Assembly (NCBI GenBank): GCA_025526935.1
Contig: JAHLKD010000100.1
Coordinates: forward strand, 124,001-188,000
DNA: 64,000 nt
From: Cladochytrium replicatum
Taxonomy: Eukaryota; Chytridiomycota; Chytridiomycetes; Cladochytriales; Cladochytriaceae
Direction: 5' to 3'
This document shows positions 1-64,000 of this stretch, piece after piece (the stretch's first letter is position 1; each line of letters begins with the position of its first letter). Position numbers and translations under genes: made by a program. The notes below the pieces were generated by a model. The model ran no database searches. It worked only from the letters and a program-made list of their open reading frames with translations, and had not been told where the DNA came from.

Positions 1-447
1 TTCACAATAGCGCACCCATAAGAACAAGAAGGGCAAGTCGTTGTACATTGCGGACATCCCCTTTCCACAAGTGCAGTATTCGACGTCTCCCTCTGCGTCA
101 CCTACAGACACAGCGAGCTTCTCCTCTCATTACGAGTCGTCTGTACCTCGTTCAGCCTATCCCATATCGTGAATAACCTTCTTGTGTACGTGCGGTTACA
201 AATAGAGAATTTTTTTTGGGGTTGGAATAAAAAGGGTTTCAATCATCTGTTTCGTTGGTGGGATTCACCACTTTGTACCTGCGGATGATTCTTTGATTTG
301 GATATATCTTTTTTCTTCCGATCTGCATTTCGTTCATGTTTCTGTGTAGTTTGCTTGCAACTTTCCCACCCTTCCTTACAACACTTTTTCTCGAAAAATA
401 ATCGTTTCAATTGAGGCTTTGTGAAACACTGACACCACCCTCACCCG
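1..447. other. Upstream region without a recognised gene
   Basis: No reading frame with recognisable protein features is visible. The AT-rich stretch just before the ATG at 448 is probably the promoter and 5' leader of the TPR gene. There may also be the edge of a neighbouring gene, but nothing supports that directly. Confidence 0.5.
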
Positions 448-1896
448 ATGCACGCGGAGGCCAACGATGATGGCAACGAGCTATTGCCCAAGAGCACCTC
501 CCAGCATCAAAGAGAGCGCACCTTGGATCCCACAGAAGCAACATATCCTCCTCTTCAACGATCACGAACATCCTCCACATCAATTTCTGGGGACCTTACC
601 CCACCACATTCTCTTGACATCGTGATCGCCGATGAATCCACAGTCCGGGACCTCCTCGACAGTTCCAAGTCCGCTGCTAAGTCTCACCATCATATCGAAG
701 CATGTGCGCTGTACTCAGAGCTTCTGATTGCGATGCGATACAATGATGCCCGTGCAGCCCGAGTTTATGGGTTGAGAGCCTCGAGTTATCGCATGCTCAG
801 ACGTTTTGATGACGCACTGAGGGATGCGAACAGGGCGATCGCGGCGGAGGAGGTCGCGAGGTGGTACTTTGTCAGAGGGGGAGCTTACGCTGGACTCGGC
901 AAGCGGCACCTCGCTACACTGAACATGACAAAAGCGATCAAGTTGGCACAAGAAAAAATCGCGGAAGGACAGGGCGGGACATCTGGGAGCACACTTTCTG
1001 GCTCTCCCAGGGATGATTACGAGGACGAGCCAACAACGCTGCTTTTTCTGAGCACGTTTGAGCGATGCAGGCTCACTCTTGACGAGTTTGGAGAGCAGCT
1101 GGGTCGTCATATGTCTGACTTTACTATCCGCAACGACGCCTCCTCGCGCTCGTCGACAACCACTTCATCCTCAACTGCCGCTGGTGGTCGCAGCTCCATA
1201 GTCTCTGGTGCAGCACAGAATCATGTTCTTGACGATGGGGACATAATGGTGGTCATCACCAACGACGACTCTCCTGCCGTTCAGCTTGCGCGCTCGATGA
1301 TTCCCGGTGACTTCTCAGACACTTGGATCGATCGCTTGCAAAAGGCACGTGGCGATGTTGACCGAATGCTGCGGACCTGGGAAGGTCTAGCATCAAAGGA
1401 CGGCTTACGTGCAATCTGTGCGGGTTTGTGCGTTGTCGGAGTTGTCGTTACTGCTTCGGCTGCATGGGTTTCTGAAGAAGATGACGACCCGCTTCATCAG
1501 GGGGCCGCATGGGCATATGTTCAAAAGCTATATGCCATACTTTCGAGCTGGATGTCCGCCAGCTTAAATCCTTCCTCCAACTTTCAGCAACCAACACGAT
1601 CTCCCTCAACTCACTCATCCAATTATGGGTCCCAACAGACAATCCTTACTCCCGCACAACAACGCATATGGTGGTCCATGAAGCTTAAATCTTTGGGACA
1701 ATGGATGGAGAGTCGGGAAGGTGTGCCTGAAGGGATCAAAAAGGTTGCTGGTCGGCTGCTGGTATCTTCAATCGACACGAACGCGACGGAGGAAGCTATT
1801 TTGGACGAGCAAGAATTGGCAGTTATGTTTTCACGTATGGAGCTTTGGCTAAAAGCGTGGACTCTCGACGAATCGAAATCTGTGAATGCGGATTAG
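448..1896 (+). CDS. TPR-repeat protein with one predicted membrane segment
   Basis: A single-exon frame of 482 codons from an ATG. Residues about 85-150 hold two tetratricopeptide-like helical repeats (AARVYGLRASSYRML, then ARWYFVRGGAYAGLGKRHLA). Such repeats usually mediate protein-protein contacts, as in co-chaperones. A serine/threonine-rich linker lies near residues 225-245. A hydrophobic stretch at about 318-341 (GLRAICAGLCVVGVVVTASA) looks like one transmembrane helix, so this may be a membrane-anchored TPR adaptor. The N-terminal 60 residues are polar and probably disordered. I do not recognise a specific orthologue. The next gene starts only about 190 bases downstream on the same strand. 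Confidence 0.75.
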   Translation: MHAEANDDGNELLPKSTSQHQRERTLDPTEATYPPLQRSRTSSTSISGDLTPPHSLDIVIADESTVRDLLDSSKSAAKSHHHIEACALYSELLIAMRYNDARAARVYGLRASSYRMLRRFDDALRDANRAIAAEEVARWYFVRGGAYAGLGKRHLATLNMTKAIKLAQEKIAEGQGGTSGSTLSGSPRDDYEDEPTTLLFLSTFERCRLTLDEFGEQLGRHMSDFTIRNDASSRSSTTTSSSTAAGGRSSIVSGAAQNHVLDDGDIMVVITNDDSPAVQLARSMIPGDFSDTWIDRLQKARGDVDRMLRTWEGLASKDGLRAICAGLCVVGVVVTASAAWVSEEDDDPLHQGAAWAYVQKLYAILSSWMSASLNPSSNFQQPTRSPSTHSSNYGSQQTILTPAQQRIWWSMKLKSLGQWMESREGVPEGIKKVAGRLLVSSIDTNATEEAILDEQELAVMFSRMELWLKAWTLDESKSVNAD

Positions 1897-2084
1897 TCGG
1901 AAATGGCCTATTTTGGATTTCACGTTCGATATTGTTATTTTATTCTTCTCTAATCTCCCTTGTCGTTAGCGTAAAGCTTTCATCCTACATGTATTATCAT
2001 TTATGGTCCATTTTTTTTGGGATTTGTATGATTATTTTGTTCTGAAATATAGCCTCACATCCCAACGAAGCAACCACGCACAAC

Positions 2085-5000
2085 ATGGAACGACCGCCGG
2101 CGTTTGCCCCTTCCACAATTGACCCTTCTCCAAACAACATCAAGAAGTCGATAATCACAAGCCTACCAGCACTTCCAGGTCCTGATTTTATCGCGGGTGA
2201 GGCACCTTCAACAAGTGGAACGATCCGTCGCAAGCGAGGACGGCCGAGAAAGGCAACCACCAACACTCTTGACGTGCTGGATCTCGGTACACCACTGGTC
2301 GCATCGAATACGAGTACACAAAGAAACAAGAACCACGAGAGAGATTCGCGAGCACAAACTCATTCAGCATCCGATACCAACGTGGATAATCACCGAGGGC
2401 CTTTGGGACATGGCGTGAACGCAAATAATGTTTTCCCAGCAGAGCGGAAAAGAAAAGAAACACCTGACTCGGTCGATTTGGACGCAGACGAAACAGATGC
2501 TGAAAGGCTGCGAAGGCAAGAGCGAGCTGAAGGCAAGCGTCCACGACAGCGATCGAATAGTGTAGAGATCCTTGACGCGGATCCAAACTTTGGCACACAT
2601 CAACAGCACGTTGCCGGGATACCTGTTCAGAATTTCGAACTTCCTGTGTTGAATTCGACCAGCAAAATCACACAAAACATAAGCATTCCAAGGCACCTGC
2701 AAGGCGGAGAGTATGTTAATGCCCAATCACGTACAGTCGACATGCAGACGCTGCCAATATCAATTGCGGACAAAGGGGACGTGGAACTAATGTCGATTGA
2801 TGATGAGAGTGACAGCGACGTTGAAATTACTGGTGTCAATGTAGTCAGAAGAGCAGGCCCACAAATAGTCTACAGAATTGTTACTGTTCCCAAGTTCATT
2901 GACCTATGTGATGAAGGTGAGTTCTGATATTCTATTTGGCACCATTTCGACAAAAATTGTCAATAGGACCAATTGATCTCATTAGCGACAGTGAAGAAGA
3001 GCTCGACCATACTGAACATGAGACAGTTGCGCAGCCTCAGCCAGAAACCCTGTATGCAACACCAGCTAATGATAGGTCTCAACCCAGCACTTTCACTCCT
3101 GGGAGTGACTCAGATATAGAAAGACCAGCAGTTCAATGTGCAAAAAGCATCAACAATGCCTCTCAACCAACAGCTTTAAGGGATCAACATTTGCCTGGAC
3201 CAGCCTCCAGGTCTGCAATTCAACAACTTCAGCATTGCCCAGCATATGAAAGCTTTGGAGATATTGCTCCTTTAGATATGATCAATCACAGCCAGAGAAT
3301 CTCTACTGAGGGTCAGTATAGTCTTATCAGATCAGAGCTTAATTGCCATCGTCAGAAGCTGCCCCTGTTAGCATATCAGTCAACTTGGACAATAGGAACC
3401 GCTCATAGCACTCTCTCATGCGTACAACCAGACCAGTCTACAAAATCACGTTATGAAAATCCCCAAATAATGAACTCACAGCCATCAAATGATCCTGTCA
3501 TGCATGTAACATCAGACATTAATGCACTTGAAGAACAGGAAGCTGAGAATAATCAAGTTCAGTCTTCACTTTGTCCTGATAGAACCCCTGAAGAAATACA
3601 TGATACTTCTCAAATCAAAGTTGAATTGCTTAAAACTTTACCATCTTCACTATTGTATGACCCAGTATTCCAACATGATACAGCCACTTCAGAAAGTATG
3701 GAGACTTCCAATGCAAATGTTGCACTTCAAAGTTCCATGCCGCCAATATTGCTTCGGTTTACCAAACTTTCTGTCAGCTATATTCCTCTACTGAGAACTT
3801 CCCCCGGAAATGTATCAGGAATGGTCAGAATGCCATGTGAATCAACAGAAAGCAAATTTGAAAATTTCAAGCGCGGTTTCATCAAGGAATACCAGACAAC
3901 TACCCAGCAATCATATCTAGCGCCTAAACATCTTATTCAATGTGTCATTCCCTTACCAAAGCCTTGTCTACTTGTACATGAAGCAAACTCTTTGACTGCG
4001 TTTGGTCCAAATCTTTTTGCTGGTCGATCAACACAAATTTTCAGACATAATATTGAAGATCTGTCTCCTATACCTTGGAACCATCCCATTGATGAGAAGC
4101 TACAGATGCTTTCTTCCTTTCACTTACTTCCAGATTCCCAACAACCACCTGTCCACAAAAAAGGCTCTTTCAATTCCAGTAATGAGTCACGCTCGAGAGA
4201 AATCCAAGATTGCACATTTGAACCATTGTCGACAAATTCGTTTCTATCTTTAGTCGAGAGATCACCAAAAGGAATCATTGCCTCTCTTAGAGCACGAGAA
4301 ATGGGAAGAGCTGGGCCATCCGTGTCTCAGTATATTCCCTGTGTGGAATTCATTCAAAAACAGGATATTGACCTTGACAGGAGCAACAAGATGACTCAAT
4401 ATAGAAGCAGACGATCTGGATCTGATGAAGAGACAAAAGCAATTTCGAAAGTTGGGAAAATTAAATCAAGAAAACGAATATCAGAGGAGAGTAGAAGTGA
4501 TCATATTGCTTGTCACTATGTTACAAATTCAAAAGATGTGTATGGAAGTGCAACTGGTATTGCTCGACGGGTATGTGATAAACCCAACTTTGCACCTCTC
4601 TTTGATTCTTATCAGTTGAATGGTCAGGCAATTACTTACAGTCTCTGCAAAGAATGGAGACATATTGAAACACTGCTGAATTTTGCTGGTCAAACAACTG
4701 AAATCAAATTTTTTCACCCTGGTAGCTTCCAGCATATCAGATTACCAGAGAGTAAAGAAGGTTCAGTTTATAGACCGTTAGTTCAGTATGCAGCATCGTT
4801 TACAACATATTCTGGCGACTATAATAAGGCAGGCACCTTAATGTTTGGAGCATACTTTATGAGTTCAGACCAAAGTAGCAAAACCACAGCAAGTAATATA
4901 AAAGATGGTACAGGCAAGAGAACAAGACATAGAGTTGCTTGGGTTCTTGGGGGCCACCAATCTGGAGGCAAGTTTTGTCCACTCGATTTTGGCCTTTGAC

Positions 5001-6522
5001 GGTCAGGCTCACTCTATTTAACACAATTGTCCATTAGATAATCAAGAATGGAAAGCTGTTCATGACATATCTGTACAGTCAAATGGTGTTATGTATTCAG
5101 CTGGCAGAGATGGACAGGTTATCTGCTGGGGTATTTCGTCCCTAGATTGGAAGTCAAAAACTGCTCCAACAGGCATCCCCAGAAAGCGAGTTTTGAGTAA
5201 GTTCATGCAAAGGAATATTTCTTCAGTACTTAATGTTTCTATCAAGCATCTACATCAAAAAGTCCGTTCCTTAGAATAGCAAACCATCCTGAGTTGGGCA
5301 AAAATTTTGTTGCTGGTGCATGTGCTGATGGGTCGGTAATTGCTTGGGAGCCAGATAAACTCCAGTTTCAACACAAGGAGCCTCGAAAACAAGTCCAGTT
5401 TCAATTTCCAAAAAATAAGAAGACTTCAAAGCCTGCTGCAACATGTGTTGAGTTTGGAATTTGGAGTAGCTACATGACTCTATTTGCTGGGTTTGAACGT
5501 GGATATGGAGCTGGAGGTAGTGCACCAGCAAGTGTACGTAGTGTCAATATCCTCTAAGTGTTCAGACCACTGATATCTTTGCAATACTGAATAGATACAT
5601 GCTTGGAGTCTTTTGAAACCTTCTGCTCCTTTATACCAGTTCACAGTTCCTAAGGCAGTTGCTTGGATAGATATATCACGAAGTGGCCGCTTTTTAACAG
5701 CTGGAACAACAGGGAACATGGACCAATATCCACCAGATTTTGGGGATGAAATTGTTCGTGTGTTTGATGCAACAGGAGCAACAGGGAATAGGCCACTAAT
5801 CCAGGTCGTCACAGGCCAACCAGATTGTAATGCAGTTGGAATGAGGTATGAAAATGATTGTTGATGCAATTTGTGTGATGATAAACTAAACCTCTTTTGC
5901 TCTTCTATACACAGTCTATGCGAGTCCTACATATATTCTTGTGGCACAGACAACTGTGTTAAAGTGTACGATCGTCGATTTATTACAAGAAATCGTGATG
6001 GGTTTACCAGAGTGCTGGCAAATCTTCTCCATCGTGAGTTCATGCGATGAATTGCTTGACCAATTGTAACAAACTGCACTATTTTGTGTAGCAAAATCGT
6101 CTCGCTCAGGTGACCAGGATCACACTGGTGTTCACAGACCTTCTTGGACCAGCTCTGGTCTCTTGTATTCTGGAGGAGAAGATGGTCAGGTAAATATTTG
6201 TTACCTACAAATGGCTATTGCTGATAAAGTTTAAGGTCCACATATGGGATGTTCGACGCGGAGAAGGAGAGCAGGAATGTTACACATTGCGAAACCATGA
6301 AACCCAACTGAGTTCAATAACTGCCCTTTCATTATCGCAAGGTATGAAATTACTCTATATTTTTTCTAATTTTGTTATACTGAAACTTAATTAGATGAAT
6401 TGTGGTTGGCAGTAGGGACAGAAGCTGGTGAGACATGCTTGTGGAGCCTCATGGATGTAGGCAGTGGAAGGTGGGATGGTGACCTCTCTCCATCAATCCA
6501 TACAGTTCCTGGACAATTGTAA
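2085..6522 (+). CDS. AT-hook / WD40-repeat protein, nine exons
   Basis: Exons read by eye: 2085-2916, 2967-4967, 5038-5196, 5280-5533, 5595-5845, 5915-6033, 6092-6189, 6236-6341, 6395-6522. Frame is kept across every junction, giving about 1315 residues. Near residue 48 there is an AT-hook-like RKRGRPRK, which suggests DNA or chromatin contact. Exon 2 opens with an acidic, SUMO-interacting-like stretch (IDLISDSEEEL). Residues 330-900 are low-complexity and probably disordered. The last ~370 residues contain WD40 blades (YSAGRDGQVICWG, VAGACADGSVIAWE, YSCGTDNCVKVYD, YSGGEDGQVHIWD). The intron after 4967 appears to be GC-AG, and only that choice keeps the frame. The stop at 6520-6522 is the simplest end; a further small exon cannot be excluded. 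A chromatin-associated WD40 scaffold is likely; the orthologue is not identified. Confidence 0.75.
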
Positions 6523-7890
6523 AGTCTTTCAGCCAATTCATGTAGATATTTTAATTTATGGGAATCCACTTATGCAAGATCAGTTTCACAATGGTTGCTG
6601 GTGGAAGAGCATTAGTGAAATATTCAATTTCTAACTTACTCATGAAACAACTATAAGATGCCTCCTTCACTAGAGACAGACGATTGCTTGATCAAGCGAA
6701 TATATAAGGAGCGATTTAATTTAGATTCAAGATAAGAACCAGTTACATATTTCATCGTTTGTGTTTCATTTGAATCACATACCAGATAATCCCACTTACG
6801 CAAATGCAAGTGGCAGTGTGGTACGCCTGTCCAGGAATGACTGTACTCAACCACATTACAATGGATGTGTCCTACTCAAATTACACACTACAATATCCGT
6901 CATAACAAGTGCCGACAGACTATCAACTACTGAGGTTGAGGACCCAATCACAATCACATATCAAATTTCTTTCTCAAAGTTGAGTATCATTGCTACAATG
7001 TCAAATTTTTTGGAACACAGTGAGGCATTGAGTTCGTGTTCTACTAACAGCATGAATATAACAGACACCAAAAATGAAAGTCAGATCCAACATTCCTAAA
7101 GAAATGGTTTTGCCTGGACCAATCCCCCTTCCACACAGCCCAGGACCGCAAGCTTGCCTGCCATTGAACAAAACCGAAAGCTATTCCCACAGCCTTCACA
7201 CTTGCTACTCAGAAAAACTCACCAAGAGAAGAAAAAACGGAAAGCATGAAAAGTCCATAAACACAAAGACGGTCCTGAAATCCAAGATGCCCTGAATTCA
7301 ACCCAGTGTCTCCAAAAACAAAATCACCACAAACAGCTGCCAAATGTCTCAAACTGTGTGTCCCACTTGGAAGAAGCATGTTGTAGCTCAGAGGGCGCTT
7401 GCTATACAGCAAGCCAGTAAAGCTGATAGATACCCTGTCATCGCCAAAGATAGGCGGAACATCGCTGCCATCATTGCTGTCCTTGCTGAAATCTGCATAC
7501 GTTACCTTCGGTGCTTGAGCCTCTCCACTGGTTTCCCCACTGGCTTGTCATGAACCATCATTGGCTGGGAAGGGTCGTTGGAGCACACCAGTCCTATCAG
7601 GAAATCTTGGAAATGTTGCTAACTGTTCTGAAACCCTGTCACTTCTACAGCCTCTGAATCTTGACCATGGCCACAGTGTCATAGAATTGAAGATTGAAAC
7701 TCTTTAAATTGCTGAATGCACTTCACGAGTTTTATGGGTCAAATCACATCTAATGACACTGGAATATGGCAACTGGCCCAACAGGAAAATACACCTGCTC
7801 TGGTTCCTGATCACAAAAGAGCAGACCTTATTGGGGATGTTCACAAATTTCCGAACAAAATTCTGAACTCTTGTTCCGTTAGAAGAAATG
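6523..7890. other. Gene-poor stretch between the WD40 gene and the retrotransposon island
   Basis: Several short open frames exist but none shows a recognisable domain. A stretch near 6750-6860 faintly resembles a WD40 blade and one near 7075-7295 ends in a lysine-rich tail, so decayed or unspliced 3' exons of the WD40 gene are possible but not demonstrable. Retrotransposon sequence begins abruptly at about 7891-7896. Confidence 0.4.
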
Positions 7891-7895
7891 ATCAT

Positions 7896-9466
7896 ATCAG
7901 AAGTATCCATATGGTGTAACTCCTGATGTTTCTGTTCAACTTGGAGATTCACAAATCTCTCGTGAACGTCCATGTGTTTAGTCCGTTTGTTGTTGAACAG
8001 ATTGTTTGCGATAGATTCGGTGGATTGATTGTCTTGCCATAAACGGAGCGGATTGAACGACGTAATTCCAATACCCGTTATAAGATTTTTCATCCACTTC
8101 ATCTTAGTTCGTTCAGCGCATACAGTTCGGCTTCCGACGACGAGGCTGCAATAGTCTGTTGTCGAATCAACTGCCAACTGATTGCCGCATTAGCGAACAT
8201 TACCACGTAACCGGTTCGTGAGTATCTATCTGCATCGCCCGCCCAGTCTGCATCAGCATAGCCTTGTGGGTTGTTAGCCGAATCAAACGTGTAGAGACTG
8301 TCGGGTCTTAGCATCGGAGACGTGATACCAGTCCGTGTATAGTGTAAACCGTAATCCCAAGTACCGAGTAAATATCGTTGTAATCGATAGAGAGCCTTTG
8401 ATTCTGACTGTCGAGGATCAATCTGATGTTGTGCCAAAATATTGACTGCGTATGAAATATCCGGTCGTGTCTTAGACGCCACGTACGATATCTTCATCAA
8501 ACATTGATCGAAATTGTGTTGACTCGGCATCGGACAGTGTTGGTGTGGTCTCATCAAAGATATATGATTTCAACATCGGTGTTTTGGTCAGTTTGATGTT
8601 GGTACCCCATTAATTCGCTTCTTCGAGAATCTTCTTTATGTACAATGCATTGCTAAGGAAATATCCTTCCGTTGTCTGCAATAACTCCATTTTCAGAATC
8701 CATTTCGCCTTCGAAGTACTGCCTACTGTGAACGAAGTTTCCAAATCAGTCTGAAACCGATGATATGCGTTTGGATCTGTGGAAAAATGTAGTATATCAT
8801 CGACATGAACGGTAGTGTGTTCGCGGGTACTATTTGTTGGATTGTATCGCCAGAAATGACAGATGTCTGCAATATTCCTCACGAAACCAACACTGAGATA
8901 TTGTTTCCAAAGATTTTTGTACCATTCTCGAGCTGCCTGGTGTAGACCGTACAGACTTTTGATAAGTCTGCAGACGATGGGTCGATTCCGGAAATCTACT
9001 CGCCCGAAACCATGAGGGAGTTCGACGTAGTTCTCTTATTCCAGTATCGCATTGAGATATGCACCCTTGATATCAAACTGGAATATTATCATGCCCACTA
9101 ATGCTGCTAATGCAATCAGAAAACAGATCGTGGACGTTTTCGTAACTGGAGAATAGGTTTCATCGAAATCCAATCCTTCAATCTGTGAAAATCCTCGTAC
9201 GACCCAACGTGCTTTGAATCGAGTAATATTGCCATGTTCGTCAAGCTTATATGTGAAAACCCATTTACCCGATACTAAATTTCGTCCATCAGGTAAAAAC
9301 GTTTCGGCCCAAGTATTGTTGCCGACTAGTTGTGTGACTTCCTCCTTCATCGCCGCTAACCAGAATGGAGCCTCATCGGATCGTGATAAAGCCTCACGAA
9401 GAGTCTTTGGTGCAGTCCGTATAGTTCCATTCGCAATTGGTTGTGTTGGATATGAGGAATCGGCCT
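7896..9466 (-). pseudogene. Reverse transcriptase / RNase H part of copia A1 pol
   Basis: On the minus strand the RT carries the segment around FDETYSPVTKT, the QFDIKGAYLNA block and the copia-type catalytic HVDDILHF. RNase H carries GYADADWAGD, the SSSEAELYALNEL block and LWQDNQSTESIAN. Compared with A2, frame is broken by a stop where a Glu codon stood in the LEEENY motif, by a stop in place of Leu before WGTN, and by loss of seven bases just after the ELYALNEL codons. The 3' end is replaced by unrelated sequence at about 7896. Confidence 0.9.
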
Positions 9467-10831
9467 TCAGGGTCCAATTGATACTAGGAACGATCGGGTA
9501 AACAAGGAATTTTGTTTCCTTTTGGCGTTCGACAAATTTGCACTTGCTTGACGTTTTCGTTTTCTTGCTGCATACGCTTCGTCGACATCTTCTCCAATGA
9601 ATTGAAGATCACTTTCGAGTTGTGCATCATATTCCTCTACAGGAGATACGGAAGACAAATTCGGAGATTCTTCAGTAATGGATTGTGGAGTCGATAAATC
9701 AGCATTTGGATCGTAATCAGCATCGTCTGGGTCATCATCGTCTAGTCCATGTAAATGTTCAACAACATGCATGTCACTGGCTTCTTCTAAGCGGTAATAT
9801 ATGGGGTCGTCGTTTATATCCTCATCGATTTCTTCGTCTGCAACAGTAGAAATCGGGAAATTGTCTGAGACAAACTCAACAGTCGTCTCTTGCACCCCCT
9901 GATCCCCGGTTGGTATTTGATCAACATCGAAATATGTCCCGGCCTTCAGTGGATATTGTACCGTAAGATCGTCGAGTAACTGTCGGGTAGGATTATAACC
10001 AACAAAAACTCCCTTGTGGAAAGTAACATGGAAGTATTCGCCTATTGTGTTTGTCCGAAAATTGAGTGCTATGACGATCTTCAGGTCTTCACCCTTGTAT
10101 CCGAGAAACAGACCTAGTTCAGACTTGTCTCGGATTCTGCGCGCCAACCTTTGTTCGTGTGAGATCCACAAACTAGCGATTGTTCCAAAGGCGTGGATAG
10201 TTGCCAAATCTATCCGCTTGTCAAGGTAAGCAAAGTACGGAATCGCATTCACAGCTGAATGTAAAATAGCGTTCTTGACGACCGCAGCGTATAGGATGGA
10301 GAGTTGCACGAATTGAAGTGTTCGTGGTAGTCCAGCTTGTAGCAGCATCGCGTCCGACATATACTTGATCGATTGTATATTCCGCTCTGATAGACCATCG
10401 AGTTCCTTTACTGACGGAGGAGCTGGGTGGACGCGGATGCGAGGAATCTTGGTATTGCACCATTGGATCAACCATTTCGTAATCAATTCTCCTGAATCGG
10501 AACGTAGTTCAGCAACGTGTAATGGGTGATTGCGATTTTCCACATCAGCGATATGTCGAATCATACTATCCACCGCATCACTCTTTCGATTCAGGAAGTA
10601 GATTGTGATGAAACGAGGTTGTTCGTCAACAATGATCGGCCAATATCTCTTCTTCTGTCCGTCGTAGATTAAACGTACCACATCGGAAAACAGACGGAAA
10701 AGTTTCCTCGGAGCTCGACTTATTGTAGAATAAATCGGCTTCTGCTTCAGCTTCGTGCGACTACAGACCAAACAATTCTGCATAATTGATTTGTTGACAA
10801 GATTGAATGCATCTGGTTCAACCTTGGGCAT
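9467..10831 (-). pseudogene. Integrase core of copia A1
   Basis: About 450 codons on the minus strand. They encode the second half of the zinc-binding region (NCLVCSRTK) and an rve-type core with acidic positions in FSDVVRL, LRSDSGEL and GLSERN, matching a DD-35-E layout. A variable acidic linker follows, rich in Asp and Glu, as in other copia integrase C-termini. The upstream boundary is an in-frame TAG at 10847-10849 that separates it from GAG-pre-integrase; the same TAG is present in A2. The frame ends early because of an indel near 9490 that A2 lacks. Confidence 0.85.
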
Positions 10832-10846
10832 TTTGATGTTGAGCTT

Positions 10847-11425
10847 CTATGCCGTTCGAAAGATCGTCCGTAAGTGGATGTGACCAAACTGCTGGTGTAA
10901 CTTTGCAAGTTCGTGTACTGTCACTGGCGATAAGTTGGTGCTCACTCCAACTGTATCTTGAGATGCTCGTTGACATTCATCATCGTTCGTTTGACCAATG
11001 CTGTTGTCTGACATTACATCGAGACCCATCGCGTGAGAAGATCGTACACCGGACGTAAAGTCCATCGACTGATCGAGACCTTCTGCGGATACCGCTACTG
11101 CTTTAGCTTGTTGAGCAATCACATGCCGCGGTTGGTGAGCTCCGACAGTGCTAACATCAGCATAGAGATAGTACAAATCTCTTTCCCGTTGCCCAATAAT
11201 AACGTGTTCATCCGTATCACCATGCGTGAGGATAACCTTGTCTTTGGTGAAACTCACAATGTCCCCGGAGTCTCCAATGATACTACACACTGATGCAAGT
11301 GTGTCTTCGAGATCAGGAACATAAAGTGCGTTGTGTATTATCTTAATTCGCCCATTGGGTAAAACTACAGATACATCTCCAAAACCACAAACTGGAATTG
11401 TATGACTATCCGCTAGTTCCACCAC
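10847..11425 (-). pseudogene. Protease tail and GAG-pre-integrase of copia A1
   Basis: The minus-strand frame resumes on the integrase side of the LTR-B insertion with VELADSHTIPVCGFGDV, the downstream continuation of the protease region. It runs through ALYVPDLEDTLASV to the first zinc ligands of the integrase (LHQQFGHIHLR). It ends at TAG 10847-10849. In lineage B the corresponding position is a His codon, so this is an in-frame stop rather than a natural end. Confidence 0.85.
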
Positions 11426-11430
11426 GTCCT

Positions 11431-12111
11431 TGTTGATGCATGCACATATATGGAACTAGCTACTCCAGTCTTCATCCACTACCGACACTGAGGGGAAATA
11501 GCCTTACCAGAGACGTCTGGGACAAGTTCATGCGTAATCATACATTACATGAAAGAACTGGCATTTCTAACTATTGGTCATGAAGACATCCTCCTTTACT
11601 CATTGGAATCTAGTAGAGTTCTGAGAGTGATCACGCGTTTGAGAAAGAATGTGATGCTAATCAGTTTGCTGCTGACAGTTATATCATACTCGAGTACATC
11701 TCGTATGATATTAATGCAAGGTACTACATACTTATTTCTCATAAAGAACATGTCATTGTAGACAAGATTATAACTAATCTTCATGTTCTGCTCACAATGG
11801 TTATTGTGAACGATCACTGGGATCTATATCTCTCTATTCGAGAGAATAATGTTTATATTAGATATTTCCATATATCTATAGCCACAGGTTAATTATAAAA
11901 GCCGAAACGACAGTATATTTGAATTGTTTGCACAATTCAAAGAGCCTGTGGCGATATGAGATTTCGGGTGGCTGTGGCGCAAGAGCGTGATTGGAGAAAC
12001 ACGAAACTCTGCACATACACAGATCAACCTGAGGACTATCTCTAGCGCAAGTCCCAGATCAGCAGCACTTAAACTGATCAAATCACATCGCCGTCAAACC
12101 AAACTTCGACA
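11431..12111 (+). mobile_element. Solo LTR of lineage B (LTR-B, 681 bp) inside A1
   Basis: Starts TGTTGATGCATGC and ends CTTCGACA, i.e. TG..CA ends. It is flanked by a perfect 5 bp target-site duplication GTCCT at 11426-11430 and 12112-12116. It interrupts the gag-pol frame of A1 between the protease motif TGATVWMTPNRHAF and ELADSHTIP. There is no internal coding sequence. The same sequence forms the 3' LTR of elements B1 and B2, which identifies its lineage. Confidence 0.95.
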
Positions 12112-13665
12112 GTCCTCGTCATTCGTATACGTCAGCGAACTAAAGGCATGACGATTAGGTGTCATCCAAACAGTTGCGCCTGTATCAAGCAAACCCACAC
12201 GATCCTTTGCTTGAACATGTACACGGACAACCTTCTGTGCCGAGTGTGCGTTCACTATCGAAAACATATTTCCGATGTATGTGTCAGCATCTTTATCAAC
12301 AGAAGTAGGTTGGGTAAGGTCAAAGATTACCTTCTTGGTCAACACCGGTTTGGCGGTAGACTCGTCCTCCGACGAATCATCACCTGCATCGCCACGGCTG
12401 GCAATGAATGCACGAAAATCTGTGTCTAAACAAAGGCTCTTTGCAGTGAGATAGCGTTTACACGCCGACTGCTTGTGTCCTCGTTTGCCACAGAAGTTGC
12501 ATGTGAGATCTGTCTTCTTTGCAGAAGAAGATGTGGACGACCTGGAGTCCTGCGACTGCCTGGTCCGAGTGGAACTGCTACTCCCACCGCTACTGCTTGA
12601 GCCACCCGAGGCACCCTGCTTACGGCATTGAGCATTGGTGTGAGACGAGTTCGGATGCAAGGTACAAATATCCTCCGACTTCGCAACCTTGGCTTTCGCT
12701 TTCGCTTTCGCTTTCTTCGCCTTCGCCTTCATGGCCTTCTTTGTCCCATTAGGCCCACCGGCATCCATGGTGACGTTGAGTTGGACCAATTGGTTGAGGT
12801 CGGTCAAGATATTTGACACTGTTTCGAAGTAATGCGTTGGCTTTTGGTGGAATGGTCGCGGAGCATTCGGATTTGCAGCATCAATTGGATCTTGTATTAA
12901 CGCCGGTTCCCATTCGGCATACGCAGAAGTGATCATTTTTCCGAGAAAAGGTACGAGGGTCCGTAGTTCAATTGTCTGCATCGTGATTTTTGCGACTAAC
13001 CGGTTTAGTAGATCCTTGATTACGAGTTCGTCCGGTAAAGAGTTCAGTTTGAGTTCGAATAACTCAGTGAGGTCGGTCACAAACTGCTGAACGCTTTCTG
13101 CCGACTGACCGTTCGTACATTTCAGATCTACCAGCCGTTGCTCCCACATAGACGATTCGATCGGAGCTTGTCCGCCAGCAATGAAAATTCGGCGAAGTCC
13201 ATCGACTTTGCCTTTTGCTGACGCATAAGCTCTGACTCGATTCATGTCGCGTTTTGGGAAACATTGGCATAGAATTCCAACTGCGACGTTATTGTCCGCT
13301 TGTTGTGCACGGTAATCTTGCATCTCAGCACGATATTGCGTACGTAAGCGACTGTTGTGTGTGACGATCGCCAAATGTTCATGTAGTTCTGCTTCCCATT
13401 GTGCTCGTGCTTCATTAGCAGCTCTGCCAGCAGCTCCGGCGATGACTATCGGACGCTGTGGGCGATTTCCTTCCGCTTCGTAATTCGGACTAAGAGCCAT
13501 TGGTTCTTGGAGAAGCATAGTGCCAGCGCCGCCACGTAAGTTTGCGTAAGTCTGCACTTGTTCCATGTACAGATCGAAATCCTGCAGCGTTTTACCGGTG
13601 AATGGCTTCGGCCGCGAAGATGTGGCGTCATTCGATCCTGAACCCATCTTGTCGTTGTTGTCCAA
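12112..13665 (-). pseudogene. Gag and protease N-terminal part of copia A1
   Basis: About 520 codons on the minus strand from an ATG at 13665. The N-terminal part matches a copia capsid-type gag (KTLQDFDLYMEQVQ). A Lys/Ala-rich run lies before a CCHC zinc knuckle (CNFCGKRGHKQSAC), which binds the RNA genome. It is followed by the aspartic protease motif LLDTGATVWMTP. The frame is open until the LTR-B insertion, whose first bases add a few foreign codons before the stop. This is the best preserved lineage A gag in the window. Confidence 0.9.
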
Positions 13666-13689
13666 AGAAATGTGTTAAGCAACGATTCG

Positions 13690-13698
13690 TAACTATTG
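13690..13698 (-). other. Candidate primer binding site of A1
   Basis: The nine bases CAATAGTTA (minus strand) lie directly 3' of the 5' LTR-A. The same nine bases follow the LTR in A2 (30305-30313) and in lineage B element B1 (23394-23402), while the bases beyond differ. They do not begin with TGG, so pairing would be to an internal (half) tRNA segment rather than to a 3' CCA end. Confidence 0.6.
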
Positions 13699-14295
13699 TG
13701 TTGAACAAAGCTGTGGTCTGGATCCTCAGGTTGTGTGTGTGTTAATTCACGGGTTAATGTTAGTAAGAGATGAATAAAGAAGATTGCGAGTCACAAGTGC
13801 TAGCGCAAGAGAATGCTCCTGTGTGTATCGCCACAGGCTCCTTAAATAAGTGTACTGTCGTTTTGGCTTTTCCTTCCAGAAGATCTGGATCGCAGCGATA
13901 AGGTTTGACTCTTCTTCTCACAGGCGTAGCGAAGCATAATCATGCTAAGCTGTGCGTGAGATCTAGCTCTCCTCAACAGGATTGTTCTCACACATGATTC
14001 CCACGAACGCGTTAATCATATGTAAACCTTTGCTGTGATCTGATCCAGGCTTCACTTCTACAAGTGGATGATAGAAAAGTAATGACAGTTTACTATACCT
14101 ATGGCCGCAATAAATATAACCCATGAAGAAATAACCGGAGGTATCCAAACTCGTAATAGATCATCATCTATATGCTTTAGTTCAATAGTTAGAAATGTTG
14201 CTCGGTGAAGAGTGACATTTCTGTATATCGGGCGTTTGTGTTTTTGTACTATCAATGACTGTATTGGCCAAGTCCATCAATCGAAATACTTAACA
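13699..14295 (-). repeat. 5' LTR of A1 (LTR-A, 597 bp)
   Basis: On the minus strand it starts TGTTAAGTATTTCG and ends TTGTTCAACA. It is nearly the same as 18414-19012 and 27196-27794. The gag leader of A1 lies directly to its left. Its outer flank at 14296 is a fragment of lineage B pol, so A1 inserted into another retrotransposon. Confidence 0.9.
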
Positions 14296-14391
14296 AATAA
14301 CCGTGAGTAGTTTTGATCAAGTGCATTTTCAGAATCCATTTGGCTGTAGAGTGACTTCCAAGCTTGAATGAGGAATTCAAGCCATCCATGA
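14296..14391 (-). pseudogene. Fragment of lineage B pol (element B3)
   Basis: 96 bases between two LTRs match the RT region of B2 at about 16040-16135 (the codons around GYFITN). It is a remnant of the host element into which both A1 (to its right on the minus strand) and B2 (through its 3' LTR) were inserted. Confidence 0.8.
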
Positions 14392-15072
14392 TGTCGAAGT
14401 TTGGTTTGAGGGCGATGTGATTTGATCAGTTTAAGTGCTGCTGATCTGGGACTTGCGCTAGAGATAGTCCTCAGGTTGATCTGTGTATGTGCAGAGTTTC
14501 GTGTTTCTCCAATCACGCTCTTGCGCCACAGCCACCCGAAATCTCATATCGCCACAGGCTCTTTGAATTGTGCAAACAATTCAAATATACTGTCGTTTCG
14601 GCTTTTATAATTAACCTGTGGCTATAGATATATGGAAATATCTAATATAAACATTATTCTCTCGAATAGAGAGATATAGATCCCAGTGATCGTTCACAAT
14701 AACCATTGTGAGCAGAACATGAAGATTAGCTATAATCTTGTCTACAATGACATGTTCTCTATGAGAAATAAGTGTGTAGTACCTTGCATTAATATCATAC
14801 GAGATCTACTCGAGTATGATATAACTGTCAGCAGCAAACTGATTAGCATCACATTCTTTCTCAAACGCGTGATCACTCGCAGAACTCTACTTGATTCCAA
14901 TGAGTAAAGGAGGATGTCTTCATGACCAATAGTTAGAAATGCCAGTTCTTTCATGTAATGTATGATTACGCATGAACTTGTCCCAGACGTCTCTGGTAAG
15001 GCTATTTCCCCTCAGTGTCGGTAGCGGATGAAGACTGGAGTAGCAAGTTCCATTTATGTGCATGCATCAACA
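14392..15072 (-). repeat. 3' LTR of copia B2 (LTR-B, 681 bp)
   Basis: On the minus strand it starts TGTTGATGCATGC and ends CTTCGACA. It is immediately preceded by a purine-rich tract (TGCGGGGTG) and the end of B2 pol. It is the same family as the solo LTR in A1 and the two LTRs of B1. Confidence 0.9.
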
Positions 15073-15156
15073 CACCCCGCAGTCAAAGCTGCGGTAGACA
15101 ATGAGGATATTGGTATGAGTGTTGAGTCGCACGTCTGTTTGTTGGTAATGTATGTA

Positions 15157-16568
15157 TTAGTCAACAAGGGTCAAATCAGATTGATGTGTAAGACCAAGTG
15201 CGCGTGTGAATTTTGAAAATAATTTGAATGTCAAGGGTTTTGTGAAAATATCAGCAATTTGGTTCTCAGTATCAATATCTCTGAGTTCCTGCTGCTTCTG
15301 CTCAATTTGAAGATTCACAAACTTTTCTCGAACATCCATGTGTTTAGTTCTGTGATCATTAAGCAGGTCATTGGCAATAGACTGTGTAGAGGTATTATCT
15401 TGCCAGAGGATCATGGGCTTACTTTTGGATGAAATACCAATGGTTGCCATGACGTTTTTCATCCACTTCATCTCACGTGATAATTCATTCAATGCATATA
15501 ACGCTGCTTCAGTGGAAGAGCAAGTTATAACCTGTTGCTTTGTAGACTGCCAGCAAACAGCTGCATTGGCAAACATTACAACATATCCTGTCCTGGAATA
15601 GCGAGCAGGATCATTTGCCCAGTCTGCATCAGCATATCCCATAGGGATGTGTTCATTTGATGCAAACTCATATACACCATCAGAGTTTACGTTGGGAGTG
15701 GGTATGTTGTTGCGTGTGGAATGCAAACCATAGTCCCATGTTCCCAATAAGTAACGATGCAGGCGAGCTAGTGCCTTTTGTTCGCAAACTCGTGGTTCAA
15801 CCTGATGTTGTGCCAAGACATTGACAGCATAAGATAAATCAGGTCTGGTCTTTGTAGCCAGGTACGAGATTTTCATGAGTTCCGAGCGAAAAATAGTTGC
15901 ATCATTTTTGGATAAAATAGGCAAGCTTGTGTCATGTTTGTGTAGTGAGAAGAAATAGGTGTTTTGGCTGGTTTAAGATTGGATTCCCATAATTTCAATC
16001 TCTGCAATATTTCCTTTGCATATTGAGCATTGGTTATGAAATAACCGTGAGTAGTTTTGATCAATTGCATTTTCAGAATCCATTTGGCTGTAGAGTGACT
16101 TCCAACCTTGAATGAGGAATTCAAGCCATCCATGAAGTCTTGGTAGCCATTTGCGTCTGGAGAGAAATGAAGAATATCATCTACATGAACAGTAGTGTGT
16201 TCACGTATTTTCACAGTGGAACTGTGAGTAGATGGTTTCATTTGCCAGAAATGACAAGCATCTGAAAGATCACGGATGTATCCCATGTCTTCATATTTTG
16301 CCCAGAGGCATTTGTACCATTCTCTAGCAGCTTGATGTAAACCATATAAGCTTTTGACAAGATTACAAACTAATGGATTGCCAGATTCGTCAGTCTCTGT
16401 AAATCCATGAGGCATTTCAACATAAACATCTTCCTCAAGTGAGGCATTGAGATATGCTCCTGTAATGTCAAATTGATAGATGTGTAATTTGACAATTGCA
16501 GCAAGAGCAACTAGTAATCGAATTGTAGTGGTTTTCGCCACAGGAGAATAGGTTTTGTCGAAATCCAT
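15157..16568 (-). pseudogene. RT and RNase H of copia B2
   Basis: Two overlapping frames (15873-16568 and 15157-15924) together encode RT (FDKTYSPVAKT, QFDITGAYLNA, HVDDILHF) and RNase H (GYADADWAND, LWQDNTSTQSIAN, QIADIFTKPL). A two-base excess near 15940 relative to B1 shifts frame between them. In the RNase H block STEAxLYAL the second acidic residue is Ala here but Glu in B1, so the catalytic Glu may be lost. The RT frame begins just after an in-frame TGA at 16614-16616. Confidence 0.88.
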
Positions 16569-16613
16569 TCCCTGTATCTGGGAGAACCCTCTAACTACCC
16601 ATCGTGCCTTGAA

Positions 16614-18413
16614 TCAGATGATGTTGCCATCTTCATCAAGTTTGTATGAATAAACCCATTTGCCTGTGAGAAGGTTGTTCCCATTTGGCAAGATGCGTTT
16701 GTTCCATGTTCCCAAATTGATAAGTTGTTGATTTTCTTCACACATGGCTGCAAGCCAGTATGGCCATTCATCAGGTCGCGACATAGCTCCCTGGACTGTT
16801 TTGGGAATACTTCTCAAGTGTCCTTGAGGTATAGGAATGTCGGGTGTACTCGATTTTGCTTTCTCATTTACATTGACATTGGGGATATTATGTCTCAACA
16901 AGGGATGTCTTCGCTGGGGATGAAATCTGTTTGTTGGAGTAACCATAGGTTGTTTGCCTTTAAGTTTGCGACGTTTGGCTTTGTGTGCAACAAATCCATA
17001 ATCGTTGTCATCATCTTCACCAATCCATTGTAAATCTTCCAAATCACTTTGGGAATCATCTTCATTTTGTTCTTGTACGTGTTGTACAGAAAGTGGTACA
17101 TAAGTGTCATCGTTCATGTTTAACGAATGGTTATAGTCGGTGGTGGTATCGTGCTCGTCATCAACATTTGAATCATGTTGGGACATAGGAGTAACATGCA
17201 TTTGTGAGATATCCATTCGATGATAAAATTGTTGGTTGGGATCCAACTCCTCATCAGATGAGGTGTTAGCGCTATCATCAGAATCTGAGTCTGTAGTATT
17301 GTCATTATCGCTATTCATATCAGGTAAATTTGAAATATCAAAATGTTGACCCTGAGGAATAGGATAGTGTTTGGTGAGGTCATTTAAAGTTTGTGATGTT
17401 GGGTTTAAGCCAACAAATACTCCCTCATGAAAAGTAAAATGAAAATATTCGCTTATGCGTTTGGTATTAAGATTCAAAGCATGAATGATTTTCATATCTT
17501 CACCCTTATAACCCAGAAATAGTCCTAGCTCTGACTTCTCTGATACTTTGCGACTAGACCTTTGTTCTAGAGATATCCAGAGACTAACCACGGTAAAGGT
17601 ATGAATGATTGCCGGATCAATCAGCTTGTCAAAGTAAACAGCATGTGGTACATTCTTAGTTCTAGAATGGTAAACACAATTTTTGACAGTCGCAGCATAA
17701 AGGATGGCAAATTTGATGAACTGTAAAGTATGTGGAAGACCAGCTGTTTTCAGCATAGACTTGTACATCTCTTTCATTGAACGGACATTCCGTTCAGCAA
17801 GACCATTCAGCTCTTTGACTGATGCAGGTGAAGGATGCGCATGTATGCGTGGTACCTTGTTGCTACACCAAGTCAAGAATTGGTTTGACAATAGTTCTCC
17901 AGAATCGGATCTCACTTCATAGACGTGAAGTGGCAGAAATCTATTTTCAACATCTGTGATGTGTCTTAGCATACTATCAGAGGCTTCGCTCTTTCGTTGC
18001 AAGAAGTAGATTGTGATGTGAGAACTGTATTCATCTACGATAATCTGCCAGTGACCTATTGTTTTGCCATTTCGGACAATTGGTACTGCATCAGTATGTA
18101 GGCGATATAATTTCCTCAGTGCTGGACTTAGCGTTGAGTAAATTGGAGTTTGTACAGCCTTAGTCTGATTGCAAATTATGCAGTTCTGTAAAATAGACGA
18201 GTTAACAAAATCAAGTGCATCACTCCTGACTTTGGGCAGTTTCTTTCCCAGAGAATGTAAAGTTTGCAGGATTTTCCGCAAATGTATGTGACCAAATTGC
18301 CGGTGTAATCTAGCTAATTTGTTGATGGTCACAGCTGAAACGTTGTTTACTCCATTATCAGCCATTGTTTGGGAGTATAGACTTAATGTTGCAGATGAAG
18401 CTCCGTCTAAAAC
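16614..18413 (-). pseudogene. GAG-pre-integrase and integrase of copia B2
   Basis: A 583-codon frame on the minus strand. It has the zinc-binding H-H (LHRQFGHIHLR) and C-C (NCIICNQTK), and the DD-35-E acidic residues within HTDAVPI, VRSDSGELL and GLAERN. It continues through a long acidic linker to the RT start (GKWVYSYKLDEDGN). It stops at TGA 16614-16616 where lineage A has an Arg codon (CGA). The upstream part is removed by the A2 LTR at 18414. Confidence 0.9.
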
Positions 18414-19012
18414 TGTTGAACAAAGCTGTAGTCTGGATCCTCAGGTTGTGTGTGTTGCTAATTCACGGGTTAATGTTTCTAAGAGATGAATAAAGAAGAT
18501 TGCGAGTCACAAGTACTAGCGCAAGAGAATGCTCCTTGTGTGTATCGCCACAGGCTCCTTAAATAAGTGTACTGTCGTTTTGGCTTTTCCTTCCGGAAGA
18601 TCTGGATCGCAGCGATAAGGTTTGACTCTTCTTCTCACAGGCGTAGCGAAGCATAATCATGCTAAGCTGTGCGTGAGATCTAGCTCTCCTCAACAGGATT
18701 GTTCTCACACATGATTCCCACGAACGCGTTAATCATATGTAAACCTTTGCTGTGATCTGATCCAGGCTTCACTTCTACAAGTGGATGATAGAAAAGTAAT
18801 GACAGTTTACTATACCTATGGCCGCAATAAATATAACCCATGAAGAAATAACTGGAGGTATCCAAACTCGTAATAGATCATCATCTATATGCTTTAGTTC
18901 AATAGTTAGAAATGTTGCTCGGTGAAGAGTGACATTTCTGTATATCGGGCGTTTGTGTTTTTGTACTATCAATGACTGTATTGGCCAAGTCCATCAATCG
19001 AAATACTTAACA
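18414..19012 (-). repeat. 3' LTR of copia A2 (LTR-A, 599 bp)
   Basis: Its right edge on the plus map (19012) abuts a polypurine tract (minus strand GACTGAGGGGGTG, 19013-19025) and the end of A2 pol, which assigns LTR-A to lineage A. Its left flank is the GAG-pre-integrase region of B2, so A2 inserted into B2. Confidence 0.92.
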
Positions 19013-19139
19013 CACCCCCTCAGTCATTAGATAGGTACAACCGAGAGTATCACTCAACCGATCATAACTTTCTGTAAATGCTGAAGTTGATATTCCATTG
19101 AAATAAAGGTGAGTTGTATGGACATCGCCAGTCGGTCAT

Positions 19140-21838
19140 TCAAGATAGTATATTAAGTGAAGACTGACTGACTAGCCCCAACGAGCCCCTGTGTTTAAGG
19201 TATAATTTACTTCCAAGAGGTTTAGTTAAGATGTCCGCGATCATATCAGAAGTATCCATATGGTGTAACTCCTGATGTTTCTGTTCAACTTGGAGATTCA
19301 CAAATCTCTCGCGAACGTCCATGTGTTTAGTCCGTTTGTTGTTGAACAGATTGTTTGCGATAGACTCGGTGGATTGATTGTCTTGCCATAAACGGAGCGG
19401 ATTGAACGACGTAATTCCGATACCTGTCATAAGATTTTTCATCCACTTCATCTCACGCGATAGTTCGTTCAGCGCATACAGTTCGCCACGTACGATATCT
19501 TCATTAACATTGATCGAAATTGTGTTGACTCGGCATCGGACAGTGTTGGTGTGGTCTCATCAAAGATATATGATTTTGACATCGGTGTTTTGGTCGGTTT
19601 GATGTTGGTACCCCATAAATTCGCTTCTTCGAGAATCTTCTTTACGTACAATGCATTGCTAAGGAAATATCCTTCCGTTGTCTGCAATAACTCCATTTTC
19701 AGAATCCATTTCGCCTTCGAAGAACTGCCTACTCTGAACGAAGTTTCCAAATCGGTCTGAAACCGATGATATGCGTTTGGATCTGTGGAAAAATGTAGTA
19801 TATCATCGACATGAACGGTAGTGTGTTCGCGGGTATTATTTGTTGGATTGTATCGCCAGAAATGACAGATGTCTGCAATATTCCGCACGAAACCAACACT
19901 GAGATATTGTTTCCAAAGAGTTTTGTACCATTCTCGAGCTGCCTGGTGTAGACCGTACAGACTTTTGATAAGTCTGCAGACGATGGGTCGATTCCGGAAA
20001 TCTACTCGTCTGAAACCATGAGGGAGTTCGATGTAGTTCTCTTCTTCCAGTATCGCATTGAGATATGCACCCTTGATATCAAACTGGAATATTATCATGC
20101 CGACTAATGCTGCTAATGCAATCAGAAAACAGATTGTGGACGTTTTCGTAACTGGAGAATAGGTTTCATTGAAATCCAATCCTTCAATCTGTGAAAATCC
20201 TCGTACGACCCAACGTGCTTTGAATCGAGTAATATTGCCATGTTCGTCAAGCGTATATGTGAAACCCCATTTGCCCGATAATAAATTCCGTCCATCAGGT
20301 AAAAACGTTTCGGCCCAAGTATTGTTGCCGACTAGTTGTGTGACTTCCTCCTTCATCGCCGCTAACCAGAATGGAGCCTCATCGGATCGTGATAAAGCCT
20401 CACGAAGAGTCTTTGGTGCAGTCCGTATATTTCCATTCGCAATTGGTTGTGTTGGATATGAGGAATCGGCCTTCAGGGTCCAATCGATATTAGGAACGGA
20501 CCGGGTAAACAAGGAATTTTGTTTCCTTTTGGCGTTCGACAAATTTGCACTTGCTTGACGTTTTCGTTTTCTTGCTGCATACGCTTCGTCGACATCTTCT
20601 CCAATGAATTGAAGATCACTTTCGAGTTGTGCATCATATTCCTCTACAGGAGATACGGAAGACAAATTCGGAGATTCTTCAGTAATGGATTGTGGAGTCG
20701 ATAAATCAGCATTTGGATCATAATCAGCATCGTCTGGGTCATCATCGTCTAGTCCATGTAAATGTTCAACAACATGCATGTCACTGGCTTCTTCTAAGCG
20801 GTAATATATGGGGTCGTCGTTCATATCCTCATCGATTTCTTCGTCTGCAACAGTAGAAATCGGGAAATTGTCTGAGACAAACTCAACAGTCGTCTCTTGC
20901 ACCCCCTGATCCCCGGTTGGTATTTGATCAACATCGAAATATGTCCCGGCCTTCAGTGGATATTGTACCGTAAGATCGTCGAGTAACTGTCGGGTAGGAT
21001 TATAACCAACAAAAACTCCCTCGTGGAACGTAACATGGAAGTATTCACCTATTGTGTTTGTCCGAAAATTGAGTGCTATGACGATCTTCAGGTCTTCACC
21101 CTTGTATCCGAGAAACAGACCTAGTTCAGACTTGTCTCGGATTCTGCGCGCCAACCTTTGTTCGTGTGAGATCCACAAACTAGCGATTGTTCCAAAGGCG
21201 TGGATAGTTGCCAAATCTATCCGCTTGTCAAGGTAAGCAAAGTACGGAATCGCATTCACAGCTGAATGTAAAATAGCGTTCTTGACGACCGCAGCGTATA
21301 GGATGGAGAGTTGCACGAATTGAAGTGTTCGTGGTAGTCCAGCTTGTAGCAGCATCGCGTCCGACATATACTTGATCGATTGTATATTCCGCTCTGATAG
21401 ACCATCGAGTTCCTTTACTTACGGAGGAGCTGGGTGGACGCGGATGCGAGGAATCTTGGTATTGCACCATTGGATCAACCGTTTCGTAATCAATTCTCCT
21501 GAATCGGAACGTAGTTCAGCAACGTGTAATGGGTGATTGCGATTTTCCACATCAGCGATATGTCGAATCATACTATCCACCGCATCACTCTTTCGATTCA
21601 GGAAGTAGATTGTGATGAAACGAGGTTGTTCGTCAACAATGATCGGCCAATATCTCTTCTTCTGTCCGTCGTAGATTAAACGTACCACATCGGAAAACAG
21701 ACGGAAAAGTTTCCTCGGAGCTCGACTTATTGTAGAATAAATCGGCTTCTGCTTCAGCTTCGTGCGACTACAGACCAAACAATTCTGCATAATTGATTTG
21801 TTGACAAGATTGAATGCATCTGGTTCAACCTTGGGCAT
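19140..21838 (-). pseudogene. Integrase-RT-RNase H of copia A2
   Basis: The minus-strand frame 19469-21367 covers the integrase end, linker and RT. 21419-21838 is the integrase start, split by a Ser-to-stop change (TCA to TAA) near 21420. 19140-19451 is the RNase H end. About 350 bases present in A1 (8131-8479) are missing at about 19488, removing the RT C-terminus and the first RNase H catalytic block. Where A1 has stops (LEEENY, NLWGT) this copy keeps sense codons, so the two copies decayed independently at those sites. Confidence 0.88.
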
Positions 21839-21853
21839 TTTGATGTTGAGCTT

Positions 21854-22432
21854 CTATGCCGTTCGAAAGATCGTCCGTAAGTGGATGTGACCAAACTGCT
21901 GGTGTAACTTTGCAAGTTCGTGTACTGTCACTGGCGATAAGTTGGTGCTCACTCCAACTGTATCTTGAGATGCTCGTTGACATTCATCATCGTTCGTTTG
22001 ACGAATGTTGTTGTCTGACATTACATCGAGACCCATCGCGTGAGAAGATCGTACACCGGACGTAAAGTCCATCGACTGATCGAGACCTTCTGCGGATACC
22101 GCTACTGCTTTAGCTTGTTGAGCAATCACATGCCGCGGTTGGTGAGCTCCGACAGTGCTAACATCAGCATAGAGATAGTACAAATCTCTTTCCCGTCGCC
22201 CAATAATAACGTGTTCATCCGTATCACCATGCGTGAGGATAACCTTGTCTTTGGTGAAACTCACAATGTCCCCGGAGTCTCCAATGATACTACACACTGA
22301 TGCAAGTGTGTCTTCGAGATCAGGAACATAAAGTGCGTTGTGTATTATCTTAATTCGCCCATTGGGTAAAACTACAGATACATCTCCAAAACCACAAACT
22401 GGAATTGTATGACTATCCGCTAGTTCCACCAC
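21854..22432 (-). pseudogene. Protease tail and GAG-pre-integrase of copia A2
   Basis: 192 codons, almost the same as 10847-11425 in A1, from ELADSHTIP to QFGHIHLR. It ends at the same in-frame TAG (21854-21856). Upstream it runs into LTR-B of B1 at 22438. Confidence 0.85.
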
Positions 22433-22437
22433 GTCCT

Positions 22438-23118
22438 TGTTGATGCATGCACATATATGGAACTAGCTACTCCAGTCTTCATCCACTACCGACACTGAGG
22501 GGAAATAGCCTTACCAGAGACGTCTGGGACAAGTTCATGCGTAATCATACATTACATGAAAGAACTGGCATTTCTAACTATTGGTCATGAAGACATCCTC
22601 CTTTACTCATTGGAATCTAGTAGAGTTCTGAGAGTGATCACGCGTTTGAGAAAGAATGTGATGCTAATCAGTTTGCTGCTGACAGTTATATCACACTCGA
22701 GTACATCTCGTATGATATTAATGCAAGGTACTACATACTTATTTCTCATAAAGAACATGTCATTGTAGACAAGATTATAGCTAATCTTCATGTTCTGCTC
22801 ACAATGGTTATTGTGAACGATCACTGGGATCTATAGCTCTCTATTCGAGAGAATAATGTTTATGTTAGATATTTCCATATATCTATAGCCACAGGTTAAT
22901 TATAAAAGCCGAAACGACAGTATATTTGAATTGTTTGCACAATTCAAAGAGCCTGTGGCGATATGAGATTTCGGGTGGCTGTGGTGCAAGAGCGTGATTG
23001 GACAAACACGAAACTCTGCACATACACAGATCAACCTGAGGACTATCTCTAGCGCAAGTCCCAGATCAGTAGCACTAAAACTGATCAAATCACATCGCCC
23101 TCAAACCAAACTTCGACA
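22438..23118 (+). repeat. 5' LTR-B of copia B1 (681 bp, probably recombinant)
   Basis: Plus-strand LTR with TG..CA ends. The left flank is GTCCT (22433-22437), the target sequence in A2. The right flank is GTTGT (23119-23123) followed by inverted gag, not a second GTCCT. GTTGT is the reverse complement of ACAAC found at 23473-23477, the mark expected of recombination between this LTR and an inverted LTR once inserted in B1 gag. Confidence 0.9.
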
Positions 23119-23402
23119 GTTGTGTCGTATTCTTCGAGTGCAGATGGTCGTTCAGGCCGTTCAGGCTCCTCTTCTTTCACAAAGTCTTCCGGCTTTGGGT
23201 AGGGCGGCTTTGTGAGCAAAGTTCCAGCTTCTCCTTTCGAGTTTGCATAATTCTGAACGATCTTCATGTATTTATCGAACTCCCCAAGCGTTTGCCCAGC
23301 GAATGGCCTTGGTTTTCCGTCGCGGGCGTCGTTCTTAGGCATACTGTAAGCGTTGGAGATCTGGTGTTGATCGGGGGAAGCGCCTTGTGGCAATAACTAT
23401 TG
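23119..23402 (-). pseudogene. Inverted 5' end of B1 gag with leader and candidate primer site
   Basis: The minus strand encodes the lineage B gag start (PQGASPDQHQISN, then GQTLGEFDKYMKIVQNYANS), homologous to 31313-31380. The rest of gag continues on the plus strand from about 23478. CAATAGTTA at 23394-23402 (minus strand) sits directly next to the LTR edge at 23403, as expected for the 5' LTR/primer-site junction. The block therefore lies in inverted orientation within the element. Confidence 0.9.
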
Positions 23403-23472
23403 TGTCGAAGTTTGGTTTGAGGGCGATGTGAAGACTGGAGTAGCTAGTTCCATATATGTGCATGCATCAACA
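23403..23472 (-). repeat. Internally deleted LTR-B (70 bp)
   Basis: It retains only 28-30 bases of one end (TGTCGAAGTTTGG...) and about 40 of the other (...CATGCATCAACA) of the 681 bp LTR. The ends join at a short shared GATG/TGA sequence. It is followed by the 5 bp ACAAC (23473-23477) whose complement GTTGT lies at 23119-23123, so it is the second product of the gag inversion. Confidence 0.9.
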
Positions 23473-23477
23473 ACAAC

Positions 23478-25055
23478 AAATGTGCCGTTAAAGAGTACGA
23501 CGTAGCGTTGAAAGAGTACAACGCAATTGTGAACGACAATCATCGACGATTGCAATCATATCGCGCTGAATTACAGATGTACGAACCATCTCAAGGACAC
23601 AACAACATTGCAAACAGTTGTCTTGCCGATTGTTTTCCGGAGGTCAACATCAATTTAGTGCAAAAACATCAGAATGCCGTTGATCGAGTTGCTGCTTTAC
23701 GCGGAATTTACGCAGCTAAACGGCAGAAGACTTTTGAGAGCCGCCATTGGGAAGACCGTTTCAAAGCTCTAGCTTGCTCCAACGGTGAAGATGCACTTGA
23801 AGTCAAATCATTCATTGCTGAGCTGATTCAACTCACCGAGGAAAAGCTTTCAACCCAACCGGCTGAAGCTGTTATTCACGAACTTCTCACTCGAGTTTGC
23901 TCAAAGATCAGTGAACCTGATATCAATCTACAATCCTTTTCGATTTTACTCAGAGACATCTCAATGGACACTTTCACAAAGTATGAACCTGATCTACTTG
24001 ATGATGAGGATGATTCTGGTCAGAAGATACAATCAGAACACCATTACCTGAGAACAATGCAGAACTTACTTGCTGAGATGAGAGAAATCATTCAAATGGA
24101 TGTAACTCGCGATTACACTCCTTCAGATTCACCTCAAATCAAAGGCAAAGCCATGCGAGCAAAGACCAAAAGGCTACCGAAAGCTCATGCTGCTCATGAG
24201 GTTTGTGTTTTACATCCCAACTCTTCTCATTCTTCTGCAGAGTGTAAACAACTCAAATATATGATTGAGAAACATGCTTCCTCACATAAAGGAAATGCCA
24301 ACAGTAAGACTGCAAACAATCGTGCCGCATCAATATCAAAGGATGCGAAGAACAACAAATTCTCTTGCGATTTCTGTGGCAAATCTGGCCACACGCAGAA
24401 TTTCTGCAGGAAACGCAAACTAGCCAAACGTTTGAATGATGAGGAATGGAAACAGATAAAAGCATCTCGTGCTTCCTCCTCAACATCCCAGAACATGGAT
24501 ATCGATTCTCAGGAATCAGAACCTTCCAGAAAGGTACAATCCATCAAATCCTTCTCTTCAATCTTCAAAACTAATAATATTGTGGATTTTACACATCCCT
24601 CTATTATCACAGCATTGAAGAGTACCAACTGCAATCTACACGTAAATGCCAAACCTCTCGGTTTGATTGACTCTGGTGCTACTGCTTGGATGACTCCAGA
24701 CAGACATGCATTCAAGAATTTATTTTACGTTAATGATGCAGGAGATGTTTACTTGGCAGACAATCATCCCATTCCTATTAAAGGCTATGGAGATATTGCA
24801 CTTGTTTTGTCAAATGGTTCAATAAAACACATTCAAAATGCACTTTTTGTTCCCGATTTAGAGGATACACTTATATCTGTCTATAGCATCATCGGGGATG
24901 AAGGTGATATAGTCAGTTTTACCAAAGACAAAGTCTATTTGTCAAACAAAGGAACTGAACAATGTGTTACCATTGGTTTAAGACGTGGAGGTTTATATTA
25001 TCTTCATGGAAGTTTGGATCCACTAATCCATTACTTAAACACTCTTCCCAAATAG
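23478..25055 (+). pseudogene. Gag (C-terminal part), protease and GAG-pre-integrase of B1
   Basis: The open frame 23508-25055 (515 codons) continues gag from KEYDVALKEYN. It has a CCHC zinc knuckle (CDFCGKSGHTQNFC), an aspartic protease motif (LIDSGATAWMTPDRH) and the GAG-pre-integrase block (ALFVPDLEDTLISVYS). It lacks the native start, which is inverted at 23119-23402. A frame change near 25000-25050 separates it from pol. Lineage A has no such change, so it is probably a mutation. Confidence 0.88.
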
Positions 25056-27195
25056 GTGCAGCTATTTTGACGAATCTTTCTAATTCTGCACTCTCTGTTG
25101 GCAAACAGAATGTTTTACCTGGTACCACTACAAACACCGCCCAAGAGCAGCAGACAACCACGTCTGGTGTAAGGTTTGACACAGTGAAGGACAACAATGT
25201 TTTCCCAAAAGATTCTAACAAAACTAGAAATTACGGGGGTGAAGTTTTAGACGGAGCTTCATCTGCAACATTAAGTCTATACTCCCAAACAATGGCTGAT
25301 AATGGAGTAAACAAGGTTTCAGCTGTGACCATCAACAAATTAGCTAGATTACACCGGCAATTTGGTCACATACATTTGCGGAAAATCCTGCAAACTTTAC
25401 ATTCTCTGGGAAAGAAACTGCCCAAAGTCAGGAGTGATGCACTTGATTTTGTTAACTCGTCTATTTTACAGAACTGCATAATTTGCAATCAGACTAAGGC
25501 TGTACAAACTCCAATTTACTCAACGCTAAGTCCAGCACTGAGGAAATTATATTGCCTACATACTGATGCAGTACCAATTGTCCGAAATGGCAAAACAATA
25601 GGTCACTGGCAGATTATCGTAGATGAATACAGTTCTCACATCACAATCTACTTCTTGCAACGAAAGAGCGAAGCCTCTGATATTATGCTAAGACACATTG
25701 CAGATGTTGAAAATAGATTTCTGCCACTTCACGTCTATGAAGTGAGATCCGATTCTGGAGAACTATTGTCAAATCACATCGCCCTCAAACCAAACTTCGA
25801 CACAATCTACTTCTTGCAACGAAAGAGCAAAGCCTCTGATAGTATGCTAAGACACATCGCAGATGTTGAAAATAGATTTCTGCCACTTCACGTCTATGAA
25901 GTGAGAGCCGATTCTGGAGAACTATTTTCAAACCAATTCTTGACTTGGTGTAGCAACAAGGTACCACGCATACATGCGCATCCTTCACCTGCATCAGTCA
26001 AAGAGCTGAATGGTCTTGCTGAACGGAATGTCCGTTCAATGAAAGAGATGTACAAGTCTATGCTGAAAACAGCTGGTCTTCCACATACTTTACAGTTCAT
26101 CAAATTTGCCATCCTTTATGCTGCGACTGTCAAAAATTGTGTTTACCATTCTAGAACAAAGAATGTACCACATGCTGTTTACTTTGACAAGCTGATTGAT
26201 CCGGCAATCATTCATACCTTTACCGTGGTTAGTCTCTGGATCTCTCTAGAACAAAGGTCTAGTCGCAAAGTATCAGAGAAGTCAGAGATAGGACTATTTC
26301 TGGGTTATAAGGGTGAAGATATGAAAATCATTCATGCTTTGAATCTTAATACCAAACGCATAAGCGAATATTTTCATTTTACTTTTCATGAGGGAGTATT
26401 TGTTGGCTTAAACCCAACATCACAAACTTTAAATGACCTCACCAAACACTATCCTATTCCTCAGGGTCAACATTTTGATATTTCAAATTTACCTGATATG
26501 AATAGAGATAATGACAATATTACAGACTCAGATTCTGATGATAGCGCTAACACCTCATCTGATGAGGAGTTGGATCCCAATCAACGATTCTATCATCGAA
26601 TGGATATCTCACAAATGCATGTTACTCCTATGTCCCAACATGATTCCAATGTTGATGACGAGCACGATACCACCAACGACTATAACCATTCGTTAAACAT
26701 GAACGATGACACTTATGTACCACTTTCTGTACAACACGTACAAGAACAAAATGAAGATGATTCCCAAATAATTCGGAAGATTTACAATGGATTGGTGAAG
26801 ATGATGACAACGATTATGGATTTGTTGCACACAAAGCCAAACGTCGCAAACTTAAAGGCAAACAACCTATGGTTACTCCAACAAACAGATTTCATCCCCA
26901 GCGAAGACATCCTTTGTTGAGACGTAATATCCCCAATGTCAATGTAAATGAGAAAGCAAAATCGAGTACACCCGACATTCCTATACCTCAAGGACACTTG
27001 AGAAGTATTCCCAAAACAGTCCAGGAAGCTATGTCGCGACCTGATGAATGGCCATACTGGCTTGCAACCATGTGTGAAGAAAATCAACAACTTATCAATT
27101 TGGGAACATGGAACAAACGCATCTTGCCAAATGGGAACAACCTTCTCACAGGCAAATGGGTTTATTCATACAAACTTGATGTAGATGGCAACATC
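25056..27195 (+). pseudogene. Integrase and linker of B1, with internal duplication
   Basis: The frame 24962-26920 carries the HHCC zinc region (LHRQFGHIHLR, NCIICNQTK) and the integrase core (HTDAVPI, SDSGELLS, GLAERN). 125 bases (25644-25768) are repeated at 25803-25927, with 34 bases of LTR-B 3' end (25769-25802) between. The total is 159 bases, so frame is preserved. A one-base loss relative to B2 near 26770 breaks the linker; 26869-27201 continues in another frame to the RT start before the LTR-A insertion. Confidence 0.88.
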
Positions 27196-27794
27196 TGTTA
27201 AGTATTTCGATTGATGGACTTGGCCAATCCAGTCATTGATAGTACAAAAACACAAACGCCCGATATACAGAAATGCCACTCTTCACTGAGCAACATTTCT
27301 AACTATTGAACTAAAGCATATAGATGATGATCTATTACGAGTTTGGATACCTCCAGTTATTTCTTCATGGGTTATATTTATTGCGGCCATAGGTATAGTA
27401 AACTGTCATTACTTTTCTATCATCCACTTGTAGAAGTGAAGCCCGGATCAGATCACAGCAAAGGTTTACATATGATTAACGCGTTCGTGGGAATCATGTG
27501 TGGGAACAATCCTGTTGAGGAGAGCTAGATCTCACGCACAGCTTAGCATGATTATGCTTCGCTACGCCTGTGAGAAGAAGAGTCAAACCTTATCGCTTCG
27601 ATCCAGATCTTCCGGAAGGAAAAGCCAAAACGACAGTACACTTATTTAAGGAGCCTGTGGCGATACACACAAGGAGCATTCTCTTGCGCTAGTACTTGTG
27701 ACTCGCAATCTTCTTTATTCATCTCTTAGAAACATTAACCCGTGAATTAGCAACACACACAACCTGAGGATCCAGACCACAGCTTTGTTCAACA
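27196..27794 (+). mobile_element. Solo LTR-A (599 bp) inside B1 pol
   Basis: Starts TGTTAAGTATTTCG and ends TTCAACA. It is flanked by a perfect 5 bp duplication ACATC at 27191-27195 and 27795-27799. The uninterrupted target is present in B2 at about 16615-16630. It is the reciprocal of the solo LTR-B in A1: each lineage has inserted into the other. Confidence 0.95.
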
Positions 27795-27799
27795 ACATC

Positions 27800-29344
27800 A
27801 TCTGATTCAAGGCACGATGGGTAGTTAGAGGGTTCTCCCAGATACAGGGAATGGATTTCGACAAAACCTATTCTCCTGTGGCAAAAACCACTACAATTCG
27901 ATTACTAGTTGCTCTTGCTGCAATTGTCAAATTACACATTTATCAATTTGACATTACAGGAGCATATCTCAATGCAATACTTGAGGAAGATGTTTATGTT
28001 GAAATGCCCCATGGATTTACAGAGACTAACGAATCTGGCAATCCATTAGTTTGTAATCTTGTCAAAAGCTTATATGGTTTACATCAAGCTGCTAGAGAAT
28101 GGTACAAATGCCTCTGGGCAAAATATGAAGACATGGGATACATCCGTGATCTTTCAGATGCTTGTCATTTCTGGCAAATGAAACCATCTACTCACAGTTC
28201 CACTGTGAAAATACGTGAACACACTACTGTTCATGTAGATGATATTCTTCATTTCTCTCCAGACCCAAATGGCTACCAGGACTTCATGGATGGCTTGAAT
28301 TCCTCATTCAAGGTCGGAAGTCACTCTACAGCAAAATGGATTCTGAAAATGCAATTGATCAAAACTACTCACGGTTATTTCATAACCAATGCTCAATATG
28401 CAAAGGAAATATTGCAGAGATTGAAATTATGGGAATCCAATTTAAGACCAGCCAAAACACCTATTTCTTCTCACTACAAACATGACACAAGCTTGCCTAT
28501 TTTATCCAAAAATGATGCCACTATTTTTCGCTCGGAACTCATGAAAATCTCGTACCTAGCTACAAAGACCAGACCTGATTTATCTTATGCTGTCAATGTC
28601 TTGGCACAACATCAGGTTGAACCACGAGTTTGCGAACAAAAGGCACTAGCTCGCCTGCATCGTTACTTATTGGGAACATGGGACTATGGTTTGCATTACA
28701 CACACAACAACATACCCACTCCCAACGTACACTCTGATGGTGCATATGAGTTTGCATCAAATGAACACATCCCTATGGGATATGCTGATGCAGACTGGGC
28801 AAATGATCCTGCAGCTATTCCAGGACAGGATATGTTGTAATGTTTGCCAATGCAGCTGTTTGCTGGCAGTCTACAAAGCAACAGGTTATAACTTGCTCTT
28901 CCACTGAAGCAGAGTTATATGCATTGAATGAATTATCACGTGAGATGAAGTGGATGAAAAACGTCACGGCAACCATTGGTATTTCATCCAAAAGTAAGCC
29001 CATGATCCTCTGGCAAGATAATACCTCTACGCAGTCTATTGCCAATGACCTGCTTAATGATCACAGAACTAAACACATGGATGTTCGCGAAAAGTTTGTG
29101 AATCTTCAAATTGAGCAGAAGCAGTAGGAACTCAGAGATATTGATACTGAGAACCAAATTGCTGATATTTTCACAAAACCCTTGACATTCAAATTATTTT
29201 CAAAATTCACACGCGCACTTGGTCTTACACGTCAATCTGATTTGACCATTGTTGACTAATACATACATTACCAACAAACAGACGTGCGACTCAACGCTCA
29301 TACCAATATCCTCATTGTCTACCGCAGCTTTGCCTGCGGGGGTG
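27800..29344 (+). pseudogene. RT and RNase H of B1
   Basis: RT (FDKTYSPVAKT, QFDITGAYLNA, HVDDILHF) runs in frame at 27851-28840 into RNase H (GYADADWANDP). One base is missing relative to B2 near 28813, shifting frame. RNase H resumes at 28840-29127 with STEAELYALNEL and LWQDNTSTQSIAN. A Gln codon became TAG at about 29125-29127 (CAGCAG in B2). A TGA at 27803-27805 precedes RT and is shared with B2. A polypurine tract ends at 29344. Confidence 0.9.
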
Positions 29345-30027
29345 TGTTGATGCATGCACGTATATGGAACTAGCTACTCCAGTCTTCATCCGCTACTGAC
29401 ACTGAGGGGAAATTGCCTTACCAGAGACGTCTGGGACAAGTTCATGCGTAATCATACATTACATGAAAGAACTGGCATTTCTAACTATTGGTCATGAAGA
29501 CATCCTCCTTTACTCATTGGAATCTAGTAGAGTTCTGCGAGTGATCACGCGTTTGAGAAAGAATGTGATGCTAATCAGTTTGCTGCTGACAGTTATATCA
29601 TACTCGAGTACATCTCGTATGATATTAATGCAAGGTACTACACACTTATTTCTCATAGAGAACATGTCATCGTAGACAAGATTATAGCTAATCTTCATGT
29701 TCTGCTCACAATGGTTATTGTGAACGATCACTGGGATCTATATCTCTCTATTCGAGAGAATAATGTTTATATTAGATATTTCCATATATCTATAGCCACA
29801 GGTTAATTATAAAAGCCGAAACAACACTATATTTGAATTGTTTGCACAATTCAAAGAGCCTGTGGCGATATGAGATTTCGGGTGGCTGTGGCGCAAGAGC
29901 GTGATTGGAGAAACACAAAAAACTCTGCACATACACAGATCAACCTGAGGACTATCTCTAGCGCAAGTCCCAGATCAGCAGCACTAAAACTGATCAAATC
30001 ACATCGCCCTCAAACCAAACTTCGACA
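29345..30027 (+). repeat. 3' LTR of B1 (LTR-B, 683 bp)
   Basis: TG..CA ends, directly after the polypurine tract GCGGGGGTG. The right flank is lineage A gag (CAGCTCTGCC...), not GTCCT, so part of A2 gag between the insertion site and about codon 85 was deleted at this junction. Confidence 0.92.
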
Positions 30028-30282
30028 CAGCTCTGCCAGCAGCTCTGGTGATGACTATCGGACGCTGTGGGCGATTTCCTTCCGCTTCGTAATTCGGACT
30101 ATCAGGAAGAGCCATTGGTTCTTGGAGAAGCATAGTGCCAGCGCCGCCACGTAAGTTTGCGTAAGTCTGCACTTGTTCCGTGTAGAGATCGAAATCCTGC
30201 AGTGTTTTACCAGTGAATTGCTTTTGCTGCGAAGATGTGGCGTCATTCGATCCTGAGCCCATTTTGTCGTTGTTGCCCAAAG
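30028..30282 (-). pseudogene. N-terminal gag of copia A2
   Basis: The minus-strand frame has MGNNDKMGSGSNDATSS and KTLQDFDLYTEQVQTYANL, matching the A1 gag start (13400-13665). It is truncated by the 3' LTR-B of B1 at 30027. With 19013-22437 it makes up the rest of A2. Confidence 0.88.
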
Positions 30283-30304
30283 AAATGTGTGAAGCAACGA
30301 TTCG

Positions 30305-30313
30305 TAACTATTG
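30305..30313 (-). other. Candidate primer binding site of A2
   Basis: CAATAGTTA on the minus strand, directly beside LTR-A, as in A1. Confidence 0.55.
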
Positions 30314-30856
30314 TGTTGAACAAAGGTGGATCTGGATCCCCAGGTTGTGTGTGTTGAATCATAATTGAATCATAACACCTGCGCCCCTGCTCGTTTCACA
30401 TCACAATCGTCTTAAATGCCCACACAAACCTGCTCGCAAAAGTCAGCGTTTAAACAACAAATACATCTTCAATATTACACTATTCTGTAGGAAAAGATAC
30501 TGGTGACAGAGCGTCAAATGGTGAACGGGTGAAAAGACCCAAGCTGATTCATGGTTAACGATAATAAGAGATCAATAAAGAAGATTGCGAGTCACAAGTG
30601 CTAGCGCAAGAGAATGGTCCTTGTGTGTATCGCCACAGGCTCCTTAAATAAGTGTACTGTTGTTTTGGCTTTTCCTTCCAGAAGATCTGGATCGTAGCGA
30701 TAAGGTTTGACTCTTCTTCTCACATGCATAGCGAAGCATAATCATGCCTAACTGTGCATGAGATCTAGCTCTCCTCAACAGGATTGTTCTCGCACATGAT
30801 TCCCACGAACGCGTGATTCATATGTAAACCTTTGCTCTGATCTGATCCGGGCTTTC
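30314..30856 (-). repeat. 5' LTR-A of A2, disrupted and truncated
   Basis: It begins (plus map) TGTTGAACAAAGG and follows LTR-A to about 30352. It is interrupted by roughly 180 unrelated bases (about 30353-30540), resumes with the ATAAAGAAGATTGCGAG block, and stops at 30856 about 210 bases short of its outer end. The foreign block contains TGGTGACAGAGCG, which resembles primer sites of other LTR elements, but its origin is unclear. Confidence 0.8.
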
Positions 30857-31390
30857 AAAAGTCTTCTGTCCTTTTGCTGCGTAAATTCCGCGTAAAGCAG
30901 CAACTTGATCGACAGCATTCTATGTTGTGCAATAAATTGATGTCGACCTCCGGAAAACAATCGGCAAGACTACTGTTTGCAATGTTCTTGTGTCCTTGAG
31001 ATCGTTCGTACATCTGTAATTCAGCGCGATATGATTGCAATGGTCGATGATTGTCGTTCACAATTGTGTTGTATTCTTTCAAAGCTACGTCGTACTCTTT
31101 AACGGCATAAGCAAAATCATTTGTTGTGTCGTATTCTTGGAGTGCAGACGGTCGTTCTGGCCATTCAGGCTCCTCTTCTTTCATGAAGTCTTCCGGCTTT
31201 GGGTAGGGCGACTTTGTGAGCAAAGTTCCAGCTTCTCCGTTTGAGTTTGCATAATTCTGAACAATTTTCATGTATTTGTCGAACTCTCCAAGTGTTTGCG
31301 CAGCGAACGGCATTGGTTTTCCGTTGCGGTGTTGTTCCTAGGCATACTGTGAGCGTTGGAAATCTGGTGTTGATCGGGGGAAGCGCCTTG
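30857..31390 (-). pseudogene. N-terminal gag of copia B2
   Basis: The minus-strand frame matches the B1 gag start: PQGASPDQHQISN, then QTLGEFDKYMKIVQNYANS, then KEYDVALKEYNTIVNDNH. It is cut at 30857 by the A2 LTR. Unlike B1 it contains the codons TNDFAYA at the place where B1 was hit by an LTR, and so shows the uninterrupted target. Homology ends near 31395 without an LTR, so B2 is 5' truncated. Confidence 0.85.
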
Positions 31391-31394
31391 CGGC

Positions 31395-32490
31395 AATGAG
31401 TAATCATTGCTCTGGTTGTTTTGGCTCTGTAACATTTGATATCTGTGCAAATTCAAACCAAAGACGAACCTTTCATTGGTCAAGTCGCTAAATGCATCAT
31501 GCACGTTTAAAGTTGGAGTCCTCATTCTGGAATGGCGGCTGCGATGATCATGGACATCTCCGCCACAAAATATTCGGGAAAACAGCTCAGAGACCACTGA
31601 AAATCTCCTTATAAACAGCTCGAAATTTCTCATGTTGTCAATCCCGACTGGTCTAAAATGTGCTCTGGATCGTGAGTGCAGATTCGCAAATGTTGAACCT
31701 ATCCCCGCAGAGCACCAACACCAACCAACATCTACCATCTTCACAAATACTGCCAAAATGTAGACACGACTTGCTTCTGTTGCCACAGAATTCATGGGGA
31801 TGGACTGGCGAGTGCTTGGAGGAATAAAACATCGATGCGCCGTACTTTCAAGGTGCGGGTTTCTTCTCGATTTTTGTGGTGTGGCCTCCATCATTATCTA
31901 TAGCCTCTTGGAACACCTCCTAGGTCATTGTTGCCAGGACCACCTTAGGGCATTCTCTGGGGCACACGATGGTGTGGGCCATATCGGACAGGGACATTCA
32001 ACTGAATTGAAGTGTGAATGCAAAACGTACCTTGAATTTGCGTTCAATAGTACTTCAATCGTCGCTGACCTAATTACACATGTCAACCCAACAGCGGCTG
32101 GTCCCCATTGCCATTGCACCTAGCTGAGCTTGTTTCCAACGAAGCTGTGGATTCTATTGGTGGCCATTCAAACGAACTTTGACCAACATTCTTCAGCTGT
32201 CATGCATTTCGACTGTATCCTAGATTATACAGCTATTGTACCATTGGTTGGTTTACTTAAGTCCAACATTATTGGTACTGTTGCCATTGGATCTTGATTC
32301 TATTTCTCTTAGGTCTGGTGTTCCCCACTTTCTTCGACTGGCTTTTGGGCCATCTTCCCGCAGCCTTCAGCAGCGCATCCTCAGGTATGACACTGTTCAC
32401 AGTTCACAGCTGACAAGAAAGAGTCCAAGTAGATAAGGTACATGAAGACTGTGAATTCAAAAATATAATCACTTGATTGGAGTCTACTCC
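31395..32490. other. Intergenic stretch right of the retrotransposon island
   Basis: No gene recognised. A minus-strand open frame (to 31894) only extends the B2 gag frame into non-homologous sequence. No LTR edge is visible. Confidence 0.4.
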
Positions 32491-32494
32491 CACC

Positions 32495-33940
32495 TCATTG
32501 TTTTCGCAATTGACGGACGCGAACTGTCCCTAAGCAAACCAAACAGTACTCAAGCATGCAAAGAACACCCGAGATCGCATCCAAAACATTCCGCACCACC
32601 GACACTCCCGCAGAGCTCGATGCCGTCGGTGTGCTCTGTACCGTGGGCGACCTCGAGTTCTGATACTCAACTGGTACCCACGACGCTGGTATCCCCATAA
32701 TCTGCTTTTCAATCGGAACATCGACTATCTGCGCCGCCGTGCACGCATCCCCGGACAACCGACACCCAAGTGTATTGCCATATCCACCATCTTCAAAAAC
32801 GCCTGTGCGTAATTTAATTCTCATAAAACACCGCGTTTCCAGCTGCAACCGAGCTCGCATACGACCATACAATCTCCAACCTCTCCGGCTGTGTTCCGAT
32901 CAGCCTGTCGCTAGGGAGCCAGTACGGACTCTGCGCGTTCGCGTTTGACTCGGTCGCGACCGCGTTGAAAAGTAGCTGTCGTCAACACCGTGGGCGTGGA
33001 GTCGAAATCCTGCGGCGGGAAGACTCCGAAACCAGGGGACCCCACAGTCCTGTTCGCGCCCGCAAGCGAGTGCGAGCCGAGCACGATCGTGACGTAATCG
33101 GGTTGGGTAAAGTTCATTCTCGTGAACGCGGCGCGGAGTGCGTCGAGACCCATGCCATTGCTCGGGAGGAGGGTAAAGTCGTTCGGCGTGAAGAGTCCAC
33201 GCGGCTGGGGCGGAACTGTGGGTGAGGCGGGACCTCCGCAGCGGTGAAGTGCAACCATTCCACCCAGCACTATGTCCACGAAATTGCAATATCGGAATAG
33301 TACAAAGGCAAGCCGCTGTTCTTCCACCAATCGAGGACGTGCACGTGGCCTTTCAGACTCGGGTTATTAATGCTGTTTGTACAGAGTTTCAGGTCAAGGC
33401 CGCTCGATTTCCACCATTCGAGGACATCGACGTGCCAGTCTGCCGCTACGGAATACAAAGCGTGAACGGCCTTAATGTAGGGTTAGGGAGGCCAAATACC
33501 GGAGACTGTTGGATGATAAATGGCCCAGCTTTCTGAACAACTGAATGTTTTCGCCACCACGGACATTTCCTTCGATGTTTGCTTCGGTTTCCGTCAGGAT
33601 CGACGCATCGATGCCACCACGCAGGTCGGCTTCTGAGGTAGCGTTTGCATCAAAGGTGGCGAAATCATGGAAGACTGTGCGAACCCAGCCGATATAAGAT
33701 CTACAAGTTACAAAAGTGTGAGATGGTGTGCTTTATGAAAGTTTCAAAGTACCCCATAGAATTCGTCAACTTGCTGTTTGTGCCAGCCATTTCCCTGAGC
33801 AAAGTGTAGTTGTAGCCATTTGCTGATGGTGGATTGGCCGAGAAAACGAGCGCAAGAAGTATGAGGAAGGAGCGAGCGGAGACTCTCACGGCGAGAAGCT
33901 CAGAAGAGTTTTGAGTGCATAAGCTGAAACAAATTTTCAT
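32495..33940 (-). pseudogene. Decayed haem peroxidase paralogue
   Basis: Minus-strand pieces match the intact neighbour (34165-35449) in order: signal peptide and exon 1 (SFLILLALVFSANPPSANGY, then NYTLLREMAGTNSKLTNSMG), an intron with a proper 3' end, the distal haem side (GWVRTVFHDFATFDANAT), the middle (IVLGGMVALHRCGGP), the proximal side (YVTIVLGSHSLAGAN) and the C-terminal GYGNTLGCRLSGDACTAAQ. Frames change several times. A fragment of an unrelated repeat protein (33280-33470) sits between the distal and middle parts. The catalytic motifs survive but the gene cannot make one protein. Confidence 0.85.
33270..33470 (-). pseudogene. Inserted fragment of a DWWKxSGL repeat protein
   Basis: The minus strand encodes two similar units, HVDVLEWWKSSGLDLKL and HVHVLDWWKNSGLPLYYS, spaced about 33 residues apart, as in ankyrin-like repeat arrays. 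The units have no counterpart in the intact peroxidase. I recall this motif from chytrid repeat proteins, but that is memory, not a search. Confidence 0.65.
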
Positions 33941-34164
33941 CCTATTTTTTCACTCTATTTTCATGATAGCGAGTGGTCAGCGAGCACGGCGAACGTCCCA
34001 AATAAGCTGAGAAGAAAACAGAAAGTTGTGGTGTTGTCCAGAAAACTCGAACATTACGAAAGTTGTGCAGAGACATATGAAAAGAAATAAAAAATTAAAG
34101 AAACAAACTCGCAGGAGCTTTCCTAAACACTCCCGCAGTAACAATACGCAATTAGTAAGGATAA

Positions 34165-35449
34165 CTATGCAAACCACACTGAACCCAAGCACACAAAGAA
34201 CGCACTCAGAAGTGTGCGAACAGCAATCGTCGGTTCGGCAACATGTGATGCCGCTCCCGTCTTATCTGCCGACGCAGTTCCCGTAAGTTGAATGATGGGA
34301 CCGCCGGCGGGCGACGGCACACTCTGGTATCCCGCTGGGATCCACGACTCCGGAATCGCAGAGATCGAATTCGCGATATTCGAGTCGACAAGCTGCGCCG
34401 CAGTGCAACCCGCACCCGACAGCGGGCATCCAAGCGTATGCCCCATATCCACCATCTTCATAAACACAGTTCCATAACGGTCCTTGAAAAGGGTGTTGGC
34501 CGCCGCGACGGAGCTCGTGGTTCCAGCGTACGACTGGATTAATGCAGCCGCGCCAGGTTCTGACCCAATTTTGTCGTCGCTGGGCAGCCAGTACGGCGAC
34601 AAGACTTTCGAGTCCGTCTTTGACGCGATGGCGTTGACAAAGTAGTTGTTGTCAAAGACGCTGGGAGTGGAGTCGAAGGAGTGCGGAGGGTACTTTCCGA
34701 AACCTGGGGATCCGGAGGTCATGTTGACGCCACCGAGGGAGTGTGAGCCGAGAACGAGGGTGAGGTATTCTGGTTGAGTAAAGTTCATGCGTTTGAAGGC
34801 GGTGTGAATCGCGTCGAGACTCATGTCCTTGTTGGGCAAGAGTTCGATGTTGTTTGCCTTGAATGAGTCAACTCTGCCGGGGCGGAATTGTGGGGTAAGG
34901 TCAGGGCCTCCGCAGATTCGGAGTGCGACCATGCCGCCAAGAACGATCCAGTCCGTTGCTATTGGGAAGCAAAATGTGTTAGGAATGGCTGCTGCACACT
35001 GACTCATATCCTCTTTCACAGTTTTTTGCGCTGTTCTACACTGCAAATTACCAGAAACAGAAGGGTGCTGAAGAGCCCATGTCCTGAAGAACTGAATGTT
35101 TCCACCTCCACGGATATCCCCGTTGTCATCAATGTTTGCTTCCGTTTCTGTCAAGATTGAGGCGTCCAGACCGCCACGGTGCTCAGCAGAAGTAGCGTTT
35201 GCGTCGAAAGTAGCGAAGTCGTGGAAGACTGTTCGCACCCAGCCGATAGCCATAGCACCGCAAGTTCTGCTAACTAGTCAGACAAGTGTGAAACAAATCG
35301 GTCTCTGTAACATACCCCATAGCGTTTGTAAGCTTGCTGTTCGTCCCAGCCATCTCCTTCAGCAACGTGTAGTTGTAGCCCCTTACTGGTGGTGCTGCCG
35401 AGAATGCCAGGCCGAGCACCACGACGAATGCGCTTGGCCCGACTCTCAT
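34165..35449 (-). CDS. Secreted haem peroxidase (class II-like)
   Basis: Exons 35449-35316 and 35266-34165; the 49-base intron keeps frame, giving about 411 residues. Residues 1-23 are a signal peptide. The distal haem pocket is R56..F59-H60-D61 (WVRTVFHDF). The proximal His is H220 in LVLGSHSLGG. These are the hallmarks of plant/fungal/bacterial-type peroxidases, which use H2O2 to oxidise phenolics or other donors outside the cell. The C-terminus has a small-residue region then a hydrophobic tail (TLLSAFFVCLGSVWFA), which may be a GPI-anchor signal. A 93-base stretch (34959-35051) has GT..AG ends and is a multiple of three without stops; if spliced, 31 residues between helices would be removed. 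A decayed tandem copy lies downstream. Confidence 0.85.
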
Positions 35450-35543
35450 TGACGAGTTTAACTTGATTTCTGTGTATTTAGCACTGCCATTTCTGTGTTG
35501 TGGTGCACTAGTGAATCACTCACTCACATTGTTACTGAGTAAC

Positions 35544-38518
35544 TCATCGCATCATCACGTCCATACGAGTCAACTGCGCAAACGTGTCGGTCGGGATCCG
35601 GAACTGGATCAGCCCCGCAAACACCATTAGTCGCGTCGCCTTGCCCCGCAACTCTGCCCTCCGCTCGCTCCGCACCCAATCCTCCCCGCCCTTGTCCCCA
35701 ACACGCTGGTACAGCTTCTGCAGCACGCTCATCGTCGCAACAAGCACCTCAGGGAATGTCACCCCGACTCCCTCGTCAAGCTCTCCAAACTCGTCCGCCT
35801 TGCGTTGTATCATCCCCATGTCCAACGCTCCGCTGCTTCCCGATCCACTGCCTTCCAACGGGATCAGCCCGAGCGTCTCCATCCCAGCGAGAGCCTCGTC
35901 GAGCTTGCCCTGTCCGTAGTCGCGGAAGAATTTGCTCAGCGAAAGAAGAACTTCCACGGTCCGCTTGCGGCCGGCTGTGATCGTCCCCCAGATCGTCGCG
36001 TATCCCTTGTAGTACTCAATCACTTCTTCTGCGTACTGCACCGCAGTCCTCGCTTCGTCAACCCCACCAGCACCAATATCCATCCCTCCATAACTCTGTC
36101 GTCTCCCACCACCATCCGCTTCTCCCCCTGCAAACCTCTGCTGTCCCATCATCTCTCCAAGATGCCTGTTCAAAATCGACACCACTGTGTTGTAGTCCGC
36201 CGCAAGGTCGTACAAGTACACTGCTTCCTTAAACTTGCCGTCCCGATCCGCTTGCTCCGCAGCAACCTTGACCATCGTCGCCAAAAACTCCTCGTGCGTA
36301 CGGATGTGAATCAGCCGTCCAAACTTCTCCACCTCTCCAGCCGTCGTCGTCCCTTCCGTCCCTCGCCTCGGCTTCCCAAACAGCGTTGCGTAATCCCCAC
36401 TGCCCCTCGCAATGTCACGCACATAGGTATGACACACCCTCGTGTAGTCCCGTCCCATCGACCCACCAGAAAACGCTCCCCCATCCTGCATCGACCCATC
36501 CGAGTCCAGCTCGGCACCGTAAAGCCCAATCAGATACACGTACTGAAGCGCTTCGACGGGCTCCGTACCCAAGAAGCTCTTCGCGTACTGGTGCATCAAC
36601 CTCGCAAAGCTCAAACTCGCAGCGGCATACTTTGCCGGGTCGATTCCAGGCACCGCCTGCACGCTCAGAAGGTGCATCCCAACATCCGTCGCATGTGGGT
36701 TCTCCGGAACCCGAAGAGCACCATAGTACGCCAGAGCCGTCGCAAAATGCACCGCGTCGATCGCAACGCCGTCTATCCCCGTCAAATACTCCACAGCCCT
36801 CTCAAACTCTCCGCACAGAAGCAAGGTCTTGAACCAGATCACCGGCGTCTTTCCTTTCGAGCTGAAATGGTCCGCACCAAATCGCTGCATTGCCGCAGAC
36901 ATGTCTCGGAGACTGTACTTTGCAGAAGCCGGCTCGCTCCCCGCCGACCCGTCCTCAGACACGAGCATCAGCTGAAGCCACAGATAATCCTCGATCGACG
37001 GCACGACTTCCGCAACAAGCGAGCGCTTGCTCAGCTCGCATCTCCCCACAATCTTGTAAATCGCCATCTTGAACGCGTCCCCGCCCGCCCACACACCATT
37101 CGCGTCCAACATCACCGACCCCCTCACTCGCTGGTTATACTCCCCGTGTATCTGCGCCCTCAACGAATCTTGCAACTTCCCACACCCGCCGTTCACCCAC
37201 GCCGTAAAGTACATTCCGAATTTCGCATCGTCCGTGCGCTCCAAGATCCCCTGGTACGACTCCACAAACTCGCGCGCAACGTCGACGAATCCAGCCCGGA
37301 TCAAATAGAACAGGTGGGCCCAGAACGGCACGCCTCGGAACCGTTCGAGCCACTCGTGCTTCCACGACCCGATCTGCGTCATCCGCACATTCACGTATGC
37401 CTCGATGATGCTGGAAACGGTCGGTCGCCCGCCGATCGCGGAACGGTGTTGCTGGACTTGGTTCTCCGCGTACGCCCAAAAGAGTTGCTGGAGCGACCGA
37501 CGGCCGCCGGCAACCAGCATCTTTCTTAACGATGGGTCGGACGACGCGACCGCGACGGCGTACTGTTTTTCTTTGAGCGGAGTACGTTGGAACCGCCCAT
37601 GGAGGACGTCGGTCTCGTTGAGTATCGAAGCAAGATGCGTCCAGCATTCCGTTAGGTGTTGCTGGGTCGCGTCGACGCGGTCGAGTTGCTTGGACACCTC
37701 GCGGAGCTGCGAGATGAGCCCGTAGTCTTCGCCGCGGAGTCGGGCCTCGTTGAGTTCGCGGATGACTTTTGCGTATCGCTTCACCCGTGGTTCAAGCTGC
37801 ACACTTTCCCGTCCTGAAATGAAAAATATAAACCAACGAACAATAAAAAAATATGGCACTCACTTGCAGAACCACCCAGAAGATTGCCCATCACTGTTAC
37901 AATCCACAAGTAAATGAGCTTCCATCCAAAAAGTCGCAAACTTTTTTGTCACTCACCTTGTGAACCCGACCGATCGCTCCCAAACCCAAACCCTCCGCCT
38001 CCCACCCCACTCCCACCAACCATTTGATGCTGTCCAAGCTCCTCAAACGCCCTCCGTTTCGCCCTCTCCCACTCAACCCTCCCCGCCCTCTCGAAACCCT
38101 CCTCAAACTCCCTCACCGCCGCCCTCCTCACCTCCTCCACAGCCCCAACAATAACCATCTCATGCGCGTGGCGCACATACCCCTCCAGATCCGTCTCGTG
38201 CAGCGGACTCAGGCTCTCAAACGTCGACGACGGTGCAGTCGCAATATGGATCGAGTTCAACACGTCCGAGATCCGCTCGGGGTCGAATCCCCGGTTCGCG
38301 AACAGGTACGCTGTACGCGTGTCGGTTGTTGCGGTCGCGTGTTGGGTTGCGGCGGTTGTCGGGGATTGCGACGGGTGCGATTTGGAGAGAAGCTTGCGCG
38401 ATTGAGAGTCGATTTGGTCCAGGCCGCGCTCGAGGTGCGGGAGGCCTGGACCCAGGATGTGCGAGGTGAGCTGGCGCGAGCGGGCGAGGAGCTCCGCAAA
38501 GTCTGGAGTAGATTCCAT
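35544..38518 (-). CDS. NIC96: Nuclear pore scaffold nucleoporin Nic96/Nup93
   Basis: Exons 38518-37957, 37893-37864 (30 bases) and 37813-35544. Frame is kept, giving about 953 residues. The N-terminus (FAELLARSRQLTSHI, LPHLERGLDQIDSQSRKL, YLFANRGFDPERISDVL, FESLSPLHETDLEGYV) matches the Nup93 N-terminal region that binds other inner-ring nucleoporins. The C-terminal two-thirds is alpha-solenoid and includes the family signature AFKMAIYKIVGRCELS and IEDYLWLQLMLV. The protein is a structural part of the inner ring of the nuclear pore. It is slightly longer than yeast Nic96 (839) because of a Ser/Gly/Gln-rich insert before the micro-exon. A 574-codon open frame on the opposite strand is a GC-rich shadow. 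Confidence 0.9.
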
Positions 38519-38775
38519 CTTTTCAAGGAGGAACGAAAAGTTGTAAAACGCGGTCGAGGCGCTTAAAAAATAAGAGAGACAAAATGATTCTATTCTCAGT
38601 CATTCCGAAGATGATGTGTGCCTCAATCTGAACAAATGTAAAGACATAGAGAATGAGTACTAAATATGGTGACCTTTGATATATGTCGGCAGGGAAGAAA
38701 CATATGGGGCGAAAAGAAGTGGAAGAACAATCGCTACAAATGAACTGAAGCCCAACCATAGAATTAAAATGTATA
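38519..38775. other. Upstream region of NIC96
   Basis: No gene recognised. It lies between the NIC96 start and the first relics of a degraded retrotransposon. Confidence 0.4.
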
Positions 38776-39160
38776 TCAGCTCTCTCCCCCTCAAATCAAG
38801 CATCGTTGGCCCATTTGTGAGTGTTAGCACATAAGAACACGATGTTTGATGAACTGAACATCGCCGAGCGTTTTGGTGAGAGAGTCGGCCATGTTCTCAG
38901 AAGAGGTTAGTTCAGAAGAGAAAGTTTTTGGTGACATGTAGATCAGTACCATGTGCAGTTGCAAAGACTTTCCAGTCTATCTATGTTAAGATCGTTGCGA
39001 ACTGAACCTGACCTAATCTGGGAAACACCAATTAGCAGTGTTGTCTTCAGCGTACTCGGTCCATTGACGATTGTAGAGGTAATTGTAACTGTGTAAGAAC
39101 AGCTGTGAAAAATTTTCTGATACATACAGTTTCCTTCACTGTGTCCCAAAGGACAAGAAA
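38776..39160 (-). pseudogene. RNase H tail and polypurine tract of a third copia-type element
   Basis: The minus strand encodes SENMADSLTKTLGDVQF followed by IKHRVLMC and a stop at 38824-38826. This is the typical C-terminal ADxxTKxL..HR signature of copia RNase H, and differs clearly from both A and B. A purine tract GATTTGAGGGGGAGAG follows at about 38780-38797, but no LTR is recognisable after it. Upstream codons are interrupted by stops. Confidence 0.65.
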
Positions 39161-39690
39161 TTCTGAATACATATTGGAGGTGGTGGGAGTGTCCTGTTTT
39201 GTCAATCGCCAGGAGAAAGCTGCTCCACTGAAGGTAAGTTCTTACCCTGGTCTGGCTTTACCAGAGGAGTAGTCAGACATGAAAAAAGCGTCAGCAAAGA
39301 CAACAAGGAATCAAAGAAGAGTCCATAACCAAAGTCTGTGTTGGATAACGAACTGTGCCAAGAACATACCCAACAAAATTGTCTAGCACTTTCCATCCGC
39401 TTTCCATCACGTTCCCCTGAATCGATAGAGAACGGAACGCAAAGTAATGAGATACTGTAAAGTTCAAAAATCGAAGAAACTTAGTACAGGTGGTAAATCA
39501 TCTGCACTCATCAAAGGGGAGGGTACTGGATGATTATCTACGATGAGACACATCTATCTTTATTCACTTCCTCTCAATGAAGTCTGACTTGACAGATTGC
39601 ATTATTTGACATATTGCAAAGATAGAAAAGGCAACTAGTGACACTGTCATGGAACTTCAAGTGGACTTTGGAGAATCTATCACCAGGTAG
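39161..39690. other. Degraded sequence, probably retrotransposon-derived
   Basis: No intact frame. Weak resemblance to copia pol on the minus strand continues from the preceding entry but cannot be pinned to motifs. Confidence 0.3.
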
Positions 39691-39699
39691 ATATTGCAC

Positions 39700-39965
39700 A
39701 GAAAAGGTACCATCCATTGCACTTCAACAACCCTCACCAGCACATGTGAAGGAACTGAATGGATTAGCAGAGGAAAATGTTTGCTGCTACAATCTGGACT
39801 TTGACTTCCTCCTACATCCAATTCAGGAAGTTTTTAATCCTCTATGCCGCGACTGTCAAATACAGGGTCGTTCACATGCGAACTAAAAGCATACCCTTAA
39901 TTGCTTATTTTGGAAAGATTGGATGTACATTTCCTAACTCATTTCTCAAAGAACTGGCGACATGA
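39700..39965 (+). pseudogene. Integrase relic similar to lineage B
   Basis: Plus-strand codons PSPAHVKELNGLAEENV, then in another frame FLILYAATVKYRVVHMRTK, match the lineage B integrase block PSPASVKELNGLAERNV and FAILYAATVKNCVYHSRTK. It is broken by a frameshift and diverged, so much older than A1-B2. Confidence 0.75.
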
Positions 39966-41440
39966 TGTGGCATTGTTAACCAGCACTGCGTCTGGCACAA
40001 TGTAATCCAATGAAAATTGTCATGGCTGACAATATTTCGAAGGCTGCCCAGATCAACCAATACCTGCTTATACTTGTCCGCATCGCCGCCAAAATTATTC
40101 CAAAACCCGTGCTTCCTTCAGAAACTGCCTACAATAGACATGAACTTGCTGAAGTCCCAGATTGCCTCAAAGTCGTTGCCCAAATGTGCCTGTTTCCCGA
40201 TTAGCCGAGCTGCAGCAAGTACGTCCCTTGGATTTTGGTGAGATGAAGTTTCAATAATGTGTTTTTCCGCCTACTCAGGTATATCTATCCTGCTCATAAG
40301 TACATCCCGCAGGAAGATCACTACGATTGACGTCAGCACGTCAACCACACATCTCGCTTGTTGAATAGCAAAAGAGAATCAGTTGCTCTTCCGATCTGTG
40401 TACAGCTTGTATCTTGAAGGATGATACTGATCGGAGCACTGATGTCATGTGCAGCCAACCTAATTGTAAATCAGAGTTTGTAAGCGTGGAGCTGCTGAAA
40501 TCCATACCAATGCTTACAGATTCGATCATCTGAACAGAAGATATAAAGCGCTAGAGAATATACAGAGAGAGTTGGCAAATTCATTACCGTAATTAGGGAA
40601 ACTTACTCTTCTTACCTTGGATCCTTTGAGATTCGTCAAAAATTTCTCTTCTTTTTTGGGTAATGAATCCATCACCAAAACTGCGCTAATAGCCCATTCA
40701 AACTCCATCTCCAAGTCTTGTGGGTTCGATGTCACGCTCGAATTTATCAACAAGTAATGTCCGAGTGATTCAGAGGTACAGTCCTTGTTATCTGCTCTGG
40801 TCAGATAATTTACGATATGTTTGGCACAATGTACTGATGGGTTCAAGAAGGAGATCTGGAGCTGATTTTACCTTAATCTTGTCATCTATGGTAGCTGAGG
40901 AGCTTGTTGAAGACAAGCAACTGATGAGTATGGAAGACGCTGATGGAACTGGTCCTGGCTAGGCTTCACTTGCTGAGGCAGATGGAACAGCAGCTGCAGC
41001 CGCACTTGTCGAAGAGACCGACGACAGGTCAGCCGTGCCTGAAGATGACCCAGCAGTGCTCATTGAACGGAAAGCGAGTGAGTTGATGTGTCATGCAAAT
41101 GGGCCCAAATTAAGCTCGTCGTGAAATATTCACACGACGACTATGATGAGGAACTGCGGGCTGCAGGGATGTATATGCTCAACTTTGCTAACATTACTGT
41201 AGGAAAAAGAGAACCATGATGATTCACCCCCAATCGTCGACTTCACAGACAGCAAATCAACAGTTCCCTGCGTTATCGACAACGGTGCTCGAGTTAACAA
41301 AATTTGTTTCTTTTGAATTCAAGGGAACGACACCTGAAGCGATGCCATTTCGTAAATACTCAGGATCTCTGGTCTACACAGAGCTAACAAGTAACTGATT
41401 CTAATCAGCAAAAGCCTATCCATCTACCGCAATTACAAGT
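39966..41440. other. Degraded, gene-poor stretch with a possible gag relic
   Basis: The minus-strand frame 40526-40846 (DLEMEFEWAISAVLVMDSLP, then KKEEKFLTNLKGSK) resembles the UBN2-type gag of copia elements. Near 41210-41300 the plus strand encodes a short piece (IVDFTDSKSTVPCVIDNGAR) that could be a protease relic. Both are weak; nothing else is recognised. Confidence 0.35.
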
Positions 41441-43365
41441 CAAGTTTGACAGGTATTTGGAATATTGTTGTTCAACGGACGTTAACATTGCGATGATATT
41501 TAGATTTCATGTCAGAGAAAGGACCTAATCACTAGGCAACTCATGCAGCAGGTCTGGACACATTTTCAGAAATGAGATTCCATCATGGCATGGTGCCAAC
41601 AATGTCACAGATACTTATGTGGCCTGATCACAGTCACACAGAAGCGCGCGACGGACTTCTGCAGGAAAATCGACCAGAAACCAGTAGCGGGAGCTTCTTT
41701 TTCCTCCGCTTTGACTTTGCCGTTCTGGTGGCTGGAAAAATAGAATTCATCATGGCCATAATGTGGATTGTAAAAAACAATGGAAGGTCAAGTGTACTGC
41801 AGCCTGGTGAGTTGAAGCTTTGATTCGGTAACCGGGCAACTTCAGACCTTCCTGGCAGTAGGTAGAACTCCCACCTTATAAAGGGTGTGATCCGAGCCAT
41901 ATTGCTGTGGGTGGGACACGGGGAAGTTACTTGTCCATCGCTTGCCAAAAATGGTGATATTACGTGAGATGAGAACATGTACACCACTGCCACGCGATCC
42001 CCCAACGTTTCTTGTCCTTGTACGCAGCCTACCACCATGTCTGGAATGATCCGTGCAAGAAAACAGATCAGGGTACGTGATGGCCACTTTAGTGCACGAC
42101 AGTCACCACGCGTTGGTATGTTGACGTTCGTTACCACCAGTCCAAGCCATGGTGAGCGACCAAGCAGCCTGTCTTCCCAACACTGATGTTTTTACACCAT
42201 GCCTGATCAAACACTTGGAATTACGGGAGAGCAAAATATCAGCAAAGCAGCTGGTGATTTTACTTTTCAAGCCTTTTAGTATCTTCCAACCCCATGTCTT
42301 CCGCTCTTTTAGAGCGAGTTTCGTTGACCACTATGGCCCCCGTGAACTCCAGTATACCAAACCCATTGATATTGGGATGTGTTACCGCCGCGAGCCCAGG
42401 ACGCGCACAGTTTTTGCTTTTGTGATTGGTTTTTGCTTTTGTGATTGGTGAGTAGCAGCCAGCATCGAGCTGACCTGAACCTTCTAGGTGGTGCAAACTG
42501 TCTGGTACGTGTGAGCTCACCCCTCCCCTGCCTTCTAAATCACTAACAGCGATTCGTGTACTAGATACTGCCCCGAGTGTGATTATTGGTCCAATGAATT
42601 CCAGCTGCCTGTACATCGCTTGTGCAGCTGTTTTGCCACCTTTCGCTTTTCCCAATGTGGATCCAACCGGTCAATCCAAACAGCGTAGACCCTTCCCACG
42701 AACAGGATACTGACGTTGGGCTTACAAGTTTGCCTTTTGCGAAATTTGTATTCAGTTAATTTCACTGGAGGACTGAACCTCAATGCGCCAACGGTTACCA
42801 TGAGTCAACGGATATGTGGAATATTGTTGTTCGATGAACCATGTGATTATATTTGGATCTTATATGCGAGAAATAGAACCTCATCACAAGGCTTCTCCTT
42901 CAGCAGGTTCGTGACACATTTTTCCAAAATGTGATTCCATCATGGCATGGTGTGCCCACAATGTCACAGATTCCATGTGAGGTACCTATCTGCCTGCTCA
43001 GTCGCACTGAAGCGCGCGGCGGACTTCCGCAGGAAAAATGGACCAGAAACCAGCAGCGAGAGCTTGACGCTCCCAACCTCGAGAAATGGAATCAGATCCA
43101 GGCAGGGTACCTCCCAAGGAGACGCAACATTTCTCTAAGCGAAGAGCAATCGGCAATCCTGGTACTGACTCTGGTGGGTCCTCCATTTTCCGTTGGACGA
43201 AGTGCAGCGTAGACATGTGCTGCTCAGGTTATGCTATCCCCACCCAGGACATTTACAAGCAGGACATTCACGGGGGCAACAGCCAGATGGAATACGACAT
43301 TTTCGAAAGAGAAATGGATGAGGTTTGCGAGGGATCCAGGGTCCATTTATATTCCCCAGAGAGGG

Positions 43366-43412
43366 AAAGTCACCGACTTGCTTCCGCCAAGTCACCGACT
43401 TGCTTCTGCTCT
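43366..43412. repeat. Short tandem repeat with internal palindrome
   Basis: Two copies of a 22-base unit containing CAAGTCACCGACTTG, itself an inverted repeat with a three-base loop. It is also present in the inverted copy near 56335-56375. Confidence 0.7.
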
Positions 43413-43954
43413 TGCCCCAAGCAAGTGATCGAAAGTTGGAGAGTCAAAAGAGCCAAGAGATCACATCGGAATCTCAGCGACCAGATCACAGTCACGTGAA
43501 ACAGATTCGATCTAATTTTCAAAAATTTGTTGTTTCTCTGAATCTCTTCCAAGCAAATGCTTTGCGAGTGTTGGTTTCTGTGTCGTCTAGTTTGCAGATG
43601 CCAAGACAAGCATAGTCGAGCCCAGATCACCATTACTGACGTTGACTCCTGCTGAATTTTCAATAACCAACTTAAGAAAGCATCCCAAAACTATTTTGCT
43701 ACTTGGATCCCCAAATAAAGAATGACTGAAGTGCGATTCTCTTGGTTTGATTTACCCAAAGTTCATGAAACGGGCTTGGTTTGAAGTTTAAAGGCCCAAC
43801 ACGGAGCTGTGGCAGGAAGAGTCTGTTACATGTGATAAATATAGTGCGAGGGGTTTCATTTAGAGTGAGCGACAATCAGTCGATTATGGGCACACTGACT
43901 TGTCAATGAAGGGAAAACTCGATCCCTCCAATCTCTGTTCTCTTTAGCTTTATT

Positions 43955-44209
43955 TCGTCACAACTTGAGTGTCCACTATTTTAACCGTAGTGAGCCGACC
44001 CTTACATGAAATCTGCGACGTATACATGTCAATGTCTGCTCTACTATCATAAGTACTGATCAAAATACCTTCAAAATCATCATACGGATCGTCTAATAAA
44101 CTGAATGCAGATCAGCCAATCATGGATACCAAGAGCATCACAAAAACTCACTGTCTCCATAGTTGGTCGTTTCTCTTCATGTCTTCCCTTTCAACATTGC
44201 CTTCTTTGA
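43955..44209 (-). pseudogene. Broken copy of the 3' end of the eIF3j gene
   Basis: The minus strand matches the last coding part, last intron and last exon of the eIF3j gene at 55543-55787 (NYGD, intron, YDDFEG). The donor site is altered (GGTGAG has become AGTGAG) and the upstream exons are absent. It was carried here as part of the duplication with the inverted copy at 55543-57206. Confidence 0.85.
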
Positions 44210-44624
44210 TTGAAAGTTCTCTTGGGAGTGATTCGCCAAAGTAGGCTTGAATTTGAAAGGAAAGTGTGGCACAATGATTGCGATGTTAATTCCCCCTTGT
44301 CAGATGAAACCACCTAGAATTAAGTTCTCAATACAATCATCGTCAATAAGTACCTCCGAAAAAAAAGGACGCATCATCTTTCGGTATCCTCAGAGGAAAA
44401 CAGTGGATCGCGATGATTACAACATGCTGCGTTCAGTCATATTCGAAATCCGACAGACCTTGATTTCCGAATTGAGCAACATAACATGCTCTTTTTTTCT
44501 TTGCATTTTTCCATGGAAATCTTTCCTGATGTTTCAAGCTGTTACGCGATTGTTTATCTCCACTCGTCAAAAGCTACAATAACCTTGTCCCACGATACGG
44601 CACCCCAAATGGCGCAGCATTACC
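44210..44624. other. Upstream region of ARP6
   Basis: No separate gene recognised. It ends about 25 bases before the ARP6 ATG with a short C-rich stretch. Confidence 0.4.
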
Positions 44625-46495
44625 ATGGCAACCAACACTTTTGTTTTGGACAACGGAGCATCGAATGTCAAGTGGGCGAGCTCAAGTACAGGATTTAAAT
44701 GGTATTCGAAAAATGTACAGCTTTATTTTCGAAATTCACAACAAGTCACCAGCAAACGCTTTCCAAATGGCATATTCAAGGCTAAAACAGTGAAACATCC
44801 CCTTGTCGGTGATCAGCTCCTCGACTGCACCGATTTTTCACAGCTATACATTCGCTCACCGTTTGAGAGGGTACGTATTTCACGTGTGATTCGATGCGGG
44901 CATGCTCAATCTCATGTTTCACTAGGGTATTCTCACAAACTGGGACATTCAGAAAATCGTCTGGGATCGACTCTTTTCTGAAGACTGCGCACAGGTGCGA
45001 AATCAATTCGTATGATCCATGACATCGAGCTCAGTGTGAAGACCAATCAGATAAACCCATCGGACACGGCTCTGATTATTACCGAACCTGTCATGAACCT
45101 TCCGAACGTCCGGCAAGCGTACGACGAAATCATATTCGAAGAGTACCAATTTCACTCTGCACTTCGTGCTACAGGTGCGATCTTTCAATTTGAAGCCTTG
45201 TAATCTGATGATTGACACAATTTTTTCAGCACCATTCCTCGCATCTCAAGGCGCACAGATTTCTGGAAACGGGCCTCTTCCAGCGGCAGTGATGGTGGTA
45301 GATACCGGGCACTCCTTCTCGCATGCGATTCCGTTCGTAATGGGGAAGGGAATATTGCGAGCCATTCGAAGGTAAAATAGGTTCTTAAAATTAAGACCAT
45401 AAATTTGTAACTATTATGCAATAGGGTGAATGTTGGTGGTAAGCTTCTCACAAATCAGATGAAGGAGGTAATCTCGTTCAGGTATGTGATGCGAGCGATG
45501 CTGAAAAATGTGTCCCTTATTAATTGTTAGGCACTATAACATGATGGAAGAAACGCACTTGGTGAATGAGATTAAAGAGAGATGTTGCATCGTGTCGAGT
45601 AGCTACGAGAAGGACTTGGCCCAATGCAAGTATGCAAATGTTAGACCATTCGGAAACATTATCTCTGATTCGAATAGGCGTGATGGTTCATTCAGTCCGT
45701 TCAGGCTAGAATATGTACTACCTGATTACAACACTACTTTCACTGGATCAATTCGGGTAAGTTTACATCGTGATATGGAATGATTGTCCAACTTGTCACC
45801 ATGATTTCATTTGATAGGCTGATCCAAACATTCCACGACAACCGGATGAGCAGGTGCGTGAGAGAATATACTCAATAATATGAGCGTTATTTAGAGCATT
45901 CTCAGGTTTTGGTCTTGGGCAATGAGCGGTTCGCGATACCAGAGATACTCTTCCGACCAAGTGACATTGGTTTGCATTAAGTTTCTCTGTTTGGAAGAGA
46001 AATTAAACTCATTTTCTTCAGGCATTGAACAAGGAGGGATTGCGGAGGCTATTGCGGACTCGATATCCCTGTGCCCAGACGGTAGGCTGCGCAAATCTGT
46101 CGCTTATTCAACTAAAACATCGCGAATACAAATATTAAGACGTTCAAGAAATCCTGTATGCGAACATCATTGTCGTGGGTGGGAACGCACTATTTCCGGG
46201 ATTCAAAGCACGCTTGTAAGTTTAACATAATTTTCTTTTTGTTCTGAACATAACCAATGCGATCCTCAGAGAATCAGAATTACGGAATCTTGCTCCAATT
46301 GAGTACGACATTAACATTACTATACCTCAAAAGTATGTCTTTGAATCCTGCCGGATGGAGACATGGCACTCATCCTTTTCCAGCCCAATCGACTTTGCGT
46401 GTGAGAGTGGCTCACGGTGGTGTGAGAGTGATAGCCATCTCAGCTTTATGACGTTGAGGGAAGATTATGATGAGTATGGATCTTCGAGGAGGTGA
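44625..46495 (+). CDS. ARP6: Actin-related protein 6
   Basis: Several exons, from ATG 44625 to TGA 46493-46495. The first two are 44625-44870 and 44926-44994. Actin-fold landmarks in order: [10 protein letters not shown] (phosphate loop 1), [65 protein letters not shown] (phosphate loop 2), [34 protein letters not shown] and [11 protein letters not shown]. The combination ITEP...EEYQF...NVGGKLLTN is characteristic of Arp6, a subunit of the SWR1/SRCAP complex that deposits histone H2A.Z in the nucleus. Introns are about 50 bases. The third splice acceptor is uncertain because two AG choices keep frame. Confidence 0.9.
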
Positions 46496-46874
46496 TTACT
46501 TACAAACAACAGGCGAGTCAGTGAGTGTCCTTATTCCGGGATAACACCATGTCAAGAGAATTGAACAGACAACCCCCAAATATATAGACGGTGAATACGC
46601 CGATCGTCGTGTATGGATATCATCATGAAATTTATCAATCCTGGCTGTGCACCCAACTCTAATTTTTTTCATTTTTTATTTCCAAAGAGAGACACACACA
46701 TAAATCCACATTCAAATTTTGCTACTGAGAGCGCCATTTTTTGACACCTTCCTTTCAGGATCGATCGATAGTCCGTCTTAAATCCACAAAACGAGACTGG
46801 AGGAACCACAACTTATCTCAGTTCTGGATAAAAGACCACGTTTTCTCTCTCTCCGCCCACATTGCATTGAGATC

Positions 46875-49800
46875 ATGGCCTCACCGAAGCTTGATATGTC
46901 TGTTCCGAACTCTCCACAGCAAGCAGTCGCGAGTTCTTCTTCAGTCGCGACTCCTCCACAAAGCCCTGCTCCGCTGTCTGCGACTAGTCCGGATGCACTG
47001 ATCAACCCGAAAGTTTTCCGCAGTTCGCTGGTGCGGCATTCTTCCCAGTCGTCGACTGATACAGCCGCGAATGATATCAACCCGTCGCCCACTCGCCGAT
47101 CGCGCCTGCGTGATCGTCTCCGATCTGCTCATAGCGAAGACTTCTACCCTGGGGAGGCGCTGATCGTTGGTTCGCAACCCTCTTCATCTTCGACCCTTTC
47201 TCAGGGATATGGTCGCGAACAATCTATGGAACATACCGTGAGATCTCCCGATCGCGCGCAGTTTCTGAGCGGGTTAGATTCTAATGAGGAGGTATAATCG
47301 TTTCAAATCATGGCTGATGTCAACTGATGGTTCCCAAACTTTTCATACAGGAAATCGATGAGGAGGAGAACTTTAACGCCGTCCAACTTATGGTCGACCT
47401 CATGTACACTCAATGCGAGCAAGCTGGTTTGTGGAACCGGAAGGACCCGTTTGATTTCTGTGTTGTTGCTCTGAGACACACCCACATTGATGAAAATGGC
47501 GACCCAAAGATTGGATTTGTTATCCATCCCGCTGAAGCCTCCGAATTTAGTACAATCATGAGCAAATTCCCAGTTCAGGTTTGATATGTGGAATGATGAC
47601 GCAGCCATATTCACTCACCAGCCAATCAGGTCGCTATCATCTTCAGTAGTCGGACAATTCGACTGTGCATTACTCATACATCGTCGGATGTCTCCCACAT
47701 CCAGCTGAAAGACGGAAACCTCTTGCAAATCCTCGAGAACCTCGACTACCTCCCTCGAGCTCGCAAGCACCAATGGGCGGCACTGATCAGATCGGAAAAG
47801 GCTCTTGTGGTGTGGTCGGAGCAAGCGGAGGATGCCATCGGCATTGCCGAGAAAATGGAAGAGCAGCTCCTTGTATTCGCACGAAGCACAGAGATGAAGC
47901 TCGGGCTTGGTGGGATCGACGACGGAGTTGGAGGTGTGATCGGTAAAGCGACAGACGAAGACGTGGAAGTCGGCTCCGTTACCGGGACCAGCCGACGGCG
48001 ATACAACTTCTGGGCTGCTATCATCACCGCGCTCAGTTGTGGCACGGCCTTGATCCTCTTTTCAACGGGAATCCGTAAGTCAAATTCGCCATCAGTACGC
48101 ATTTTAACCTGATTGGACCTTTCTAGGCGACATTTTGGTCGACTCTTTCGTTGACGGTGATTGGAGGCGAATGGCCTGGATAGCGCTTCTTCCGATCCAG
48201 TTCCTGTTCACGATCTTTGTCCCGACCGCTGCCATCTCGTCCATTTTCCAGATGGTCGGACCCATTTCCCAGCTTTCGAGCAATAGCGTCTACTACACCG
48301 GAAAACCGCCCAAGCGACTCAACACCCCGATTCTTCCTCATGTCACAATCCAAATCGCCGTGTACACCGAATCGCTTGCTTCTGTCATCCATCCGACGAT
48401 CCAGTCTGTCAAACAAGCAATCACGACGTATGAGCGACAAGGAGGCACTGCAAGCATTTACATCAACGACGACGGAATGCAGGTGATCAGCGAGCAAGAA
48501 GCGCAGCGCCGCAGGGACTACTACCATCTCCACTCAATCGGTTGGTGCTCGAGACCAAAGCACGGAAAGGACGGATTCATTCGCAAAGGTCGTTTCAAGA
48601 AAGCATCTAATCTTAACTTCTGTCTGAAAATATCCAAGAAAGTCGAAGACCTTATTGCGAACGGAGTTGATTACCAAGAAGCATTGAACAGGGTTGTCTC
48701 TGAAGACGGTTGTGCTTGGGCCGGTGGAAACATTCTGATTGGTGACTTTATCCTACAACTGGATGCCGACACGCGCGTACCGGAAGATTGTCTCCTGGAT
48801 GCCGTTTCCGAGATGGTCGATTGCCCGGAAGTTGCTATCCTCCAGTTTACCGCCGGTGTCATGTACGTTGTTCGCAACTACTGGGAAAACGGAATCGGCC
48901 ACTTCACGGACATCGTGTACGCGAGTATCCGTTTCATTTCCGCCTCTGGAGAGACAGCTCCGTTTGTTGGGTAAGTGGTTTCGCAGATATGGAATTCTGC
49001 TTTTTTTTCTGAATTCCACTCGTAGGCATAATGCGATGCTTCGGTGGACTGCTATGCAAGAAGTTGCGTTTGAGGAAGACGGTGTGATGAAGTACTGGTC
49101 GGAATCACACGTTTCCGAAGACTTTGACATGTCGCTTCGTCTGCAAATCAGAGGATACATCGTACGATATGCCGCGTACACCGGCGGAGGCTTCCAAGAA
49201 GGAGTTTCGTTGACCGTGTATGATGAACTAAAGCGCTGGCAGAAATATGCCTACGGTTGCTCGTAAGTTGAGCTTGGTCTTTCGATGAGTCTTTGCTTAG
49301 TGTCTTTTTTTTCCAGTGAGCTGGTGTTCAATCCTCTTCGCCAATGGCTATTCAAAGGTCCAATCACACCGCTGTTTGTCAAGTTTTTGACTTCCAACAT
49401 GAACCTGTCATCAAAGATTAACATAGTCGGATACATCGGATCATACTGTAAGTGCCTGGTGATGATTCGTGCTGATGACTAACAACAAAAACTAGACGCA
49501 ATCGGTGCATCTTGGCCGCTCACTATTCTCAACTACGTCCTGGCCGGCTACTGGAACGATACCCTCGATAAATACTACCTTCGATCTTACAACGTCGTCT
49601 TCACCTCCATCTGCGTTTTCACCATCCTCAGCACGATCTGCTTCACCATATTTAACTACAGATTAAACGAGGCAACCCTGGTCGGCGGTTTCTGGACCAA
49701 TCTCAAGTGGACCGTTTTCTTCGGCATCTTTTTCTCCGGACTCTCATTCCACGTCTCGCTCGCACTGCTGGCGCATATGGTCGGGTACAACATGACCTGG

Positions 49801-50049
49801 GGAGCGACAGCAAAGGAAGTCGAGAACTCGAGTTTCTTTAAAGAGATACCCAAGATCGCGTGGGGTTACAAGTGGATGTACATGATCTTTATACCGTTGA
49901 CGGTTGCGCTCCCTGTACTTGCAATTGTACCCCCTGTCGAGTGGCGAATTACAGAGTTGACTGTGGTGCTGCCTTGTGCGCTGTTGTACGGCGGACACAT
50001 TCTCTTGCCGATCGCTTTGAACCCGTACTTGATGTTCTTTTCGTTCTGA
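46875..50049 (+). CDS. Processive family 2 glycosyltransferase (polysaccharide synthase-like)
   Basis: Seven exons (46875-47291, 47351-47578, 47630-48074, 48127-48970, 49026-49262, 49317-49447, 49496-50049) keep frame throughout, giving 951 residues. Residues 1-335 are cytosolic and Ser/Pro-rich, then a globular part. Two membrane segments lie at about 340-362 and 379-407. The GT-A core has DDG (478-480), DAD (576-578), FVGHNAMLRW, SEDFD (675-679) and ELKRW (712-716), the site of the QxxRW signature with Glu for Gln. Several C-terminal membrane helices follow. The architecture is that of cellulose/hyaluronan/chitin-synthase-like enzymes that polymerise a UDP-sugar and extrude the chain. It is not a canonical fungal chitin synthase; the product is unknown. 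It probably acts at the plasma membrane or Golgi. Confidence 0.85.
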
Positions 50050-51484
50050 TTTACGATCGGCTGTCATCCACTCTGGTGTCAAAACGTTCTCTTCCTCATT
50101 CACATCTTTTAAGTGTATCTTAGCATTGCTTGCGATGTCTGTGATACTGGTTCTTTTTCGTTTCTCCGGGCATACCATTTCTTCTCCCCTACCACCTCGT
50201 TCATACTTCTCTGCGATGACCTTTGCTTTATGTCCAGCACATAAATATATTTCGAAAATTAATGCGGTGTGCATCTAACATCTCGCCAACCAGTTTTGTC
50301 GATCGCACTCAACGCTGGGAGCGATATACAGCTCTAGAGCAAGAAGAACATTGCTGAGTTCAAAATCAACCTCTGAGTCTCGAACAAAAAAAACTTTCTC
50401 CGATAAATATAGACAGTCTTATAAACAAAGGAAGTAACAGGCAATGTGCAAGATCTGAGCGGATAATATATAATTATATGGGAAATGAAGAAAGCTGAAA
50501 TGAAACGAGGAGTTCTGGTGGGAAACACATTGTTTCCAAAAATCATTCTGTCACAAAATGAATGTCAAGCGGGCATTATGACCGAGTTGTCGATAACCGT
50601 GTTTGCAGAACACCTTAATGGCTGCCGGAGAAGCCTGGGGGAGGTAATACGGCAAAAGAATGATTTGCTTTCACACATTCACGAGACGTTTGAACAAGTA
50701 TCCGGCGAAACCGATCGTAAACTGTCCGAAAATTGGCACACAACAGAAAGACTCCAGCAATCCAGAGGTGCTTGGGTTGATATAAATAGGGAAAGCAGTA
50801 AATGTTTCGATGGAAGTCGCAGGAGTGGACCTTGTCCCGACAGATTTGACGACGGAGTTCAAATCAGGTAGGATTTGCAAGTAGAAGGTGAATGAGCGAT
50901 TTGTTTTACCGCGCAATGGAGGGTTCCAACGGATCTCTGACTTGAAACTGTTCGTTTTTGGTGTCGCTGATCCTGAAGTCCGTCGAAACACATTCCGACG
51001 CCGCTGCGCCGAGTGCCGACCGACCTGAGAATTGGCGTGGGCGTGGTCGAATGCGTGCCGACAGACCAAAGAATTGGCGTGGGGTTGGGCGAACGCGTTC
51101 CAATAGGTTTGCCAAGAATGATAGTATTGGGGATTCCGTTGTCTGCTTTCGAGCCGCACTTATCACTTTCGGATGTAGGCTGTAGAGAAGCGGCTTCGCA
51201 TATAAGCGGTATCTCTGTGGATGACGGACTCTTAAAGATAAACGCTGATTCGCCCAGGAGCGGTGTCATGTTCCATTTTGGCAAGTATGGGGAAACCATC
51301 GGGGCAGTCTACCAAGAACCAGTTACTCATACCGCTCTTCGTCTTGCCTTTGATACATACCTTAATCACTGACATGAACGCTTCAGTCGATTTCGGACGT
51401 TCACTCATTCTTTTTGTGCAGCCAAAAGTCTACAAATTGAAATGAGTACTTTGGTCAAGGAAGCTCACATCGGACTGGACTAAC
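50050..51484. other. Gene-poor stretch with short GC-rich repeats
   Basis: No gene recognised. A 128-codon frame at 50485-50871 has no family resemblance. Between about 51010 and 51115 a unit around GAATTGGCGTGGG...CGAA.GCGT is repeated at least twice in direct orientation. This may be the remnant of a mobile element. Confidence 0.4.
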
Positions 51485-52445
51485 TCCGAGAACGTTGACT
51501 CATGGTCGCCGTTGGCGCATCGAGATTCAGTCTACGCTGGTTGGATTGACCGCTTGAATCCACGTTGGGAAAAGTGAAAGGTGGCGAAACAGCTGCACAA
51601 GAGTTGGACAGGCAGCTGGAATTCACCGGACCCATAATCGCACCCGGTGCAGCATCTAGTAGCACTCATCGCTGTAAGTGATTCAGAAGGCAGGGGAGGG
51701 GTGAGCTGACGCGTAACAGATGTTTTGCACCCAGAACGTTCTTTAGCTGCAGTCCGAGGAGTTCTCAGGACGCTCTCTCCAGTTGTCCAGCGTCGGGAGA
51801 TGCCGAACTCAGTGGTACGGTGCCCACGAGAGGATCTGTAGCGCCGCAGGGCATTCCTGAGAGATCTGAATCCAACGCTGATGACTCTTGGGCAACGTTG
51901 TGGGTGTCACTCGCCCTGGGTGGTGACGGTGGGTCGAGACTGGGTTGTCCCATGGATATCAGAGTGATCGTGCCACTGCACATTGCCATTTGCAACGGAA
52001 CTTGGATGTCATCAGTTTTAGCACAGGTCAGCACGATACTGGCTCCTACTCACCAATCTCAAAAAGCAACGCGTTGCGGCCCAGGCGGTGAAGGATCCTG
52101 ATATCAATGGGTTTGGTATCGCTCCGAAAGATCCTGGATGTCACGGGGGGCTTTGAGACCAATGAAATTCACTCTAAACAGGTACCCTGATCGATTTTCT
52201 TGCACGGATCATTCCGGATATGGTGTTTGGGGGATCTGGTGTGTCGCGTCTTGTCCATTTTTGGTAAGAAGCCACTGTGCCATGTCCCACCCACAGCAAT
52301 CTGCCTCGCATCACACCATTTATAAGGCGGGATTTCCAACTACAAACAAGAAGGTCCGAGGTAGCCCGGTTACCGAATCAACTGATTAACTTACCAGGCT
52401 GCAGCACACTTGACCTTCAATTCTTTTTTCAATTCACATATGTCC
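51485..52445 (+). repeat. R1 repeat copy 2 (partial)
   Basis: The first part (51490-51720) matches 42590-42800 in reverse complement (GTTGACTCATGG..., then GATTGACCG.TTG.ATCCAC) with an internal deletion of about 90 bases. The second part (52020-52440) matches 41740-42480 in reverse complement, including the ATCAATGGGTTTGGTAT and CCACCCACAGCAAT blocks. It is diverged, so an older copy. Confidence 0.75.
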
Positions 52446-53215
52446 ACATGATTTCTATTTTTGCTCCCACCAGTTTCGCTGAGCGACTGAAAGGGGATCC
52501 GGGCGGACTTCGGCCCATCCCGAACCCCTGATCCTCCCCTCCGCCAGCGTCTCTACCCCAACACCAACCGGCTGCTCGTCACGCACAACTTTTCGTACAC
52601 CACGTTCTCGCCGATCGTGAGCGAGAGCGGCAAACGCGAAGCAGAGGAAGAAGAAGACGCGGGGAAAACTCGTTGTCGCTTTCTCCAACGAGGATGGTGG
52701 AGCGCGCGGAGAAGGGGACTTATGGTAGGAGAGGGTGCGTAGCCCGGGGCAGTGGAAGTTGGTGGACCAAGTGTGTATGTGCTCGAGTATGGGAATGGCC
52801 GACGAGACAAGTTTTGTTATGAGAAATTCCCCAAAAGCGAGGGTATTATTCCATTCCAGTTTTTCTTTCTTGCTCCTCTTCCTTTTGTTTGCGGTTTTCC
52901 TTCTTAGATTCGGAAGCAGCAAAGTTCGTGCGGTGGTGTTAGCTCTCTGATTTGGAAGCACTTTGGTTTTACTTAATTTCTTTTGTGAACCGTCCATGCT
53001 TTCTTATCTTTTTCTCTGGTGCGGTTTCTTGAATTGGCACACATTTCAATAGTCTCGGTTTAGATATAAAAGATATCCATTTTCAATTTCTAATATTTTA
53101 TTTTGCATTTTATTTGAATTCTCTGGTCTTCCTTTTTCCAAGAAATCTTCGTCCTGCTAAATTCCAGAATCCATCCTCTAAAATCCACTTTTTTAACGTT
53201 CCCGTGCGTGTGCAC
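52446..53215. other. Intergenic stretch, possible gene fragment
   Basis: The plus strand near 52540-52680 is GC-rich with coding-like composition (frame with LYPNTNRLLVTHNF). It opens abruptly after the R1 copy and has no start, so it may be a gene fragment. No family recognised. The last 200 bases are AT-rich and probably the promoter of the next gene. Confidence 0.35.
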
Positions 53216-54358
53216 ATGCTGCTCCGTTTCCCCTTGAATTCCCATCTCAGGATGCGATTCGGCCGTCTGGGGACGTGGATGCTGTTCTTCACCGTCTTGT
53301 GCTCAGAGGCAAAGCAGGTCCACAGCCAGTTCAGGTCCACCGTATCCACTGCAGACCTGCCCAAATTCACCGCTCTGGGCGACCCGAACAACCTCACCAT
53401 CAAAGGCCCGTTCCTCAGCAACCTCCTCGTCGTCCGCGATGCCGGCTCACCCGGCAACATCAAAGTCCAGGAATTCATCAAATCCACACTCAAAAATCTC
53501 GGCTGGGCGATCGAGGATGACCGTTTCAACGCCACGACACCATATGGCACCAAACCCTTCAACAACATCATCGCAACAAAGAACCCCAACGCGATGCGCA
53601 AACTCGTCCTCGCGGCGCACTTTGACTCCAAGTATTTCGCCAACGACGTGTTCCTAGGCGCATGCGATTCGGCCGCGCCGATCGCGATGATCCTCGACGT
53701 CGCTCATGCTTTGAACGATCTCATGACCGCCGCGCAGAAACGCATCACGGCGCCATCGAGCTCTGTGTCGTTGCAACTCGTTTTTTTCGACGGCGAGGAA
53801 GCGTTTGTGACGTGGACGAACAGCGACTCATTGTACGGGTCCCGGCATCTGGCGGAGAAGTGGGAGGCGACGTACGTTGAGCCTGTACCGGTCGCAAACG
53901 GGGTAGGAAGACAAGGCGCGACGTCAAACGCGGTCAGTGTGTTGTCGACGATCGACTTGTTTGTGCTTTTGGACCTCTTGGGCACTGCGGATGGGAGGAG
54001 GATCCCGAATACGATGGCGGGGACGTCGTGGGCTTGGGACAGGCTCGTTGATATCCAGTCGCGACTTGGTAAGGCGGGGTTGCTCTCGAATGATGTGAGC
54101 GCGTCGGTTGCGAAGGGGAGCAGTGATTTGGTGTACTTTATGCCGGGGTACGCGGCCTACGCCGGAGGAGTGCAGGACGATCATCTGCCGTTTATGCAGA
54201 GGGGTGTTCCGATCGTGCATGTTATTCCACAGCCGTTCCCGTCGGTGTGGCATGAACCCAGTGATGGGCCGGATGCGTTGAGCGAGCCTGCGATCAGGGA
54301 CCTTGCCCTGATTTTCAGAATTTTTGTGGCAGAGTATCTTGGACTGACTGCTTCATGA
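53216..54358 (+). CDS. QPCT: Secreted glutaminyl-peptide cyclotransferase
   Basis: An intron-less frame of about 380 residues. The ATG at 53216 is the first in frame; the ATG at 53252 would also give a good signal peptide (MRFGRLGTWMLFFTVLCSEA). It belongs to the M28 metallopeptidase fold. The single-zinc site of glutaminyl cyclases is present: Asp in GACDSAAP, Glu in FFDGEEAF and His in SVWHEPSD. The family-specific blocks LAAHFDSKYF, DSLYGSRHLAEKW and DDHLPFMQRGVPIVHVI are also seen. The enzyme converts N-terminal Gln of peptides to pyroglutamate in the secretory pathway or outside the cell. Codon use is rather GC-rich. Confidence 0.9.
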   Translation: MLLRFPLNSHLRMRFGRLGTWMLFFTVLCSEAKQVHSQFRSTVSTADLPKFTALGDPNNLTIKGPFLSNLLVVRDAGSPGNIKVQEFIKSTLKNLGWAIEDDRFNATTPYGTKPFNNIIATKNPNAMRKLVLAAHFDSKYFANDVFLGACDSAAPIAMILDVAHALNDLMTAAQKRITAPSSSVSLQLVFFDGEEAFVTWTNSDSLYGSRHLAEKWEATYVEPVPVANGVGRQGATSNAVSVLSTIDLFVLLDLLGTADGRRIPNTMAGTSWAWDRLVDIQSRLGKAGLLSNDVSASVAKGSSDLVYFMPGYAAYAGGVQDDHLPFMQRGVPIVHVIPQPFPSVWHEPSDGPDALSEPAIRDLALIFRIFVAEYLGLTAS

Positions 54359-54481
54359 TGTATCGTTCTTGAACTTTTTTGCAACATGAAATTGGAAATA
54401 AAAAAGAACGAACTGTTATTTTTTAACGTGTCAATTGGACAAGACAAGCCATTTCTACGACTTTCTGAAGTAGCAAAAGAA

Positions 54482-55787
54482 ATGTCTGACGAAGACGACT
54501 GGGGTAAGCAATGGTAGCGAGAAACAAATGCATGGTTGTGCTAGATAAACACCACTGAAACCACAAACTCTTGCCTCGAATTTTAAAATATAGACGCACC
54601 GCCAACTATTGTGCCAAAGATTCCCGTTGCTGCCTTGGTTCCTGGCTTGGCCGCATCACAATGGGACGATGAGGACGTGGACGACAAGCAAGTGAAGGTG
54701 GGGGTTGAAACCAGATCGCTAAGTGCAACTCGTCGAGTGGAGGCTAGCCATCATTGACTGCGGCAGCTACGATAGTCGGTCCATGGAAAACTTATAGGTG
54801 TATGTTTCTGTATAGGAATCTTGGGACGACGACGACGAGGACGAGAATCCAAAAATTCCAGCTAAAGCATCTTCGCCCGCGCCGCCGAAAAAGAAAAAGA
54901 CTCTGCAGCAAAAGCTTCAGGAGAAGAAGGAGGAGGAGGAGAGGAAAAGGAGAGAAGCGGCAGAGGTAGAAAAATCGGTGAAGAAAAGGCTTTTTGAAGC
55001 TGACAGTCAAGTGCCCAGAAAGCGGCTGCAGAGGATAACGAAACGTCGGAGGAGAGGAAGAGGCGATTGTTGGAGAGACAGGTTGAATCCGACATGGCTA
55101 ATGCTGTCGATTTGTTCGCTGGTGGAGGTTGGTTGCAAAATTTTGGAAATCAGATGGCATGTGCATTTAGCCCGGTTTTGATGATGCAGCTCCAGAAGCC
55201 CCAGCTGCATCATCCTCGATCCTCGACACACTGAAACCATCCACAAAAGAAGAATTCGACCAATACGTGAAAGCCGTTGCCGAAAACGTCCAGCCTTTCG
55301 AGGTACTCAATTTCGCAATCTAACCAATTTTTTGATTGTCTCACTCTTTTCGAATTCAGAAAAGCGGTCTGTTTTCCTACTTTGTCGAGTCACTCGCAAG
55401 AGAACTTTCGATCTCTCTGAATGTGGATGACACAAAGCGAATTGCAGCCACTCTCACTGCAGTCGCCAACGAGAAGCAAAAGGCACTGAAAGAGGCTCCT
55501 GGGAGGAAGAAGAAGGGCGGTGTTGTTGCAAAGAAGGCAATGTTGAAAGGGTCAACAGGAAGAGACACGACCAACTATGGAGACGGTGAGTTTTCGTGAT
55601 GGCTCTGGTATCCATGATTGGCTGATCTGCATTCGGTTTATAAGACGAACTGTATGATGATTTTGAAGGTATTTTGATCAGTACTTATGATAGTAGAGCG
55701 GACATTGACATGTATACGTCGCAGATTTCATGTAAGGGTCGGCTCACTACGGTTAAAATAGTGGACACTCAAGTTGTGACGAAATAA
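54482..55787 (+). CDS. HCR1: Translation initiation factor eIF3 subunit j (Hcr1)
   Basis: ATG at 54482; the first exon is only 22 bases (MSDEDDW), joined in frame to DAPPTIVPKIPVAALVP. Further exons encode an acidic stretch (ESWDDDDEDENPKIP), a Lys/Glu-rich helix (LQQKLQEKKEEEERKRREAA), ANAVDLFAG, the conserved core (SILDTLKPSTKEEFDQYVKA, then SYFVESLARELSISL) and the last coding part RDTTNYGD joined to ELYDDFEG. The protein helps eIF3 bind the 40S ribosome and acts in start-site selection and recycling. The reading frame runs about 35 codons past the usual YDDF-type end, into sequence that is part of the inverted repeat, to TAA 55785-55787. Confidence 0.88.
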
Positions 55788-57206
55788 AGCTAAAGAGAAC
55801 AGAGATTGGAGAGATCGAGTTTTCCCTTCATTGACAAGTCAGTGTGCCCATAATCGACTGATTGTCGCTCACTCTAAATGAAACTCCTCGCACTATATTT
55901 ATCACATGTAACAGACTCTTCCTGCCACAGCTCCGTGTTGCGCCTTTAAACTTCAAACCAAGCCCGTTTCATGAACTTTGGGTAAATCAAACCAAGAGAA
56001 TCGCACTTCAGTCATTCTTTATTTGGGGATCCAAGTAGCAAAATAGTTTTGGGACGCTTTCTTAAGTTGGTTATTGAAAATTCAGCAGGAGTCAACGTCA
56101 GTAATGGTGATCTGGGCTCGACTATGCTTGTCTTGGCATCTGCAAACTAGACGACACAGAAACCAACACTCGCAAAGCATTTGCTTGGAAGAGATTCAGA
56201 GAAACAACAAATTTTTGAAAATTAGATCGAATCTGTTTCACGTGACTGTGATCTGGTCCCGCTGAGATTCCGATGTGATCTCTTGGCTCTTTTGACTCTC
56301 CAACTTTCGATCACTTGCTTGGGGCAAGAGCAGCAGCAAGTCGGTGACTTGGCGGAAGCAAGTCGGTGACTTTCCCTCTCTGGGGAATATAAATGGACCC
56401 TGGATCCCTCGCAAACCTCATCCATTTCTCTTTCGAAAATGTCGTATTCCATCTGGCTGTTGCCCCCGTGAATGTCCTGCTTGTAAATGTCCTGGGTGGG
56501 GATAGCATAACCTGAGCAGCACATGTCTACGCTGCACTTCGTCCAACGGAAAATGGCGGACCCACCAGAGTCAGTACCGGGATTGCCGATTGCTCTTCGC
56601 TAAGAGAAATGTTGCGTCTCCTTGGGAGGTACCCTGCCTGGATCTGATTCCATTTCTCGAGGTTGGGAGCGTCAAGCTCTCGCTGCTGGTTTCTGGTCCA
56701 TTTTTCCTGCGGAAGTCCGTCGCGCGCTTCAGTGCGACTGAGCAGGCAGATAGGTACCTCACATGGAATCTGTGACATTGTGGGCACACCATGCCATGAT
56801 GGAATCACATTTTGGAAAAATGTGTCACGAACCTGCTGAAGGAGAAGCCTTGTGATGAGGTTCTATTTCTCGCATATAAGATCCAAATATAATCACATGG
56901 TTCATCGAACAACAATATTCCACATATCCGTTGACTCATGGTAACCGTTGGCGCATCGAGGTTCAGTCCTCCAGTGAAAATAAGTCAATACAAATTTCGC
57001 AAAAGGCAAACTTGTAAGCCCAATGTGAGTATCGTGGGAAGGGTCTACGCTGTTTGGATTGACCGGTTGGATCCACATTGGGAAAAGCGAAAGGTGGCAA
57101 AACAGCTGCACAAGCGTTGGCAGCTGGAATTCATGGGACCGATAATCGCACTCTGGGCAGTATCTAGTACACCAATCGCTGTTAGTGATTCAGATTACTT
57201 TGACAT
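55543..57206 (-). repeat. R1 repeat copy 3, inverted relative to 42537-44209
   Basis: Nearly base-for-base reverse complement of 42537-44209, about 1.66 kb. It includes the eIF3j 3' end, the CAAGTCACCGACTTG tandem and the WIDRLDPHWEKRKVAKQL frame. It lacks the direct repeat at 41459-41706. Similarity is much higher than to copy 2, so the duplication is recent. Confidence 0.88.
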
Positions 57207-57612
57207 CAACTAGAGCAGAACTGCATCTGAAAGTCACGGAGTCATGAGTCGTTGCTGTTGTGTTTTGCAGAGCGATTTCTTGTTGTGGGCATGGTCAAAA
57301 GTGAGCTTTGCAACTTTTCCACTCCATCATGTACAACACGTGTGTGTGAAAACGTCGGTGGTTTCTGACTTCAATGCGGGAAGAGATCAAGATAGAATCA
57401 CGGAGGCAGAGCTTGTGATTGACTTTGGCGGAGGTGAAAAGAGGAAGTTAGCTGTATGATACTTAAAAATCACGTAAAAAAATCATCTTCATTCCCTTTC
57501 AAGCGGCGAGCGGATTTTCTGGTGCTGGAAATCGACAAGTAATTATTTTTTATTCTTCTGTAGTGTAAGTTTTGAAGTGTCCATTTCCCTGCGCCATTTG
57601 AAGTATTTGGAA
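57207..57612. other. Upstream region of VPS36
   Basis: No gene recognised. The frame 57244-57459 shows no known domain. Confidence 0.4.
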
Positions 57613-59613
57613 ATGGACTTCCCGCCGGCTCAGCTGTCGGTTGCGCTGTTGCCTGTGCCTTTGGAGGACGAAATCATCCATTTCACGCAAAACGACGTCG
57701 GTATTTACAAGGGGTATGGTTGGCACCAGATTGTAGCTGTGCATTGGTGTAAATGTTCATCCCAAAGTGCCGAACGCTTGAACGATTACGACAATGGAAC
57801 CGCATACATTACCTCACATCGAATCATTTGGATCGATGCAATCGACCCAAAGTCGAAGAGTTGGGTGATTGAACTTGCGAGAGTCGAATTGTTCACCTCA
57901 ACAGTTAGTTTCAGCGATGATTTTGCGCAATGCATAACTCATACTCGTTACTCGTTCCCAAGGCCGGATACTTGAAACGGTCTGCAAAGCTGGAGCTGAA
58001 AATAAGACCTGAAATTCCCATCAATGACTCACCAAAAGTTGAGCAAACTGACTTATCTAGAACAAAAAACGTCTCAAACAACGTCTGTGCGGTGTGCACC
58101 TTCATAAACCATCCCGACCTCCTGGAATGCGAAATGTGTGGATCATCGCTCGCCGAAGATGTAAAAGTAGTGCACCCGGCAGAAACTTCGGCAACTTCTC
58201 CCGCACCTGGGAGTTCTTCAGCATCGTACTTGAGTTATGTGACGAGTGCGATCGGATTGGGTGCAACGAAGGAGATCGGGGACAATGTATATAAGCTGTC
58301 ATTCCGAAGGGGAGGATGCGACACGTTCACAAAGAGTCTCAAAATGGCACTAGACGCCAAATTGTGGAAGGTTTGCACACACTAAGCTACCGAATCGAAT
58401 TGAAGTTGATTGTGTATTAGGTGAAGAAAAAGAATCAAGGAGGACCATCGGCACCTTCGGGCACCTCCACACCAACGATCTCTTCCGGCTTAGGGGGCAT
58501 TGGTAACGTACTCTGATACTCTCATGTTCGAGAGAAAACGTTAATCTCTCATTCTTCGATATAGCAACCATCATGCAGAGTGTGCAGCAGTCAAAGCAGG
58601 CAATGGATGTGAACTTGACAGAAGCGTTCCGAGATCTCGACGCTCTGATGACAAAAGCATCAGAGATGGTATGGATCACACCATGCATGCGACACATCAC
58701 AAACTGACCATTGGTCTCTGTTTGATGACAAGAATAGGTCAAACTGGCAGAATCTATCAGCGCGAAGCTTGCCGGGGCAGGATCTGGGGCGAGCGGTGCA
58801 AGTTCATCCGAGATGCGCGCATTTCAAGGTTATTTGGTAGAGCTTGGAATATCAAATCCCGTCACCAAGTAAGATTTGCCTGCGTCGTCCTTTTGTCAAT
58901 TTCCTAACAGATGATTGTGAAAGGCAGTCTGCGGGCGACTTGTTTTCACAAGAGCTTGCAAGACAGCTGTCGGAATTTCTTGATAAAGCGCTTTCTAGAA
59001 CTGGCGGCATGATGGGTTTGACGGACCTGTACTGTCTGTTCAATAGGGCACGCGGCGTTGGTACGATCACCCCCAATCATTGTGAAGCATGCACTAACGC
59101 ACTGCAGAGCTGATATCTCCCGAGGACCTTCACCGATCGTGCTCAATGTTTGATCAACTAGGCTTGCCATTTAGACTACGAGAGTTTGAAAGCGGTCTGC
59201 TCGTGGTTCATTCAAATATCCAAACATCTGTTGTCTGACCCGCACACCACCAATTCTTTTTGTTTGTTTATCTTGACTCTTTCATCACTTCGATTTAGCG
59301 ACGAAGCGTCAGCCCAGAAAGTCAGGGACTTTGTGGTGAAGAACGCAAAAGTGACGGCGTTTGAGTTTGCCCGAGCTGAAGACATCCCCGTTGTGCTTGC
59401 CAGTGAATATCTATTGGTAAGTGAATAGAGCTTTACCGTCGAGATTATATCATCAATGGCTTACTTTAACTTTAATTCAAGATCGCAGAGAAGAGAGGAC
59501 TTGTGTGCAGAGACGAGAGTTTGGAAGGGCTGGTGTTTTATGATAATCTTATTTGTCAGGTTTCCTTGAACGAAGCAGGACAAGGCGATAAAGTACCATT
59601 GAACACATATTAA
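57613..59613 (+). CDS. VPS36: ESCRT-II subunit Vps36
   Basis: The ATG at 57613 follows an in-frame GTG that was not chosen; TAA at 59611-59613. Multi-exon. The N-terminal GLUE domain (IIHFTQNDVGIYKG, ITSHRIIWIDA, SWVIELARVELF) binds phosphoinositides and ubiquitin. An inserted NZF-type zinc finger follows, with four cysteines in CAVCTFIN and LECEMCGSS. The EAP30 region has TIMQSVQQSKQAMDVNLTEA, FRDLDALMTKASEMVKLAES, LTDLYCLFNRARG, LISPEDL and winged-helix segments up to SEYLL and IAEKRGLVCRDESLEGL. ESCRT-II sorts ubiquitinated membrane proteins into multivesicular bodies. The NZF insertion is also known in budding yeast Vps36. Confidence 0.9.
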
Positions 59614-60981
59614 TAGATCAGAGCAGCCATGGTACACCTCTGTAATTTTGGTGTTCACTTGATGACGTTTTACGCTTGTCTAGTCAATATCATCTTCAAC
59701 TTTACGACTAGAAGGCTCAACGACAGTAATGGAAACGTGACTTAGGGGTTAGTGAAACACAACATTGTGATCAAGGGGGATTAAATCATTGTGCTTTGCC
59801 CATTCGCATTAATGCTCAACAGAGTTCTGCGTTTGACCGGGCCCATCACATTCGATGTGCTTCACTGATCACACGATATTTCTGGAGCGAACCTTGAAAA
59901 CTGGTTCAAAAAGCAACATACTCTGGCGCGCCGAGTTTTCTGACTTTAACAAGATCACAAGCTCCAATGCGTCCGAGTTGGTCTGCATACGGCTCGAACG
60001 GGTAACCATCAGTTTCAGAATCCCTGAGAGTTCATTGCTTCGTGAAAGACATTAGCAGCGTGAGACCGCACAGCCGTTATTACATTAGAGAATTAAGCAA
60101 TCGCTCCGACTTTACCAAGCTCGAAGAATTGCTCCTTCATCCTCGAAAAGCATCTCTGCTCCAAACTCCAACGCATGGACCTCTCCGATATGGCGCAGCT
60201 CGCCAATGGCAAAACTCACGGGCGTCGCAGATCCGTCACGAGCGCATGCTTCAGCTCAAAGAGAGCCTGCTTGACAATCTCGACCGCACGATCGACGACA
60301 GGTGAAGATCGTTCGCCAGACATCCGTGTTGAAACTGAACGAGTTTATGGAGCGGATGGATTTGTTCTCCAATGGTGTGGAGTGCTTGGGCGCTATTTAT
60401 TTTGTGGCAGTACGCCAGGACGCTTCGGAACACGGCGTACCGCTACACGACGCAGCGGCTTCGAAGATGCGAGGACTTTGCAGCTAATGCGTCGAGAGTG
60501 TGCAACAGGCCACCGAGAGACTCGAGGAAGCGCCCAAGATCGACCCTTTGATCATCTATTCTGCCTTTGACGAGAGCTCGAGCGGAGGTGCAGGTGAAGG
60601 ACTCAAGCGCGGGATCTCCATTTCGGATAGCATGGCGGAATTTGGCGCGACCAACAACAACGATGTCTGGCCCTCCTATTGGCGTGACTGGCACGGCGTT
60701 GTCAAGGAGCGCGTACAATTCACGTAGCGGATTCAGCGGTACAAAGTTGCTCAATTATTAATATGGACATCAACGACAACGGGAAACACTCGGTCGCAAG
60801 GGGACGGACGGCGTCGATTCAATGGAAGATCGAATACGGTTGCATTGCAGTGATCGTCCAAACAGATTCTATTACGTTTGATAATGTTGGTTGTTCCACT
60901 TCGTTGGTTTCTCTGGTTGCCCCAAGCCACACACAATTCCCACCCAAACCACATCCACAAGCAACGAATCGCTCGATCTCA
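59614..60981. other. Intergenic stretch with an unrecognised, possibly broken gene at about 60110-60730
   Basis: Between 60110 and 60730 the plus strand has coding-like frames that change phase: IRHERMLQLKESLLDNLDRT, then VLKLNEFMERMDLFSNGVEC, then VQQATERLEEAPKIDPLIIY. They could be exons of one small helical protein or a decayed gene. The helical, Leu-rich character suggests a coiled-coil subunit, but I do not recognise the family. 59614-60100 shows nothing. Confidence 0.4.
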
Positions 60982-63900
60982 ATGGGAAACTCTCAGTCGC
61001 AGCAGACCGAATTCTTCAACGTCTGCGCTGAACACGCTGGAAAACAGGTCATCTTGACAATCTACGAAGACAGGACGATCGCCAGCTTGGAGAAGGAAGT
61101 ACGTGGTCTCCACATTGCGGACTTTTGCCCTGACGATTATTCCAGTTGAGGGCTGAATGCGACATCGGCGACGCGGAATTTATGGTGCATGCACTGCTGG
61201 ATGGGATTCGGAAGCGGCTCAAGTACAACGAAGATGTGGAAGCGATGGTCGAGGGTCGAATGTTCGGATCATCGGCGAAGACTCCCACCCTTATCGTTGA
61301 GCTCTTAGAAGCGAATGCAACTGTGCCAATTACGCCGCAAACGAATCCTGCTACTCCGATCGCGAGTCCATCATCATGTGCAGAATCCCAGTTTGCGACT
61401 GGTGAAACTTTTGATCTGATGCTGTCCTACCAGTGAGTAACGAAAATATTTCTCAGTTAATATTTACTCATTCCGTTTAATAGGTGGGACAGCAAAAAAA
61501 AGGTGCATCGCATTTATGATGAGCTCACTGCGAGCGGACTCAAAGTCTGGATGGACAAAGACCAAATGAGCGGCGACGTTTACAAACGCATGACCGAAGC
61601 GGTGAAGAACAGCAAAGTCTTCTCTCCTTGCCTGACCTTGGCTTATTCAGTAATTCTTCAACTCATTTCTGTTTCGAATGAAAATTTGACTCTTTTCATT
61701 TCAGCAATCTTACAATTGTTTGGGAGAGATAAAGTACGCACACGTGCTTCGGAAGACAATGGTCCCAAACTTGCTTTGGAAACCCCTGCCAACCACACCA
61801 ATGGATGAAATCTTTGCTGAACTTAACGAAGTCGGCTTTATGACTGCTGGCCTGTTGTTTGTGGATTTCTCCATGGTTGAGCCTGGTCAATTCGAATGGG
61901 CAGAGAAAATGTCACACCTGACAAAAGAGATCAAAAAGCAACTTTTGGACATAAGACCTTCAGATGGTGCCTCAACTTGTTCAACAATGCACCCACCTCC
62001 ACCAGTATTGTCTGTTAAGCCGAAAAAAGCAGATGCTCTGAAAGAATGGCTCAAGCCAGTTGACTTTGAACCTGATCTGCGAGCTTATGCAGAGTCATAT
62101 GTTAGAGGAACACGTCACTGGCTTCTTGAGAGGATCAATAACTGGATTGCTGGCCCTGATTCCAGTCAAGTGATGTGGTTCCGTGGTGGGGCAGGAGTTG
62201 GGAAATCCATTATGGCATGGTTTATTGGTGCCTATTTAAGTCATAGCCTATCAAAGCATGTAGAGGATTCCTTGGAGATTGATCGACCAGTCGAAACTCT
62301 TCTTGGGGCTCAGTTCTTCTGCAAGTATAATGACAGTCTCAAAAATGATCCCCATTGCGTGATTCAATCAATTGCTCATCAGCTATCTTTGTTTGATTCT
62401 CGAATTCAAATATACCTATCCGAACTCTGTAATAAGGATCTCGAAAAAAAACCATCATTATTAGACTTAGATATCCTGACCAAGTTTGACAAACTTGTGC
62501 TTGAACCCCTTAGGCAGATTGATGCTCACCAAGGAACAGGTCAAACGATTGTGATTATTTTGGATGCACTTGATGAATGTGGAAAAGTTGGAGGGAAAGC
62601 CCGGAAAGGATTATTATCAGCTCTTGCTAACACTACCAAAAAGATGCCAAAGAATGTGAAGCTTCTGGTCTCCGCCAGGCCAGAACCAGATGTTTTCTCC
62701 ATCCTTCATAACATTCGCTGTACCGAGCTCCACCTAACTGATGAAGACAACTTGAAGGATATTAAAGTCTACGCACACGAGCGCCTTAAAATCTATCTTG
62801 GAACCAACAAAAAGCTGCTAGATGAAGCAATTGACCATCTCAGTGCTGCAGCAGATGGAGTCTTTGTTTGGATGCAGCTTGCGTGTGATTATATCAGATC
62901 AAAATCTCACAAAAATGAAGCTGAAGCTATGTCTGTCATATCAGCACAGGGCAGAGGTGTGGACTCAATGTATCAACAGCTCTTGGAAAATGCCCTTCAG
63001 AATACTGGAGGGTCAGCTGAGAATTTCAGAAGAGTGTTTGGAATGCTGTGTGTTGTCAGAGTAACTGTTTGTTACTTTGAATGTATTGGCTGAGCTGCTC
63101 AATATGGAAGAAACCCTTGTATCAGCTGAGCTACTCCGCTATAGGTTTTTGATTGAGATAATGTCAAGTGGCGCAATCAAGTTTATGCACAAGAGTGTCA
63201 GTGATTTCTTGACCAATTCCAGCCATTGCAGTGATTCTAGGTTTTCAATTGATTTATCCATTTATGAGACAATAATTCTTGACCGATGCTTGGATATCAT
63301 GATGTCAGGTCTTTTTGCAAACATTGGTGACTTGAGTTCTACAAGAATCTATGAGAAAATACCTCCTTCTGTGCTGGAAACGATCCCCAAAACTCTCACA
63401 TATTGCTGTTGTTATTGGATTGAGCATTTTCTTTGGATATCTGACATTTCCTCAGACGGATTAAGTAAAATATACAGCTTTTGCAAAACACATCTTCTGT
63501 CTTGGGGAGAGGTTATGATTATCAATCAGGCTATTCAGACTATGATTGGGCAATTAGAGAAAATTTCTTCCAAAATTGCAATGGTGAACAAGATGCCAGA
63601 CGACATCAGTATCATAACTGTGACAGAAGCAGGTGTAGGTAGGGCAGATACTAGTTTTCTAAATCCAAGGGCAACAGCAACAAATTTCATTGAAAACATT
63701 TCAGTAGATCTTGCAAGATTTTACGAGTACAATCTGGTTCCTATCTCGAAGTCTCCACTTCAGGTTTACTTCACAGGATTGGCGTGCTGTCCCACAAAAT
63801 CCCAGCTATGGAAAACATACAAAGGTATTCTTAATGGACCGTTCTCTTCAGTCAAACATACTATTGGCAGAGAACTGTCTTGGAGTCCACAACTCTGGAC

Positions 63901-64000
63901 ACATCGACTTTCAAACAGGTGTAGTTTTGTGACTTACTCTCCTGATGGAACGATGATTGCAACAGCAACAGCAGAAGACATAATCATACTTGATATGGAG
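60982..64000 (+). CDS. TIR-NACHT-WD40 STAND (NLR-like) protein, 3' end beyond window
   Basis: Exons 60982-61098, 61146-61432, 61484-61649 and 61705 onward keep frame. The N-terminus MGNSQSQQ fits an N-myristoylation motif. A TIR domain spans about 126-250: FDLMLSYQWD, GLKVWMDKDQMSG, SYNCLGEIKYA with the likely NADase Glu at 198. The NACHT NTPase has Walker A GGAGVGKS (351-358) and Walker B LDALDEC (476-482), preceded by the fungal lead-in ESYVRGTRHWLLERI. After a helical region a WD40 blade begins (SFVTYSPDGTMIATAT). Such proteins oligomerise on ligand binding and signal through the effector; NAD+ cleavage and cell death are known outcomes for TIR relatives, and their use here is inference. 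At about 63065-63090 the frame breaks (stop TGA at 63091-63093) while the next frame continues the family sequence. Confidence 0.85.

Follow-up and report, generated by a model that had tools for sequence, protein, structure and literature searches.

A probably decayed TIR-NACHT gene of the chytrid Cladochytrium replicatum belongs to a large, diversifying family of NLR-type genes

The TIR-NB-LRR receptors of plants are built in the order TIR, nucleotide-binding domain, repeats, and TRAM (TICAM2), a mammalian TIR adaptor, is myristoylated. Among fungi, the NWD/HNWD family of Podospora anserina (het-d, het-e and het-r; HET-NACHT-WD40) is described in the available text of PMC1805685 as having ten members. 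Codons 7, 9, 25 and 27 of its WD40 repeats, which lie at the top of the propeller and flank conserved codons 8 and 26, are reported there to be under positive selection (PMC1805685, PMC2873952). Putative integrated decoys have been described in Sordariales NLRs, among them a CHK-2-derived kinase (PMC12258605, in the part available).

In the accessible sections of two papers, NLRs with TIR domains are noted for plants, bacteria and Chytridiomycota (PMC9815663), fungal TIR NLRs are treated as a small group (PMC10197012), and TIR-like ones are mentioned for Pezizomycotina (PMC9815663, PMC10197012). The initial annotation of the locus considered here, which was made from the DNA letters and regarded a TIR effector as atypical for fungi, has to be corrected on this point, since fungal TIR NLRs were already mentioned in print (PMC9815663, same sections). 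As regards chytrids themselves, the available part of a 2014 survey gives no NLRs for them (PMC4986451) and that of PMC12881547 does not mention them; NACHT genes of Mortierellomycota are said in the text available to be shared with endosymbionts (PMC11291939). Among the papers listed in a literature search, which took in few subscription papers and no bioRxiv preprints, none described a TIR-NACHT family of chytrids, a TIR NLR with a myristoylation signal or a WW decoy, nor did any deal with the family size, acylation motif, diversification or decoy reported below.

The gene under study lies at the end of the window, by which we mean the whole 64,000-nucleotide stretch analysed (contig JAHLKD010000100.1, positions 124,001 to 188,000). 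Its model, on the plus strand as are the parts of the gene and the upstream element given below, has four exons and is clean to base 63093. Exon 1 (60982-61098) encodes residues 1-39, comprising a candidate N-myristoylation signal, MGNSQS, and the start of an N-terminal domain; the MGNSQS start proposed in the initial annotation is confirmed at 60982. Exon 2 (61146-61432) carries the remainder of the N-terminal domain, a variable linker and the start of the TIR, exon 3 (61484-61649) the middle of the TIR, and exon 4 (61705 onward; as it stands, 61705-63093) the end of the TIR, a linker and the NACHT domain, up to a stop at 63091-63093. Three GT-AG introns of 47, 51 and 55 bp (61099-61145, 61433-61483 and 61650-61704) join the TIR and NACHT parts in a single open frame. 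The first has counterparts in paralogs, and introns of 48-57 bp are present at all three places in 14 of the 16 other long models, an agreement in place that is partly built in because our script sought introns only near those three places. The exceptions are the copies on contigs C81 (74, 58 and 62 bp) and C66 (56, 53 and 102 bp), the C66 model being doubtful in its third intron and missing about 16 TIR residues.

The earlier expectation of a TIR profile match within residues 126-250 was borne out by a TIR_2 domain at residues 131-215 (61419-61779, a span that takes in introns 2 and 3), which matches PF13676 with an E-value of 7.6e-14, scoring 52.7 bits where 28 are required. On the window copy the plain TIR model, PF01582, reaches 12.2 bits, under its cut-off of 21.3. 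The TIR is followed, in the order originally proposed, by a NACHT-type NPHP3_N domain (62107-62679; PF24883, E 1.8e-26) that was found in the same place in the genome search, the plain NACHT model falling just below its cut-off (E 6.9e-6, 26.4 bits against 26.7). Walker A (GGAGVGKS, 62185-62208) and Walker B (LDALDE, 62560-62577) are both complete, as had been claimed. Pfam finds no HET domain in the window copy at E-values up to 1. Membership of the HNWD family was considered and dropped: because TIR_2 is present and HET is not found, the gene is not filed there.

The window gene is one of about 40 loci of a large, diversifying family rather than a lone gene. Across the 50.5 Mb genome (198 contigs), a protein query comprising the N-terminal and TIR parts gave at least 172 matches, exons being counted singly, and the NPHP3_N profile at least 59. 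Among the 59 NPHP3_N matches listed, 41 have a TIR match no more than 2.6 kb upstream on the same strand, which makes TIR-NACHT the commonest NACHT type in this genome; the other 18 lack a TIR. Viewed from the other side, 40 of 46 TIR loci, hand-picked from the matches listed in two genome searches, have such a NACHT match and six have none; all counts from the genome searches are lower bounds. Just over half of the 41 TIR-NACHT matches (21) lie in open frames of at least 900 aa, and contigs C61 and C63 together hold 24 of them. As a separate observation, one NACHT match (C78:102246-104451) is preceded on its own strand, at a distance of 1.3 kb, by one of the genome's at least 19 HET matches; HET-NACHT may therefore coexist with TIR-NACHT in one genome.

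The DNA fetched for closer study merged into 22 loci, of which 21 were modelled (that on C74 was left out); 17 models of at least 600 aa, among them that of the window copy and two whose frames end after 643 and 670 aa, were used for conservation. In all 17, residues G2, S6, E198, K357, S358, D477, D480 and E481 are identical, so that the Walker A (K357, S358) and Walker B (D477, D480, E481) residues typical of NLR/STAND proteins are present throughout. Pooled dN/dS over 15 copies (C66 and C81 excluded) is 0.23 in exon 1, 0.28 in residues 40-95, 0.17 in the TIR and 0.19 in the NACHT domain, with 0.44 and 0.50 in the first and second linkers; one of the copies compared (C71:22.7-26.0 kb) seems to go out of frame just short of where the comparison ends, an effect that could only inflate the NACHT dN.

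Closest relatives within the family differ by domain. Distance matrices correlate between domains with r = 0.43-0.62, and the TIR and the second part of the NACHT domain with 0.14 only; for the window copy, the closest relative is a C61 copy over the N-terminal part, a C63 copy over the TIR and a C38 copy over the NACHT domain. The simple reading of these distances is that mosaic copies arise by gene conversion or unequal exchange. The DNA upstream of the window copy (60001-60981) has at most 60 aligned bases in common with any of the 21 paralog loci. A GCCACAC element nonetheless stands at 60926-60932, 56 bases 5' of the start, and by pattern count 19 of 21 copies have the same element 29-72 bases 5' of the start, with a TGCC motif coming after it in 14 of the 21; the 64 kb window holds just five matches on both strands, this one included. 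Being conserved amid upstream DNA that otherwise aligns poorly, GCCACAC is a possible shared promoter element. Among the window copy's neighbours, the gene upstream (57921-59620) looks Vps36-like by eye, with a Zn_ribbon_RanBP match below cut-off (E 0.0018), and downstream lie the remains of a hAT transposase (Dimer_Tnp_hAT, E 5.2e-20) and LINE-like reverse transcriptases, the second of these recognised by eye (L009 6185-7811 and L010 271-4706).

The NLR/STAND architecture of TIR, NACHT and WD40 occurs in one frame in ten extended paralog models and is broken in the window copy. Here the NACHT frame stops at 63091-63093 and likely continues in another frame, as a post-NACHT part (63065-64000) that leaves the window toward the WD40 array and matches no Pfam family within it. 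The array itself starts just past base 64000, where the contig sequence yields it in two pieces (E 5.6e-35 and 1.9e-41, L009), split by a second lesion, an in-frame stop beyond the window end. The original claim that TIR, NACHT and WD40 belong to one gene consequently stands for the first two, which share one spliced frame, while the WD40 repeats lie outside the window and behind a broken frame. A 34-base intron, sought by eye, was considered as the cause of the post-NACHT break and dropped, being shorter than any modelled intron. Because the frame is lost after the NACHT domain and a further stop interrupts the WD40 array, the window copy is probably a pseudogene that has lost its function. 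The initial annotation missed both lesions.

It might be argued that both lesions are assembly errors and that the window copy is intact in life and works like the open copies. The whole gene has just two disabling sites, its conserved residues are kept and its model is clean up to 63093, all of which would suit such an explanation. It would, however, require two separate errors within one gene of an assembly that reads eight of ten extended paralogs through to a stop at 1,347-1,588 aa, the other two being still open where the DNA ends, one of them over N bases. Moreover, seven of the 21 modelled copies, one of them the window copy, reach a stop short of 680 aa, as copies in a birth-and-death family would, although early stops in some models may stem from forced splice choices; in one such case (C61:150-154 kb) the model stops early yet the NACHT domain sits in a 1,313-aa open frame. 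We regard assembly error as unlikely and continue to read the window copy as a probable pseudogene.

The TIR domain has a candidate catalytic residue in Glu198 (61726-61728), the Glu of NCLGEIKYA, and the proposal of this residue is strengthened by its identity in all 17 models. Compared with solved structures, the TIR profile matches Cat1 with an E-value of 0.0069; its matches to flax resistance-protein chains (7vu8, 0.27; L6, 0.43), to the TIR protein 3h16 (0.48), to the ADP-ribosyl cyclase 7xoz (0.54 and 0.55) and to RPP1 (1.1) are not significant, and an unrelated hydrolase also appears in the list (E 1.4). In these weak matches Glu198 falls opposite the Glu of the Cat1 motif CWDEL and, in two flax chains, that of WCLMEL, a residue which we take to be catalytic in both; against the 7xoz chains the aligner placed it elsewhere.

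A TIR of this kind could instead lack NADase activity and serve as a scaffold for the recruitment of another TIR protein, in the manner of animal adaptors. Possible partners exist, for the genome has at least 71 TIR_2 matches, and none of the 16 looked at outside the family adjoins a listed NACHT match. The invariance of Glu198 in 17 of 17 models and its alignment with the Glu of Cat1 and two flax TIR chains nevertheless speak against a purely structural role, and we consider the scaffold explanation doubtful beside that of a TIR enzyme. With respect to the stand-alone TIR_2 proteins themselves (L041-L060), some are alike (on C62 and C99), and in one the TIR is followed by what appear by eye to be SEL1-like repeats (L056).

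N-myristoylation follows a rule of Gly at position 2 and a small residue at position 6. All 17 models conform to it, with Gly2 and Ser6, including that of the divergent C81 copy, which starts MGQAQSEP and whose identity to every other copy over residues 1-95 is 0.44 or less; the genome also contains an NMT gene. The earlier suggestion that the protein may be myristoylated has gained support in this way, and attachment of the lipid itself is predicted from the motif. A different explanation would have the MG start kept for reasons other than myristoylation, the receptors being soluble. Exon 1 is fairly conserved throughout, with a mean pairwise identity of 0.69 across the 17 models, and an in-frame ATG precedes the MG in four of 21 copies, among them the window copy, in which it lies 73 codons before; the remaining 17 have none. 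Against this, G2 and S6 survive in a copy as divergent as that on C81, and we judge soluble receptors somewhat less probable still than either of the two alternatives above, favouring membrane-tethered ones.

The N-terminal domain possibly adopts a ubiquitin-like fold. When 12 members were compared with Pfam, three matched OTU1_UBXL (best E 0.018), three NPL4 (0.054) and two Crinkler (0.057), none significantly, and Enoyl_reductase (0.026) and Gemin7 (0.047) score like the ubiquitin-like families; against the PDB, an enoyl-CoA hydratase (0.064) comes ahead of ISG15 (0.33), neither being significant.

That the genome is fungal, as the initial annotation had it, is supported by at least 22 Chitin_synth_1 matches, with none in 14 control genomes, and at least six IFT57 matches, mostly at one locus, with three of the 14 control genomes giving matches and none of these above cut-off; together they fit a flagellated, chytrid-like fungus. 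A recent bacterial import or contamination, which the occurrence of TIR-NACHT proteins in bacteria and PADLOC matches to TIR models of bacteria (best 2.2e-5) might bring to mind, is very improbable and was dropped, for the family's genes are spliced and spread over 15 contigs, the genome also encodes IFT57 and chitin synthases, the PADLOC matches are weak, and a scan of prokaryote genomes with two short peptide patterns confirmed no relative among 101 matches.

Variation in the WD40 repeats is concentrated at a few positions. We located units by their two Trp residues only, obtaining 90 units of 42 positions from nine copies; C81 was excluded, although the same five positions lead if it is included. 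The four most variable positions are 11, 13, 29 and 31, followed by position 10 in fifth place, and 78 distinct combinations of variable residues occur in the 90 units. These four positions have a pN/pS of 1.13 (1.03-1.23 when genes are bootstrapped, with 50 of 50 replicates above 1), compared with 0.66 (0.59-0.79) at the other WD40 positions and 0.23 at positions 12 and 30. These values come from the two-Trp anchoring, used in place of a fixed-position pattern that biased low its control ratios (0.41, and 0.06 at positions 12 and 30). That diversifying selection acts on this propeller face is likely but falls short of demonstration, because the ratio is barely above 1 and synonymous change is high (pS 0.53). 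From the offset of 18 between the two pairs, and from the V and D conserved inside them, we infer that positions 11, 13, 29 and 31 are the counterparts of Podospora codons 7, 9, 25 and 27. Repeats are almost as alike between genes (0.772) as within them (0.797; 61 units, stricter pattern), as is expected if repeats are exchanged. One copy (C61:84-87 kb) has short WD40 insertions such as DRLSYDN in the turn where variable positions 29-31 are located.

One paralog, on C80 (about 56-61 kb; 56001-61302; L076, L081, L085), adds two WW domains to the TIR-NACHT-WD40 plan, one inside the WD40 array (WW, E 9.4e-13) and one after it. The inner WW lies between LEDHS and HSGPVYSV, beside variable positions 10-13, and across 115 bases the two WW copies agree to 98%. 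WW plus linker is 88% identical in amino acids over 57 residues to genes on C55 and C32, with nucleotide identities of 90.6-93.6% to the C55 gene and 83.5-87.2% to that on C32; the C32 locus (L082) has C2, WW and HECT domains by Pfam, and the C55 locus was judged by eye. At least 14 such matches occur in the genome, two in the C80 NLR, ten on C32 and C55 and two on C13 and C15, and none of the other 12 listed lies at a listed NACHT match. The similarity suggests that the C80 WW domains derive from an Rsp5/NEDD4-like ligase gene, the direction of copying being inferred, and makes them a candidate integrated decoy.

Taking all of this together, we would put at about 0.62 the probability that the window gene is a decayed member of an NLR-type family whose intact members are membrane-tethered non-self sensors signalling through a TIR enzyme. 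In such a receptor, N-myristoylated Gly2 would provide the tether to the membrane and the variable face of the WD40 propeller would bind a non-self or altered-self ligand. The ATP-bound NACHT domain might then oligomerise and pack the TIR domains together, which could switch on NAD+ cleavage via Glu198 and so either kill the cell or yield a nucleotide signal. A bolder and decidedly tentative version, to which we give rather long odds, would have a surveillance repertoire resembling that of plants, with about 40 membrane-tethered TIR NLRs whose WD40 faces are diversified by repeat exchange and selection and which can acquire parts of the cell's proteins as bait; in one of them the bait would be the WW of the Rsp5/NEDD4-like ligase, placed next to the recognition face and sensing invaders whose PPxY motifs let them hijack the ligase.

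Since a TIR-NACHT family displays the same focused WD40 variability as het-d and het-e, these results suggest that this principle of recognition extends beyond Dikarya and is independent of the HET domain. The family also provides a system for asking whether defence, rather than heterokaryon incompatibility, was the original role of fungal NLRs. Should acylation and NADase activity both prove true, plant-type TIR signalling would be joined to a membrane anchor in fungi.

How, then, does the family compare with known systems? It resembles TRAM/TICAM2 in being a TIR protein with an N-terminal myristoylation signal (a candidate one here) and differs in that TRAM/TICAM2 is an adaptor with neither NACHT nor WD40. 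With the plant TIR-NB-LRR proteins flax L6 and RPP1 it shares domain order and, in the flax chains, a Glu in the matching place, whereas it has NACHT rather than NB-ARC and WD40 rather than LRR. As in the Sordariales decoys, in the available text of PMC12258605, a domain of a host protein appears to have been copied into a fungal NLR; there it is a CHK-2-derived kinase, whereas here it would be the WW of an Rsp5/NEDD4-like ligase placed in the WD40 array of one paralog, and the main text of that paper, its table of 185 extra domains apart, does not contain the term 'WW domain'. The TIR NLRs of Chytridiomycota and Pezizomycotina likewise have a TIR at the N-terminus of a fungal NLR; the family described here departs from those accounts, as far as their available sections go, in its size, MG start, WD40 diversification and integrated domain (PMC9815663, PMC10197012). 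HNWD, as the accessible text describes it, is likewise a multi-copy NACHT-WD40 family with very similar WD40 repeats that vary at four matching top-face positions, and with inactivated members (PMC1805685). Unlike HNWD, the Cladochytrium family has TIR_2 in place of HET, a candidate myristoylation signal and an additional N-terminal domain, and it numbers about 40 loci against ten members, apparently outside Dikarya (PMC1805685).
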